DNA of 64,000 nucleotides, taken from positions 43,594,604 to 43,658,603 of the forward strand of contig CM055103.1 of the NCBI GenBank assembly GCA_029204225.1, in the 5' to 3' direction. This document shows, one piece after another, positions 1-64,000 of the stretch. How positions within the stretch are numbered: position 1 is the stretch's first letter; each line of letters opens with the position of its first letter. A program made the position numbers and the translations under genes. Source of the stretch: Diphasiastrum complanatum. Taxonomy: Eukaryota; Streptophyta; Lycopodiopsida; Lycopodiales; Lycopodiaceae. Below the pieces are notes generated by a model. It had not been told where the DNA came from, did not search any database, and was given only the letters and a program-made list of their open reading frames with translations.

Positions 1-1544
1 AAAGGTGTTTCGACTGCTTAGAAAGCATAAGCTCTATGCTAAAACAATCCAAGTGTGAATTCTTCGTTGAAGAAGTAGCATATTTGGGTCACATTATCTT
101 TCAGATGGGATTAAGATGGACCCAAATAAGGTCAAAGCCATACTCAGTTGGCTGAGACCTTAGAATATTTTGGAACTTCAGATCTTTCTTGGTCTGGCGG
201 GATATTACAGACGATTTGTCAAGAAATATGCTCAGATAGCAGTTCCTATGACAAATCTCCTTAAGGGGAAGGGAAAGTAGTTCATTTGGGAGTCCGCACA
301 GCAGGAGAGCTTTGATGCTCTCAAACGAGCCTTAGCTACAGCACCAGTTTTAATAGTCGTCGACCCCAATCAGCCATTTGTGGTCGAAACAGATGCTAGC
401 GACTTTGCAGTAGGTGCTGTGCTAACTCAGGGTGGACGACCAGTTGCGTTCGAGAGCAAAAAACTCGAGCCAGCTCAGACTAGGTACAGTGCCTATGAAA
501 AGGAACTCTTTTCTATAGTCCATGCCCTTAAGACTTGGAGGCATTATTTGTATGGTGCCAACTTTGAGGTCCTGACAGACCATGAGAGTCTCAGATACCT
601 TTGCAATCAACCTGAACGTAGAGGTCGGAAAGCTCGTTAGGCAGAGTTGATGCAAGAGTTTGACATGTCTATCAGATATAGACGTGGAAAATTCAATACA
701 GTAGCAAATGCCCTTAGCAGAATGCCTATGATAAACGAGCTGAGTTTTACTCAGATTCATAATGAGTTACTCGAGTCCTTGAGAAGGAAATGCCAGCATG
801 ATGCATTCTTCTCTATCTGGAACTCAGTCTAGAACAGACAGTTACAGACTCCAGAACCAGTTCCCGGGGCTGGTGCCAGTTCATCTAAGAATACGGCAGT
901 TTCCGTTGAGGATGATGATGAGTCCGAGTATACGTCGTCAGATGGACAATAAGTTTACTGGAAATTTTTGGAGGGCAGTATTCCATCATCTCCATACTAA
1001 ACTTAATATGAGTACCACCGACCATCCACAGACGGACGGTCAAATAGAAAGGGTAAATCAAGTGCTGGAGGATATGCCTCGTGCATACGTCAGCAAGAAG
1101 CAGACTAATTGGGAGGAGTATCTCTCGATATTAGAGTTTGCTTACAACAGTACCAAACATTCGGCTACGGGATACAGCCCATTTATGCTGATGTACGTTT
1201 TTCAGCCACGCTCACCCACAGTTGTAGGGTTTGAACAAGAAAAAGTTGAAGCAGCCGGAAACTTTTTAGAGGACCTAAACCAGATGATAGAACATGCTAA
1301 GCGTAGCATTAGGCAGTCGCAGGATCGAGCCAGGCATTATGCAGATCCACACAGACGGGATGTGCATTTTTCGACTGGTGAGAAAGTCTACTTGAGAGTC
1401 CTAGTTGACTCTAAAACCCTCAAATCGGGAGTGTGTGCTAAGTTGTCTCCAAGGTATTGTGGTCCCTTTACCATCAGTAGGAGACTAGGCGAGGTCACCT
1501 ATGAACTATAACTCCCACACAGTAGTAAGGTTTTTCCAGTCTGG
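1..1544 (+). pseudogene. Ty3/gypsy pol fragment (element G0)
   Basis: End of reverse transcriptase (about 1-240), RNase H (about 380-760, VETDASDFAVGAVL catalytic start) and the rear of integrase (about 940-1540, DHPQTDGQIERVN around the catalytic Glu). Compared with the fuller inverted copy at 3.9-9.8 kb, about 570 bp are missing near 938, removing the integrase zinc finger and its first two catalytic acids. In-frame stops lie near 279 and 638. The fragment starts before the window and stops abruptly at about 1544, just before the chromodomain would begin. Family: chromodomain LTR retrotransposon, by identity with G1. It is a dead copy. Confidence 0.9.
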
Positions 1545-1554
1545 CACAGAAACT

Positions 1555-1816
1555 GCCAGGGAAGAGAGGACGACCACGTAGGGCTCCAGGTACAGCTAGA
1601 GGTGCAGGATTACAGCCAGCTAGAGGAGGTGTTGTTGGTTTGGCTTGCTTGGGGGCTGATGCGGAGGCAAATTGGGATGATGCTAGTGAGGAGTCCTCCT
1701 CCTCGGACACACAGCCCATGCCAGTTCCAGACAGGCAGAGCTATCGGCTGCGAGAGTCAGCTCGGGGCCCTGACTTGTCTCCGGAGCATTCGTTTGAGTC
1801 AGAGCCAGAGCATTGA
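1555..1816 (+). pseudogene. hAT-type C-terminal tail fragment
   Basis: An open frame starts right after the gypsy break and runs to TGA at 1814-1816. It begins with a basic Gly/Arg/Pro stretch (KRGRPRRAPGTARG) and passes to an acidic Ser/Asp/Glu tail ending ESEPEH. This basic-then-acidic layout matches the ends of hAT1 (12.5-12.9 kb) and hAT3 (22.3-22.5 kb). No transposase core is present. The assignment rests on composition and layout, so another low-complexity tail is possible. Confidence 0.5.
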
Positions 1817-2333
1817 TTGTGGCTCTGTTATTTTAGTTTCAGTAGTTTGTCTCTAGCAGACGGTCTACCATTGTACTCAGATCATTTTTCACATCATATA
1901 CAGTATTTGGCGTACTTTTTTTGCTGCACATTGTGCGTATGTCACTCTGTACATGTGATGCTGTATTTACAATTTTATGTCAAATTCTATGTGCGTGTGT
2001 GAATCTTATTTTCAACTAATTTCGATTGAAGTGAATGATAGCTTCACATAAATGCACCTACATAATGAGCATAGCAATTACCCCTACACCCCAAACGGCA
2101 TTTCACAAACACATGTATTACATTTGCATTTAAAAAAATACAGAGATTGCATTTCACATGCGCGTTGTACAAAAAACAACTATGTATTCATTCTACCGTT
2201 GTATCAAGATAACATTACATATCCCGTCCTTTTCTTAAGCAGCTATCTAGTTATTTGCTGCACCCTAAACTACCAAAATTTACATAGCAACAGTCCGCCA
2301 CATACGGCTGGACCTTATCTATTCTAAACATGC
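1817..2333. other. Unassigned spacer
   Basis: AT-rich sequence with only short frames. I see no recognisable gene, terminal repeat or RNA. Confidence 0.6.
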
Positions 2334-2700
2334 CTATTGATCCTCCACTGACTCCTCGCCCTCGTCAGGTGCATTGTTCTGTCGCTCTCGCTCTGCCTCC
2401 TGATTAGCCCGACGTCTGGCCGCCCTTTCCCTGACCATGATGAGCTGCCACTGTGTGAAGTTCATTCGGATCTGCTCATCCAAATCCAGCTCGACAGCGG
2501 GGGCAGGGGCCACAGCGGGGGCGGGGATCTGCAGCTCTGGGTCTCTCCCGAGTCTGTCGCAACATCTCTGCAATGTCTGTCTCTTGCTTCCGATGTCTTT
2601 CGTTGTGCCTTCAGATATCTTCCTCGAGCTTCCTCCTGGCTTCTCCCTCGGGCTTCGGTGGTATGCGCTCTGCCATCTCGATCGACCTTCTCCTCACAGC
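2334..2700 (-). CDS. Unidentified Arg/Glu-rich ORF, possibly transposon-derived
   Basis: Reading leftward there is a short frame starting MAERIPPKPEGEARRKLEED near 2690 that breaks. It is followed by a second frame (2573-2334) with an Ala/Pro stretch, a likely coiled coil rich in Arg, Glu and Gln (about residues 30-65), and an acidic end. It resembles the charged tails of the hAT genes here in style but has no matching motif. I do not recognise it, and it may not be coding. Confidence 0.25.
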
Positions 2701-2849
2701 ACCCTGCTCCTCGAACACCCTCTCACAGCACCCTGGCTCTCAAACAGCCTCTCACAGCCTGTCACCGGCTCTCGCTTGCTCTCTCACTGTCTATCACTAG
2801 CTCTCTCATAGCCTCAAAAATGCCGATGACAATGGCATTCTGAGTGCTT

Positions 2850-3234
2850 ATTTATGCCCACAGCCTGATCGACCATGTGGATCCCCATCATCCCTCCATG
2901 TGCCTCTGTACCCTAAACCCATGTGATGCTCCCCCCCTGTGTTGCTCTCCCATTGGCCCCATGGTCTGCTCACCCATAGTGCCCATGTGTTGTTGCACCA
3001 GTCCCCTGCACCATGTACTGTACCCTCTTTTTTTACACCCAGAACCCCTTTTTTTTTTCCATTTTTTTGACCTGTTTTGGTAGGTAATAGGCAAAAGAAA
3101 ATATTTAAAATATTAAAAAAAAAAATATTAAAAATGGTACCGCCCTGGTATCGCGGATCCCAAGGCGGTACCGTACCAACAGTACCACTGATATGGTACC
3201 GGCGGTACCATACCAACGGTACCAAGGGAAACTA

Positions 3235-3236
<2 letters not shown>
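2850..3236. repeat. GGTACC-word block and left flank of an (AT)n tract
   Basis: From about 3136 to 3230 the sequence is built from repeats of the palindrome GGTACC and its parts, ending in AACTATG directly before an (AT)n run. Upstream (2850-3130) is unassigned sequence with C-rich and then A-rich stretches. The block looks like the end of one of the microsatellite-bounded units described at 3285-3685. Confidence 0.5.

Positions 3237-3284
<48 letters not shown>
3237..3284. repeat. (AT)n microsatellite
   Basis: About 24 uninterrupted AT units, preceded by AACTATG and followed by CATAG, so the tract sits inside a short palindrome. Confidence 0.98.
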
Positions 3285-3286
<2 letters not shown>

Positions 3287-3682
3287 TAGAACCCACGGTT
3301 CTTAAAACCGTGGGTCTTGGGAACTGTGGGGTGAACCGTGGTACGGTTCCTCTATTTAATTAATTAAGTAATTAATTACCAAATTCCCCCCAAAACCCTC
3401 CCAAGGCATTTTTGGTGCTCATTTCACAGATTTCAAAAATGGTCCTCAGATTTCACAGATTTTTGGCATTACACAGATTTCGCAGATTGAAATGATTTCA
3501 CAAATTTTTGGCATCACACAAATTTCACAGATTCGAATGATTTCACAGATTTTTTTGGCCTTTTTTTTGCATATTTTTGGGGGTGGGAAACTAAAAAAAA
3601 AAATTAATTAATTAGTTATACGGTTTACCACGGTTCTCCCTTAAATTTTCAGTGAACTATACGGTTCACTATACGGTTCGTG

Positions 3683-3685
<3 letters not shown>
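3285..3685. mobile_element. Short element bounded by (TA)n on both sides
   Basis: A 401-bp unit lies between two (TA)n tracts. Both ends carry the word ACGGTTC and its complement (3295-3345 and 3615-3683), followed inwards by TTAATTAATTA-type stretches, giving a loose inverted-repeat layout. The middle holds repeated TTTCACAGATTT-like phrases. It has no coding capacity. The layout recalls the Micron type of microsatellite-associated element described in rice; that comparison is from general knowledge and I see no sequence match. Confidence 0.45.

Positions 3686-3723
<38 letters not shown>
3686..3723. repeat. (AT)n microsatellite
   Basis: About 19 AT units, followed by CATAGTTGCAGCG. That flank is the reverse complement of the left flank of the third tract at 13607. 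Confidence 0.98.
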
Positions 3724-3725
<2 letters not shown>

Positions 3726-3800
3726 TAGTTGCAGCGAATCGCGATTCGCTAGCTTCGCGATTTGGGAATCGCGATTCGCTGCACAGAATCGCGAAAAAAA
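3724..3800. repeat. AATCGCGATT palindromic-word block
   Basis: Several copies of the palindrome GAATCGCGATTC and parts of it follow the (AT)n tract. The same word appears in inverted order at 13545-13600, next to the third (AT)n tract. Confidence 0.7.
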
Positions 3801-3884
3801 AAACCAGAAACTAACTTTCGGGCCTCCTCCTCGCGCACAGAACCGCGCCAGCAGTGGAGGAGGCAAATTTTTTTTTTGAGAGCT

Positions 3885-5160
3885 GTGGGCGTCCAATCTT
3901 CGCAAGTGAATAGTTGGCAGGCATCTACTCGGCGATACGGAGGTGGTGTCCACAGGCTGATCATTCCACTTAACCGGATATTCTCGGTATAGAGTATGAC
4001 GAGTCTGCGTCTCTCTACTATCAAGAATCTCCTCTGGTTCATGTGGAGGTTGTTGAGGATCCAATGGGAGAACTAGAACACTGTCCCCTACCAGATTGTC
4101 TGATTTGGTTAAGGCTTTTCGTAACTGACTTACATGAAAGACTGGAAAAACCTTACTACTGTGTGGGAGTTCTAGTTCATAGGTGACCTCGCCTAGTCTC
4201 CTACTGATGGTAAAGGGACCACAATACCTTGGAGACAACTTAGCACACACTCCTGATTTGAGGGTTTTAGAGTCAACTGGGACTCTCAAGTAGACTTTCT
4301 CACCAGTGGAAAACTGCACATCCCGTCTGTGTGGATCTGCATAATGCCTGGCTCGATCCTGGGACTGCCTAATGCTACGCTTAGCATGTTCTATCATCTG
4401 GTTTAGGTCCTCTAAAAAGTTTCTGGCTGCTTCAACTTTTTCTTGTTTAAACCCTACTAGCTGTGGGTGAGCGTGGCTGAAAACCGTACATCAGCATAAA
4501 TGGGCTTTATCCCGTAGCTGAATGTTTGGTACTGTTGTAAGCAAACTCTAATATCGAGAGATACTCCTCCCAATTAGTCTGCTTCTTGCTGACATATGCA
4601 CGAAGCATATCCTCCAGCACTTAATTTACTCTTTCTGTTTGACCGTCCGTTTGTGGATGGTCAGTGGTACTCATATTAAGTTTAGTATGGAGATGATGGA
4701 ATACTGCCCTCCAAAAATTTCTTGTAAACTTACTGTCCCGGTCGTTGACTATGCCGGAAGGTAGATCGTACAATTTAAATAGCCCGTCTACAAACAACCT
4801 CGCTAACTCTGGAGCTCTAACGGTTGTTTTGGTCGGAATGAAATGAGCCATGTTGGTCAGATGGTCAACTATGACCCATATAGCGTCATTACCCTTTTGG
4901 GTTTTAGGCAGGCCTACTATAAAATCCATGGAGATACTCTCCCATTTACCAGCTGGTATTTCTAAGGGATGCAACAACCTTCCTGCCTTTAAACGCTCTG
5001 CTTTATTTACTTGACATTTCTGGCAACTGGTTACATACTGGTGGACGTCCTTTTTCATACTTGGCCAGAAAAATTGCCTACGAAGAAGCTCATAGGTCTT
5101 CTGTATGCCTGGGTGTCCCACACTAGGATTGTCATGACATTCATATAGGACCTGCTACCT
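3885..5160 (-). pseudogene. Integrase and chromodomain-like end of gypsy G1
   Basis: The zinc-binding HHCC region is readable across a frame break (VGHPGIQKTYELL, then CQKCQ). The catalytic core shows Asp in SMDFIVGLP, Asp in VNDRDSKFT and Glu in TDGQTERVN. After a stop the frame resumes at 4397 and ends with a chromodomain-like segment (ILDSRETQTRHT then EYPVKWNDQP) near 4060-3980. Chromodomains of this group are thought to guide insertion to particular chromatin. Stops and frameshifts at about 5121, 4621 and 4397 leave it non-functional. Confidence 0.85.
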
Positions 5161-5502
5161 ATAATCTTCTGAATTGCGGACACATACTCTATCTCTATAG
5201 AGCAAGTACTCATCCTGAATGGAATATTGTTTCCATGTGAATCCTTGAGTCAACTGACCCTCAATCACTGGGGTTTGCTTGGGTAATACAGGCTCAGAAT
5301 CCTCAACGTCATCTGACGACGTATACTCGGACTCATCATCATCCTCAACGGAAGCTGCCGTATTCTTGGATGAACTGGCACCAGCCCCGGGAACTGGTTC
5401 TGGAGTCTGTAACTATCTGCTCTGGACTGAGTTCCAGATAGTAGAGAAGAATGCATCATGGTGGCATTTTCCTCTCAAGGATTGGAGTAACTCATTACGA
5501 AT

Positions 5503-7001
5503 CTAAGTAAAACTCAGCTCGTTTATCATAGGCATTCTGCTAAGGGCATCTGCTACTGTATTGAATTTTCCACGTCTATATCTGATAGACATGTCAAACT
5601 CTTGCATCAACTCAGCCCAACGAGCTTTCCGACCTCTAAGCTCAGGTTGATTGCAAAGGTATCTGAGGCTCTCACGGTCTGTCAGGACCTCAAAGTTGGC
5701 ACCATACAAATAATGCCTCCAAGTCTTAAGGGCATGGACTATAGAAAAGAGTTCCTTTTCATAGGCACTGTACCTAGTCTGAGTTGGCTCGAGTTTTTTA
5801 CTCTTGAACGCAACTGGTCGTCCACGCTGAGTTAGCACAGCACCTACTGCAAAGTCGCTAGCATCTGTTTCGACCACAAATGGCTGATTGGGGTTGACGA
5901 CTTTTAAAACTGGTGCTGTAGCTAAGGCTGTTTTGAGAGCATCAAAGCTCTCCTGCTATGCGGCCTCCCAAATGAACTCCTTTCCCTTCCCCTTAAGAAG
6001 ATTTGTCATAGGGACTGCTATCTGAGCATATTCCTTGACAAATCGTCTGTAATATCCCTACAGACCAAGAAAGATTTGAAGTAAATATTCTGAGGTCTCA
6101 GCCAACTGAGTATGGCTTTAACCTTATTTGGGTCCATCTTAATCCTATCTGAAGAGATAATGTGACCCAAATATGCTACTTCTTCAACGAAGAATTCACA
6201 CTTGGATTGTTTTGCATAGAGCTTATGCTTTCTGAGCAGTCGAAACACCTTTCTGAGGTGTTTTAGATGCTCCTTCCTCGTTTTGCTGTAAACGAGGATG
6301 TCATCTAAAAATACGACTACAAACTTACCCAAGTATGGTCTGAGGACACTGTTCATCAAGGTCATAAAGGTAGCTGGAGCATTTGTGAGCCCAAATGGCA
6401 TCACCTTAAACTCATAATGACCGTGACGAGTCCTAAAAGCTGTTTTCGAGACATCTTCCGATTTTATACGGACTTGATGATATCCCGATCTGAGGTCTAT
6501 TTTGCTGAAAAACGTAGCCCCGTTGAGTTGGTCAAACGACTCGTCTGCCCGAGGCATAGGGTATTTATTCTTAATTGTGACTTTATTGAGGGCTCTGTAA
6601 TCTACGCAAAGACGCATAGACCCCTCTTTCTTTTTCACCAATAGGACTGGTGAGGCCCATGGTGAACTACTGGTCTGAATTTGGCCTTTTCCAAGATAAT
6701 CTGTTAGCTGCCTAGTTATTTCTTCATCCTCTGTTCGGCTGACCCGATACGGAGGTTTAGAAACAGGTGCTGTACTTGGTACTAGGTTTATTACATGATC
6801 TACCTTTCTGCTGGGTGGTAAACCATGTGGCAAATCTTCAGGAAAAACATCTTTGAATTTAGACAATAAAGTTTCTAATTTATTGATTTTTTGCTGAATA
6901 GAACTGGAAATAGAAACTTCAGGAATAAACTGAAAGTCAGATAAGAATACCTGATGGTCTTCGTCTCTGATTAGCTGACAAAGTTTTGAACTGTAGACCA
7001 T
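5503..7001 (-). pseudogene. Reverse transcriptase and RNase H of gypsy G1
   Basis: The reverse transcriptase frame (7001-6018) is open and well kept: [32 protein letters not shown] and the catalytic [10 protein letters not shown] are all present. It breaks near 6060, and RNase H follows (5877-5503) starting VETDASDFAVGAVL. The LDD catalytic pair is intact, so decay has hit this element by frame breaks rather than by loss of catalytic residues. The same segment exists as shorter copies at 1-760 and 15950-16640. Confidence 0.92.
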
Positions 7002-7022
7002 AGGGCTGTTGGGAACATCATG

Positions 7023-7654
7023 CTACCCATGCAACTGGATCTCTCGGCCTTTATGCTGAAAGCTGAGGGTGTTCTCCTGATAGTTTCTGTGGAGGGAAGG
7101 TCCTAAACTGTAGAGCCAATCTCTCTCGAGAACAATGTCTGTTCGATCCAGGTGCATTATCTGAAAGTTTATTTCATCTTGGTACCCCTGAATACCGAGA
7201 TTTAACTTACTTACCATAGTTTCCCATATTTTTTTATCTTCACCCTTAGCTAATGAAACTATGTACCTATGCTGACTAGGTACTTCTGGTAGTTTAAGCT
7301 TTTTAACAAGGGTGTAGTTGATGAAATTATGGGTTGCCCCATCATCAACCATGACTCTTACTGACTGGTTACCAACTTTCCCATGCATACGTACTAGGTC
7401 ATGCGGCCCAAAGCTGAAGGGTCTCGCTAGCATTGCAGAGGTTAGCTGGCAACAGTGTTCATGGTCTTCATGATACACTTTGATCTCGGAAGCTGCCGAG
7501 TCACTGGGGAAACATAGAGTCTGAACAAGATGAACTTGTTTTTTATCTTTCTTATCTTTTTTAGTGAAAGGCCCCTTGGGACACTGTCTGACTGTGTGTC
7601 CCTTGCCCATACACACAAAGCACAAACGTTCTTGTTTGGCTTTCTGAAAATCAT
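7023..7654 (-). pseudogene. Zinc knuckle and aspartic protease of gypsy G1
   Basis: A CCHC zinc knuckle (CFVCMGKGHTVRQCP) opens the frame at 7625, followed by a retropepsin-like protease with VMVDDGATHNFI near 7350. Chromovirus proteases usually read DSGA at the catalytic Asp; here it reads DDGA, so the Asp stays but the Ser is replaced. A frameshift near 7650 separates this from gag. Confidence 0.8.
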
Positions 7655-7729
7655 CTGGTTTTAAGGGCTATATGAGTGAAGGGCGTTACTGAGGAGGTTC
7701 ACTTTTAAATTTATCTTCATTCTTTCTTT

Positions 7730-8563
7730 TTAAAAATTGAAAGTCTTTCGAGCTTGCTCAAGGGTAGTAGGCGAGTTTCTCTGGACCTCTACTTTATATT
7801 CATCTTTGAGGCCACGGACAAATCCCCTGATTTTCTGATAGTCATCCATATTTTTAATCTTTAAAATTGCTTCTCGATACTGCGAGATATATTGGATGAG
7901 GGACTTGTCCATTATTGTTCATTGCCAGGCTTCCTAGGCTCTATCAAGTTCATTCTCTGGTAGAAATTCTCTTAGGAAAGCTTCTTCAAAAGCTTTCCAT
8001 GACCGGGGAGTCTGCCCAGTCTCCTGGAGATTTAACCACCACTTATAGGCCATAGGCCGTAAGGAAAGACTGGCCTCAATAGCTTGCAAATGGTCAGGGG
8101 TCTGTTTAAGAGCATGAATGTTCTTCCATTTGCTGAGGAAGGTTTGTAGAATATCTGCATTTCTATCCTTCTCTTCCCCATTAAAAGTAGGAGGTTTTAA
8201 GTCTTTAAAAACACTGGGGTGAGACCGTAAAGTCTCACCCGAAACTGATGGAAGTGGAGAAGGGGATAACTGAGAAGTGGAGGGAAGGCTTCCTTTCGCA
8301 GAACTCAAAATCAAGCTTTTGAGTTTAGCGAATGAGTCGTCCACACTGGACTTGAAATTGGCTAATGCCAACTTTAGTTCATCCACTTCTGTTACCAACT
8401 AGAGAAACTGCTCCTTGGTAACCAGTTCGTCGAGTTCTTCGGCGAACTGTTCCTGTTCTTCCACTTCCATTGGTTCCTTCCCTTTTCTGTAAGTCAAGGC
8501 TTCTGTTTCAAGTTCGTCGAATTCTCTCTCCGGGGGTTGATCAGGTCCCTGAGGAGTGGTCAT
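7730..8563 (-). pseudogene. gag of gypsy G1
   Basis: The likely start is the ATG at 8563-8561 (MTTPQGPDQPP). The frame meets a stop near 8400, then continues (8398-7934) with a proline/serine linker and the usual retrotransposon gag segment (WLNLQETGQTPRSWKAFEEA; FLREFLPENELDRA). It breaks again and resumes at 7912-7730 (YISQYREAILKIKNMDDY). Gag forms the capsid-like particle. At least three lesions are visible. Confidence 0.8.
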
Positions 8564-9455
8564 CTTCGGAACTGAAAGAGAGCTACCTTAACCTCTGAAG
8601 GAAAAAAAAGTCTAAAAGACTAATTTACAACTGTACAAGGGAAAGGAAAGATGACTTAGCTGTTTCTGAGGACTGTACTTCCAAAGAAAGAATGAAGAGG
8701 AATCCTTTCAGCTCTTTTCCCTAAGATTTCAGACCTGCTGTCCCGGAAAATGCCAGTTTGAAGCTTCAAAACGGTGCCAAATTTCCCGGTTCTGTGAGGA
8801 TAGTAACTCGCTGGTCTGATTGCAACCCAACTGGCTCATTTACTTCTGATTTGAGACCCAAAAAGTATTTCAATTTCTGATTTTGGTGTCTCCTACCCTC
8901 GCTGGCTGGACAGCCACCTGTCTGGCCCAATTTTCTAAAATTGAAGGCCCAAAACTTGCTTGAAACTCTGATCTGACTTCAAGTAGTAGGTCACTGGTCT
9001 GTGGCAATCTAGTTTGATGTTCAAACTACTGAAAAATCCTGAAAAACAGTGATGAAAAACTAATTTTTCATCTCCCTGTCCAGCGTTGGCCCTGCTAAGA
9101 AAAAGTGTTTGAAATCCCTTCAAATTTTCTTAGATTTCTTTGAAATTTCAGAGGTAGATTTCTGATCCCTCAGCGATGGATCAGCATCACCCTTTCTCCT
9201 CAAAAAACCGCTATGATTCCTTGAATCTGATGGCCAAAAATCAGAGATGAAGACTAAATTCACAGCGCTGGACCTGCTCTAGAAATTTTAACTAATTTGT
9301 CTCTGACCAGCAAGTGAATCCACCAAGATTTCCTCAGTAGGAGACTGTTCCTACAGCGAGTCTCCTCCTCTATTTCTTTCTGAGAACTTGAAGAAGTTCT
9401 GAGCAATCTAGCTACTTTCTCCACTGCTGAAAACTGAGTTCCCTAGGATGGAGAT
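8564..9455 (-). other. Untranslated leader of gypsy G1
   Basis: Sequence between the primer site and gag. It has many short phrases and no long frame, consistent with an internal leader. Nothing else is recognisable. Confidence 0.5.
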
Positions 9456-9468
9456 GGCTCTGATACTA
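9456..9468 (-). promoter_or_regulatory. Primer-binding site of gypsy G1
   Basis: The minus strand reads TAGTATCAGAGCC one base inside the LTR edge, matching the initiator-Met tRNA primer TGGTATCAGAGCC except at one base. The G2 copy at 17266-17278 keeps the exact form. Confidence 0.85.
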
Positions 9469-9469
9469 G

Positions 9470-9827
9470 TGTAATAGATCCTAACACCACAGTAGGGCAA
9501 ACACTAACTGATCCACCCAACCTTGCCTACTCCCTGATATAGAGTAAGCCCCACCTAGCCCAGTGTGAGGACTGGTAGCATGCAACTGCCAAGTGTCGGC
9601 CACGTGTCACTGACGTGGCCGACTGCACGTCAGGACCCAACTGGGAGCCCTATCCTGCTGACAGGGTCCCTAGGCTGTGTTAGGCCCGCCATAACTATGG
9701 ACCGTGCTGGGACACACTACTCACACTGTCTTGCCCTGTTGGTCATGTACGCTGGACACGACCCTGACTGTGGTATCTGACCTATCTGTGTTCTCTAGGG
9801 TTCGGCACTGGTTACGAGCTCGTAACA
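9470..9827 (-). repeat. 5' LTR of gypsy G1 (358 bp)
   Basis: Bounded by TGTAAT at the left and CGTAACA at the right, so on the minus strand it starts TGTTACG, and the primer site lies one base inside its inner end. A second copy of the same length is at 17280-17637, with many point differences. Confidence 0.9.
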
Positions 9828-12800
9828 CTTGCTGTGGGTCAGAGGGCCAGATGGGCGGACATTGGGCATATCTGATTGCCCCAGGATTTCTGATGAGGAT
9901 CTGCAGAGGTTGTCTACCATGTACGGGCCCGATACTACATCACAGGGTTCTAGACAGGGACAGGTAGCAGGAGCAGCTACAGGCAGGCATGCAGGAGGGC
10001 TATAGGCAGGCAGGCAGGGCCTACCATGGATATTGGGCCTAGTACATCACGGGCAAGGCATGGTACAGCTGCAGGGCGTAGTACATCACGGGTTGGGCAT
10101 GGTACAGGTGCAGGGCCCAGTACATCACTGGCAGAGCATGGTACAGCTGCAGGGCCCAGTACAGCACGGGCAGAGCATGGTTCAGGTGCAGGGCCTAGTA
10201 CAGCACCTTTAGTTCCATCCGCAGCAGCAGCAGGACCATCAGATGAGCATGTTGGTTCAGCAGCAGCGGGTGCTTCTCGACCCTCCTGCTCGGCAGCAGA
10301 TGCACCACATGCCTCGACAGATGTTGCCAGAGAGAGAGACACACCCACGGATCAGCCATCCGTTGGGCATGCTAGACCACGAGCACCATATACACAACAG
10401 AGAGGGGTTAGGCCCAGACAGCAGACCCTTGATCGATGCGGCTGGCAGAGAGAGCATCAGGCCCGTTGCACTCGACTGTGTGGCCAGTTCTTTTACGAGT
10501 GCGGCATTGCCTTTGTTGTTGCTGACACTTGGGTGTTCAGGGAGTTCTGTGCACAGATGGCGGCCGTGGATGCTACATGGACACCTCCCAGGCGAGAGGC
10601 ACTACGAGGCAGGTTGCTTCGTCGGGAGGAGGAGACCATCACGCGGGAGCTGAGTTCCATTCGCTCAACTTGGCAGATGTAAGTACTTTGTTTCCATAAA
10701 CCCATTGCATGCGTTTAGGGTTTACTCGTGGCGCAATTTTTGCATGTGGCTAATGGGTGTTTTGTAGCAGGTATGGATGCACGATATTGAGTGATGGATG
10801 GACCGACATTCGTCGGCGATCCGTCATCAACGTCTTGCTTTCTTGCCCGCTTGGCACAATATTCCTACGTGGCGTTGATGCCACTCAAGGTGGTGACGCC
10901 GCCTCGAACTGCAAGCAAATGGGCGAGATTATGTTGAACATTGCATAGACTTGCTCATCCATGACCTATGTGCGCTTCCATGGATCAGAGAGGTATAGTT
11001 TGTTCTATTTGCTATGCTTTCTTCCTTCGATGCTGCTAACCACGTCTCAATACTGTCTAAACTTTTGTACTGGATGTTTGTGTTGCAGATCACTTCTATG
11101 GCCATGCGCCTGGTCTTTTTTGTGACAGGAAGAGGTGCTGTGTACGACGACGAGTTCTGGAGAGCTGTTGAGGAGATTAGTGGGATCCTTCTACCCATTT
11201 ACAGAGTGCTGCGCCTGGTAGACCGTGAGGGGTGCACCCTCGGTCTCATTTATGAGTTCATGGACCGCATCGGCGAGGGGATTCTGTTGTCAGCCTTGGA
11301 CGAGCACAGGTATGACTCTTCAGTGTCTAGTTTGTTGTTTCTCACTCGAGTCTGATGCGTTTCTTTTATGCTATGGTTTAGTGATTGTTGTAATTTGTCT
11401 GCTGCAGGAGGCGCGAGATCTCACGTATCTGGGAGGCCAGATGGGACTACTTCCACCGACCCATCCACGCCGTAGCCCACATGTTGCACCCCTTGTGGCG
11501 CTCTTCCCGAGAGAGGGACGATCCGGAGCTGCACCAGGGATGGGTGGAGTACACGGAGCACGTATGGCCCGGACCAGGTACGTGTGAGAAATCGGTTGAT
11601 AGCAATGTTATTGTAGTATTGTACTCATTGGTAGTGTCTGAATTCGAGGGGTCTTACATGTGCCATGTTTTTCCTTTTGCAACAGGTCCGATGCTGGCCA
11701 ACATTGCAAGCCAGCTGCTCGCATTTGAGCGCTTCCAGTTTCCTTTCAATGGAGAGCAGAGTCGGCGGAGGGAGGATCAGTTGAGGCCCGTTACATGGTG
11801 GTGCATCCACGGGCGCAGCACAGGTGACCTGAGGCGATTGGCTGAGAGAGTCCTTGCACAAGACTGTTCAGCAGGAGCTTGTGAGCGAAATTGGAGCACC
11901 TGGGCCTTGTATCACATGCAGAAGAGGAACAAGTTGTCCATCGAGCAGTGTAGGCGGTTGGTGTTTGTGAACACCAACGGCCGTATGCTGAGGCGCACAC
12001 GAGGAGAGGGTCAGATGCTCGAGGTGAGTCCACATCATCACCCCTTTTTTCTTGCTATGCTTTGATGAATTGATTTGCTTTCAAAATATGCAGTGAGTTG
12101 CACAATACCTGCCTGACAACAATGTATTGTTTTTGGTTGCAGGTGGACCCTGACACTTGCTTGGTGGATTCGATAGCTGCTGCTCCTCGGGCACCACCCA
12201 CATAGGAGGAGATGGATGATGAGATCCATAGAGAGTTCTACAGACAGGAACAGGCAGACGCACGGGCTTTACGGCGGCAGAGGAGGACAGAGAGGCAGAG
12301 GGAGAGGGCTGAGGATGGAGATGACGAGGGCTCGGAGGGTGGAGAGATGCTCGCGGCAGACTATGTGGAGGAGGAGGAGTGGGTTGAGGGGGATACGGAG
12401 GAGGACGAGGAGATGTGGGCGGAGGCACAGGGGGATGACCTGGCTGACCTGCTGGTGGACCCTGATGCAGAGACAGAGGAGGAGCCAGCCATTCCTGCAC
12501 GTAGGCCTAGGGGGAGACCTAGAGGTTCTGGGAGGGGGGGGCTGAGTACTCTTTTTGTAGATAGGAGTGGAGCATCACAGGCAGCCGTCGGCCAGGCATC
12601 ACACAGTGGGTAGGGCCATCCCAGGGCGTAGGGTCACAGCCACCTGACACACAAGCACGACGGAGTAGACACAGGGCTGGGGGCAGCCAAATGGGGGCTA
12701 GAGGAGGGGAGAGAGGCAGAGGGAGAGGCAGAGGGAGAGGTAGAGGCAGGGGGAGGGGGTGGTCCAGAGCCAGGGCACGCAACAGAGACCTAGAGCACGC

Positions 12801-12923
12801 AGCAGAGCCAGGGCCACACCACGGCATATGGCTCCCTCCAGTTCCGATTCATCTGCGGACGCATGGGACCTGCAGTCCACAGATTTGAATGATTTATCCT
12901 ACCATGACTCTGACGAGCCTTAG
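9828..12923 (+). pseudogene. hAT transposase gene (DUF659 type), hAT1
   Basis: A spliced hAT transposase. Likely exons: up to 10678; 10771-10948 (DUF659 start, YGCTILSDGWTDIRRRS); 11089-11309; 11408-11577; 11686-12023; 12143-12923; most junctions have GT/AG and matching phase. The hAT C-terminal dimerisation domain is in the 11686 exon (CERNWSTWALYHMQKRNKL). The protein ends with an acidic stretch, a Gly/Arg-rich stretch and SYHDSDEP at 12923. Lesions: the N-terminal BED zinc finger is missing at the LTR edge; the middle of DUF659 with the VVTDNA motif is deleted after 10948; TAG at 12203; at least two frame changes between 12610 and 12830. Confidence 0.88.
10035..10229 (+). repeat. 39-bp tandem repeat coding a 13-residue unit
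   Basis: Four full units and a degraded fifth, starting at 10035, 10074, 10113, 10152 and 10191, inside the hAT1 first exon. Each codes a variant of GPSTSRAEHGTAA. Confidence 0.9.
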
Positions 12924-13088
12924 TTGTATAGTTTTCATTACGTTCATGGAACATCATTGTACCCCTTTTTGGTGCCATGTGGCCTGATATTATATATTAT
13001 GATGATCCTATTCACAGCATTGTCTTGATTCAGTATTGTTCTTTGTGGTTTTAGTTCAGTAACTTGGGTTTTATGGTTTATGATTTAT

Positions 13089-13544
<456 letters not shown>

Positions 13545-13606
13545 AATCCCGAATCGCGAATCGGGATCGCGATTCTGATGTGATTCAGAATCGCGCTGCA
13601 ACTATG

Positions 13607-13641
<35 letters not shown>

Positions 13642-13700
13642 TCTTAGTTGCCCGTTCCGGAATGGAACGCGTTCTAGCGTTCCGTTCCGGAACGATGCCC
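13545..13700. repeat. (AT)n tract between AATCGCGATT and TTCCGGAA word blocks
   Basis: At 13545-13600 repeated GAATCGCG/CGCGATTC words end in GCTGCAACTATG. Next comes an (AT)n tract (13607-13644, one C interruption), then CTTAGTTGC and a block built from TTCCGGAA and GGAACG (13651-13700). The left flank is the reverse complement of the right flank of the tract at 3686-3723. Confidence 0.8.
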
Positions 13701-14127
13701 TCAAAAAAAAAAAAGAACGTTTTTTTAACAAAGGATTTAATCAAATATCCAAAGTCTTGTTGTTTTTTTAAAAACTCCCCCTATCGCTGCAACAACCAAA
13801 TAATTGTGCAGATGTGTTCGCCATCATGCAAAACAAACCGCTCCATAAAGTCCCACAAGAACGTTCGTTGATTGACAATGACCTTCATCTGCAAAAACAT
13901 GATACGCGTTAAGTTAATGCGATTACCTAAAACATACTCAATAGTAAGTCGGAATGAAAATACTCGCTCGCTCCAACAACCTGCATGACGAAATCTACAG
14001 AAAAGAAACACAATGTTAGTATAAGCCTTATGTCAAATCAAATACTAAACGTTAAATGCTGACTATATCCAAGAGCCTCTTTCTACACAACCTTCTCAGT
14101 GTACAAAATTTGACAGATTTTTCTCTC
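13701..14127 (-). other. Unassigned, probably 3' part of the Helitron region
   Basis: Lies downstream of the helicase end on the minus strand. No clear Helitron terminal hairpin or CTRR end was found. Short frames only. Confidence 0.3.
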
Positions 14128-14226
14128 CAAATCTAACCCTAACTCTAACCATAATTTTAACTCTAACTCTAACTCTGCTTTGCATCCCAAATGCTAAGTC
14201 TAACCCTAACTCTAACTCTAACTGTA
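14128..14226. repeat. Degenerate interstitial telomere-like repeats
   Basis: Two clusters of CTAACCCTAACTCTAAC-type units separated by a unique stretch, close to the CCCTAA family of telomere repeats but with many CTCTAA variants. They lie just downstream of the Helitron helicase. Confidence 0.7.
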
Positions 14227-14279
14227 CCTTGCATCCCAAAACCATAAACCATAAACATCACTTCAAACTTACTACTACA

Positions 14280-14937
14280 ACATTTCTGAATACACAATGT
14301 TCTGAGTGTACCTCGCCACTCCATCCACATCCGTAAATCGATTGTCCTTGTCAATAATCAGCACATGAAGACTTGCTGCATTTTGCACTCTCGATAGTGC
14401 AACATACAACTGCCCATGACTAAACACAGGCCGAGGCAAAAAAAATCACCCTCGAAAACAATTGGAACTCCTCCAACTGGAGCATCGATACTCAATATAT
14501 CTCGTAGAGATCGATCCACACACTTTATAGCATACTTAGGCGCCATGGGAGCCTCATCCCAAATGATGAGTCGACATGCCACGAAAAGCGTACCTAACGC
14601 AAATGTTGCATGTCGAGCTCTTATTCAATTCCGTTGGAGGAATTTTTAATCGAGAGTGTGTTGTCCTACCACCTTTCGTCAACAGTGCAACAATCCCACA
14701 TGATGCAACTGCCAATGCTATCCACCCTTGTGCATGCACGTACGACAACATGACACTATACAGGTACATCTTGCCTGTACCACCCGGGCCATCTACAAAA
14801 AATACTCCACCCACTCTCCGAACAACATGCTCACGTAATACACAGTCGAAAATCTTTCGCTGATCAACGTTCAATATCTCAATGCCAACTTCAACCTCTG
14901 AAGGGTTCTCATCGAGAAACATCTCCTCGCGAAACAA
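14280..14937 (-). pseudogene. Helitron Pif1-type helicase, internally deleted
   Basis: The minus strand gives motif I (Walker A, VDGPGGTGKMYLY, with Met where Thr is usual) near 14800 and motif II (Walker B, LIIWDEAPM) near 14560. It then jumps within about 140 bp to the last helicase motif (GQLYVALSRVQNAASLHVL) near 14400. The motifs normally between them are missing. The frame ends with GVARYTQNIVYSEML near 14290. Part of a rolling-circle Helitron transposase. Confidence 0.88.
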
Positions 14938-15033
14938 TGGAGATGAACCAAAATCGACATTGGAGACGGCCTCCCTATAACATGCCCAAAAATACCATTG
15001 TGTTCTTCAGCAGGTCGATCAAATGCTGAAGCT

Positions 15034-15888
15034 TCATGCTAAAAACCCTCGATACCAAATCAGGCCTATCTGTTGGAATCGCAACTCTCTCCTCACCTCC
15101 AACCAATTTGGGTTCGCCGTCATCGTGATAAACAAATCGGGAGAACCCAATTCCCTAACGACGACCATAGCATTTTCGTATTGCTGATGCATATGACACT
15201 GTGAACCGATGTAAGAAGATGGAAGCACTACTCGCGTTCCTATGTCGCTAGCCGAATGAGCTCCCAGGGCATCAACAATACCGCTACGAATCTCTCTACG
15301 AAAACTGTGTTGATTATTGTAGTAGTAGTTCATGTTATTTTGCACCATCTTTGCCATCATGTCACATGCGTACTCTTGCAGCAGCCTTCCACCCAAATGG
15401 ATCGGTTAAACATGCTTTGCACGAACCTGTAAATGATAGCAGTAAAACTCTCGAACAGTGATAGCTTTGTGACTACTCTCTAAATGCTCTTCAAACGCAT
15501 AAAAAAGTGCATCGTTATGGACAACATCATCAGCACGTGCGTCATCTCTGACGTGCAGATGTGGGATTCCCGAATACAACCCATCGGTACCAAATGGAAA
15601 TATCAAAACAATATGCAATGCATCATATGACGAATGATGTTGTGTGATGAATTGCAAACCATCATGAATGGAATGCAGTATGATGTCACGCATTCTGTCA
15701 CTCGGAGTCTCGTCTAAAGGCATAAGCACCGGAATCTCATTGCTCGTGGGAGCATTGAATTGCCTGCTCACTCTACTCTGCGAACAACCTGATACTATGC
15801 GGAGACGAATATCCTTTGTGACGTTCTCCCGCATGATCTGCGCAACGTTCTTCCAACGTTGCACAAATGGAATCACATCCACCATCAT
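15034..15888 (-). pseudogene. Helitron Rep / helicase-like N-terminal domain
   Basis: Two frames (15888-15406, 15396-15034) give the Helitron helicase-like N-terminal region, with GRLLQEYACDMMAKMVQNN, RVVLPSSYIGSQCHMHQQY and PDLFITMTANPNW. The second HUH-containing stretch and the tyrosines expected downstream are not seen before the jump to the Pif1 part, so the nicking domain is incomplete. The fragment meets gypsy G2 sequence near 15947. Confidence 0.85.
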
Positions 15889-17265
15889 GCTCTGCAGGAC
15901 AAAGACAACATCACGCCTAAGCTCGGGGTTCAGAGATAATCTCTGATCCTCCCAATGAAAAATTCACACTTAGGTTTCTTAGCAGAAAGCTTATGCTTTC
16001 TAAGCAGCGAAACACCTTTCTGAGGTGTTTAAGATGCTCCTTCCTCGTTTTACTGTAGACGAGGATGTCATCTAAAAATATGACTACAAACTTACCCAAG
16101 TATGGTCTGAGGACACTGTTCATCAAGGTCATAAAGGTAGCTGGAGCATTTGTGAGCCCAAAGGGCATCACCTTAAACTCATAATGACCGTGACGAGTCC
16201 TGAAAGCTGTTTTCGGAACATCTTTCATTTTTATACAGACCTGATGATATCCTGATCTAAGATCAATTTTACTGAAAAACTTAGCCCCGTCGAGTTGGTC
16301 AAACAACTCGTCTGCCCGAGGCATTGAATACTTATTCTTTATTGTGACTTTATTGAGGGGTCTGTAATCTATGCAAGACGCATAGACCCCTCTTTCTTTT
16401 TCACCAATGGGATTGGTGAGGCCCATGGTGAACTACTGGTTTGAATTTGGCCTTTCCCAAGATAATCTGTTAACTGCCTAGTTATTTCTTCATCCTTTAT
16501 TCGGCTGACCCGATACAGAGGTTTAGAAACAGGTGCTGTACCTGGTACTAGGTTTATTACATGATCTACATCTCTGCTAGGTGGTAAACCATGCGGTAAA
16601 TCTTCAGGTAAAACATCTTTAAATTTAGACAATAAAGTTTCTAATTTACTTACTTTTTGCTGTAATAGAAACTTCTAGAATAAACTGAAAGTCACATAAG
16701 AATACCTGATGGTCGTTATCTCTGATTAACTGACAGAGCTCTGAACTGCAGACCATAGGACTGTTGGGAACATCCTGCTCCCCATGCAACTGGATCTCTC
16801 GGCCGTTATGCTGAAAGCTGAGGGTGTTCTCCTGATAATTTCAGTGGAGGGAAGTTAATAAGCTGTAGAGGCAATCTCTCTCGAGAACAAGGTCTGTACG
16901 ATCGAAAGTTTATTTCATCTTGATACCCCTGAATACCAAGATTTAGATTACTTACCATAGTTTTCCAAATTTTTTTGTCTTCACCCTTAGCTAAAGAAAC
17001 TATGTACCTATGTTGACTAGGTACCTCCGGAAGTTTGAGTTTTTTAACTAGGGTGTAGTTGATGAAATAATGGGTTACACCCTGCACACTAAATTCTATC
17101 CCAAAACCGCTTAGATTTCAAGAACTGGCTATCGGAAACAAGGATAGATGCCTGATCCTACAACGAAGGATCTGTACTACTGATTCTTGAAAGTTGAAAA
17201 GAGATTCTATACACTCTACTACTTTCTCCCTTGCTGAAAACTAAAACTCCCCCAAAGATGGAGAT

Positions 17266-17278
17266 GGCTCTGATACCA
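17266..17278 (-). promoter_or_regulatory. Primer-binding site of gypsy G2
   Basis: The minus strand reads TGGTATCAGAGCC, complementary to the 3' end of initiator-Met tRNA, one base from the LTR edge. Confidence 0.92.
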
Positions 17279-17279
17279 G

Positions 17280-17637
17280 TGTTAGAAGTCTCAACACCAC
17301 AGTAGGGCAAACACTAACTGCTCCACCCAACCTTGACTACTCCCTGATATGGAGCAAGCCCCTCCTAGCCCAGTGTGAGGACTGGTAGCATGCATATTGC
17401 CAAGTGTCGGCCACGTAGCACTGATGTGGCCGACTGCACGTCGGGACCCAACAAGGGGCCGTATCCTGCTGACAGGGTCCCTATGCTGTGTTAGGCCCGC
17501 CATGTCTATGGACCGTGCCGGGGCATATTACTCACATTGTCTTGCCCTGTTGGACGTGTACGTTGGACACGCCCCTAACTGTGGTATCTAACCTCCTGTG
17601 TTCTCTAGGGTTCGGCACTAGTTACGTGCTCGTAACA
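17280..17637 (-). repeat. 5' LTR of gypsy G2 (358 bp)
   Basis: Starts TGTTAGAA and ends CGTAACA, giving a TGTTA/TAACA inverted pair. Same length as the G1 LTR and aligned to it almost throughout. Confidence 0.93.
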
Positions 17638-17662
17638 GTATACTAAATAGATATTAGAGACT

Positions 17663-17768
<106 letters not shown>

Positions 17769-20700
17769 ATGCCAAGGAATAGGGATCCTTTGTGGGATCA
17801 CGTCACCATCGCTGCGGCCTATGGCACATTGGGCATGAAGAGATGGACTTGTAGATACTGTCTTACATTGGAGGGCCCTCACGCATCAGGGCACATTTGT
17901 TACGTTTGAGGGGGTACGAGATTGCTCCTTGCATGCATGCTCTTGACACTAGGGGGCCCTCACGCATCAGGGCACATTTGTTACGTTTGAGGGGGTACGA
18001 GATTGCCCCTTGCATGCATGCTCCTAACACGCTACTCACTCCTGTTGCGCATGCATGCTCCTAACATGCTACTCACTCCTGTTGCATCGAAGGAGGTTGG
18101 CCCTTCGAGGATGGGGCCCAGACAGAGAGGTAAACATTCAACTCTTACACTTCAAAGCTCAAACATTCAAATTTCACATTGATCAAGTTTTGACTCACAT
18201 CAAGTTTGAAGTTTCAAATTCAACGATCATTGATCTGAGATCATCTAAATTCTAATTTATAAATTGTATTGTTTGTCTTTTTTGGCAGATCTAGATGCAG
18301 TGGTGGCGACACAGCCAGAGGCCACCACATCACGCCCCCCAGTTGCCATCCGCTCGCCCCTCGCTTCCCATGGCTCAAAGGACAGAGCTGCAGATGAGGC
18401 AAGGCCTAGTACTCGGCATGACCCACCTTCTGGTGCAAGATCCTTGACACCACCTTCAGCGGTGACCATATCGGCACCACATCATCCACTTGAGAGAGGG
18501 AGAGGTAGACGGGGCCGCACTACACAGCTGGGGGTAGGGAGTACTATGTGTTCACCTTCGCTCCCAGAGCCATGGCAGAGGCAGAGGCAGAGGTTGCAAT
18601 TGTTCTACACCTGTGATCTGCCATTTCATCTGGCTATACCCCGGCATGGAGGAGGGCGATGAGTGTAGTGAGTGCGATTGGGCAAGTGTGGCCGGAGCCA
18701 TCTTGTGAGCACCTGAGGACGAAGGTAGTCTTGATGAGCGGGCTTCTGTTGACCAAAAGCTAGAGCCTCTAAGGAAGGCATGAGCCCAGTACGTACTACT
18801 ATCCTTTTAAATTTATGCACTGTAAACTTTAAAGACTCTATGATGATTGATCATTGATGTGTAGTATGTACATTGTAATTTGTACATTAAGTTTTCATAT
18901 ATTGTGGTGGCATTGCACAATGCATACTTATTACTTGTTAATAGCAGCTAGCTATTTATGTTTAATCATGAATCATGATTGTAATTTGCCAATTTTCAAT
19001 TGATCATTTATCATTGAAATTTGCCATGAAATTTGAATTACGATCTTGGATCTATCATCTTGTCTTGTCACTTGTGCAACACTACAATGTGATTCGTGAC
19101 TTGTCACCTGTGAACCAGGTATGGTTGCACCATCATATCTGATGGTTGTAGCGATACGAGGAGGCGCCACATATTGAATATCTTGGTGTCTTCGTGCATG
19201 GGGACGATGTTTCTCAGATCCATCGACACCTCTGGGGAGGCAGTCACGGGCGACTACATGTTCTCACACATTCGAGCTGCCATTGAGGAGGTCGGACCAC
19301 AACACGTTGTACAGGCATATATATTATACTTATTACAATTTACTATAATGTTAAATGGTAATTTGTAAATGTTAATGTTGAAACTTGAATGGTCATTGTT
19401 CAATGGTGATTGATTAGCAATGGATTATGGTTCACTAAGCACTTGAATTCGGAATTCCAAAGTCATGCACATTGCATTGTATGGTTGTGCAGGTGGTCAC
19501 AGATAATGCGTCAAACTGCATCTCCATGGGTAGGCTCGTTAATGAGACCTACCCCCACATCTTTTGGACACCTTGTGCTGCACACTGCCTGGACTTGTTC
19601 GAGGATGTGGCCAAGATTCCATGGATTGTGGAGGTGGTGCGTACGACACGGTTCTTGGTGAGATTCGTCACCAAGAAACCCAGGATCCTGGCCATGTTCA
19701 GGAGACAGTCCACCTTGGATGTCTTGAGACCTGCCCCCACCAGGTATGCAAGTTGCAAGTTGCAACTCAAATTTGAATGCGCTTCTGTTGGTAAGTATTT
19801 ACTGTTTAGTTAGTAGTTACTAGTAACTAAGTAATGGCTATTGTAGTTTGTAAATTTGCGAGCACTCAGCATGAAACATTCAATGTTCAATGTAGTATGT
19901 ACCTAACTACCTACTAGTAACTACCTAGGCCCTACTCTTGAATGTTCAATGCAATGCATCATATTTCATGCATGTATTGTGATCTCAGAAGTTAGAACTT
20001 GTCACTTGTGCCCCGTGCAGGTTTGCATTTATGTTCTTGGTCCTGGAACGACTGCTGAAAGTTTATCAAGGCTTGAGGCAGATGGTTGTTGCCGTTGAGT
20101 GGGCGCAGTGGGGACCATCACAAGAGCCCAAGAGTAAGAGATTCGAGTAGACCGTTATGTATTCATCATTTTGGGATGAGGCTCGATCCATTGTGGTGGG
20201 CCTACAGCCTATCTACATTGTCCTGCGCCTTACAGATCGAGAGGGCTGCACGTTGGGCCTCTTGTACGAGTTCATGGACAGGCTGGGCGAGTAGTTGAGC
20301 CTTTGCACGACCATTAGCCCAGAGAGGTATATCAAGATTCAAATTTCAATTGTGGTATGTAGTATGTAGTATGTGCTATTTAGTATGATTAATAATTATT
20401 AATGTGTCTTCAATCTTGATTCTTGCAGGCTTGCGGAGGTCCGAATCCTTTGGTTGAGTAGGTGGGAGTGGTTTCATAAGCCCCTGCTCCATCCACTTTG
20501 GAGGAATGAGCAGCAGTACACAAATAGGGAGCTCAGGGATGGCTGGAATGCCTATATCTCCCGAGTTTATCCTGATGTACGCAAGCAGGATAACCTGCTG
20601 GATGAGCTCCAAATTTTCATGCAAGAGACCTTGGAGTTCGCCACTGGCCTCGACGCTTTTGAGAGAGGGTGATAAATTGACCATGGTCCATTACAGTTTA

Positions 20701-21624
20701 AACTTCACATTTTACTGCACAATTAGTCAATCATATTGTAACTTGTTGGAACTTGGTTGCAACTTGCTAGTACTGATTGCCCCTTGAACTGTGATTCAGG
20801 CTAGCTGTGTCCCGTGTCATGGTGGTCGAAGTTTGAAGTTGATGTCCCCAAATTGTGTCGCCTTGCCATCAGGATTCTGGAGTGTCCATTCCTTGATTCA
20901 CATGAAGAAGAGGAATCGACTCTCATCTGCACAGTTGGAGAGGTTGGTGTACGTACACGCCAACCTGAGACTTTTGGGTAGACTCCAGACCACTGCAGAG
21001 CCTATCCAGGTAACTTGTAAGCCATAAATTATAATTTCTAAATTCTAACATGTGATCCATCATCCCAGGACCCAGTTAGTAGATACTAAATAGATCATAG
21101 TAGACTGTAGCTAAATTTTAACTTTTGTCGGCCCTCCAAATTTTGTCTTGATTCAATGTGCATCGTGACATGTGCGTAGGTTAATCCCGATCTAATCGAT
21201 GTGGCAAAGGTTCCAGAGTTGCCACCGAGAGACTAGTCAGAGGAGGACGTGTACGCATTCCTCCATGAGGAGGCCATGCAGAGTCCAGGTGAGAAATCAG
21301 GATTGTCTAAGGTCTTGAATTAAATTTTTGAAGTTCAAACTAATTATTGTAATTTACTAATTTGTAGGCAATAATACGTTTGTCCCTCCTTGTGTGCACT
21401 ATGCAGGACCTGTCACTCGAGTAGAGCGCAGGAGGAGGGTAGGAGAGGGTAGCAGCTCCCGTGCTCACAGCCCTGACGACGAGGACGAGTCTGAGTCGGA
21501 GGCATCGTTAGGGTCAGAGTCCTCAGAGGAGGAGTATGTGGGTGAGTCCGAGGAGGGCGGGGATGAGGATGAGGGGCATCATACCTCTGCCTCCGATGTT
21601 GAAACAAAATTACAATCTACGTAG
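17769..21624 (+). pseudogene. hAT transposase gene (BED zinc finger, DUF659), hAT2
   Basis: The first ATG is at 17769; the N-terminus looks like a BED zinc finger (RDPLWDH, then WTCRYC) but meets a stop near 17909. DUF659 exons start at 19119 (YGCTIISDG) and 19493 (VVTDNASNCISMGR, TPCAAHCLDLFED), ending 19743. The next exons start at 20021 and 20429. The end has IHMKKRNRLSSAQLERLVYVH (about 20898-20990), but the CERNW part of the dimerisation domain is missing. An acidic exon ends at 21624. Stops at about 20148 and 20291 and a frame break near 20870 mark it as dead. It resembles hAT1 in the stretch PIY-VLRL-DREGCTLGL-YEFMDR-GE. Confidence 0.87.
17874..18085 (+). repeat. Nested tandem duplications in the hAT2 5' region
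   Basis: A unit with an 81-bp period (starts 17874 and 17955) is followed by a 37-bp unit in two copies (18012-18048, 18049-18085). The duplication spans the end of the BED-like exon. Confidence 0.9.
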
Positions 21625-22255
21625 TACGGTCTAGACTCTAGCTAGTAGCTACCATTATCCATATCACTGTATCAGACTAGTCAGTGGTCACTAGTCACTA
21701 ATAACTATTATCAGGATTCAGGAATCAGCTTTGAGCTCAAATTTCAATTATACTCCTAATTTCTAAACCTTAAGTTCCAAGTGTCAAGTTCCAACTCCAC
21801 AATCTCCTTAGCAAGCACTTAACAGATCCTTGTACCCAGTTCCCAGGATATGGTTACAAGTTACAACTTACTGCATTTCTCTTAAACTTGGGTCATTCTG
21901 TTTTGATACATCATACGACAGGCCACAAGAGATCTGATTATCCTGATATCTGTAAATTTAGAGGAAATTGTTTAGCTATTAAGTATTTGTAGTATGTACA
22001 GTGAATATATGACTTTTACATCAGAGAAAATTATTGTTTTTTGAAAAATGAAAAAAACAGGTTCGAACCGTTTTCCGATTCGAGCTTGGCCTGGCTGTTC
22101 GAACCTCAAAGAATCGGTTCGAACTGGCCGGTTCGAATCAACCTGTTTGAATCGGGGTGTAACCTTGAAGGCATGTGTGAAAGAGATCATCATATATAAA
22201 ATCGAGCCATATGACACTGTTATGGAGTACAACGATGTCTGATGAAACAAAAAAA
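21625..22255. other. Unassigned spacer with a GGTTCGAACC word block
   Basis: No gene. From about 22058 to 22170 the sequence repeats GGTTCGAACC and GATTCGA-like words, the same style as the blocks near the (AT)n tracts but without a microsatellite. Confidence 0.5.
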
Positions 22256-22540
22256 CTAAGACTTGTTGGTACCATCCGAGTCTATGCTGAACTGCTGATT
22301 GAAGGGGTCGGCGAGTGAGTCCGAGGGAACCATGCGTCGTGGTGAGACTCTAGCTGTGCTGTCGCTACCTCTGGCCCTGCCCCTACCTCTGCCTGTCTCT
22401 CCCAAACCCCATCCCTCTCTACTCCTAGCTCTACCCAAGGGGGGTCTCCCTCTAGGCCTGCGAGTCTGCGTATCAGGAACCTCTAGCCCTACATCCCTCT
22501 GGGACGGCCCTACCCACTCAAACGGTGCCTGGCCAATGGC
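22256..22540 (-). pseudogene. hAT C-terminal tail fragment, hAT3
   Basis: The minus strand codes a Gly/Arg-rich tail (GRARSREGWG, GRGRGRARGS) then SPRRMVPSDS and ends FSIDSDGTNKS. This parallels the end of hAT1 (TPRHMAPSSS, then a serine/aspartate-rich end). No catalytic or dimerisation part is left. Confidence 0.65.
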
Positions 22541-22822
22541 TGCATTTAGCTTCCTATTTTTAACATTTCATTTGGATTTTTAAAAGAATTCGCATCTTCT
22601 GAATAGAGTTTTCATTATGTATGTGGATTTAATTTATGATGTGTATGTGTGTCTTTCTATAGCATACTGCCTTAATATGATGTGTGTATTTGTGAGAGCC
22701 TAGAATCTCTTGTTTATGAACAACTACAAGCATGTGAGATTGTAAATTTTTGTGATTGAAATACCCTTTCGATGCTCCTTTCTAAACGGCAGTTCGTTAA
22801 GGAACACAACCTGAAACTTTAG

Positions 22823-25295
22823 CAGCTCAAAACACTGTATGAATATGCTGATGTTAGAAACTTTCAACGTGCCACACAGGAAGAAATGACGTCTTGGATT
22901 AACTCATTGGAAAAATCAATACAGGATGCTGAAGAAATACTGAAAAACCTGGTTGATCCATCCTCAGAATCTTCCACTAGAGGTTTGAAGAGTCTGATAT
23001 CTACTGTTTTTTGGTTACCTCATAGCGTTTTTTAGAAGCCTTAGTTTGTGCCTTGTATCTGAATTCATTTTACAAATCTGGTTATAGTCATTGCTCATTG
23101 CTTACTATACAATCACGAGTAGTGGTCACACATCAATTGTGCTTGTCTTCTTCCTAGGCATATATCAAAGGGATAGTAATTGTGGGCATATGAGAGCAAA
23201 GACAAACATTTGCAGATTTATTGGAGTTATATAGAGTATACTGAAGACTGAGGAATTCATTGATAAAATACAATCAATTGAAAATGGAAGAGAAAGTTCA
23301 AGCAGATACTATGAAACACCACCTTATGAATAATGGGCTTTGAAACAGGCTAATTGTTAAAAGGTTGATAAAGAATGAAATGTTAGAACCTAGGCAAAGT
23401 AAAGGTAAAACAATGCTTTCGATTTTGGAAAGTGATTCTTATTCATAGGTTCCTTAATTTGCTCCTCATCATTCTGACTTCTAATCATTGCGCACAATAT
23501 TGGGCAAGAATAAAGAGAGCATGCGAAGTTGCCCTTTTTCAATAAACATACACTGCAGCTCTGTGTGAAAGTCCCAACTTCCTAATATGGTAGTTTCCTT
23601 TAGCGTGTAGGAACTGAGGGTCTTGAGTACCCACCCTAGCAACTTTTGGTACCATTCTCCTATTGTATTTTGAGATATGGACACATAGGCAATCCAAATG
23701 GGCGATCCACATGAAGTGCACGTTCTTAGGTATTTCATGTTTTTCTTCGTTCTCTTTTCAACGTCTGCGAGGTGTAACCTTTCTTCTGTTGTGGTTCAAG
23801 ATCTAATACTAAGGACCTGTCGTAATTTTTTTTCAAACGATGATGTTATTTCCTTCACTCTAGTCTCCCTGTCTTTTCAACTTAAATTCGTAATGCAATG
23901 CTCTTCTCGATTCAAACTATGTAATCTATAATCATGGCACTCAAATTTTCCGTCTTTCTACCTTTGTGAACAGGCTCTCTTCAAGAAGAAACAGTGACTG
24001 CAGACGTTTCAACAAAATTTACTGGCCAAGGTTTAGCGCTTAACAGTATTGATACAGAATATCCACTAACCACAGCGGACTTTCGTCCTCAGCCTGAACA
24101 GCTTGAAAAAGAGTGCAATGTGACATTGTTGTCACTACAACGTCTACATTTAGTGCTCGATGATATGATCAATTCAATTTTTAACTTGAACTACGCAATA
24201 CAGACAAAAGCTATTTCTTTGGATAGAAGTAGAATTGTGCCTCAGCAAGAAGATTCAACTATAGCAATAAATAATGGAAAAGGCATTCTGCAAGATGCTC
24301 AAAACCATGACGGTGGACCAAAAGCAGGAGAGAAATCTGAAGCGCACACCAGAGATGAGGGAATGAAACCATCAAACGACAAACAGACAAGATCTTCTAT
24401 AATAGAAAAAGACTGGCAAAGAGGCCCATATGAGACATATATTTCATCGGCAGTAGCAGGCGGCGTAGATGAGAGGGAGTTTTCCAACAGAGAAAGTTCT
24501 GGGTACCCCAAAACACTTCACCAACGTAACTTGGGGACTCCTGCTAAGCAACTTTCTGGGCAGTTACAGGACCCTCAGCTTGAGAACATCGAATTGCAAA
24601 GGAATTCCAATACGGAAGACCAAGCTCGGTATGATACTGGTTTGCCATCTCAAAAATATAGAAACATGCCTGTCAAAGAAAACATCCTAACTCCGGTGAA
24701 TCGAAGTGTATATCGGCAAAGCATATTTCAGATGGATAACAATGAAGCCAGTAGCATTGTGCAATCTACTCTGAACCATCGTGGGGCCAACGACAATCAA
24801 AACCTACTTTCTCCCGCTGTCATTCATATTCGAATTTCACAGGCAAGACCTCCACATGCAAAGGACGTTATTTCTAGAATTTTTGCGCAAACGCAGGTTC
24901 GTGCACAAACAGGAGACACTCAAATTGATATCTACACAAATCAAAGCGTTCTTTTGAAAGCAGATGTGGTGGACAGAAGTCCTAACAACGGAGCTACGGC
25001 AATACAAGTTCCTGGAGAAGAGTCAGATGGAAAAGAATCGTCACTCGCAAATGGGACTTCCAAAGTTCCCCAACATGGACTAGTATTTAATGAAGAACCT
25101 TCAGATACTATTAAACCTGCACTGTGTGCTGGGACCTCTAGTTTCTTGTCTGAAAAGGAGAAAAATATGGCTTATATCAAACAATCTGGAGACAAGCGAC
25201 CCTATTCTTTGTTAAACCAAACGCTAGAAAGGCAGAGATACTCTCCATCGTTACAGAACTCTCCACTAGCTCCCGTGGTTTACTTTGAATGTTGA
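22823..25295 (+). CDS. Unidentified spliced gene with a long last exon
   Basis: The last exon starts after the acceptor at 23972-23973 and stays open from 23974 to TGA at 25293-25295 (about 440 codons). The preceding exon (22823-22982; QLKTLYEYADVRNF, EEMTSWINSLEKS) joins it in phase through a GT donor at 22983. A possible earlier exon ends near 22745 (SLESLVYEQLQACEI). The encoded protein is hydrophilic: an N-terminal helical, coiled-coil-like part (WINSLEKSIQDAEEIL; LHLVLDDMINSIFNLNYAIQ) followed by a long Ser/Gln/Asn-rich region with no repeats I can name. I recognise no family. The unbroken exon among dead transposons suggests a host gene or its recent remnant; its 5' part is missing or too weak to see. 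Confidence 0.5.
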
Positions 25296-25779
25296 AGCCA
25301 GTAGTGCTTAGAGAGATTGCCCTCACAAATTGTTAGTGAAGCTCTTTAGTATTGGTTTACTGAACCTATCAGTAACAAAAGGAGCCTATGAGCTTCCTAT
25401 AGAGAGTGATGTCTTCTTAGAAGGATCTTTTACCACCTCCAATAGGATATCTTACATGGTGTTCCAAGAATGTGCAACATGCATGCATAGATGCATGTGA
25501 GATCTTTTAAGAATTGAAGTAACTTGCCAGAATTTGACAAATAAGACAATAATCTGAATTCCTAACTCACTCAATGCCCAAAGATCAGTGTAGAGGGCCA
25601 AGATCTTGCATATTGTCATTTGGAATCAATCAAAGTGCCACACACAATCTTCACGAGAAGTTAGATTATTAACATAATCATACAATGATATGTACTAATC
25701 CATCATGAAGTTTGAAGACATAAGATCTTAATCAATTGAAATTGATCCAAAAGGAAAAATACAAATCTTAGGTTAATCT
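25296..25779. other. Unassigned flank
   Basis: 3' flank of the preceding gene, then sequence probably belonging to the copia fragment that follows. No domain is visible. Confidence 0.4.
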
Positions 25780-26015
25780 TTATTTTTTTAGCAATTTTCT
25801 TGTATCGTTAGGAACACAAACATCCTCAAGCATGACTTTTTTGGTAGATTTAAGACACATAGGAACTAATTCTATTCTCTCAATCTTGTATTTAAGATTA
25901 TTTGTTGTATGAATAAGCTTCTTAGATCTATCAAAAGAAAGGAGTTGAGAGAAATACTCTTTGTGACTTGTCATCTAAGAGCTTGCCCCACTATGTATCC
26001 ACCAAGATTCTTCCT
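25780..26015 (-). pseudogene. Ty1/copia protease fragment
   Basis: The minus strand reads WWIHSGASS, a stop, then MTSHKEYFSQLLSFDRSKKL and a typical pre-integrase run (MLEDVCVPNDTRKLLKK). In copia proteases the motif is W-IDSGASSHMT; here Asp is replaced by His and the next His codon is a stop. Confidence 0.8.
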
Positions 26016-26699
26016 CATCGATGCACATTAATGTTGACAGCTGTGACCAGCTGTCAATAGTCGTAGGCTAGTCTATGAGTCTACTCATAGGTTTTCTCTC
26101 TCTATCAGGGTTCAGGGTTTATTTGTACATTTTACATTCTGTATGAAGTAGGGTGATAGAGTGACAGTGCATGTTCTTCTTCCGCCTTCTTGTGGTGATT
26201 GCTTATGGTGAATGCTTGATGTTGCATATCTAATTCTTGACAATGTAAGGTAATTTACTATTCCAGTCCGTACACCTATGTTGAAGAGAACCAAAGAAGA
26301 GCAATAACCACAAGCTACGACAAAGCTCATATCAAAGTGAAGCTCAAAAGGAGATGGATTCCACAATGGAGAGTGAAGAGTACATGAATTCATGTGATGG
26401 GGCACATGAGACCTAGCAAGATCAAGGTCCCAAGGCTCACATTCACAAAGGAGGAAGAAGAGATGGAGCTCCTAATTCTCTCAATTGCAAATGAGCCAAA
26501 AGGTTCAAAAGTTGATTGCCTAGTTATAGACAATGCTCTCACTTAACTAAGCATAAATGGTTAGACCTTGTTAAGTATTATTTAATGTACTTTGGGTCCT
26601 TATTGGCCTTTTATCCTTATTAATTACTTTGGAGGGCCTAAAGAGAGAACCGCCTAAAGAGAGAACCGCTCCTTTTGGGCCTCCAAAGCTTACATTGGA
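26016..26699. other. Unassigned, between copia protease and LTR fragments
   Basis: Expected to hold the gag and leader of the minus-strand copia fragment, but no gag motif is readable. A short phrase (CCTAAAGAGAGAACCG) is repeated near 26637-26667. Confidence 0.4.
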
Positions 26700-27000
26700 T
26701 ATTCTAATGTGTTGGTAAGCTCTAATGTACTAGAAGTACATGACAACGTGTGGATCAATCACATAAGAAAAAAAAAGCATTCTACATACAAGATTTCACT
26801 ATATCATCACCAAGATGCAAAAATGGATGTAGAATCCCAAAGAGATATCTTCCATATGAATGAATGAAAGAAGAAGGAGATAGATGAAATGATCCCACCC
26901 TTGTACACTATTTATAACAGCCCTTTGCCCTATTTGGATGCTATTTCTCAAGCTTAATCAACTTATGGAATGCTCTAGATCTCTTCCAAACCCTAGATCT
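26700..27000 (-). repeat. Diverged copia LTR fragment
   Basis: Shares ordered phrases with the better copy beside it: GTGTGGATC, AAGCATTCTACA, CCCAA-GAGA, and TGTACA followed by a TATA-like stretch. On the minus strand TATAAATAG (near 26912) would be its promoter TATA box. It lies head-to-tail with the LTR at 27001. Confidence 0.55.
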
Positions 27001-27325
27001 TGTGAAGAATTTCAGATCATTTAATATTCAAATTACCTAATCTTTGGTTAGATATAGATCAACTCTACTAATGTTGCCAATGTAGAAAAATCAACATCTA
27101 CTCTATGAAAGAGCTGCAAACTCAATAAAAACCTGATCAAACATCAAGCATATGATATGATGAAGTTTCTGTCCGTACAAAAATAATAAGCTACTATATT
27201 TCATATGTGTGGATCCGAAAATAACATAAAATAAGCATTCTACACACAATATTGCAAGATATCACAAATATAGTGCACCAATGGATAGATGAACCCAAGA
27301 GAACTCATGTATAAGCATTAAGTGA

Positions 27326-27385
<60 letters not shown>

Positions 27386-27587
27386 TTTCTCTTCTCATGT
27401 GTGTACAACTATATATAGCAAATCCATGACTCATTAATGAGTTTGGTTTCTCTCCATAACAAAAACCCTAGTATTAATGTGAACTAGATTCAAATGTTGC
27501 CACATTCAAATTGAATTTACCAAAACTCGTGCACTACACTTTCCCACACTTTCTAAAAGTGTTTATTCAAATGCTTTTAGACTACTA
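27001..27587 (-). repeat. Truncated copia LTR (second copy of the 43346-44211 LTR)
   Basis: Begins TGTGAAGAATTTC and matches the LTR at 43346 phrase for phrase until about 27587, where the match stops; the remaining ~320 bp are absent. No primer site flanks it. A GA run (27329-27382) has grown inside it; the other copy has only a few GA units there. Confidence 0.85.
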
Positions 27588-27824
27588 TTGTTGGAGAAAG
27601 AGGGTGTGTGAGTGTGAGAAAAAAAAATTAGCTTGAAAAGAAAATGAACATGAAAAAAAACGAACTGGAAACTCGAACGAGAAACGAACTCAAGTAGAAA
27701 GTGTTTGTGCGCAGCGGAATCAGCTATATTACTCTTTTCCTAAGCATGACCACGCCTATTAGAAACGAATTGAACGTTAGTGATAGAAATCACGGTCGAT
27801 CTGATTACGTAGCCAAATATTAAC
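27588..27824. other. Older sequence split by the copia insertion
   Basis: Together with 34001 onward this is the empty-site sequence of the complete copia element. It has no recognisable gene. TTAAC at 27820-27824 is the left target-site copy. Confidence 0.6.
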
Positions 27825-28555
27825 TGTGAAGATTATTAAAATATTATCTTCCTATCTCGAGTTTGGGGTCATGTCCATGATGATTTTCACTAAATTTTAT
27901 GTTGTACATATAAGGAGTGTGAATTGGGCACATATCCTTCTAGTGTAGCTCGGAGTTGAGTTAGATAGGTTCAATTATGATGACATGCAGATGTTTAGAT
28001 AGCATGCAAAGTCTTACTTTATGCATGCAAGCCACATGCAATCAGTGCATACAACATGCAAAGTAGTTTCTGTGATCTCCACATGTCTAGGCAATTTTAT
28101 GAGTTTGACATGCAGTACATGCAACATACATGCATGCAGTTACACATGTGGATCTTTGGTAGGTGAATTAGTTCAGTTAAGTGGACTTTTCATGCAACTC
28201 CACTGTAGGAATTCGAGTCTCTCTCATGTAAGAAAAGCTGGGCATGTTTTGCCACATTGTGAGTATTGAGATTTTGGTGTTTTGGACTCATTCTCTCTCT
28301 ATCCGAGTTTTCTATGTATGATTTTCTCTCTCTACCTGAGAGCAGCCTCTTTTTCCCATACTGAACACTTAGAATTATTTCTGACATTCATTTCTCATAG
28401 TGAAGAGTTAGAGTTTTTCATTAGATGTATGCCATTGTGCTCTTGCCTTAGATTTTTCAAGCATACTGTTCTTTGATCAATCTTGTGCAATCACAACACC
28501 TCAGTAAGATCCTGTAGGCTGTGTGGTGAAGTTCACACGTGCTAAAAACTTCACA
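27825..28555 (+). repeat. 5' LTR of the copia element (731 bp)
   Basis: A TATA-like CATATAAGG near 27905 may be the promoter. The LTR contains many ATGCATGC-like and ACATGCA words between 27990 and 28150. Confidence 0.95.
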
Positions 28556-28574
28556 TGGTATCAGAGCTTCATGC
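28556..28574 (+). promoter_or_regulatory. Primer-binding site of the copia element
   Basis: TGGTATCAGAGCTTCATGC directly abuts the LTR; the first 12 bases match the initiator-Met tRNA 3' end. Confidence 0.95.
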
Positions 28575-29320
28575 TTTGAAGAGGTGAGGGTGTATACATC
28601 AGATCATCAATGTTTTTGCTTGCAGGTACTCGGATTTTGGAGAAGGATTCAAACTTGCTGAGAAACAAGCAATTTCTGGAACATAAGTGGATCAAATCCA
28701 GACTGATATGATCCAGCGGATCTTTGTATGGACAGAGAGCTCACACGTGTGAAATCAGCCCTCATTAATGAGTGCTACTTCTTAAGGAATGATCCAAATT
28801 TGATGTTCTATAGCTTGTTGGATAGGTATTGGAGAGTAGAATGTGTTGCTCTTGTTTCTAAATCAATTTGATTTGTTTCTAGAAGAGTTTTAGGCAATCA
28901 GAGAGTTTGAGAGGGTACTCAACTCATGGGATATGCCAAAGTGAGCACACATATGTCTTTTTCACCATTTTCATCAACTTTCACTGTCAATCAAATATAA
29001 TTGGATAGAAGTGAGTGTTCTGAGATCTTAGACTTTTCATTTCACACATATGAGTTGAAAGTAAGTTCCTAGAGAGTTTATCAGTACATTGAAACTCGTG
29101 GGAGAGATAGACTTCTTGCTTGCATGTGCTTTTTCTTTTGTGACTGAAGCAAGATCCAAATTCAAGATAGATTGATTTTTTGTATTGAGAATTTGTTCTC
29201 ACATTTGTTGGTAGATTTCATAGGGTGGATCAACATTTGTGTTAGATCTTAGATTGAGATAGCAAGCAACATCCTTTCAACTCCATTTTTTTATCATTAC
29301 TAGAATTTCTCACCAAGAAG
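28575..29320 (+). other. Untranslated leader of the copia element
   Basis: Internal sequence between the primer site and the gag ATG at 29321. No gene is visible. Confidence 0.7.
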
Positions 29321-30466
29321 ATGTCTTCATCTGGTTCACATTTCTTAGAGCACAGTGAGAGATTAACATCTTCCAATTATACAATGTGGAAGATCAGAAT
29401 GGAATCATTGTTGATTCTACAAGATGTAATGGATATTGTGAGTGGAGATGAAGAAGAACCCGCTGCACCTAATGAAGCTACAACATTCCACAAAAGAACC
29501 AGAATTGCCCTTCATTTTATAAAAATGAATGTTACCAATGAAGTGTTAAGAGAGATCAGTACATGCACCACTGCCAAGGAAGCTTGGAATACTCTAAAAT
29601 AATCTATGAAATTAAAAAACCAAATATTTTTAAGTTATCAGAGAGTAGATGAGAGTGCTTCATCATATGTCATGAGAGTTAAGGATATTCATCAAGAGTT
29701 AGCTGGTATTAGTGATGCTCTTAAGAACATTGAACTTGTTCAAGTAGTCCTAAATGGACTTAGAGATGAGTATGACAATATTGTGCAGACTTATGCTGTC
29801 AGAGAGGATCTTCCATCCTTGGAGACACTGCAAGGTGTTCTCATTGCTGAAGAAAGCAGGGAAGAGAACAAGATGCTGAGGATCAACAGACTTTCATTGA
29901 AAGATGGTGGAGATGACAAAACACTCTTTATTAGAGACAAGTCAAGAGGCAAGGGCAAAGGACAACAACACTTCAAGAAGGACAAAGCCAAAGAAGGTGG
30001 TGAAGATCAGTCCTCACAAGGTGCAACATCCAGTGGCAAGAAGAAGCTGTCAAAGATCAAGTGTTTTTTCTGTGGCAAGAAAGGATATTATGTATCAAAC
30101 TGTTTCAAGAAGAAGAACCAATCTAAGCAAGCTAACCTTACTAATGAGGATGACTGTGAGGGTGTAGAGAGTGAAAGAGATGATTCATTAATGATGTCTA
30201 CTTTTTCATCTTTTCCTTTTAAGAATGAAGAAGTCTGGTGGATAGATAGTGGGGCTAGTTCCCATATGTCTAGTTCTAGGAACTCTTTCACTAATCTCAT
30301 GCCATATCTAGGTGCAAAAAGGTCAATCTATACTACTAATGATGTAGAGTGTAGGATTGAAGGAATAGGTAGCATTCCATTATATGCATCACCATCAAAA
30401 TCTTTTTGCTTACATGATGTACTGTATGTACCTAGATTGACTAAGAATCTCATTAGTGTAGGATAG
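29321..30466 (+). pseudogene. copia gag and protease
   Basis: Starts at ATG 29321 (MSSSGSHFLEHSERLTSSNY). The first frame ends at a TAA near 29600, then continues from 29606 with the usual copia gag segment (ELVQVVLNGLRDEYDNIVQ). A CCHC zinc knuckle (CFFCGKKGYYVSNCF) lies near 30063, and the protease WWIDSGASSHMS near 30236 keeps its catalytic Asp. A TAG ends the frame at 30464. Apart from the two stops the protein reads well. Confidence 0.92.
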
Positions 30467-31500
30467 TTCTTTGATAGTGGATTGGATGTCAAGTTTCAAG
30501 TTGACAAGTGTATAATCTCAAGAGAAAATGAAGTTATTGCTAGAGGATCTAGAATTGGTAAGTTGTACAAACTAGATTCTAGGGAGAGTGCTAACATTTC
30601 AGATTTGCTTATGAGACCAAGGTTCTACAGGAGGATCTGTGGCATAAGAGATTGGGTCATCCCAATTTCAAAGCCATGCAATCTATGGTCAAAGAAGGAA
30701 AAGCTGTTGGTCTACCAAAGACACTATCAAAGGAGCTTCTACCTTGTGAAGCTTGTGTGTTGGCAAAGTCACACAGAAGACCTTTTCCTAGATCAAGTAT
30801 CAAGACAAAGCAACCATTTTAACTTGTACACTCATATGTTCATTTCTCATCAACTAAGAGCAAAGGAGGAGCCAACTGCTTTGCCTCTTTTGTAGATGAT
30901 TATACAAGACATTCTTGGATCTATATGTTGTCTTCAAAAGCCATGGTTTATGATGTTTTTCTTACTTTTAAAGCTTATGTAGAGAAGCAGTTCCCTTTCA
31001 AGTTAAAAGCTTTAAGAAGTGATAGTGGAGGGGAATACACTTCCAATAAGTTTAAAGACTTTTGTGAGAGAGAGGGTATTCAAAGAGAGTTCTCTTGTTC
31101 ATATATTCCTTAACAAAATGGAGTTGCTGAGAGAAAAAATAGAACTTTGTGTGAATGTGCAAAAGCCATTAGGCTGGAAGCTTCTCTACCTAAAGAATTT
31201 TGGGGAGAGGCAGTTGCATGTGCAAACTATTTTTGTAATAGGCTTCCAAATCTTGCAATAGGAGGAAAGACACCATTTGAGGTGTTGTATAAGAAAAAGC
31301 CTAAGGTAGATCATCTTAGGATTTTTGGTTGTGTATGCTTTGTGCATGTGCCTCTAGAAACTAGGAAGAAGGAAGATCTTAGTGCAGTAAAAGGAATTTT
31401 TGTAGGTTATGCATCTACTAAAAAAGCATACAAGATTTATTTTCCCTCTATTGACAAAAATCTTGTTAGTAGAGATGTGATCTTCCATGAAGGTTAGAAA
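30467..31500 (+). pseudogene. copia integrase
   Basis: The zinc-binding part is readable across a frame break (RLGHPNFKA near 30650; PCEACVLAKSH). The catalytic core has FVDDYTRHSWIY, RSDSGGEYTS and AERKNRTLCE, so the D, D and E positions are visible. The C-terminal segment gives LRIFGCVCFVHVP and YKIYFPSIDKN. Stops occur near 31111 and 31495. Confidence 0.9.
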
Positions 31501-32670
31501 TTTAACTTGGATGATGCACATATCAAAGAGATTCATGCAAGATCAATCATCAAGCTTAATGCTGTTCAAGAAGAGGTGAGGCCAAGGCTTGAGGATGAGC
31601 AGATTCAAGCTACCACACCCAAAAGATCTACACGAGCAAGATCTGAGCCAAGGAGGCTCACATATGATGAAGAAGGAAGGCAAGTGGAAGGTGAAACTTC
31701 CTATCATGCACTTTTTATATCAGATGAAGAGCCTAAGGATGTCCAAGAAGCTTTTCAATCCAAGAAGTGGGTTGAAGCAATGACCCAAGAATTTGAAGCC
31801 TTGATGTCAAATAACACATGGGAGCTTGTGGAGCCACCAAACAACATGCATGTGATCGGATGCAAGTGGGTATTCAGAATCAGGTATAATCATGATGGAT
31901 CTATCAATAAGTATAAAGCAAGACTTTGTGCCAAATGCTACTCACAAATTAAAGAACTTGATTATGAAGATACCTTTGCACCAGTTGCAAAGATGGTAAC
32001 AATTCGAATACTCATCTCTCTTGCATGTTTTCACAAATGGAGTATGTTCTTGTTTAATGTTTCTAATGCATTTCTCAATGGTTACCTTGAGGAGGAGATT
32101 TATATGGAGCAGCCTCCAGGTTTTGTGAAGGAAGGTGATGAATCAAAAGTTTGTATGGACTGAAACAGGCACCAAGGTGTTGGTATGCAAGGCTCAATTC
32201 CTATCTCATATCACTCGGAGTTTGTCTAAGTGAATATAACCCTTCTCTGTATTATAAGTTTGTAAATAACTTTGTAGTTATTCTTCTCATCTATGTAAAT
32301 GATATCATTCTTTGTGGAAACAATGAGAAGTTAGTTGAAGAAACTAAGCATGCACTTGGTACTGAGTTTAAGATGCAAGACTTAGGAGTTCTTCACTATA
32401 TTCTAGGCCTTGAAATAGATTTTTGGAAAGGTCATGCATTTAAAAGCCAAAGTAGATATGCACTTTCCATGCTCAAAAAATTTCATATGGAGAACTGTAA
32501 AGGCATAGATACACCTATGGAGCACACTGTAAAAGTTCCTATTAAAGATGATAAAAATTTCTTTGAGGACATCACTCTTTATAGGAGTCTTATTGGCTCA
32601 CTTATTTGGTTAACAGTAACTAGGCCTGATCTAAGCTTTTGTGTTCATAAGCTAAGTCAACATATGTAGG
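31501..32670 (+). pseudogene. copia reverse transcriptase
   Basis: Opens with the linker (RSTRARSEPRRLTYDEEGRQ) and the reverse transcriptase start CKWVFRIRYNHDGS, then DYEDTFAPVAKM and FLNGYLEEEIYMEQPPGF. A frameshift near 32150 leads to MYGLKQAPRCWYARLNSYL. The catalytic box reads LLIYVNDIILCG where active copies read YVDD, so one catalytic Asp is replaced by Asn. Stop at 32667. Confidence 0.93.
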
Positions 32671-33257
32671 ATCCAAAGTTATATCATTGGAAGTTGGCTA
32701 AAAGAGTCTTGAGGTATATATCTTCTACCTTGGACTATGGACTATACTATGAAGGAGAAGCTCTGACTTTGATTGCTTTTTCAGATTCAAATTTTGCAAG
32801 AGACAGGTTGGACAGGAAATCCACAAGTGCTTACACTATATTTCTTGGAGGAAATTTAGTTTCTTGGCTATCAAAAAAGCAAACAACTATATCCTTATCA
32901 TCCTTTGAAGCTGAATACAAATCTCTTACAACCACAACAAAGGAGATTTTATGGATCAAAAGGCTACTTTTGGAACTTAAGTGTTATGCAGATGAAGATT
33001 TACCAATTATCAAGAATGATAACATTTCTGCTCAGGCTCTTGCAAATAATCCAGTCTTTCATGCAAGGAGCAAGCATATTGAAGTGGCTCATCATTTTGT
33101 AAGAGAAAAAATCATTGGAAGAGAGATCTCATTGGAGCATGTTTCATCTTCAGATTGTGTTGCAGATCTTCTCACCAAGTCTCTACTCAAGAATGTCTAT
33201 ATGAAGATGAGGGCAAACCTTGGCCTAATTTCGAAACCTATGTTGATAAGAACATAA
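32671..33257 (+). pseudogene. copia RNase H
   Basis: Frame 32694-33257 with AFSDSNFARDRLDRKSTSAY, SLSSFEAEYKSL and the closing SDCVADLLTKSL typical of copia RNase H. It is separated from reverse transcriptase by a single TAG. Confidence 0.92.
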
Positions 33258-33261
33258 ATTT

Positions 33262-33271
33262 TAAGGAGGAG
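33262..33271 (+). promoter_or_regulatory. Polypurine tract of the copia element
   Basis: TAAGGAGGAG directly precedes the 3' LTR. Confidence 0.85.
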
Positions 33272-34000
33272 TTTGAAGATTATTAAAATATTATCTTCCT
33301 ATCTCGAGTTTGGGGTCATGTTTATGATGATTTCCACTAGATTTTATGTTGTACATATAAGGAGTGTGAATTGAGCACATATTCTTCTAGTGTAACTCGG
33401 ATTTGAGTTAGATTGGTTCAATTATGATGACATGCAGATGTTTAGATAGAATGCAAAGTCTTACTATATGCATGCAAGCCACATGCAATCAGTGCATGCA
33501 ACATGCAAAGTAGTTTCTGTGATCTACACATTTTTAGGCAATTTTATAAGTTGACATGCAGTACATGCAACATACATGCATGCAGTTACACATGTGGATC
33601 TCTGGTAGGTGAATTAGTTCAGTTAATGGACTTTCCATGCAACTCCAACGTAGGAATTCGAGTCTCTCTCATGTAGGGAAAGCTGGGCATGTTTTGCCAC
33701 ATTGTGAATATTGAGATTTTGGTGTTTTGGACTCATTCTCTTTCTATCCGAGTTTTATATGTATGATTTTCTCTCTCTAATCGAGAGCAGCCTCTTTTTC
33801 CCATACTGAATACTTAGAATTATTTCTGACATTCATTTCTCATAGTGAAGAGTTAGATTTTTTAATCAGATGTATGCCATTGTGCTCTTACCTTAGATTT
33901 TTCAAGCATACTGTTCTTTGATCAATCTTGTGCAATCACAACACCTCAATAAGATCCTGTAGGATGTGTAGTGAAGTTCACACGTGCTAAAAACTTCACA
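33272..34000 (+). repeat. 3' LTR of the copia element (729 bp)
   Basis: Aligned end to end with 27825-28555. Its first bases are TTTGAAG, a change from TGTGAAG. Confidence 0.95.
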
Positions 34001-34149
34001 TTAACAAAACATCAGAAGAATAATTTGGCGCGAACAACTAGACAAATTATTAGTCGCGAAGAGCTAGACAGAGCTTGACTGATAATCAGTCGTGAATTAG
34101 TTGCAAAAGGCAAGACTAAATGTTAGTCATCAACAACTAGACTAATAAT

Positions 34150-34440
34150 AATTCGTTAAGGACGTGATCATACAGCTTGTATGTATTATCAGATGAAGTA
34201 TATCCAATTTGGATGGTCTTGAGACCTTGGAAGTCCAATCTCTTCCTTGTGTCTTTTGGGATCTGCGTGTTGGCAACACATCCAAACACTCTTAGGTTCT
34301 TCACAGAAGGCTTAGAGCCTATTCACACCTCGTGGGGTGTCTTTCCTTAGAGGGCCTTGGTCGAACATTTGTTTTGGACGTAAGCTGCAATGGAGACAGC
34401 TTTGGCCTAGAATCTCAGGAAATATTCCATGCAAGCCGAG
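34150..34440 (-). pseudogene. Ty1/copia integrase C-terminal fragment
   Basis: The minus strand reads LRVFGCVANTQIPKDTRKRL then FQGLKTIQIGYTSSDNTYKL, the region after the copia integrase core. It differs from the complete element next door and from the copia at 41-44 kb, so it is a third lineage. Confidence 0.85.
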
Positions 34441-34449
34441 CATTGGAGG

Positions 34450-35110
34450 ATCTAAAGCTCGAAGATTTTTATCAAATTATTCTGGCAAACAATCTAAGGT
34501 TCAATACACGGTTTGGAAAGAAATTATTGCAGCAACTCAAGATTTTGAAGAAGAAGATTCTACTCGTATACACAAAGTAGAAGTTTGGAAAAAGTTAGAC
34601 AACATGGTGAAATACTTGAGAAAAGATAAATTTTCAAATACTGATGTACAAATGATACAGAAAACAACCAATGAATTTGTGGATGCAGTTCAAATGGCAT
34701 AGAGTGTTGATCACATAACATATTATATGGTAAGATTTTGATTTTACACTACGATAGACAAATATGTGCAATTAAACTAAATACTTTTGGTACTTATTTA
34801 GATTATGTTTTTATGACATGCAGCACATATTATGACATCATTCAACATTATTTGCAAGAAATAGTGGAAGTCTTAGCATATGGTCATCGCAAAAAAATGG
34901 AAAAATCTCATTTGCAAACAAGAGCGGCATTTCATAAAAGTACACAACATGGTGGGACTAGCACAAAAAACAGCTATATACTGCAACTTTTCCAATGGTT
35001 TTACAGAAGAATCCAAATTCGTCATAATACAAAATCGACGGATTATAAAAAATTTCAAAAAGCATGCAAATTTATACAAGCCAGTAGGCTATAGACACAA
35101 TAAAATTTTG
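34450..35110 (+). pseudogene. Unidentified gene remnant A
   Basis: A frame to about 34700 (KVQYTVWKEIIAATQDFEEE; WKKLDNMVKYLRKDKF) meets TAG and then a GT donor (34732). After an AG acceptor near 34823 a second frame runs to 35095 (YYDIIQHYLQEIVEVLAYGH). The phase across the junction does not fit without an indel. Basic and helical with no motif I know. It converges with gene B and may belong to the same block. Confidence 0.35.
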
Positions 35111-35142
35111 TACATTAAATAAAAATATCTACAAAGTACAAT

Positions 35143-36650
35143 TCAGCAGTATCTAATCTGCTTCCGATATTTTTTCCAATGAGAGTTGCAACTTAGAATC
35201 ATGCAACAATTTTCTTCTTTAGTATGATCCAATAGCTCATAGTTTTCATGCTTACTCAGATCAACGTAAACAACATACACTGCAAAATGAGATGATCTGA
35301 GCATATCCTAAAATTTTAACTGCAATAGTTTTTTTAAAAAAAATTATTCTATGCACCTTATTGAAATTATGTCTTCCAAGAAAATGAGATAGTGCCTTGA
35401 CTGCCATAATGATAGTTTCACCATGTTGATGAAACTTCGAATGGGCAACACTTATCTCATTATTCTTGAAGGACTTCAGATAGTGCCCTAGTGCATGATC
35501 TCTTGAAAATTCTCCAGTAGAAGATCTCTGCCCTCCTCGACAAATTGCGAAATCATCAAGAAAAATTGTTTCCTGAAATGATAAAAAAACAAAGTAAGCT
35601 CCAGTATATAAACTGACATAACCAATCTACTAGTACTTGATAAGATACAAAAACTTACGCATTCGACTTTGTCTGCACTGATTACTGTCTCTCCATCAAT
35701 ATTATGTCCACCTTTCGATGTCAATATTGTTGGTGAATAGACAGCTGGCTGTGGAAAACCAAGTTGACTTTGGATTCTAAGAAACTCCTCCTCAGAAGGT
35801 AGATCATCTTCTTTGTTGCGCACTTCCTCCATAGCCATTTTCAAGCAATCTTTTCTTGAATAAAACTTATCATTATGTACATCGTCAACACCAGGGAGAA
35901 GATCATCAACATCAAAATCAATTATATCCAAAAATTCATCTAGCTCTTTGCTCAAAATGCAAAGAGTCTCAGCTTCAGTGAAGTCAAAAAGATTCGATAT
36001 ATCCGATATTGTCAAAAAAAAATTATTATCTATATTATAAGTAGGCAAAGTGATCAAAGATTTATCAGAAGGAGAAAGGGTAGTGGGGGTTCTAGGGCCT
36101 ATAAATGTAGTCCTATTTTGAGCAGGATCAAAATCTAAATAATCATCTAAGCTAACACTCGTATCAATAAAAAAAAAATCTATATCTACAATCTTTGGCT
36201 TTTCAGACTTTGTACCACTAGAAGAAGCTACCTCAGAAGTGGAGGGAACAACCTCCCGTAAAAAATATTTAACAAAAGAAAAAAAACAAAAGCAGACTGA
36301 AAATCAACAAATCTACATTTCTTATTATGAATTGGGCACTCATCTACAGACTTGAAATCATTATGTAACTTGGTAAACATTATATCAAGCTTAGCTTTAT
36401 AGATATGCTTGTCGAGTGCCATCAGGTCCTGATAATGAATCATGTCCTTATTCTGAGATATGAATAAGAGAGTACTGAGCAAGGACTTATATATGAGATA
36501 TATCTCAGAAAATGCCTCCACACCAGGGCCCTCAGTTATAGAAGGTAGAATAAAAAGAAAAGGAGAAAAAAGAGATTTGAAATACTCCAACCTATCAGTA
36601 ATACCAAATTCATGAAAAAATAAAAATAAACTAGGTTCAAAATTAGACAT
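35143..36650 (-). CDS. Unidentified three-exon gene B, divergent partner of the H3-Ulp1 gene
   Basis: Predicted exons 36650-35659, 35572-35357 and 35307-35143, all with GT/AG ends and phase-0 joins, giving about 457 residues. Start ATG at 36650-36648 (MSNFEPSLFLFFHEFGITDR), stop TGA at 35145-35143. One base is missing from a T run near 36285; apart from that the frame is open throughout. The N-terminal ~130 residues are hydrophobic/aromatic and include CPIHNKKC, a possible metal-binding pair. The middle is acidic (LDIIDFDVDDLLPGVDD). The end has the phrases GHYLKSFKNNEISVAHSKFH, HFAVYVVYVDLSKHENYELL and SCNSHWKKYRKQ. I recognise no family. Its clean exon structure beside the divergent H3-Ulp1 gene suggests they form a pair. 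Confidence 0.6.
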
Positions 36651-37548
36651 ATCAAACAAAAACAACAGAACTAATGTTTTAAATATCGCTCTAAGGCGCA
36701 AAACCCAGATCAAACAAGCACGTCAAGGCAACGTGCGATCGAGAGAGATATTTCAAGTTGGAGTATCGGATCCGAGTGCAAGAACAAAGAGCAAAAAAGA
36801 AGAAGAGATGTGAAACGCGCTTGAATGCGATATCGGACGATGCAATATTGGATCCAGACGCAAAATAGTCAACGAAGGGTAATGAGAGCAAGCGGCGCGC
36901 TTGAAATCGATATCCGGCAAAGCAGTCATAAATTTGCATGAAAATCCGAGCCGAAGAAGACCTATTTATAAATTTTTTTTTGCACGTGTGGATTAGCGAC
37001 GACGGAACATGTGTCGACTTGTGATTGATCAAAATAAATGCGTTGTACCTAGAATGATTGATCTGACATCTGTCACGTGCGAGAATGACACGCGTCGAGA
37101 GCGCATTCACGCACGTGTCTCAACCCACGTGGCCTAATAATAGGGTCATCATTGTCAGTATGGATAGTCCACATGGACTAATAATCTATCGACACGTGTC
37201 CTTGCCATATTTTTACACGTGTGGAAATTTCGTATATATGAGTCCTCGGAAATTTCATTTTTTTTCACAAAATTTTCGCTTTTAGCTCCCAATATCGCTC
37301 TCAAGTGCGCTCTTTCACCGTTCTAGCTTCTACCCTCTCACAGTGTGCTCGAGTCCGATAGCGCTGGTATTCCAATATCGCTTTCGAGCGCGCATCTCGT
37401 TCCATAAAATAATCTCTATAGATCTTGCGTTCGAAACCAATATTCAGTTCTGGTATCGATCTCTAGCGCCCTTTCATCGCAATTTTTTTTGTTTTCATCC
37501 ACTTTTCTTTTGTTCAAGTTTTTTTTTGTTTATTTTCTTCCTCTGAGT
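36651..37548. promoter_or_regulatory. Bidirectional promoter region between gene B and the H3-Ulp1 gene
   Basis: Six exact CACGTG boxes start at 36983, 37074, 37112, 37126, 37193 and 37216. A TATA-like TATAAATA faces left (36970-36963) and TATATAT faces right (37233-37239), so the core is about 260 bp. CACGTG is the G-box/ABRE core bound by plant bZIP and bHLH factors. Each predicted leader carries copies of a motif like ATATCGNNNTCAAGCGCG in its own sense: at 36916-36894 and 36836-36816 for gene B, and at 37289-37312, 37371-37393 and 37451-37471 for the other gene. Promoter function is inferred. Confidence 0.6.
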
Positions 37549-39656
37549 ATGATGGCTAGGACCAGATCCACTGCCCGTGCCACGACCACTGTACAGCCAT
37601 CCCATTCACGTGTTCCCCCTGGTACTGGCTATAGGCGTGGCAGGAAGTAGGTCTGGTTGAGGAAGGTCATAAAACTCCAGAGATCAACTGAATTGTTGAT
37701 CCCTAGAGCTCCTTTTGGCCGATCTGTACCGAATGTCACTCTGTCACTTGGGCTGAATGTTCGTTTTGTCGTGACAGCCATGCAGGGCTTGCAGGGTGCT
37801 GCAGAAGATTTTTTGACCCAGTTTTTTAAGGATTCGTGTCTTTTGACAGTGCATGGTAAGCGTGTCACCATCATGCCAAAGGATTTCGTCATTTTCAAAA
37901 GGCTTCAAGACAGATATTCTGGTCTGCATGTTGATAGTGCCAGCACCTCCAGAGACCTGCCTCTAAATAGAACCGATTTGCCTACTACCTCTAGGAGGAA
38001 GAGAAAGCAGCTTGTCCCCAAGAAGGCTGGATCTCGAAGCTTAGTTGCTTCCCTTCCTCCTAGAGTTATCCCGGCCAAGAGACCCCATGTCTTCTTGAGC
38101 TCTGAGTCAGATGCTGAAGAATCTGACTCAGATCGAGAATCTTCACCCCTTCCTCCATCTGTTATTCGTCTAGTTCCTCAGCATGTTTCATCACCAAAAG
38201 TGTTGATTACCCAAGAGGAGCTAGACAAAATAACAGAGAAATTTGTAAATATTGTTTCCACTTCTGTTTCTACTCATGTACATAATCTTTTTGTGAGAAT
38301 TCCATATGATCCAGCCCAGGTTTTTTTTTTATTCTGACCATTATAATCAATACGAGGCCTACCTAGTTAACAAAATTGATCTTCTCGGCAACTTTTTTGA
38401 TTTTTTTCTTCCAGATACACGTAGAAGTTTTTAGATTAGGTCCCAAATTTTGTGTCGAGCTAAAAGATAAGACCTCACAAATTTCAGATGCAATAGTAGA
38501 GGCCGGAGTTTCTGCTTTGCTAAATAGTATTAGTTTCGATTCCCATGGTACAGTTTTTGTAGTTAGTCCATTTTTCATGGGAGCAGTAAAGATGAAAGAA
38601 GCCAATTTTGAGAAGGCTGTCTATTTTATTGGGTGCAGTCCTATGGCGAATTTCTATTTGATTCCATATGAAAATAAGTAAGGATTGCTCTTTTGTTTTT
38701 GTTGCTTAAATCTGGATTGTTGCATGTCTCATTGCTTTAATAAGAATGGAATTTTTTCATGAATATAAATTTATCGATATTTGTATCTTGGTTGTTGCAG
38801 TCGGCATTGGAGCCTAAACATTCTTTTTGTAAAGATAAATAAGAAAGGAGTATCAAATTTTTTCTGTGTAAAATTAAACTCAGTTGCAAATACACAGAGA
38901 ATTTGATTCTCTACTTCATGATGTCGTTCGAGAAATACCGACAACGACAACTTCAATTGGAGATATAACCATTAAATCTCTCAAGGTATATTCAATTTAT
39001 CTCTGATATGCATGTATTTCTTTTTTAATTCAAATGTATCGTCATAGCATAAATAAAATTTTTATCATAATATTACTAATTTTCGTTCTATTTATGCAGT
39101 GTGTACAACAAAATGACGCTTTTAGTTGTGCATGGTTCGTCTTGTACAATACGAAGCTATTTTTTGAATGGTATAATCTACAAACGGATGTAGATATTGA
39201 AAAGATAATATTTTATTCCTTTGTAGTTCATTTCATTCTGATTCATATTTTATTACTATCATTGTTTGTAATTTGCTGATTCTTGTGTTTTGTGATGACA
39301 GTTCACTCTTGAGCCGTATACTCCTGATGATATATAGATTTCGGCAAGAGTTGGTCAAAACCTTTGCCCAGTACGGTGTAAGCATTGCACATGCAATCGA
39401 GGGCCGTCAAAAGGAAGCTGCTCCTGCCTTAACAACCTTTCAGATTGTTCAGGATGCAGATCTTATTTTATATGATAAAAAAAGATTAAAAGTCCTTCCT
39501 AATACAGAGGAAGACAATTTTGTAGCAGATATTCCTCTTGCCTTAAAAGACATTGAGGCCCTTCTCGAAACAGAGGAGGGCGAGATTATAGAAGGAGCTG
39601 TTGCCTTATCAATTCTTAATACTGATATAGAAAATATAGAAAAATTGATTGAATAG
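37549..39656 (+). CDS. Histone H3-like domain fused to a Ulp1/C48-type protease domain
   Basis: Predicted exons 37549-38319, 38415-38677, 38801-38985, 39100-39167 and 39301-39656, with GT/AG ends (~547 codons). Exon 1 codes an H3-like tail start (MARTRSTAR) and an H3 fold, residues ~35-123: LRKVIKLQRSTELLI, AAEDFLTQFFKD, HGKRVTIMPKD; loop 1 has the ordinary H3 length, not the longer CENH3 one. A basic then acidic Ser-rich linker follows. Exons 2-4 match C48 proteases: FVVSPFF and FYLIPYEN, His in RHWSL (38805-38807), and QQNDAFSC with the Gln-x5-Cys spacing (Cys 39127-39129). The usual CG after the catalytic Cys is CA, and the Asp box is not clear. Exon 5 is an acidic end. Lesions: TAG at codon 34 (37648-37650), at the position of H3 Thr45, and one extra base in exon 3 near 38875. 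If translated, an H3-bearing deSUMOylase-like protein is inferred. Confidence 0.72.
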
Positions 39657-39998
39657 AGATCTATTTGTAAATAGAGAGACATAAAAAAAAAGATACAATC
39701 ATTTTACTTGTAAACAACCCGTTTATGAGTTTTTTTTATTGATATCACATTAGATTCTTACAATCAGCTTGTGTCCATAGTCTAATACTGGATTGCAATT
39801 TTTCTATAATGATAAAAAGACATGATGATTGGCATGTATTTGTTGATAGTGAATCTCAATGTTCTTCCATAAGTTGGATTGTTTCGCCAATATCTCTACA
39901 TTTGATCTCGAGCTCATGTCTTTTACGTATCTGCATAAAACTAATACAAAGTTAGTTAGAATTAGTAAAGAGTTTGTATTAGAAAGTTTTGATTGAAA
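39657..39998. other. Unassigned spacer
   Basis: 3' flank of the H3-Ulp1 gene, AT-rich, no gene seen. Confidence 0.6.
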
Positions 39999-41245
39999 CT
40001 ATTCATAAAAGATCGAGTGTTTATAGTTACTTACGAGTTTACCATTGCAAATGAATCTGAAGTTCGAAAGTACATCATCTTGTAGGAGCAATAGTTCCCA
40101 CCGGATGTAGTTTAGAATCCAATCTTCTTCCACCTCAACACATGTCAAAACGACATCATTGTATATAATTTCAATATTTTTTCGTTTTGAATGTCCACTG
40201 GCTTCCAAGACTTGATCGAGTGGCACCCATTTACCTTTATTTTTTTTTCCATCTTTGATAATGGAAGCATAAGCTCAACATTTGTTTTTCAATTTGATAA
40301 CGGAAGCACATGGAAGACATTTTAATTCCGCATTCTATTTCTCCATCTGATCTTTTGTCCCAGCCTTCATCCATAAGTTCAGATAATACACTATTTGATA
40401 AATTTTTGCATACAAACATCGTTGGGGTTTTGTGTACATTGACACTTGAAAAGAAATCCACAAATATATTTAAGGAAATAAACCAACTCAATCTGACTGT
40501 TTTTTATTCCGTGCTCATTTTTAATGAATTTTTTACATCATTATATATCTTGCAACGAAATGATTCTGAAACTGTAGCATCTGGTGAAATCCATTCATCA
40601 CTTTCAAAACTAGGTAATGGAATCCAGAATTTTCTTTTGTATCAGGAATGTACATTGATTCATAAAAAAAGATTCCACTATCAGCTAGATCTTTTGCATT
40701 TCTACCTTGATATTGCAATTGTCCAATATCAGTGTGAATAACATCTAACACACCTGCTAAAGATCCACTCGGATCCCATTCATTTATGTTGGATGGATAT
40801 AGATCTGCAAGAGAAAAATGATCAGATTGGCAAGTTTACTATTAGATATTTATGAATGACAAAAATCAAAGTATAAAAAATATCAATACTCACAGTTGCT
40901 TTTTTTGTGATCCTGACTGTTGAATCCTTGCACATTTATCTCTGAATGCATACATACATGTTGAACTAGAATTTCAAAAATAGATTTTCCTCCTGATGAT
41001 ATTCTGAAATCCAAAATTTTGGCCTTCCAATAATATCAAAATGATAGTTTTGACCTTTTCCTTTTTCAAAATGCTCCTCTTGATGATGGATGCATCAAAA
41101 CCCAAGAGTTTTTTGAATATTTTCTTGGCACCCATAATCCATTATCATCTGTCTCGTTGAATAGAAGCACAGAGTCAATTGAGGAGCACGGCTTCCTTGA
41201 TGGCACCATTCGTAATTTGCATTCAAAAATCTGAAACAATGAACT
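39999..41245 (-). pseudogene. Unidentified gene remnant D, converging on the H3-Ulp1 gene
   Basis: Several exon-like stretches on the minus strand: 41240-41065 (RMVPSRKPCSSIDSVLLFNE; GLWVPRKYSKNSW), about 41030-40880 (ISSGGKSIFEILVQHVCMHS), 40804-40560 after a CAG acceptor (YPSNINEWDPSGSLAGVLDV; GQLQYQGRNAKDLADSGIFF; then in another frame PSFESDEWISPDATVSES), and 40275-40020 (KGKWVPLDQVLEASGHSKRK; WILNYIRWELLLLQDDVLSN). Frame changes at A or T runs break it. I recognise no family. The 5' end is cut where copia integrase starts near 41318. Confidence 0.4.
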
Positions 41246-41317
41246 ATGAATCTGAAAATTTGCGTAGACAAAAAGCCATGAATCTGAGAAAAAGTGTTGG
41301 AGAAAATTTGAAACACC

Positions 41318-43345
41318 TCTAAGTTTCTCTAATGGCAGCAGTGTGAAGATCTCATGTCCATTCTCTTCCTTCAATCCTGGAAGTGTGGATTCATCTAACT
41401 TCACATCTCTACTTGACACAACTTTCATCGAGGTTGGGTTGTAGAGCCTGTACACTTGTGATCCATTAGAGTATTCGACCATGACTGTTTGCTCCAAATT
41501 TCCGTCGAGCTTGTTTCTGTTTTTCTTTGGTATGTGCTTGTATGCTGCACATCCAAACACACGCATGTATGATAGATCAGAGGCCTTTTGCTTGTCCACA
41601 TCTCATACAGTGTCTTGTTTTTCACGGCTGTCATCGTTGATCTGTTGCAGGTGTACAGTTGCAACGATTGCCTCAGCCCAAAATTGACTCGCAATTGAGC
41701 ATGTGCCATCATGCATTTGGCTCCTTTGACTAGCGCCCTATTTCTTCTTTATGCGACACCATTGTATTCTTGTGTCTATGCAAGAGTGAACTGATGCTCT
41801 ATTCTTTGTTCTTGGTAGAAGTTTGAGAACTCTTTGCTCTTGTACTCACCTCCATTGTCAGACCTGATGGTCTGTACCTTCTTCAAGGTGTGTCTATCTA
41901 CAAATGCACAAACCTTTTGAAAGAGTCAAACACTTTGGATTTTTCTTTAGATAATAGATCGTTGTCATCTGGCTGTAGTCATCAATGAACGTCAAGGAGT
42001 ACCTTGATCTTGAGAGTGAATCGACTTTCATCGGTCCACAAACATCTGAGTGGACAAGCTCAAGCACTTCCTTAGCTCTTTTTCCTTCATGCACCAATGG
42101 ACTTTGATGCTAGGACATCTTCGAACTTTGAGGTGTGTTCGACATTCGGGTTATTTTTGTCCTTCGGGACATCTTCATCAAGGTTGCAAGAGTTCACCAT
42201 TTCAGACATTGAGATGTTGATGTAGATCCACCTCTTGCTTGAAGCCTATATTATTCATTGATCAAGATCTTTTGAAGATAAATCAAACCTGGCAAAGTTC
42301 TTTGAATGGCAAGACTTTGTACAATGTTAGCATGATCATCAAACAAACCATTAAGAATAACTTGAACAAGCTCTTCTTCCTTAATGCTCTCATCAATGCA
42401 AGATAGCTCATCATTCAAAGCCTTCACTCTCAAAACAAAAATATTTGGACTCTCTCCATTCTTTTGCAAACTTTGAAAAGTTTGTTTTCTTAGAGTCAAC
42501 ACTCTAGAAGTAGACTTGGTTTCATAAAGTTTCTTCAAAGCTTCCCAAGCTTCACTTGATGAAGTACACTTACCATGTGTAGAGCTCTCTTGTCATACCT
42601 CAATTATTCTTGTTGTGTTGCTAGACTCTCCTCCAAACCTACAACAATATCCAAAATATCATTCATCTCAAGAAGTGATTGCATTCTTACTTTTTACAAT
42701 GAATAGTTGCTTGAGGTAAGCCTATCATTTCCTTCCAACATGTATCCACTTGGTGTATCCATGTTGCAATGTCCTGATCCTCTCTTTCAACCAGTTCCAA
42801 TGCACAAAGCACTCTTTTGAAATACCACAAATGTTTTCAAAAAGAAATCACAAAGATATGGAACCTCTCAATTCTCTTCTAGCACTTATATCTAGCAAAT
42901 CAACACATAGAATGTAGAAATATTGATCAACCTATGATATATCCTCAATCTAATGGCTCTTGCCAATTCCTAAGATTGAAGCACACTCTAATGAAGTTCA
43001 GTTATCCAATCAAAAATAGGATTTTGACAAAATCACAAATTATTGATTATTTCAAATTCTACATGCAATTGCCTAAAACTTGATATAGAATCTTGTAGCC
43101 TCAAGTAAGACCTTTCTAATGCATGCAAAATTGGCTATTTCTAGTAAGTATGGTGTGAATCAAAATTCCTCAAGTTCATTGACCTAAATTGAGTTTTGAC
43201 CTACAAAAGATCCAATCTACATATGCAAGAAACTCAATTTTTGAGTAGAAGTCAATCTAGTAGCATGCTCTAGCATTGATATCTTTTCCAAATCCTTGAT
43301 AGGTGCTTGATCCTTTCAAAACTTGCAACACAAGCTCTGATACCA
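41318..43345 (-). pseudogene. Ty1/copia element (gag and integrase) downstream of a shared LTR
   Basis: Reading leftward from the LTR: primer site (43345-43334), leader, gag (about 42760-42250: LTSSNYSL; RVLTLRKQTFQSLQKNGESP; EELVQVILNGLFDDHANIVQ), then a jump to integrase (from about 42097: VLELVHSDVCGPM, YSLTFIDDYSQMT; near 41860 the SDNGGEYKS box; 41599-41320: YMRVFGCAAYKHIPKKNRNK). The zinc knuckle, protease, reverse transcriptase and RNase H are missing. Many stops. Confidence 0.88.
43334..43345 (-). promoter_or_regulatory. Primer-binding site beside the shared copia LTR
   Basis: The minus strand reads TGGTATCAGAGC directly after the LTR end. Confidence 0.93.
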
Positions 43346-44211
43346 TGTGAAGAATTTCAGGTCATTTAAGATCCAAATTCATAACTTGATCTTTGGTTAG
43401 AAATAGATCAACTCTACTAATGTTGCCAATGTAGAAAAATCAACATCTACTCTATGAAAGAGATGCAAAATCAATAAGAACCTGATTAAACGTCAACCAT
43501 ATGATATGATGAAGTTTCTGTTCATACAAAAATAGTAAGCTACTATATTTCACACATGTGGATCCAGAAATAGCATAAAATAAGCATTCTACACACAAGA
43601 TTGCAAGATATCACAAATATAGTGCACCAATGGATACATGAACCCAAGAGAACTCATGTATAAGCATGAAGTGAGATAAGAGAGAGAGAATATTTCTCGA
43701 CCCACGTGTGTACAACTATATATAGCAGATCCATGACTCATTAATGAGTTTGGTTTCCCTCCATAATGAAAACCGTAGCATTAATGTGAACTAGATTCAA
43801 ATGTCTCCATATTCAAATCGAATCTACCAAAACTCATGTACTACACTTTTTCACACTTTCTAAAAGTGTTTATTCAAATGCTTTTAGACTGATATAACTT
43901 TGAAAAGTCAAACTCTAAGTCTAATATGAAATTGGCCTCAATTGCCAAATATACAAATGACCAAAATAGCAAATCTAGTTGAATTTCTCACAGATCTATC
44001 ATGACTAGATTCAATGCATCTATAACAATGAATTGGAGTAGGTCTACATGCGACCTTATCAACATGCCTAAGTTTAAAAAAAATGTAAATAAACTATTCT
44101 TAGGCATTATTAACTTTGTAAAGTTTATCTCTAAGTTTAAAATGCATATTGGCCAAAATTGCCAAATAAACTTAACATGATAAATCTCATACTAGTTGAC
44201 AATTTCTCACA
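43346..44211 (-). repeat. Copia LTR (866 bp) shared by two elements
   Basis: Ends TGTGAAGAATTTC (left) and ATTTCTCACA (right), a TGTGA/TCACA inverted pair. On the minus strand TATATATAG near 43720 is a likely promoter TATA box. It has a primer site on its left and a polypurine tract plus RNase H end on its right, so it serves as the 3' LTR of one copy and the 5' LTR of the next. A shorter copy is at 27001-27587. Confidence 0.92.
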
Positions 44212-44360
44212 CTCCCTCTTCAACTAGTTTTAGCATAGATTTAGATAGTACTCCAAGTTGAGTTCTATGCTTCATAAACAAGTCCTTCCCTAGTGCTTTG
44301 GTGAAGATATCAGCCACACACTTCCTTGATGAGACATGTTGAAGCTACACCACGTTAGTG
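44212..44360 (-). pseudogene. Copia RNase H end and polypurine tract upstream of the shared LTR
   Basis: The minus strand reads CVADIFTKALGKDLFMKHRT and runs on to VEEGV; its last bases GAAGAGGGAG are the polypurine tract touching the LTR. The match stops at about 44360, where plus-strand gag sequence begins. Confidence 0.88.
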
Positions 44361-44621
44361 AGGTATGACACGAGAATAAAGAAAGCTCTACACATGATCA
44401 AGATGAATGTTACCAATGAGCTACTCAAGGAGATTGGTAAGTCCAATTCATCTCGAGAGGCTTCCGAAGCTTTGAAGAAGATTTATGAATCCAAGTATAC
44501 ATCTAGAGTGTTGACTCTAAGAAGCCAAATCTTTCAAAGCATTCAAAAGAAAGAAGAGAGTCCTTGTGAAGAATTGCCAAAAATTGGCAGTTCTAGCTTG
44601 ATCAAAAACCATGTAGAATAG
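44358..44621 (+). pseudogene. Copia gag fragment in inverted orientation
   Basis: The frame reads TRIKKALHMIKMNVTNELLK and RVLTLRSQIFQSIQKKEESP, the same gag region as in the minus-strand element at 42.5 kb and the complete element at 29.5 kb. It joins the RNase H fragment in opposite orientation and stops near the start of the next LTR. Confidence 0.85.
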
Positions 44622-45241
44622 TGTAAATTGTGTATACAAGTGGGTCCCACACATGTGAGACCATGATTCCAAATGGGAAACTGATCCTAGATCAGGTTAG
44701 GTCAAGTATATAGGGTTGGTCATGTCATTTTGGTAGGGGGGACGTACACCTAAGTTTAAGGTGAAAAATTGACCAACTAGTCACCTACTAGGCATGACTC
44801 TATGAATTAGGCTAGGGTTGCAAATTAGGGAAAGAGAGCCAAGTTAACTTCCTTATTGCATACTGGAAATCCATCTCACTTCACAAAGGAAGTCACATTT
44901 GCTATGTATTCCAAGCTCCCATAGTGAGAAGATAGATTATTTTTTGGACTCATTGGCAATCTTGAGCTACTCCACATTGTTTGTGATCCAAATGCAACCA
45001 AATCAATTTGTACTTGTTTCTCATCTTGCATGCCATACTACAGCCTATAGTACACATGTGCCAAGTCGGATTAAAAAATTGATCAATGCTATTGATTGTT
45101 CTTGTTTGTTGATTGTCAAATTGCCAATCTAGTTCAACTTTTTTGTGTCCAGTTTTTTGATAGATTGTAAAGCAAGCATCCAATCACTCTTGTGGATCTT
45201 TTGTAGATTCATTTATGGTCCTAAATTACATTATTTTCACA
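44622..45241 (+). repeat. Probable copia LTR
   Basis: A 620-bp stretch from TGTAAATTG to ATTTTCACA followed directly by TGGTATTAGATCC, a decayed initiator-Met primer site. The left boundary is less certain than the right. No second copy in the window. Confidence 0.6.
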
Positions 45242-47535
45242 TGGTATTAGATCCAAGTACAAGAGCATAAGCCATCGATCAAAAGCAAATCCATTTTTAG
45301 CAAGTTTTGGTGCTAAAAACTAGTATTGAGAGGGTGAGCTAGAATCTTGATTTTGGTGAAGGGATTTGATTTCAAACTTGGTAGAGATCCAAATACATAT
45401 TGTTCACAAGTGAGGGCACCTCTCTGAACCTGCATTTATTGCATGATATTCATTTTATCACTAAAAATTCAATTTTTGAGTTCTTGATGAGACTTTTGGT
45501 GCTAATCTTAAGAAAAGCCACCAAGTGTAAGTGCCATTGATTAGATTTGACATAGGGTCAGAAGATCTAATTAATCTAGGCTGAAATTAGGTCCTCTACA
45601 TTTTTTTTACAGGTCTTGAAAGTACATCAAGAAGTGTGAGTGAGATTTAGTCATGTTTTTTGTCCAAAAATGGTGAAAATGGATAGGATTTGATAAGTCT
45701 TTGATAGAATCTCATCTAATCTTCATTTCATCTTTGTGAGGGAGTGTAAGAACTATGCCTAGAAGTCCAAAGAGAGGGCTAGAAGTCAAATTTGAGGTAA
45801 TAAAGACAAGTGAAACCTTTGTGAGATTCTAGGTCCAAATCAAAACCAATTTTCTTGAGCTTTGTTTTGTAAAAGCCTTCCAAAAAAAGTTATTTTGAAT
45901 CAAGATCAAGGGGATCTTGCTACTTGAATCTTTGTGCAATTCAAGTAAGTTTAAGTGAGAAAATTCTGAAAAAGAACTTAGGGAGGGTTGAGAAGTTCAA
46001 TCTACTTTGTGTTCATTGATTTTCTCAAGAGTAGTCAATAGAGTGAAAAATTGGCAAGTAGTCTAGCTTCAAATCTCTTTTGATCCTTACCGGCTCTCAA
46101 GGAGAGAGTGAATCAGACCTAAGTGAGTTTAGAAGTAGTGTTTGGATCTGAGAAAGTTGATTTTTAGCTCAAGCTTGAGTGCTTTATTCTTGGTAGTGGA
46201 GCTAGTTCACACATGACTAGCTTTGGTCACTTATGATGGAGCCAGGAACGTGATACACATGGCCAATGGCGGTGATTGTGTGATTGAAGGCATTGGTTCA
46301 ATTCCTATTTGTCTTTCTACTAATAGGAAAGCAAGACTTGATGGTATTCTTTACATTCCTTCACTTTCAAAGAATTTGTTAAGTGTTGGTCAACATTAGA
46401 GAAAGAATACATGGTAAAGTTTGGTGGTGATGCTTGTTTCATTACAAAGGAAGAAATCTTGGTTGCTAGGGGCAATAGACAGGGTAGACTTTTCAAGCTT
46501 GATGCTTATGTTATGGCTGACAAAAAGGATGGAATGGAAAAAAAGATTGGTCTCAACTTTCCAAAGTTTCGTTTTAACATCAATAAGATTGGTGGATCTT
46601 ATGCAAAGTCTAACAAGCTTCTTTATGCTAGATCTAGGTCAAGATCTAATATGCTTCTTGAAGATGTTCATCTTTGTGCTGACTTGGCTAGTTATGAGAA
46701 TAATGAAGGTTCTTCAATGATTCTTCATGGCAAGTGCAAGCATGCCAAAGGTAAGGAGAGAGCTAACTTCATCAATGGAGGTGATGAAGGTTCTTCCTTG
46801 AAAAAGGTTGTTGCTAATGATTTCTTTGATCATATGAGAAAAAATGTTGCTAGGTGCATGCATGAAAGAGGTGGTTTATCTATTTTTTTTTTTAATGATT
46901 CTAAGTAAGTCATTTGTGCAACAAGTGTCACATTTCTTCATTTAGAGAATAGATCAAATGGTTCTATCATGAGACTTGGTGAGGGAGATAGTCACAAGTC
47001 AAGAAGAAGAGAAGTATGTGAAGAGTTCAAAGTAGGATGTACTTTGAATGATGTCATTGTGGATGATAGTGAGGAAGAATCATTATTATATGAGTCGGTA
47101 CCTAAAACATTGAGTAGAAGTTCTTGTTTGAAAAAAGAGAGTACTTCAATCATCCTTATGTTGAAGGTACTAATGATTTTTTTCATGGCTTCTAATGTTT
47201 TTGAGATTTCTACTTTTTATGATGCAATCATTAAGAGAGAGTCTTGTGAAGGAAAGAGTAATGGAAGATTGGTTCTTGGGAAGATCCAAGGCATGGATCT
47301 CACATCTTTTCATCAACTCAAAGGATTCTATGATTATGAATTGATCACTCATGATCAAGATGTCATTTAAGATTGGTTGAAGAAGACTACATGGAGCAAA
47401 TCAAGAGACAATTTCTTCAAGACAAGGGAAATCTTATTGGTGAGCTTTTTGAGGTTTTTTATGAACTCAAAAGGGCTGGATTAATTAGGTTTGATACTCA
47501 TCTTCACCTACTCTACTTCATGTTGGATGTGTAGA
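45242..47535 (+). pseudogene. Copia internal region running into unidentified ORFs
   Basis: After the primer site about 900 bp show no gag. The protease appears near 46186 (ILGSGASSHMTSFGHL; the catalytic Asp is Gly), then NVIHMANGGDCVIEGIGSIP, GILYIPSLSKNLLSVGQH and MVKFGGDACFITKEEILVAR up to about 46530. Here integrase should start. Instead two long frames follow (46535-46906: MEKKIGLNFPKFRFNINKIG; 46921-47368: CEEFKVGCTLNDVIVDDSEE) and a shorter one to 47535 (MEQIKRQFLQDKGNLIGELF). These have no integrase motif and I do not recognise them. They may be captured host sequence or scrambled gag-pol. Confidence 0.6.
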
Positions 47536-47549
47536 AAAATAGTAATAAT

Positions 47550-48190
47550 TCTTCCTCAGAGAACACGATGAAAGTTTGAATAAATCAAACTAATATCAGT
47601 GTCTTCCATTGAGGCTGTTTCTGATCTATGTACTAATAGAACAGTTTTTGCCTTGATTGAATATAGCACGCAGAATTAAGAGACAACTTTAGACAATTTT
47701 AGACAATCAGAAATTAAGAAACTTTGATTTTTTATAATTTTGAATCTAAATCATCAGTATACATCTCTTGCTATCTTATTTCTCTGTTGTGTCTCTCTAA
47801 TTGAGTGAGTTATGAGAGTGTGTTACAACGAGTAGTGCACATGTATTTATATTGCTATAGGTAGGTCTTTTGGCCTTTTAATTCCGTAACAGTAGATCTA
47901 ATCGTTAAGACGGTCGATATTTAAATAAACGCTCTTTTTCCAGTCTCAAATAATTTTTGTTCGTGACAGTTTGTCTCTTCGTCTAAGCTTTGTGTTTCGG
48001 GAATTGTTCGTGACACTTTGTCTCTTCGTGACATCTTCGTGTTTCACGAATTGTTCGCGACAGTTGACAATTTTGAGCTTGAAGAAGAATCAAGAATATT
48101 TCGCAAATTGTTCGCGACAGGCGATAATTTTGCGACAGGTGAGGTTTGAACAAGAGACATAATATTTTGCGACAAGATACTATTCGCGAA
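47550..48190 (-). repeat. LTR-like sequence with tandem GTTCGTGACA phrases
   Basis: On the minus strand TATAAATAC (near 47850) is followed by a leader-like stretch with AACTCACTCAATTAGAGAG. Upstream of it (47960-48190) is a cluster of GTTCGTGACA/GTTCGCGACA phrases, including two copies of a ~48-bp unit at 47960 and 48008. The arrangement fits U3 repeats plus TATA of an LTR, but neither end nor a partner was found. Confidence 0.4.
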
Positions 48191-49831
48191 CAATTTTGTA
48201 ATACATTGGTTGATATTATGTAAGTGAAAAGAGCATTCATAGCTACAACATTCATTTTCGGACAAATTTAAATTCATTGTCAATTAAGCTACCTATCATT
48301 TTACATATCTACTATTTGACCTTGGGGACCTTGGATTTTTAATCCACAAATTTGGAAAGCGACAATTTTATGGTTTTGACATTACATAATTTGATACAAG
48401 CTCTATTGAATATTATAATTTTTAAATGACCATGACTACTGTTCAAAATTTACAAGAGAAGAAAGATGATAATGATATGGAAGGAGTTGCCCAATCTGAA
48501 CATGTTGAAGAGCTAACATGCAAGTAGTGGATACTAATGGCACTTTGATACAAGAAAGTACTATTCAAATTACCTGATGACCTTGTGGTGGAAATAATGG
48601 ATTAGCCATTAGTGAACTTTAATTGGAGAATATAGTACTACACAAGAAAACTATGGAGTTAAATACTACTAATATTCTACTATCAAAGGTGGCAAAAGCT
48701 AAGCAATATAGAGAAGAATGAGAATATTATCATAATATGTTTATTGAGCTCCACTCCAAGAGATTGCTATTGAAAGTCTACTTACCTATCAAGTTGAAAA
48801 AAGAGTGCAATCTATATAAATCTCTCTACTATGAATATTTTTATCAAACAATTAGAAACCTCAAAATGTAGAAGAAACATTGGAAGAGTAACTTTGCAAC
48901 TTAAAGAGAGATAGTCACCGTATGTTTTGAGTCGAATACTGGACATTGACCATGGCTACGTGTGTGTGTGTGTGTGTGCACATGTATATGAAACAAGAAT
49001 AGTATATTTTATCTTTTTTTTTAGACATCCATTACATTTTGAATGCATTTGAATATGTGGAGCCCACATGAGGTTACTTGTTTTCAACGTTCCATTTGTG
49101 AGGGCTCTATATTTCACATATTCCATTAGTGAGGGATTTGCCATTTGAGCATAAAAACCGACAACCAACCCTATTTGCAGAAACAAATGAAGTCCCAATA
49201 GTATGCTCTAGGTATGGTGGGCCCCAAACTTAATTTGGCATGATGATTCATGTAAGATTGATGGTATGCTCTTATATCTTTCATCTACTAACGCCATCAT
49301 ACCTCCTGCATCAACAACAGACATCCAAAACTATAAATTATTGGATGAGAGTGGGGCTATGGCCCTAGTGCACCCTTGGCGTAGATAAGGAATCAGCTCC
49401 TTAGAAAGTTGAAAGTTGGTATGGGAATCAATCAAGTGGAATTGATGGGTAGCACATATTGGTAAGTTGAAAATCGCTATGGAAATCAATCGTGGATTTT
49501 TGGATGAGCATGGGGCCTAGTACACAATATGCGAAAAATGAGAAGTTAGCTCTTTGGAATATTAGAAAATGATATGGGAATCAATTAACCAGAATCAAAG
49601 ATGAGGAATCAGCTTCTTGTGAAAATGAAAGTTGTTGTGACAAGAAGCTGAAAGTTGTTGTGAGAATCATACCGTACTCTTCCTTAATACACTTATATCC
49701 TTCCAATTCAAGAGCATATGACCCCTTACTCGGCATAATGTCATCTGCCCTCCACCTTTCTATAATACATTTATAGATCTCACCAAATCTAATTTACAAT
49801 AAATTAAAACTAGATAAAAGCAGAGCCTCTC
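48191..49831. other. Unassigned stretch
   Basis: Holds a (GT)n tract at about 48960-48978 and some repeated phrases (GAATCAGCTCCTTAG-like near 49388 and 49560). No gene, terminal repeat or RNA seen. Confidence 0.5.
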
Positions 49832-49845
49832 AACCCTTCATAATG

Positions 49846-49931
49846 CTTCTTGGTTTCCAAGGGGAGGCTCGAACCTAAGACCAAAGAAACTTTGGATGTC
49901 AAGCTAATCAACTAAGCCAACCCCGTTGGTT
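49846..49931 (-). mobile_element. tRNA-derived SINE or retroposed tRNA-like copy
   Basis: 86 bp flanked by exact 14-bp direct repeats AACCCTTCATAATG (49832-49845, 49932-49945), the mark of target-primed retroposition. On the minus strand it has a pol III A box (TGGCTTAGTTGA, 49919-49908) and a B box (AGGTTCGAGCC, 49876-49866) at tRNA-like spacing. It lacks a long tail. An intact tRNA gene is unlikely, since I could not form a full cloverleaf. Confidence 0.8.
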
Positions 49932-49945
49932 AACCCTTCATAATG

Positions 49946-50913
49946 GGTGGACCATATGCCAAGAGGGAGGAGCCTATTCCTTGCCACCATTGACATGACA
50001 CTGGTGGGCTCCAATGCATCCAAGGGTGGGATGCATCCTGGTGGTATTTTTTCACCCTTGGACCATCTCTTCACCATGATTGTCATGTAAGTCAAGGTGA
50101 AGAATATGCGCCTCCCCCACCAAGAGGGGCCTGGCCTATGACCCCTTCATAATGTCATCTTGCTTGAGCCTTTCATAATAGTATATTTATATCCTTCCAA
50201 CTCATGAGCAGCACTAGCCTTGTAGTTTGACGGTTGAGGTTGACTATCATGCTTTTTTTCAATGACGGTTTGATAAACCATTTGACTTTCAAGTCTGAAA
50301 TGAAGTTTGATAGTTTAGAAATAAGTACTAATTTCCAAGATGAGCCGCCAATTTGGAAGGGCTAAAAGTTGAATCATGAATGTGAAATTTTGTGCTAAAT
50401 TTTTTTTGAAGTTTAAATTGATGTGTATAATATATTTATTGTGCATCTATACAAGTAAAAAAACAAAGGCACATGTCAAAATGACGTTTTTGAATTTTAT
50501 GTGCCTGTGTGCTATGAATGCCAAATTTTTAGGAAGCCTCTATTTTATGGCCAAAATGGCTTTCCAAAATGGCTTTTGACATCAACACGGCTGTCAAACT
50601 GCAAGGCTGAGCAGCACTCTCTCCTCTAGTCTCCACTTCTTCCTCATCCTGAGAGTAGCAAGCAAGCAAAATTAATGTAAGTAGCGCAGTCCATTTTGCA
50701 ACAGGTAAGCTGTGTACAATTAAGATTACTATTTCATAGATTTGGTAATCATCTTTTTGATCGAGTGATTCTTGCTATCACTAACGTTTCCCAGAATTAG
50801 CCATGTCTGTTTCCAAACTTTGTTGAGTGGGCAGTGATCAATTGATGCACATGATCGTGTCTCACGGTGTTACTGCAGCCTATTGATCGACTTCGATAGC
50901 AGTAAGGAGGAGG
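49946..50913. other. Unassigned; includes the probable 5' leader of the pirin-like gene
   Basis: 49946-50600 shows no gene. From about 50620 a CT-rich leader-like stretch and a GTAAGT (about 50678) suggest an untranslated first exon for the gene at 50914. Confidence 0.4.
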
Positions 50914-52850
50914 ATGACGACGATGAGGCACATTCCTGCCAGCAGTTTCTATGCCCCCAAACATACCTGGCTTGATAGCCGCTTCCACTTCAGGTGAACA
51001 ACAACGTTGCTCGTACAGTTATTTTTCAGCTTCCTTATTTGATCGTCAACTTGCAGTATGACTTCGAATAACATATGCTTGTATTTAGAAAGCTCGTCAA
51101 TTTGTCCATGGGACATCTCCTAATAATATTGAAGTGATCCCGAATACACTAATTAGAGTATATATATAGCTTATCATTAAGCTCAACTCCTTGTAAGTTG
51201 TAAAACTTGATCGGCACTCTGCAGTGTTCTTATCACTATATCTCGTTCTTCCTCTCGCAGTTACGCAGAATACTACAACCCCCAGAACATAAATTTTGGA
51301 GTGATACGACTTTTGAATGACGATTTCGTGAAGGTAAGGTATTTGAGTAAGTGCAGCAATCTATTTGCAGGATCATACGAACATATGCTCATCTCCGCTT
51401 TTGATAGATACTACTAAAGCTAACTCATGAATCGATTTTACCTGGGCTTCTTTTTGGTACAATTTTTTGGCAGCCACTGTCAGGCTTTGACACCCACCCC
51501 CACAACGATATGGAGGTCTATACATACGTTGTTGAGGGTGAACTCACCCACAATGATAGGTTTGTTGCCCTTTCTCACCATATAATTCCAATGGTATCGA
51601 AAGAAATATCCTTTTTTATCTATCAGCTGCCTATGCCAATCATGTCAAGCAGCTAACTGATGAACTATGCTGTCTAAGAATTTTTCCGGCCGCTCTTTTT
51701 TCGTTTGCAAGGAGTTAGTCTGCTTTGGCTCATCTCTTCTAACATTGAACGGGTGGAGGATGGCAGCATGGGAACGGCTGAGACATTGGGGCCCGGATCG
51801 ATACAGTACATGAGTGCAGGCCGAGGCATTAGTCACTCGGAAAGGAATCTCAGCGCCAACAAAGAGTACTAACAAAATTTTCCACTTCATAACTATGAAC
51901 ATCTTCTTCCCTACATCAGCTCTTGACAGCGAATTTTTCTTCCTTTCGTCTTTGCTTATTAGTTATCTAACTATGTTTTTATAGCACTAGTTCAATTTGA
52001 ACTCGATTTTACAGCCTCTAAATTGGTGACGGATGCTGCTCTTGCAGGCTTCACTTTCTTCAAATCTGGATCAAACCTAATGAGATCGGTCTTGACCCGG
52101 ACTATGGATCTCGTGTATTTAAGTCAGTCTCATTCCTTTGTATTCAAGCTCGGATATTCCAATATGCTCCAACTAAAATTCAATTATATCAACTTGTGCT
52201 GTTCTATGTCGAGTCTGTGAAGACTACCTACAACTGAAACTAGTTTTCCCCAGCCATCATCTGGTAGTTTGCTGCTTAAAACTGATTAGAAATTTTCTTG
52301 ATTTGCAGGAAAGAAGACAGGCACAATAAAATTCAACATGTTGCCACCAACTGCGATGGGAACAATAAGGCTGCTCTGCTGAACAAAGATACCGGAGAAG
52401 GTATTATCCCCATACACCAGGATGCTAATATATACATATCAGAAGTTGATGCTGGTGTTGAACAAGAGTTTGTCCTCCAAATGAAACGTCAAGCCTATAT
52501 GGTGTGCATTGAAGGTGCTCTATCCGTCAACCAACACTATGATTTACAGGCTCGAGATGCATTGGAGGTAAGATCCTAATGGCCTAGAAGCACATTTCCT
52601 TGAATTTTTGCCAGTTCTGATCTAGTGCTAGGGCTCATGATGAAAACTGCAATGCTGCTTAACAAAATAGCAAACGCCTCGATAAATAGAGATGCTTGAT
52701 GTGGTCGAAGGAACCCATATCTAATGCAGTAATTTCTAGCTGGTTTTTCAGATCAAAGCAGACATACAATCACCTCAACATCTCAAGCTGAAAGCTGACC
52801 AACAGAAAGGGGCCCACTTTTTGCTGATTGAAATGGCTACAGAACAGTAG
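50914..52850 (+). CDS. Pirin / YhaK-family cupin protein
   Basis: Exons 50914-50993, 51261-51333, 51474-51559, 51767-51865, 52048-52122, 52309-52567 and 52752-52850, all GT/AG and in phase; they sum to 771 bp, exactly 257 codons including TAG. The protein (256 residues) has the family layout: WLDSRFHFSYAEYYNPQNIN, GVIRLLNDDFV, FDTHPHNDMEVYTYVVEGEL, SMGTAETLGPGSIQYMSAGR, ISHSERN and LHFLQIWIKPN. The four metal ligands of pirins (His-x-His in THPHND, then His and Glu in SHSER) are all present. Bacterial and human relatives bind iron and some have quercetin 2,3-dioxygenase activity; pirins also act as transcription cofactors. Start: ATG at 50914 is the first in frame after a stop at 50884; a second ATG lies at 50923. 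No lesion seen. The substrate in this plant is unknown. Confidence 0.92.
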
Positions 52851-53196
52851 GCTTAGGATCTGGCAATTTTAGTCCAACCTGCATGTTCTGGTCAGGCTAA
52901 CTGATCCAGGAAATTAGTCTCTTGGGGTTAAATGATATAGCAACTGTTACTCCTTATTTAAATAGTGCTCCATCAAGTTGTCAGATCAACTCTAATAGGT
53001 TGAAATGCTGTGTATTAGCTGATAATTGGTGCATGCTAATGGTTAATTAAGATATGCAATTTGGAAACTCTACACCACAATTGTCAATTGATCTATTAGC
53101 TATAGTGAACACATATGACATATACATGATGATCAATGCAAATATTGTTTCTAAAACATCAAACACAAGAAGCATCCCAAAGTCAAACAAGAACGT
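52851..53196. other. 3' flank of the pirin-like gene
   Basis: AT-rich, likely 3' untranslated region then intergenic. No feature seen. Confidence 0.6.
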
Positions 53197-53409
53197 TGTG
53201 GTATAGCACCACAAAGGCCTTGCCATGTCATATTGTCATATTTTAACTTTTCGTGAAGATTAAAAGAATGTAAAATTATAGTTTAGTAAAATTTTGATGG
53301 TTGTTCTTAACTTTTATAAGCAAATGTTTTATGAATTGTGATGATGCTTCTTCTTTTTTTGTCAATCCAACAATTTTAGTATTATGGCAAGGCCTTCATG
53401 AATACCACA
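53197..53409. mobile_element. Possible MITE with inverted ends
   Basis: The left end TGTGGTATAG...AAGGCCTTGCCAT (53197-53226) is answered by ATGGCAAGGCCTTCATGAAT...CCACA at 53384-53409. The 213-bp unit has no coding capacity. A clear target duplication was not found, so the family is open. Confidence 0.55.
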
Positions 53410-53859
53410 CTGAATAACTTGAATACATACATATAAAACTTCAATAGATAATAACAAAGCTCGGTACAAGCACTAGAAATTTCAATCTCCTATGATACAA
53501 CCTTCATACTTTTGTCTTTTAGAAGACGAGTTTGGACGAGTAAATCTAAAATTGCTAAATACCAGCTTGTAATTGAGTTCACATGAAGAGATCTGACATG
53601 AGAAGATTTCTTGGTGATTATTATTATGTTGTATTAGACAACACAATTAACCAAACAAAGTTGTCCTAGAAAAGATTATTGCTCACCTCTGCTTTCCAAT
53701 CTAACACCGACTAGATGAAAGTGAAAAATATCATAGATCTTCGAGGCCAATAAGCCTATAGGGTAAATATTTAGCTTGGTAGGCTACACCACAATCATTG
53801 TGAAAATAATAAGAAGATGAGCATGTAGATTAGTATTCAAAATATGTCAATATTTATAA

Positions 53860-54010
53860 TCAATATTCGCTAGTGTTCATGATCAGTATATTATTTAACA
53901 ATAATCACGATCAGTATTCACAATCAATACTCATGAGTATTCACAATTTTCACGATCAGTATTCACAATAATCACAATTGATATGCAAGATATTCGCTTT
54001 TGAGAATTCA
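53860..54010. repeat. Imperfect short tandem phrases
   Basis: About eight imperfect copies of a 12-20 bp phrase around ATTCACAAT and CACGATCAGT, interleaved. Confidence 0.6.
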
Positions 54011-55940
54011 CAATTTTAGATAATCGTCACCAACTATTAATTACGTAGTCTTTAGGACCCATTTCTCAAAAGTAGATCAATTTTTCATCCAATATACGGA
54101 AGACATTTTGTACATATCCTGCAAAAGAAGACACTATTAGAAACAATAAAAAATTTATTGTCAAAGAAAATACCAAAATATATTATCGTGTGTCACATTT
54201 GTTCACTCAAGCATGCGAGAGCACAATAATAAAAAGAAGAAACTAAAACATTATGGAATCAAACATGCATCATCTTTCAAGTCTCCTATTCTTCATGTTT
54301 GCAATCAAGCATGCAATAGCCAAATAAATTCGTTCGGCTTTTTTTCCTATGCATGCTAATGCAAGCTATGCAAGTCACTTTTTGGCCATTCAACAAATGT
54401 TGTTTGTTATTTTTTATGCATGCATGATCACTTACATGTGGGCTACTTGGGCCTTTAACCAAGGTCCAAACTTAAAAAGTTGAGTCCACCATCATGTTTT
54501 GTCCTTTAACTTGATTTTTTTTTTCAAACTCTGTATATACTTTTTAGCATAGCACTGGGTGCTAAAAAATTTGGCAAACTTCGTAGGGATGGCATGAGTG
54601 TCACACTTATAAATATATCTACTTACCTTTATAAAGATGAATTGGTGAATTACCACAAGTTCAGAGTTTGAATTAATAGTCAAGGACATCCTAATGAGTT
54701 GGATAAGAGGGAAATTTCTCCCGACGCACTTGAACATGTTGCTTCATCTAGATGTTTGGAGGTGAGCTCCCAAGTTGAGTTAAGTTTGGCCTAGCATTGT
54801 ACACTTGTGTACATACTATGCCTAAGTATTTTTGAAAAGAAGTTTTCAACTAATACAACCTAAATTGCAACAAGTATCGTACAAGCACGTGTAAGTCATG
54901 TTATGTAGTCTACACATATTTCTGCTTAAACTATATTTTTCATCATAAAGATGGGGCCTTTGACATACTTCATATGGGTGCCATGCTTGCTTGCAAAAAG
55001 ACTAGTACCGGAGTAAGGTGGCAACATTCGAGGTGATAGTGGCTGATTAGTGGAAGAAAAATGTTGAGTTGAATGATTAGTCTAGAATAGTACCAGAACA
55101 TAACAAGAACAACGGAAGTTTTTGCTCAAAATAAAGTCGTAGATGTAGCGTTCTACATGTATGGAAAATCTATAAAGTGTTCTACACACATGAACCTTAA
55201 AGATGCTGGTGAAAGAAATTCTATATAACTCTGATAGTAGTTTATTGTATACATTGGACTGCGTTTTCCATTATTCATCTCTAGTGGTTTGTTCTAGCTA
55301 ACAAGTTTTGTGAAAAAAGCAAAGTCTAATATTGACACACAAACATGCGAAAAATCGAATTGCATCCTGGTTTCCTACAGATTACTTACAACTCTCGACA
55401 AAAGGCTTTCTGGGTGGGATATCAAAGACATAATTGTTGCTCCCACTATTTTCATCTTTGCTCCCCTCTAAGTCTTTGCCAGCAATTGTGTTTTTGAATT
55501 GTTAGATCTCAAGGGTGAACGCACTATAAAGCTCATACTTATAGAAGCACTCATCTCCTTGATCAATGATGACAATGAACTTGACACCAGAAGGCCTTAA
55601 ATCATATAAGAAACCGATAGCGGAGGAGAAGTTTCTTGAAGATAACAACCACTTTGTTATCCCTGGTTGCAGCTATCAAAAGCAAGACAACAATTGTGAG
55701 CTCAAGAATTATTTCTGAAGCACAATGGATAGTAGAATTATTAGCGCATGCCATTCAATAAAAATCATCCAGAGTTTTAATGAGACATGACTAAAGGAAC
55801 TGACAAATTATGTTCATAAAAAGTTGAAGCATGTTGAGGTCACACAGGCAAGGGACATCCACAGTCCTGATACAGAGAAATAGTATAATCCCAACAACAT
55901 ATTACAAATTGACCTCAGGCGAAGCAAAGTCACTGGAGAA
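54011..55940. other. Unassigned stretch
   Basis: No gene, terminal repeat or RNA that I can support. The last ~350 bp may be the start of the copia gag that follows. Confidence 0.5.
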
Positions 55941-55958
55941 TCAAGCCGCGAGTAGGCA

Positions 55959-56905
55959 TTGCTAATGAAGGCACATACCCTGAGGTCAAAACCCAAAACG
56001 AAAGCAAGACAATGGGATAAATCACAGCAGAGATATCGAAAGGATGGCAGAAAGAGGGGTGAAAGAAAATGCTTCATCTGTAATTCCACAGAGCACTTTC
56101 TAAAGGCATGTCCCTATCATCTTAGAAACAAGAATGCAGGGCCAAGCAAGGATTTTCTCAAAATAGATGAAATAGAGGAAAAGTGTATGATGGCCATGCA
56201 AAGAGGAGTTCACCTGTAGGAATCAAGTGAACGTGAGCAGCGACACTGAAGAAGGTGAGGAGGAGGAGCCTTACTGGTACGTGGACTCTGGAGCAACGTC
56301 CCACATGACGCCATGTAGGAAGATGTTAAGAGGCTACAAGGTCCTGAACCCGCCTGTTAAAATAATGGTTGGCAACAAACAGTCAATCACAGCAATTGGG
56401 ATAGGATTTTTGCTAGTGGAACTCAGCTCATCTGTGAGGGGACGACTGACAGAAGTGCTGCATGTTCCAATGATCAACAAGGATCTATTGTCAGTCAATA
56501 GGTTGACAGAAATGAAAATGGAAACTGGGTTTAAAAGAGATCAGTGCCTGTTGTTGTTAGAAGATGAAACGATAATTGCCAACGGAAGAAAAATTAATAA
56601 AATGTTTAGGTTAGAGCGCAAGATCATCAGGAATGAAGAGGCGAATGTAGCGGCAGAACAAAGTGAAGAAAAAGATGCAACTGCACATCAAGCCAATCAA
56701 ACTAAACTGTGGCCATGCATCATTTGAAGATGATCGCCAAATTAACAGAAAATGGCTATGATCTGACTGGGTGGAATAAAGAAGATGCTCTACCATGCCC
56801 AAAATGTGATGCATGTCTAAAGGAAAAGATGACAAAGAAACCTTATGCAAAGTACGCAACAGTTCTGGCAGAATAATGTGTTGGACTTGGTGCACAACGA
56901 CCTTT
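55959..56905 (+). pseudogene. Ty1/copia gag, protease and integrase start, split by CACTA
   Basis: CCHC zinc knuckle (CFICNSTEHFLKACP) near 56072, a stop near 56218, then protease YWYVDSGATSHMTPCRKMLR near 56272 with the catalytic Asp kept. Pre-integrase follows (EVLHVPMINKDLLSVNRLTE) and, after a frame break, the integrase start (CPKCDACLKEKM; LDLVHNDL at the CACTA edge). The copia frame resumes after the CACTA at 62880. This is a fourth copia lineage, recognisable by SGATSHMT instead of SGASSHM. Confidence 0.9.
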
Positions 56906-57540
56906 CACTACCACACCAATCACACTACCACACCAATCACACATAGCGACATTTATAGCGACGTTTATGGCTATTTTAGCGACAAGATATGAATTGTAAA
57001 TGTCCGTATAAATGTCGCTATCGTCTTTTTTAAGTGTTGCTACTCGACCGTCACCCGAGGACATTTATAGCGACATATAGACAATGAAAACGACAAAGTT
57101 AGCGACGATTAAATGTCTTTCGGTGACACTTTGTTCGTTGATGCGCGTCATTTCAACCGTCGCCACGCGTTACTTGTTCGTAAACGTCGCCGTATGACAG
57201 CCACTTCAAATTATTTAAAACCATCGCGCCGCCACAATACAACAACAATTAAGTGTCGCAACAAGGTCCAATCAATTTCGAGCACGAATTTTGAAAATAT
57301 AACGGTTCGTTGCGTAGCGACATTTATCATCGTCACCAAAACGTCGCTAGCACTCTCGGGTCCCTTTCTGAGCAGGAAATACAGTGTCGCAGGGAGACGC
57401 TTGTATGTCGTCGAGCGACGTATCCAGGGCTTGCCTTTGCGACGTTTGTGCAAAGGGATTTCGAAGGTAACATTGCTCAGCGACGCTTGTTTGTTTTAAA
57501 AAAATTACGGTTTAACGGAACGTCGCCCAACGACATTTGT
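56906..57540. repeat. Left subterminal repeat region of CACTA
   Basis: Dozens of GCGACA/TGTCGC words on both strands. The first 17 bases occur twice in tandem at the tip (56906-56939). Confidence 0.9.
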
Positions 57541-57716
57541 TTGGGTTTTAAAAATTTTTTTGGGGCCCGCGGGTGCTCATTTGCACTCATGAGTCCTTAG
57601 TTTTTTGTTTGGAGAGTACATAATGGGCGACCTCCCTCTATATTGAGGGAATTCTATTGCTATTTGTGAAAGGTGAGCACTAGCATTGATCAAAATTGCT
57701 CACGCTTTTTTTAGGG

Positions 57717-58280
57717 TTAAAAAGTACTCACAAAATAATCTTTACAACACTGTTTTCCCCCGGAGCCAAGATGACTGATACTAATCATGATCAATCTTAC
57801 TCTTGCTGCTTCCTTGTGCTTGTCATATTTATGGGGAGTTTTTCTAAACTCACTCGTGAGAGAAGTCCAGGGACTTTTGCTACACGAGGTTGGCTTGCCT
57901 GGTTTACTTGGCCTTCGAGATTGTTGGCGGAGCTTGTCACGATAGTGACGCATGTGCTCACCAAGCTTTCCCTCCACCCATTTATTACTAAATGGATGGT
58001 CACATGGAAATTCCCTATGCAATGCCTCTATGATACGATCCTTCTCGTCACGTGGCTGTACCCGCCAATCATGGAGAGGATTGCTAATGTATAATTTGGT
58101 CAATTCAAGAGCTCGTCTCATGACCAAATATCCATTATTGTCGCCCATATTCAAAGATCCATCAACATGAATCTCATATGGGCGTGTGCTAGACTCGCCA
58201 GTAGGGATAGGCGACCCAGTCGACGCGTCCTCACACATCAACTGCTCATAGACTGCCTGACGAGCAGAAGGGTTGGCCAT
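57717..58280 (-). CDS. TNP1-like CACTA protein (Ptta/En/Spm type)
   Basis: An open frame of 187 residues from ATG 58280-58278 to 57717. It has the phrases DWRVQPRDEKDRIIEALHRE, KWVEGKLGEHMRHYRDKLRQ, KPTSCSKSPWTSLTSEFR and SHLGSGGKQC, matching the plant transposase Ptta/En/Spm accessory type (W-D-K-I-L-F, then K-S-W and GSGG). Relatives bind the subterminal repeats. Here it may be the N-terminal exon only. It is divergently oriented to TNP2, with only 45 bp between the two start codons. Confidence 0.75.
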   Translation of the reverse strand: MANPSARQAVYEQLMCEDASTGSPIPTGESSTRPYEIHVDGSLNMGDNNGYLVMRRALELTKLYISNPLHDWRVQPRDEKDRIIEALHREFPCDHPFSNKWVEGKLGEHMRHYRDKLRQQSRRPSKPGKPTSCSKSPWTSLTSEFRKTPHKYDKHKEAARVRLIMISISHLGSGGKQCCKDYFVSTF

Positions 58281-58325
58281 GGATGGTATTAATCCTCATG
58301 GCCATCAATCTTCTACTTAGACAAC

Positions 58326-61197
58326 ATGGCTAGTGATGCTTGTGAATTACAACATACCTCCATGGATGACAATGAAAAAAGGTCATCTTTTACTTGCTCT
58401 CATCATTCCGGATCGTCACAAGGTAAAAAAACATATATGTCTATCGTGAGCCTATTGTCAAGGAGTTGCAAATTCTTTGGAGAGGGATTCGTGTATACGC
58501 GACATTTCACGTCCTATCAGATCTCGAGAATTTGAATTGAAAGGTATTTTCATGTGGACGATGCATGATTATCCTGGATTGGGTGAGTGTAGCGATTTTT
58601 CTACTTTCGGATACCATGCTTGTAATATATGTGGAAGTAATCTCCTTGCACGATATGCAAAACATCTTATGAAAGTCATATATTTTGATCATCGTAAATA
58701 TCTTCCATTCAACCATAGTCTTCGTAGAACTCATTTTTGTCGACTAGGAGACAAAGTGGAGGCACGCCCTCCACCGGAAAGATTAACGAGTAAAGATTGG
58801 CTTGAGAAATGGAACAATGCAATGGAGAATTCCACTTCCATAGAGGGTATGAAAAGGATATCCATATTTTATACACTCCCATATTGGACGACATTAAATT
58901 TAACTCATTTATTGGATCCAATGCACATTTTCAAAAATTTGAGAGACACTTCAATCAGTCAGAAGGTTTGTATCGACGAGTCCTTGATGAACTAAAAGAT
59001 TTTGTTCAAATGCGACACTTGTGGACTAAAGATGGACAAGAGTCAAGGTCAAGATCAATTCATGCACCATGGATTTTGTCGCAGGAAGAGAGTACACATA
59101 TAAAGGCAGTTATTTGACATATGTGATTTCCCACTGGATACGCGGGGTCTATAAGAGGGGCATTTACCATAGACGGCTTATCCAGATTAAAGTCTCATGA
59201 TTGGCACAAGATGATACAAGTATATGTATTTGATGTGTTTAATTAGTGACACATATAATCAAGCTTATTTGAATAAAATGTCATGACAATTATATTTCGG
59301 CCTATTTATGTTGACAACATGTATTTCCGGTGGCATTGAAAGGGTGTTTCATCGAAGATATATACGAAACATTATCTTAACATCATTCAAATGAGCACAT
59401 TTCGCATGTATATGTATATTATTGACGCTTTTTTTTATTTTTGTATGCGGCGAATATGAAGATGGATATCTTCAAAAGACATAAATACAGAAGATATAGG
59501 ACACATGCGTCTCAAAGCTATTGAGATTGTTTGTGCTTTCAAGAAATGCCTTCCTCCATTATTCATGGACATCCAAAATTAACCTATTGGTTCATCTTGT
59601 TGATGAGGTGGAGCTAGCGGGCCCTGTGGGTGCAAGATGGATGTTTTTTTTAGAGCGATTTATGAAAGTCCTAAAAGATTTTATTCACCAAAAAGCGCAT
59701 GTAGAAGGTAGTATGGCGGAAGGTTGGATGGCACAAGAGTCTTTGTTTTACATTACAGAGTACTTGACACAATTGAATCCAGGGGCTCCAAGATTGTGGC
59801 ATAATAGTGATGAAGAGAGCAACAAACAAGAGAGCGTTCCACAAGGAAAAGGAACGTGTGCTAAATTTTTCGAGTATATGAGAGACAAGGTTTGCACATT
59901 CATGCTATATAACTCAGAAGAATTGTCATCTTGGATTGATTTATACAAAAAATCCAAATATCAACGGAATATTGATAGAACGTGATGGCGTCAGTCACAT
60001 AGGGGCCAGGCTTTTCCATCTGAATTGGAGAAGCTCCCAGATCAATGCAACATTTCTTGGCTATATGAAGCCATGAATGATGCTTGTGCGAGTGGAAAAC
60101 AAATATCAAATTCGGAGTCGGATCTTGCACACGGTTGTAGTTGGCATGTTTGTCTCTAAACTCAGACTCATCATTTATTATTTATATAATAATTGCTTTG
60201 GCATTGTAACACATTATTCAAAAAAATGTTATTTGATATATGCATTTTTCAATATGGCAGTATAGGAGGTATACCGCTCTTTGGTCTAGTGGACAACACT
60301 TTCGCATTGAATGCATCGACTAAAAAAGAACGCCATTCGATTGCGGAGTGATGACAAGGTTTCATCAAGCCAATCACAGTAGTGCAAAAGATACCAATTT
60401 GGTTGAAAGTGACCTTGACTATGTTGGAACCATACAAGATATATTGGAAGTTGACTATAAATCCTTCAAGATCTTTTTGTTGGATGTTAAATGGTTTCAA
60501 ATTACATGTCGAGGGCCACATGCAATCGTACGATTGGATTCAAATGGACTACATGCTCTTGTTTCAACAAAGATCCTTTCCTCTTCCAATGAGACATTGG
60601 TCTTACCAATTCATTGTGAACAAGTAACAATTGTTGGTACTTTAAATTACAAATCAACTGTTGAGCACACTAGATTCATTCTCCAACTCACTTGTATTGT
60701 CTATATGTACACATATAGCCCTTTATCCTAATCCAGCGAATATGAGGTGGCTATTTGTCATGCAAAAAAAGACAAGAAAAAAGAATATTTTCCAAAATAT
60801 TGAGCTCGAAGATGCGACGATACACAATCATGATGAAGAAGACGAAAGCGATCACGATATGGAAAATTATGCAAAAGAGAATCTGCATAATGAAGAGGAA
60901 GAAACAATTGATTATCTCGTGGAGCCAAATGAGCATGACGATTGGGATGTCACTGACAATGACGTAAGAGCCGAAAGTCAAATCAATGAAAACATTGATG
61001 ATGATACTTCTAATCTTCCAAAAAGAGTAGACCATCTGTTTGAAATCCATGAAAGAATTAGACTACTAGATGAGTGTGAAAGTGATGCAAACGATCAAGA
61101 AGATGAATTGCAGGCACCTATATCGGAAAATATACGTAGGCTTGAACTATGTTTAGAACTTGACTCAGATGAATGGCGAGATATCAATGATGATTAA
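58326..61197 (+). pseudogene. TNP2 transposase of CACTA
   Basis: Start ATG at 58326. Segments in order: TNP2 core (GIFMWTMHDYPGLGECSDFS, GYHACNICG, RKYLPFNHSLRR near 58540-58740; FYTLPYWTTLNLTHLLDPMH near 58870-58930); LDELKDFVQMRHLWTKDGQE near 58984-59045; DUF4218 (LLVHLVDEVELAGPVGARWM, MKVLKDFIHQKAHVEGSMAE, 59590-59740); DUF4216 (IQDILEVDYKSFKIFLLDVK, 60430-60490); and an acidic end to 61197. Frameshifts or introns separate them at about 58495, 58950, 59120, 59985 and 60730. TNP2 cuts and joins the element ends. Probably inactive. Confidence 0.85.
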
Positions 61198-61527
61198 ATG
61201 AGAAATTGTCTATAGATGAGATTGATTGAATTGTATTAAAAAATATAATCAATTGTTGCTAGTAGAGATTTTTTGTGTTTATATATCTCAACATTTCACA
61301 CTTCTCTTCTTTTTTATTCTATTAAAATGTTTGTAATCAAATTAATTTCATTGTAATTACTCATGAAACATTTTCTTAAAGACATCTAAAGTTTCACACC
61401 AATGTGCACAAGAGGCTCATGATCACACAATTAAATTCATTTTGTCAGAATTTTTGCTCGTAGATACAAAAAAAGAGCAATCAGAAAGAGCAACGATGGA
61501 TGGCCCTGATTTTGTAGCCACCATAAT
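61198..61527. other. Unassigned spacer inside CACTA
   Basis: Follows the TNP2 stop. AT-rich, no gene seen. Confidence 0.6.
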
Positions 61528-62168
61528 ACTCTCACCCGATAAAATCTTGCAAGATTCAGCACTATATACTGTAGCTCCAACCCATATATACTCTCACCTG
61601 ATCAAATCTTGCAAGATTCAACACTATATACTATGGCTTCAAAAACTAAGATGAAAAATATGTCTGAATCCGAACGAAAGTTTACCAAGCAAAGCCGCAA
61701 ACAATCAAATCAAAATTGATAGAGGTGGGTCAAGTCATTGAGATAGATTGGCTGTAGATCTTTCTTGGATTCATTTGATTTCATTTAGAATCATGCTTTG
61801 ATTTTTTCAGCCGTTGTCGTCGACTCATCCGTCATGCTAAGTGCATTATTAACGGGTTTTTGTAGCCACCACACATCCACCATGGTTGGATCGTCACATG
61901 GCAGCAATAAACACATTTTTGCGACTAATTATTAGAACAATTTACTGGTGAGAACACTGATTCTTATATAATAAATTGACCGATACATTGACGAGAAAAC
62001 TAATTTTCAGTAAATGCTCCAACCCATATATACTCTCACCTGATCAAATCTTGCAAGTTTCAGCACTATATATTGTGGCTTCAAAAACTAGGATGAAAAC
62101 CTTGTCTGAATCCGAACGCAAGCCTAGCAAGCGAAGTCGCAAAGCATCAAATCAAAATTGATAGAGGT
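61528..62168 (+). repeat. Repeated promoter-like unit with a small ORF inside CACTA
   Basis: The phrase CTCTCACCTGATCAAATCTT, followed by GCAAGATTCA and CACTATATA, occurs three times (61528, 61590, 62031). In the second and third copies it leads into the same ~90-bp stretch, coding MASKTKMKNMSESERK and continuing basic to a TGA at 61717 (first copy, 61633-61719) or 62159 (where ATG is GTG). Both are followed by GATAGAG and then GTGGGT or GTAAGT, good splice donors. It may be a duplicated first exon of a TNPA-like gene. Confidence 0.6.
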
Positions 62169-62249
62169 AAGTTAATCATAATGGGCATAATCATTGAATG
62201 GGATGGTAAATTTTTTTTAAAAATCATCAGAATATATCAATGTTTTGCA

Positions 62250-62876
62250 TCTTTCGTCGCCTGGCGACATTCAGGAATTGTCGCCAAACCATCGCTGTTA
62301 AACATCCATTCCTCAGGTTTTATAGTCTACAAATTAATTACAGCATCGCCCGACGATTGTACAGACATGGAGACGTTTAATCATCGCTCCAACGTCGCTT
62401 AAACGTCGCTCTTGAAGTCTGTCACCTGGCGACATTCAGGAATCGTTACCAAACCGTCACTAGAAAAAAACTATTCCTTGGGTTTTACAATCTGCTAAAT
62501 AATTACAGTGTCACCCAGCGACATTTCAGAGAGGAGACGGTTAAGTGTCGCTTTTCTGTCACTAAAATGTCGCTCGGGTTAATCGTCGCAAGGCGACGTT
62601 ATTGGAAGCATTGCTTGGGCATCATTTTTTCATAAAATTTTTGAAGTGCCAAACATCGCGCGGCGACAGTCAATATGTACTGTTGCTAGACGCTAGAAAA
62701 GCGTCACTAATTTACTGGAATGTCACTGAGCGTCGAATATGTTATGTCGCAGAGCGACATTTATTTGCGACAGTTAGCAAATGATCTACTTGTTGTTATA
62801 ATTACCGCGGAGCGACGTTTATTTTTTACTAAATAAATGCAAACTTTTGTCGCTATAATCATTTTTTGTAGTAGTG
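62250..62876. repeat. Right subterminal repeat region of CACTA
   Basis: Many copies of GGCGACATT/GTCGC words with diverged spacing, ending in the right terminal repeat. Confidence 0.9.
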
Positions 62877-62879
62877 TTT

Positions 62880-62928
62880 GCGTACTTATGGACACTACAA
62901 TATTTCGAAGGATTTTCGACCCTATTAT

Positions 62929-62935
<7 letters not shown>
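62880..62935 (+). pseudogene. Continuation of the split copia integrase
   Basis: In frame with HNDL at 56903 across the TTT duplication, it reads C-VLMDTTIFRRIFDP, the continuation of the LDLVHNDLCGPM type box. It ends in a (TG)n run. Confidence 0.7.

Positions 62936-62962
<27 letters not shown>
62934..62962. repeat. (TG)n microsatellite
   Basis: About 14 TG units. Confidence 0.95.
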
Positions 62963-63086
62963 ATAGAATATTGTAAACTTTGGTATACACCCTGAAGTAT
63001 GCCTCAGAACGAGATCTTCGATAATTGCCTCAGTAATCAAGGCTTCTTCACCTCATTTTTGCATTGTTTATAGCACGGGTATATTG

Positions 63087-63118
63087 AGGGATATATCGAG
63101 GGCCCTCGATATATCCCT
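63087..63118. repeat. Perfect 32-bp palindrome
   Basis: AGGGATATATCGAGGG followed directly by its reverse complement, centre between 63102 and 63103, no loop. An imperfect relative built on ATATACCGAGGG lies at 63151-63186. Confidence 0.97.
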
Positions 63119-63189
63119 CCCAACAAGCTATTGGTGACATGTCGCTTCCAAGGAATATACCGAGGGCCATCCCTTGGTATATCCCTATC

Positions 63190-64000
63190 AAAATGGCACC
63201 ATGTTTTGAGGGCTATTCTGAGGGCTTAAAAACAAATTTTTTTTTTCAGGGCAGAATGGAACTAATTTATTGGCTCCATTCTACCCTAAAAATGGACTCC
63301 ATCCGACCCCATGAGTCTTTTGCACCACTTCTTATGAAGTTGGTAAGCAAAATCATTTGTTCATTATTGTTAATAAAAAAATTGTAAAATTTATTTGAGT
63401 TACATTTTAAGCACTTAACAATTGATGAAGGAAACTTAAATTCAACAAATATATATTCATACATAAATGTTCCAAGTATAGAGATATGTTACAAATTGGA
63501 TTATTGAAATATACCTAATTATAATTAGATCCAGCTGAGTTGTCCTCGTCCTAGCTATTGACGTCGCAATCGGACTCATGTGACTACGATGGGGATTGAG
63601 ATTGTGATACCTGCATCCAATAATGATGATTCAGTTATCTGATTAATGTGATGAGAGTGAAAGTCAGACCACATGAATGTAGTGAAGGGATAGTATATCT
63701 TAAAGCCATATATACCTCAGATCTAGAATATCATCCGAATCAAGACACAAGGAAGGCTTGAAGTTTGTGATTCTCCGAAAACATGTTTATTAGTACGTGC
63801 AATTTCGTACATGTTTGTTGTATCCCTAACACATTTAGTTCCATTTTGATCATTACAAAAAATACAATGCATTGTGGACGCATGGACGACACTTTTGTAA
63901 GGAGCTCATTGACAGAAATAGAAACACATACAATTGTGGAGTCATGGCAAATTTTACCCAAGAGGGTCGAGCAAGCACAACGGACACCAATTTACTCTCT
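63190..64000. other. Unassigned stretch at the window end
   Basis: Short minus-strand frames only (for example 63961-63740). I recognise no gene. Confidence 0.5.

Follow-up and report, generated by a model that had tools for sequence, protein, structure and literature searches.

The window analysed here (the whole 64,000-nucleotide stretch of contig CM055103.1 from the clubmoss Diphasiastrum complanatum) contains a shortened copy of a TIR DNA transposon, the rightmost plus-strand gene of which encoded a product of ~590 residues, with a charged linker between a histone H3 fold and a C48-type protease domain [Table 1]. Alignment of copies resolved this gene, referred to below as H3-C48, into four exons (A to D), the splice sites of which are common to many copies.

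Table 1. Features of the H3-C48 element, numbered from the first base of the window.
Feature	Coordinates	Strand	Basis or remark
TIR DNA transposon, decayed and shortened copy	34416-41334	+	Colinear homology with sister copies
Left gene of the element, 3′ remnant	34416-35122	+	Transposase-like by eye only
ORF2, divergent second gene of the element	35488-36722	-	Without Pfam match
Noncoding stretch 5′ of H3-C48, motif array	36733-37393		19-base motif ATATCGCTYTCRAGYGCGC
Exon A of H3-C48 (H3 tail and fold, linker, first half of C48)	37549-38677	+	Copy alignment
H3-type N-terminal tail, without K9 equivalent	37549-37647	+	ARTR in the window
H3 histone fold	37654-37908	+	PDB (phmmer), Pfam PF00125
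Exon B, catalytic-type His in HWSL	38801-38985	+	His 38805-38807; Asn at the Asp position 38877-38879
Exon C, QQNDAFSC	39100-39204	+	Cys 39127-39129
Exon D, C-terminal tail	39302-39656	+	69-70% identical to part of P0005
ORF4, pieces of a possible fourth gene	39999-40835	-	Without Pfam match

The element, its copies and the gene model

In many of the 20 sister copies compared, colinearity with the window begins at 34416 and ends at 41316, and the right terminal 18 bases of the element are kept at 41317-41334, after an internal deletion. The window copy lacks ~2.6 kb at the left end, together with ~0.36 kb immediately before those final 18 bases. The termini of the sister copies, CATTAGAG...CTCTAATG, are imperfect inverted repeats, and the single copy of which both ends were read (C577:70113-80032) is 9,920 bp long. 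Inspection by eye of seven paired ends revealed no TSD reaching 3 bp next to the element, two of the pairs having 2 bp in common; all seven lacked both the 9-bp TSD of MULEs and an 8-bp TSD of the hAT kind, and TIRs are present. When the exon-1 protein was searched against the 1.74-Gb assembly, at least 150 scored matches, haplotigs included, were obtained from 7570 first-look candidates. The 20 sister copies (L009-L028) were taken from the top of this match list, mostly stop-free ones; 12 of them align to the end of exon D, and the other eight end sooner or are without exon D. H3-C48 is thus a gene of a high-copy TIR transposon and not a host gene.

No transposase family could be named by Pfam from the six frames of the L017 locus (minus its first 937 bases) and the left gene; in particular, neither a MULE transposase nor a hAT transposase domain was matched in these sequences. 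A weak BLYB match in the element (E 0.018) fell below the cut-off of that profile and was disregarded. The noncoding DNA that separates the divergent genes harbors five copies of the motif ATATCGCTYTCRAGYGCGC in both orientations, compared to 0.01 matches per window in shuffles, the pattern having been derived from two of the five. In six of the 20 sister copies (L009, L012, L013, L014, L016 and L027), a 330-625-bp part of the segment corresponding to 36606-37230 is duplicated in tandem.

The first-pass annotation of this DNA had described an H3-like exon spliced in frame to a C48-type protease, and had recorded a TAG at 37648-37650 and one extra base. The TAG is present, the frame is broken within the HWSL exon, and the HWSL and QQNDAFSC motifs lie downstream of the H3 part; the copy is more broken than first read, with the stop at 37648-37650 in exon A, frameshifts in three exons (A, B and D) and loss of the splice donor 3′ of exon C. 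The window copy is a dead transposon copy. The first of the introns proposed earlier, 38320-38414, proved to be coding: exon A is free of stops, this segment included, in L015, L017 and L027, and the frame of L034 is intact over all four exons (592 codons with the terminator), with three premature stops that are private to that copy and lie outside 38320-38414. Searching the genome with exon A of L017 yielded 112 match rows, the query's own included, from the best 110 of 10426 candidates. By eye, 103 of the 112 run in one frame from residue 38 or before to residue 350 or beyond, a count in which stops were read through and both haplotigs and the query's own row were included; eight of the 103, the L017 locus among them, are stop-free. 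Exon D gave at least 150 rows from 2035 candidates, and 15 loci common to the two match lists, the window and C305 among them, carry exons A and D at the expected distance and strand (by eye). None of the 27 rows analysed further (the window included) is open throughout without a stop. The fusion of an H3 fold and a C48 domain in one gene, and in the same exon, is supported by many copies; to this extent the earlier reading holds at the level of the family, with constraint on both halves as described below.

The histone and protease halves

The H3-type tail and fold that had been assigned to 37549-38319 are well founded. The open frame 37651-38319 matched PDB H3 chains at 5.7e-16 over query residues 2-86 without gaps (phmmer), and the fold matched Pfam PF00125 at 2.3e-17 (63.8 bits; cut-off 26.4). 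Alignment to eight histone-containing proteins showed STELLI, PF, RF and KRVTIMPKD, among others, to be invariant. The identification of the H3 fold is certain, chance being excluded. A second, weak profile over the same region, CENP-T_C, was below its cut-off. Structure prediction, which had been suggested as a check, gave a poor AlphaFold model for the H3 part of the window copy (pLDDT 55), with no histone among the 50 fold matches listed, and the model was set aside.

The tail follows the pattern ARTK-S-TAR-A in most rows. The ARTK-type start claimed for the window is a property of the family (A in 25, R in 22, T in 24 and K in 24 of the 27 rows), ARTR being the sequence of the window copy; at the K4 position the two remaining residues are R (2 rows) and E (1 row). 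The K9 position is occupied by A in 24 rows, V in two and K in only one of the 27. H113, K115 and T118 are kept in 27 of 27 rows and R116 and D123 in 23 of 27, positions that we take to have a role in H3-H4 pairing. Like core H3 and CENH3, the element protein thus has an H3 fold, an ARTK-type start and the KRVTIMPKD block; unlike them, it has a shorter tail without K9 and ~470 more residues fused to the fold. An origin from CENH3 was considered and rejected, all 27 rows scoring higher against H3 than against the one Arabidopsis CENH3 sequence used. Relative to that sequence, the element H3 shows a two-residue gap in loop 1; in L009 and L034 the fold has 50-51% identity to H3, compared to 46-48% to this CENH3. 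By eye, LLIP, AED and KDF of the element H3 are CENH3-like.

The C48 identity that had been given to the second half stands for the family and less so for the window. Of three sister sequences, two scored above the PF02902 cut-off of 20.7 bits (L017, 22.2 bits; L015, 20.8 bits) and the third, a piece of L021, gave no PF02902 match; the C48 half of the window copy scored 15.4 bits (E 0.017), below the cut-off. L034 likewise reached 15.4 bits against PF02902. In alignment A1, five of the six members matched C48 at E below 1, the best at 6.9e-5. No PDB chain was matched by the C48 half. As in Ulp1, SENP and ULP proteases, the element protein displays the HW... and Q-Q-N...C layout. The canonical C48 motifs include an Asp and DCG; unlike these, the element protein has Asn for Asp and SCA for DCG, and its overall similarity is weak. 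Of the copies readable at each site, 22 of 24 retain the catalytic-type His and 18 of 19 the catalytic-type Cys, while Asn occupies the Asp position in every one of 22, yielding a triad layout of His-Asn-Cys instead of His-Asp-Cys. Because Asn replaces Asp in every readable copy, the C48 domain may be inactive. Papain-type proteases, for their part, use Asn.

Constraint on the copies and related sequences

The codon alignment used to look at selection comprised 27 rows (the window and 26 copies) after removal of L002, L005, L018 and L039 as near-duplicates and of L004, L031 and L033 as identical; L017 and L032, which are probably allelic, both stayed in the alignment. Nonsynonymous and synonymous changes (N/S) on internal and terminal branches were compared on one IQ-TREE tree of the 27 rows using parsimony reconstruction, the copies having been picked by search rank, often for a stop-free exon 1. 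The ratio on terminal branches, 2.48, was close to the neutral expectation of 2.58 calculated from the terminal mutation spectrum. Internal branches carried fewer nonsynonymous changes than terminal ones relative to synonymous changes, both in the H3 fold (46/44 versus 240/112, p 0.003) and in the C48 part of exons A-C (99/81 versus 258/99, p 0.0001), and neither signal was seen in two wrong frames. The linker showed no significant constraint (63/33 versus 255/98, p 0.21) and exon D none either (111/23 versus 114/40, p 0.09), the difference there running in the opposite direction, possibly as a result of alignment error after frameshifts. Internal constraint combined with neutral terminal branches indicates that copies decay neutrally once inserted and that both domains were preserved in the lineages that remained mobile. 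We are highly confident of the element anatomy and of the constraint on both halves during spread, taken jointly.

A relative with both domains in one gene had been named among the checks on the fusion. Such relatives exist within the genome (the 103 of 112 rows described above), but none was found in another species by protein searches covering the best ~8000 candidates each, within a length band; annotated protein sets often omit transposon proteins. The full-length protein search returned 21 proteins, 20 with a histone domain plus P0005. A regional protein search gave no matches and is uninformative, since it missed even P0005. The profile of C48 plus tail had P0005 as its sole match among the best ~8000 candidates, at E 0.022 and to exon D. 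P0005 (nr, O6H91_Y440400) is itself a D. complanatum protein, sharing exon D at 69-70% identity; its residues 1-248 are matched at 100% identity by two sites in the window's assembly, on C3 and on C3526. It seems to be a chimera in which a host exon is joined to exon D of the transposon, and may be a mis-annotation or an exonised fragment. A viral origin was also considered, and none of 45 pattern stretches in viral contigs was confirmed. Among the papers listed by searches of an open-access (PMC) library, we found no report of an H3-C48 fusion or of a transposon-encoded histone-protease.

Searched with an H3 protein, the genome returned canonical H3 genes and, in 100 of 131 rows, sequences at 43-55% identity to canonical H3 (by eye). 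Against H3, these sequences have higher scores than the window family, and they look like a second amplified H3-like family. The single locus of these 100 that was read, L052:161-430, is an unfused H3-like sequence that ends after the fold and has WL, LIPRAPF and AVHGKRVTI in common with the element H3. Given these common stretches, a larger, amplified family of H3-like sequences may have contributed to the fusion.

Known systems and possible function

Transposons carry captured genes, and Arabidopsis elements also carry proteins that undo silencing. VANC, a transposon protein, is reported to remove silencing and DNA methylation from its relatives and to bind targets that are noncoding and often tandem repeats (PMC5735166, PMC10398659). 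A C48 domain is present in VANDAL/KIU genes, relatives of VANC (PMC13317346, PMC6117577), and SUMO promotes silent chromatin in yeast as well as in plants and animals (PMC8131101). The clubmoss protein resembles KIU/Kaonashi and VANC of the Arabidopsis VANDAL elements (non-TIR MULEs) in being an accessory protein encoded by a transposon and present in many copies, and resembles KIU members in its C48/Ulp1 domain (PMC13317346, PMC6117577). It is unlike KIU and VANC in having an H3 histone fold as the partner domain, and the element is unlike VANDAL in having TIRs, no recognised MULE transposase and no visible 9-bp TSD. The tandemly duplicated segment upstream of H3-C48 recalls the VANC target repeats. 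A second parallel is offered by fungi: hAT elements with a captured histone H3 are described from Pseudocercospora and Pyrenophora, with hundreds of copies of ~9.5-kb elements in Pseudocercospora (PMC6710886). There too an H3 coding sequence is multiplied by a DNA transposon; the H3 copy lies inside a hAT element with an 8-bp TSD, and the text contains neither "fused" nor "fusion" (PMC6710886). The clubmoss H3, by contrast, is divergent, fused to C48 and shows signs of constraint.

The reading that we prefer, at a probability of about 0.45 for the mechanism as a whole, is that the H3-C48 protein acts as an anti-silencing factor. Through its histone half, the protein would enter nucleosomes at copies of the element, or bind H4 and H4 chaperones there, guided perhaps by the motif array 5′ of its own gene. 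Methylation of K9 silences plant transposons, and a tail without K9 could not take it. The tethered C48 domain would strip SUMO or a similar tag from nearby silencing factors. An H3 that lacks K9 and is joined to a SUMO-type protease would fit such a role by analogy with VANC and KIU, and the signs that selection retained both halves during spread suggest a selfish element editing its own chromatin. A more complete version, in which the element encodes its own chromatin, with K9-less H3 deposited on element DNA and unmethylatable there by the host, the SUMO-type protease disarming silencing complexes at the same nucleosome and the upstream repeated motif marking the copies to be protected, is speculative and, taken entire, unlikely.

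Other explanations were weighed against the same data. H3-C48 might be a transposition cofactor that aids the transposase, through nucleosome tethering for target choice or through SUMO removal, without countering silencing. Its location in an element together with other genes, and the constraint on it, are what such a cofactor would lead one to expect; no link to a transposase can be shown, however, since no transposase family could be named, and the loss of K9 is left unexplained, such that we consider this possibility somewhat unlikely. Alternatively, host H3 and C48 fragments may have been captured and multiplied passively, as histone H3 was in the fungal hAT elements (PMC6710886). Capture of host genes is documented for plant and fungal elements (PMC13317346, PMC6710886), and none of the rows analysed is open throughout. 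The preservation of both domains in the spreading lineages argues against a passive passenger, and the frame-specific constraint on internal branches, the Asn (22/22) and Cys (18/19) found in readable copies and the splice sites common to many copies all make this explanation quite unlikely.

The invariant Asn could also denote a dead protease serving as a binding module, one that holds SUMO or a relative of it without cutting and is delivered by the histone half. A mere binding module would have no need to keep His and Cys, yet both are kept in nearly all readable copies (22/24 and 18/19), and Asn is not foreign to proteases of the papain type; we judge this distinctly improbable. As to the proposal of the first-pass annotation, a nucleosomal SUMO protease encoded by an ordinary gene of the host, the occurrence of both domains in one frame is in its favor, but the many copies with common element ends and the disabled state of the window copy leave it next to no credence, and at the window locus itself a host gene is ruled out by copy number and common element ends; a domesticated single copy might exist elsewhere. 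A functional nucleosomal deSUMOylase at this locus is not supported either: the copy is decayed, and the catalytic Asp is replaced in every readable copy.

Returning to the anti-silencing reading, a constrained histone-protease fusion on a mobile element would demonstrate the use of a modified nucleosome against silencing. The protein offers testable predictions through its K9-less H3, its catalytic Cys and Asn and the motif array. The finding at the level of the family is surprising and testable, and the observation, once corrected, is real; it also illustrates that a transposon gene can pass as a new host gene if a single window is read alone.

The copy studied here lies among other mobile elements. 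A nearly complete copia LTR element, its family named by eye, occupies 27827-34001, with LTRs (27827-28556 and 33274-34001) that are 94.8% identical. Copia-like fragments adjoin the H3-C48 element copy on both sides, at 34255-34289 and 41335-41602; the ORF at 41066-41602 contains an SH3_retrovirus domain, and a 35-base repeat of that ORF is found at 34255. Farther along the window, at 58450-58995, lies an open frame that by eye resembles remnants of CACTA-type transposases.
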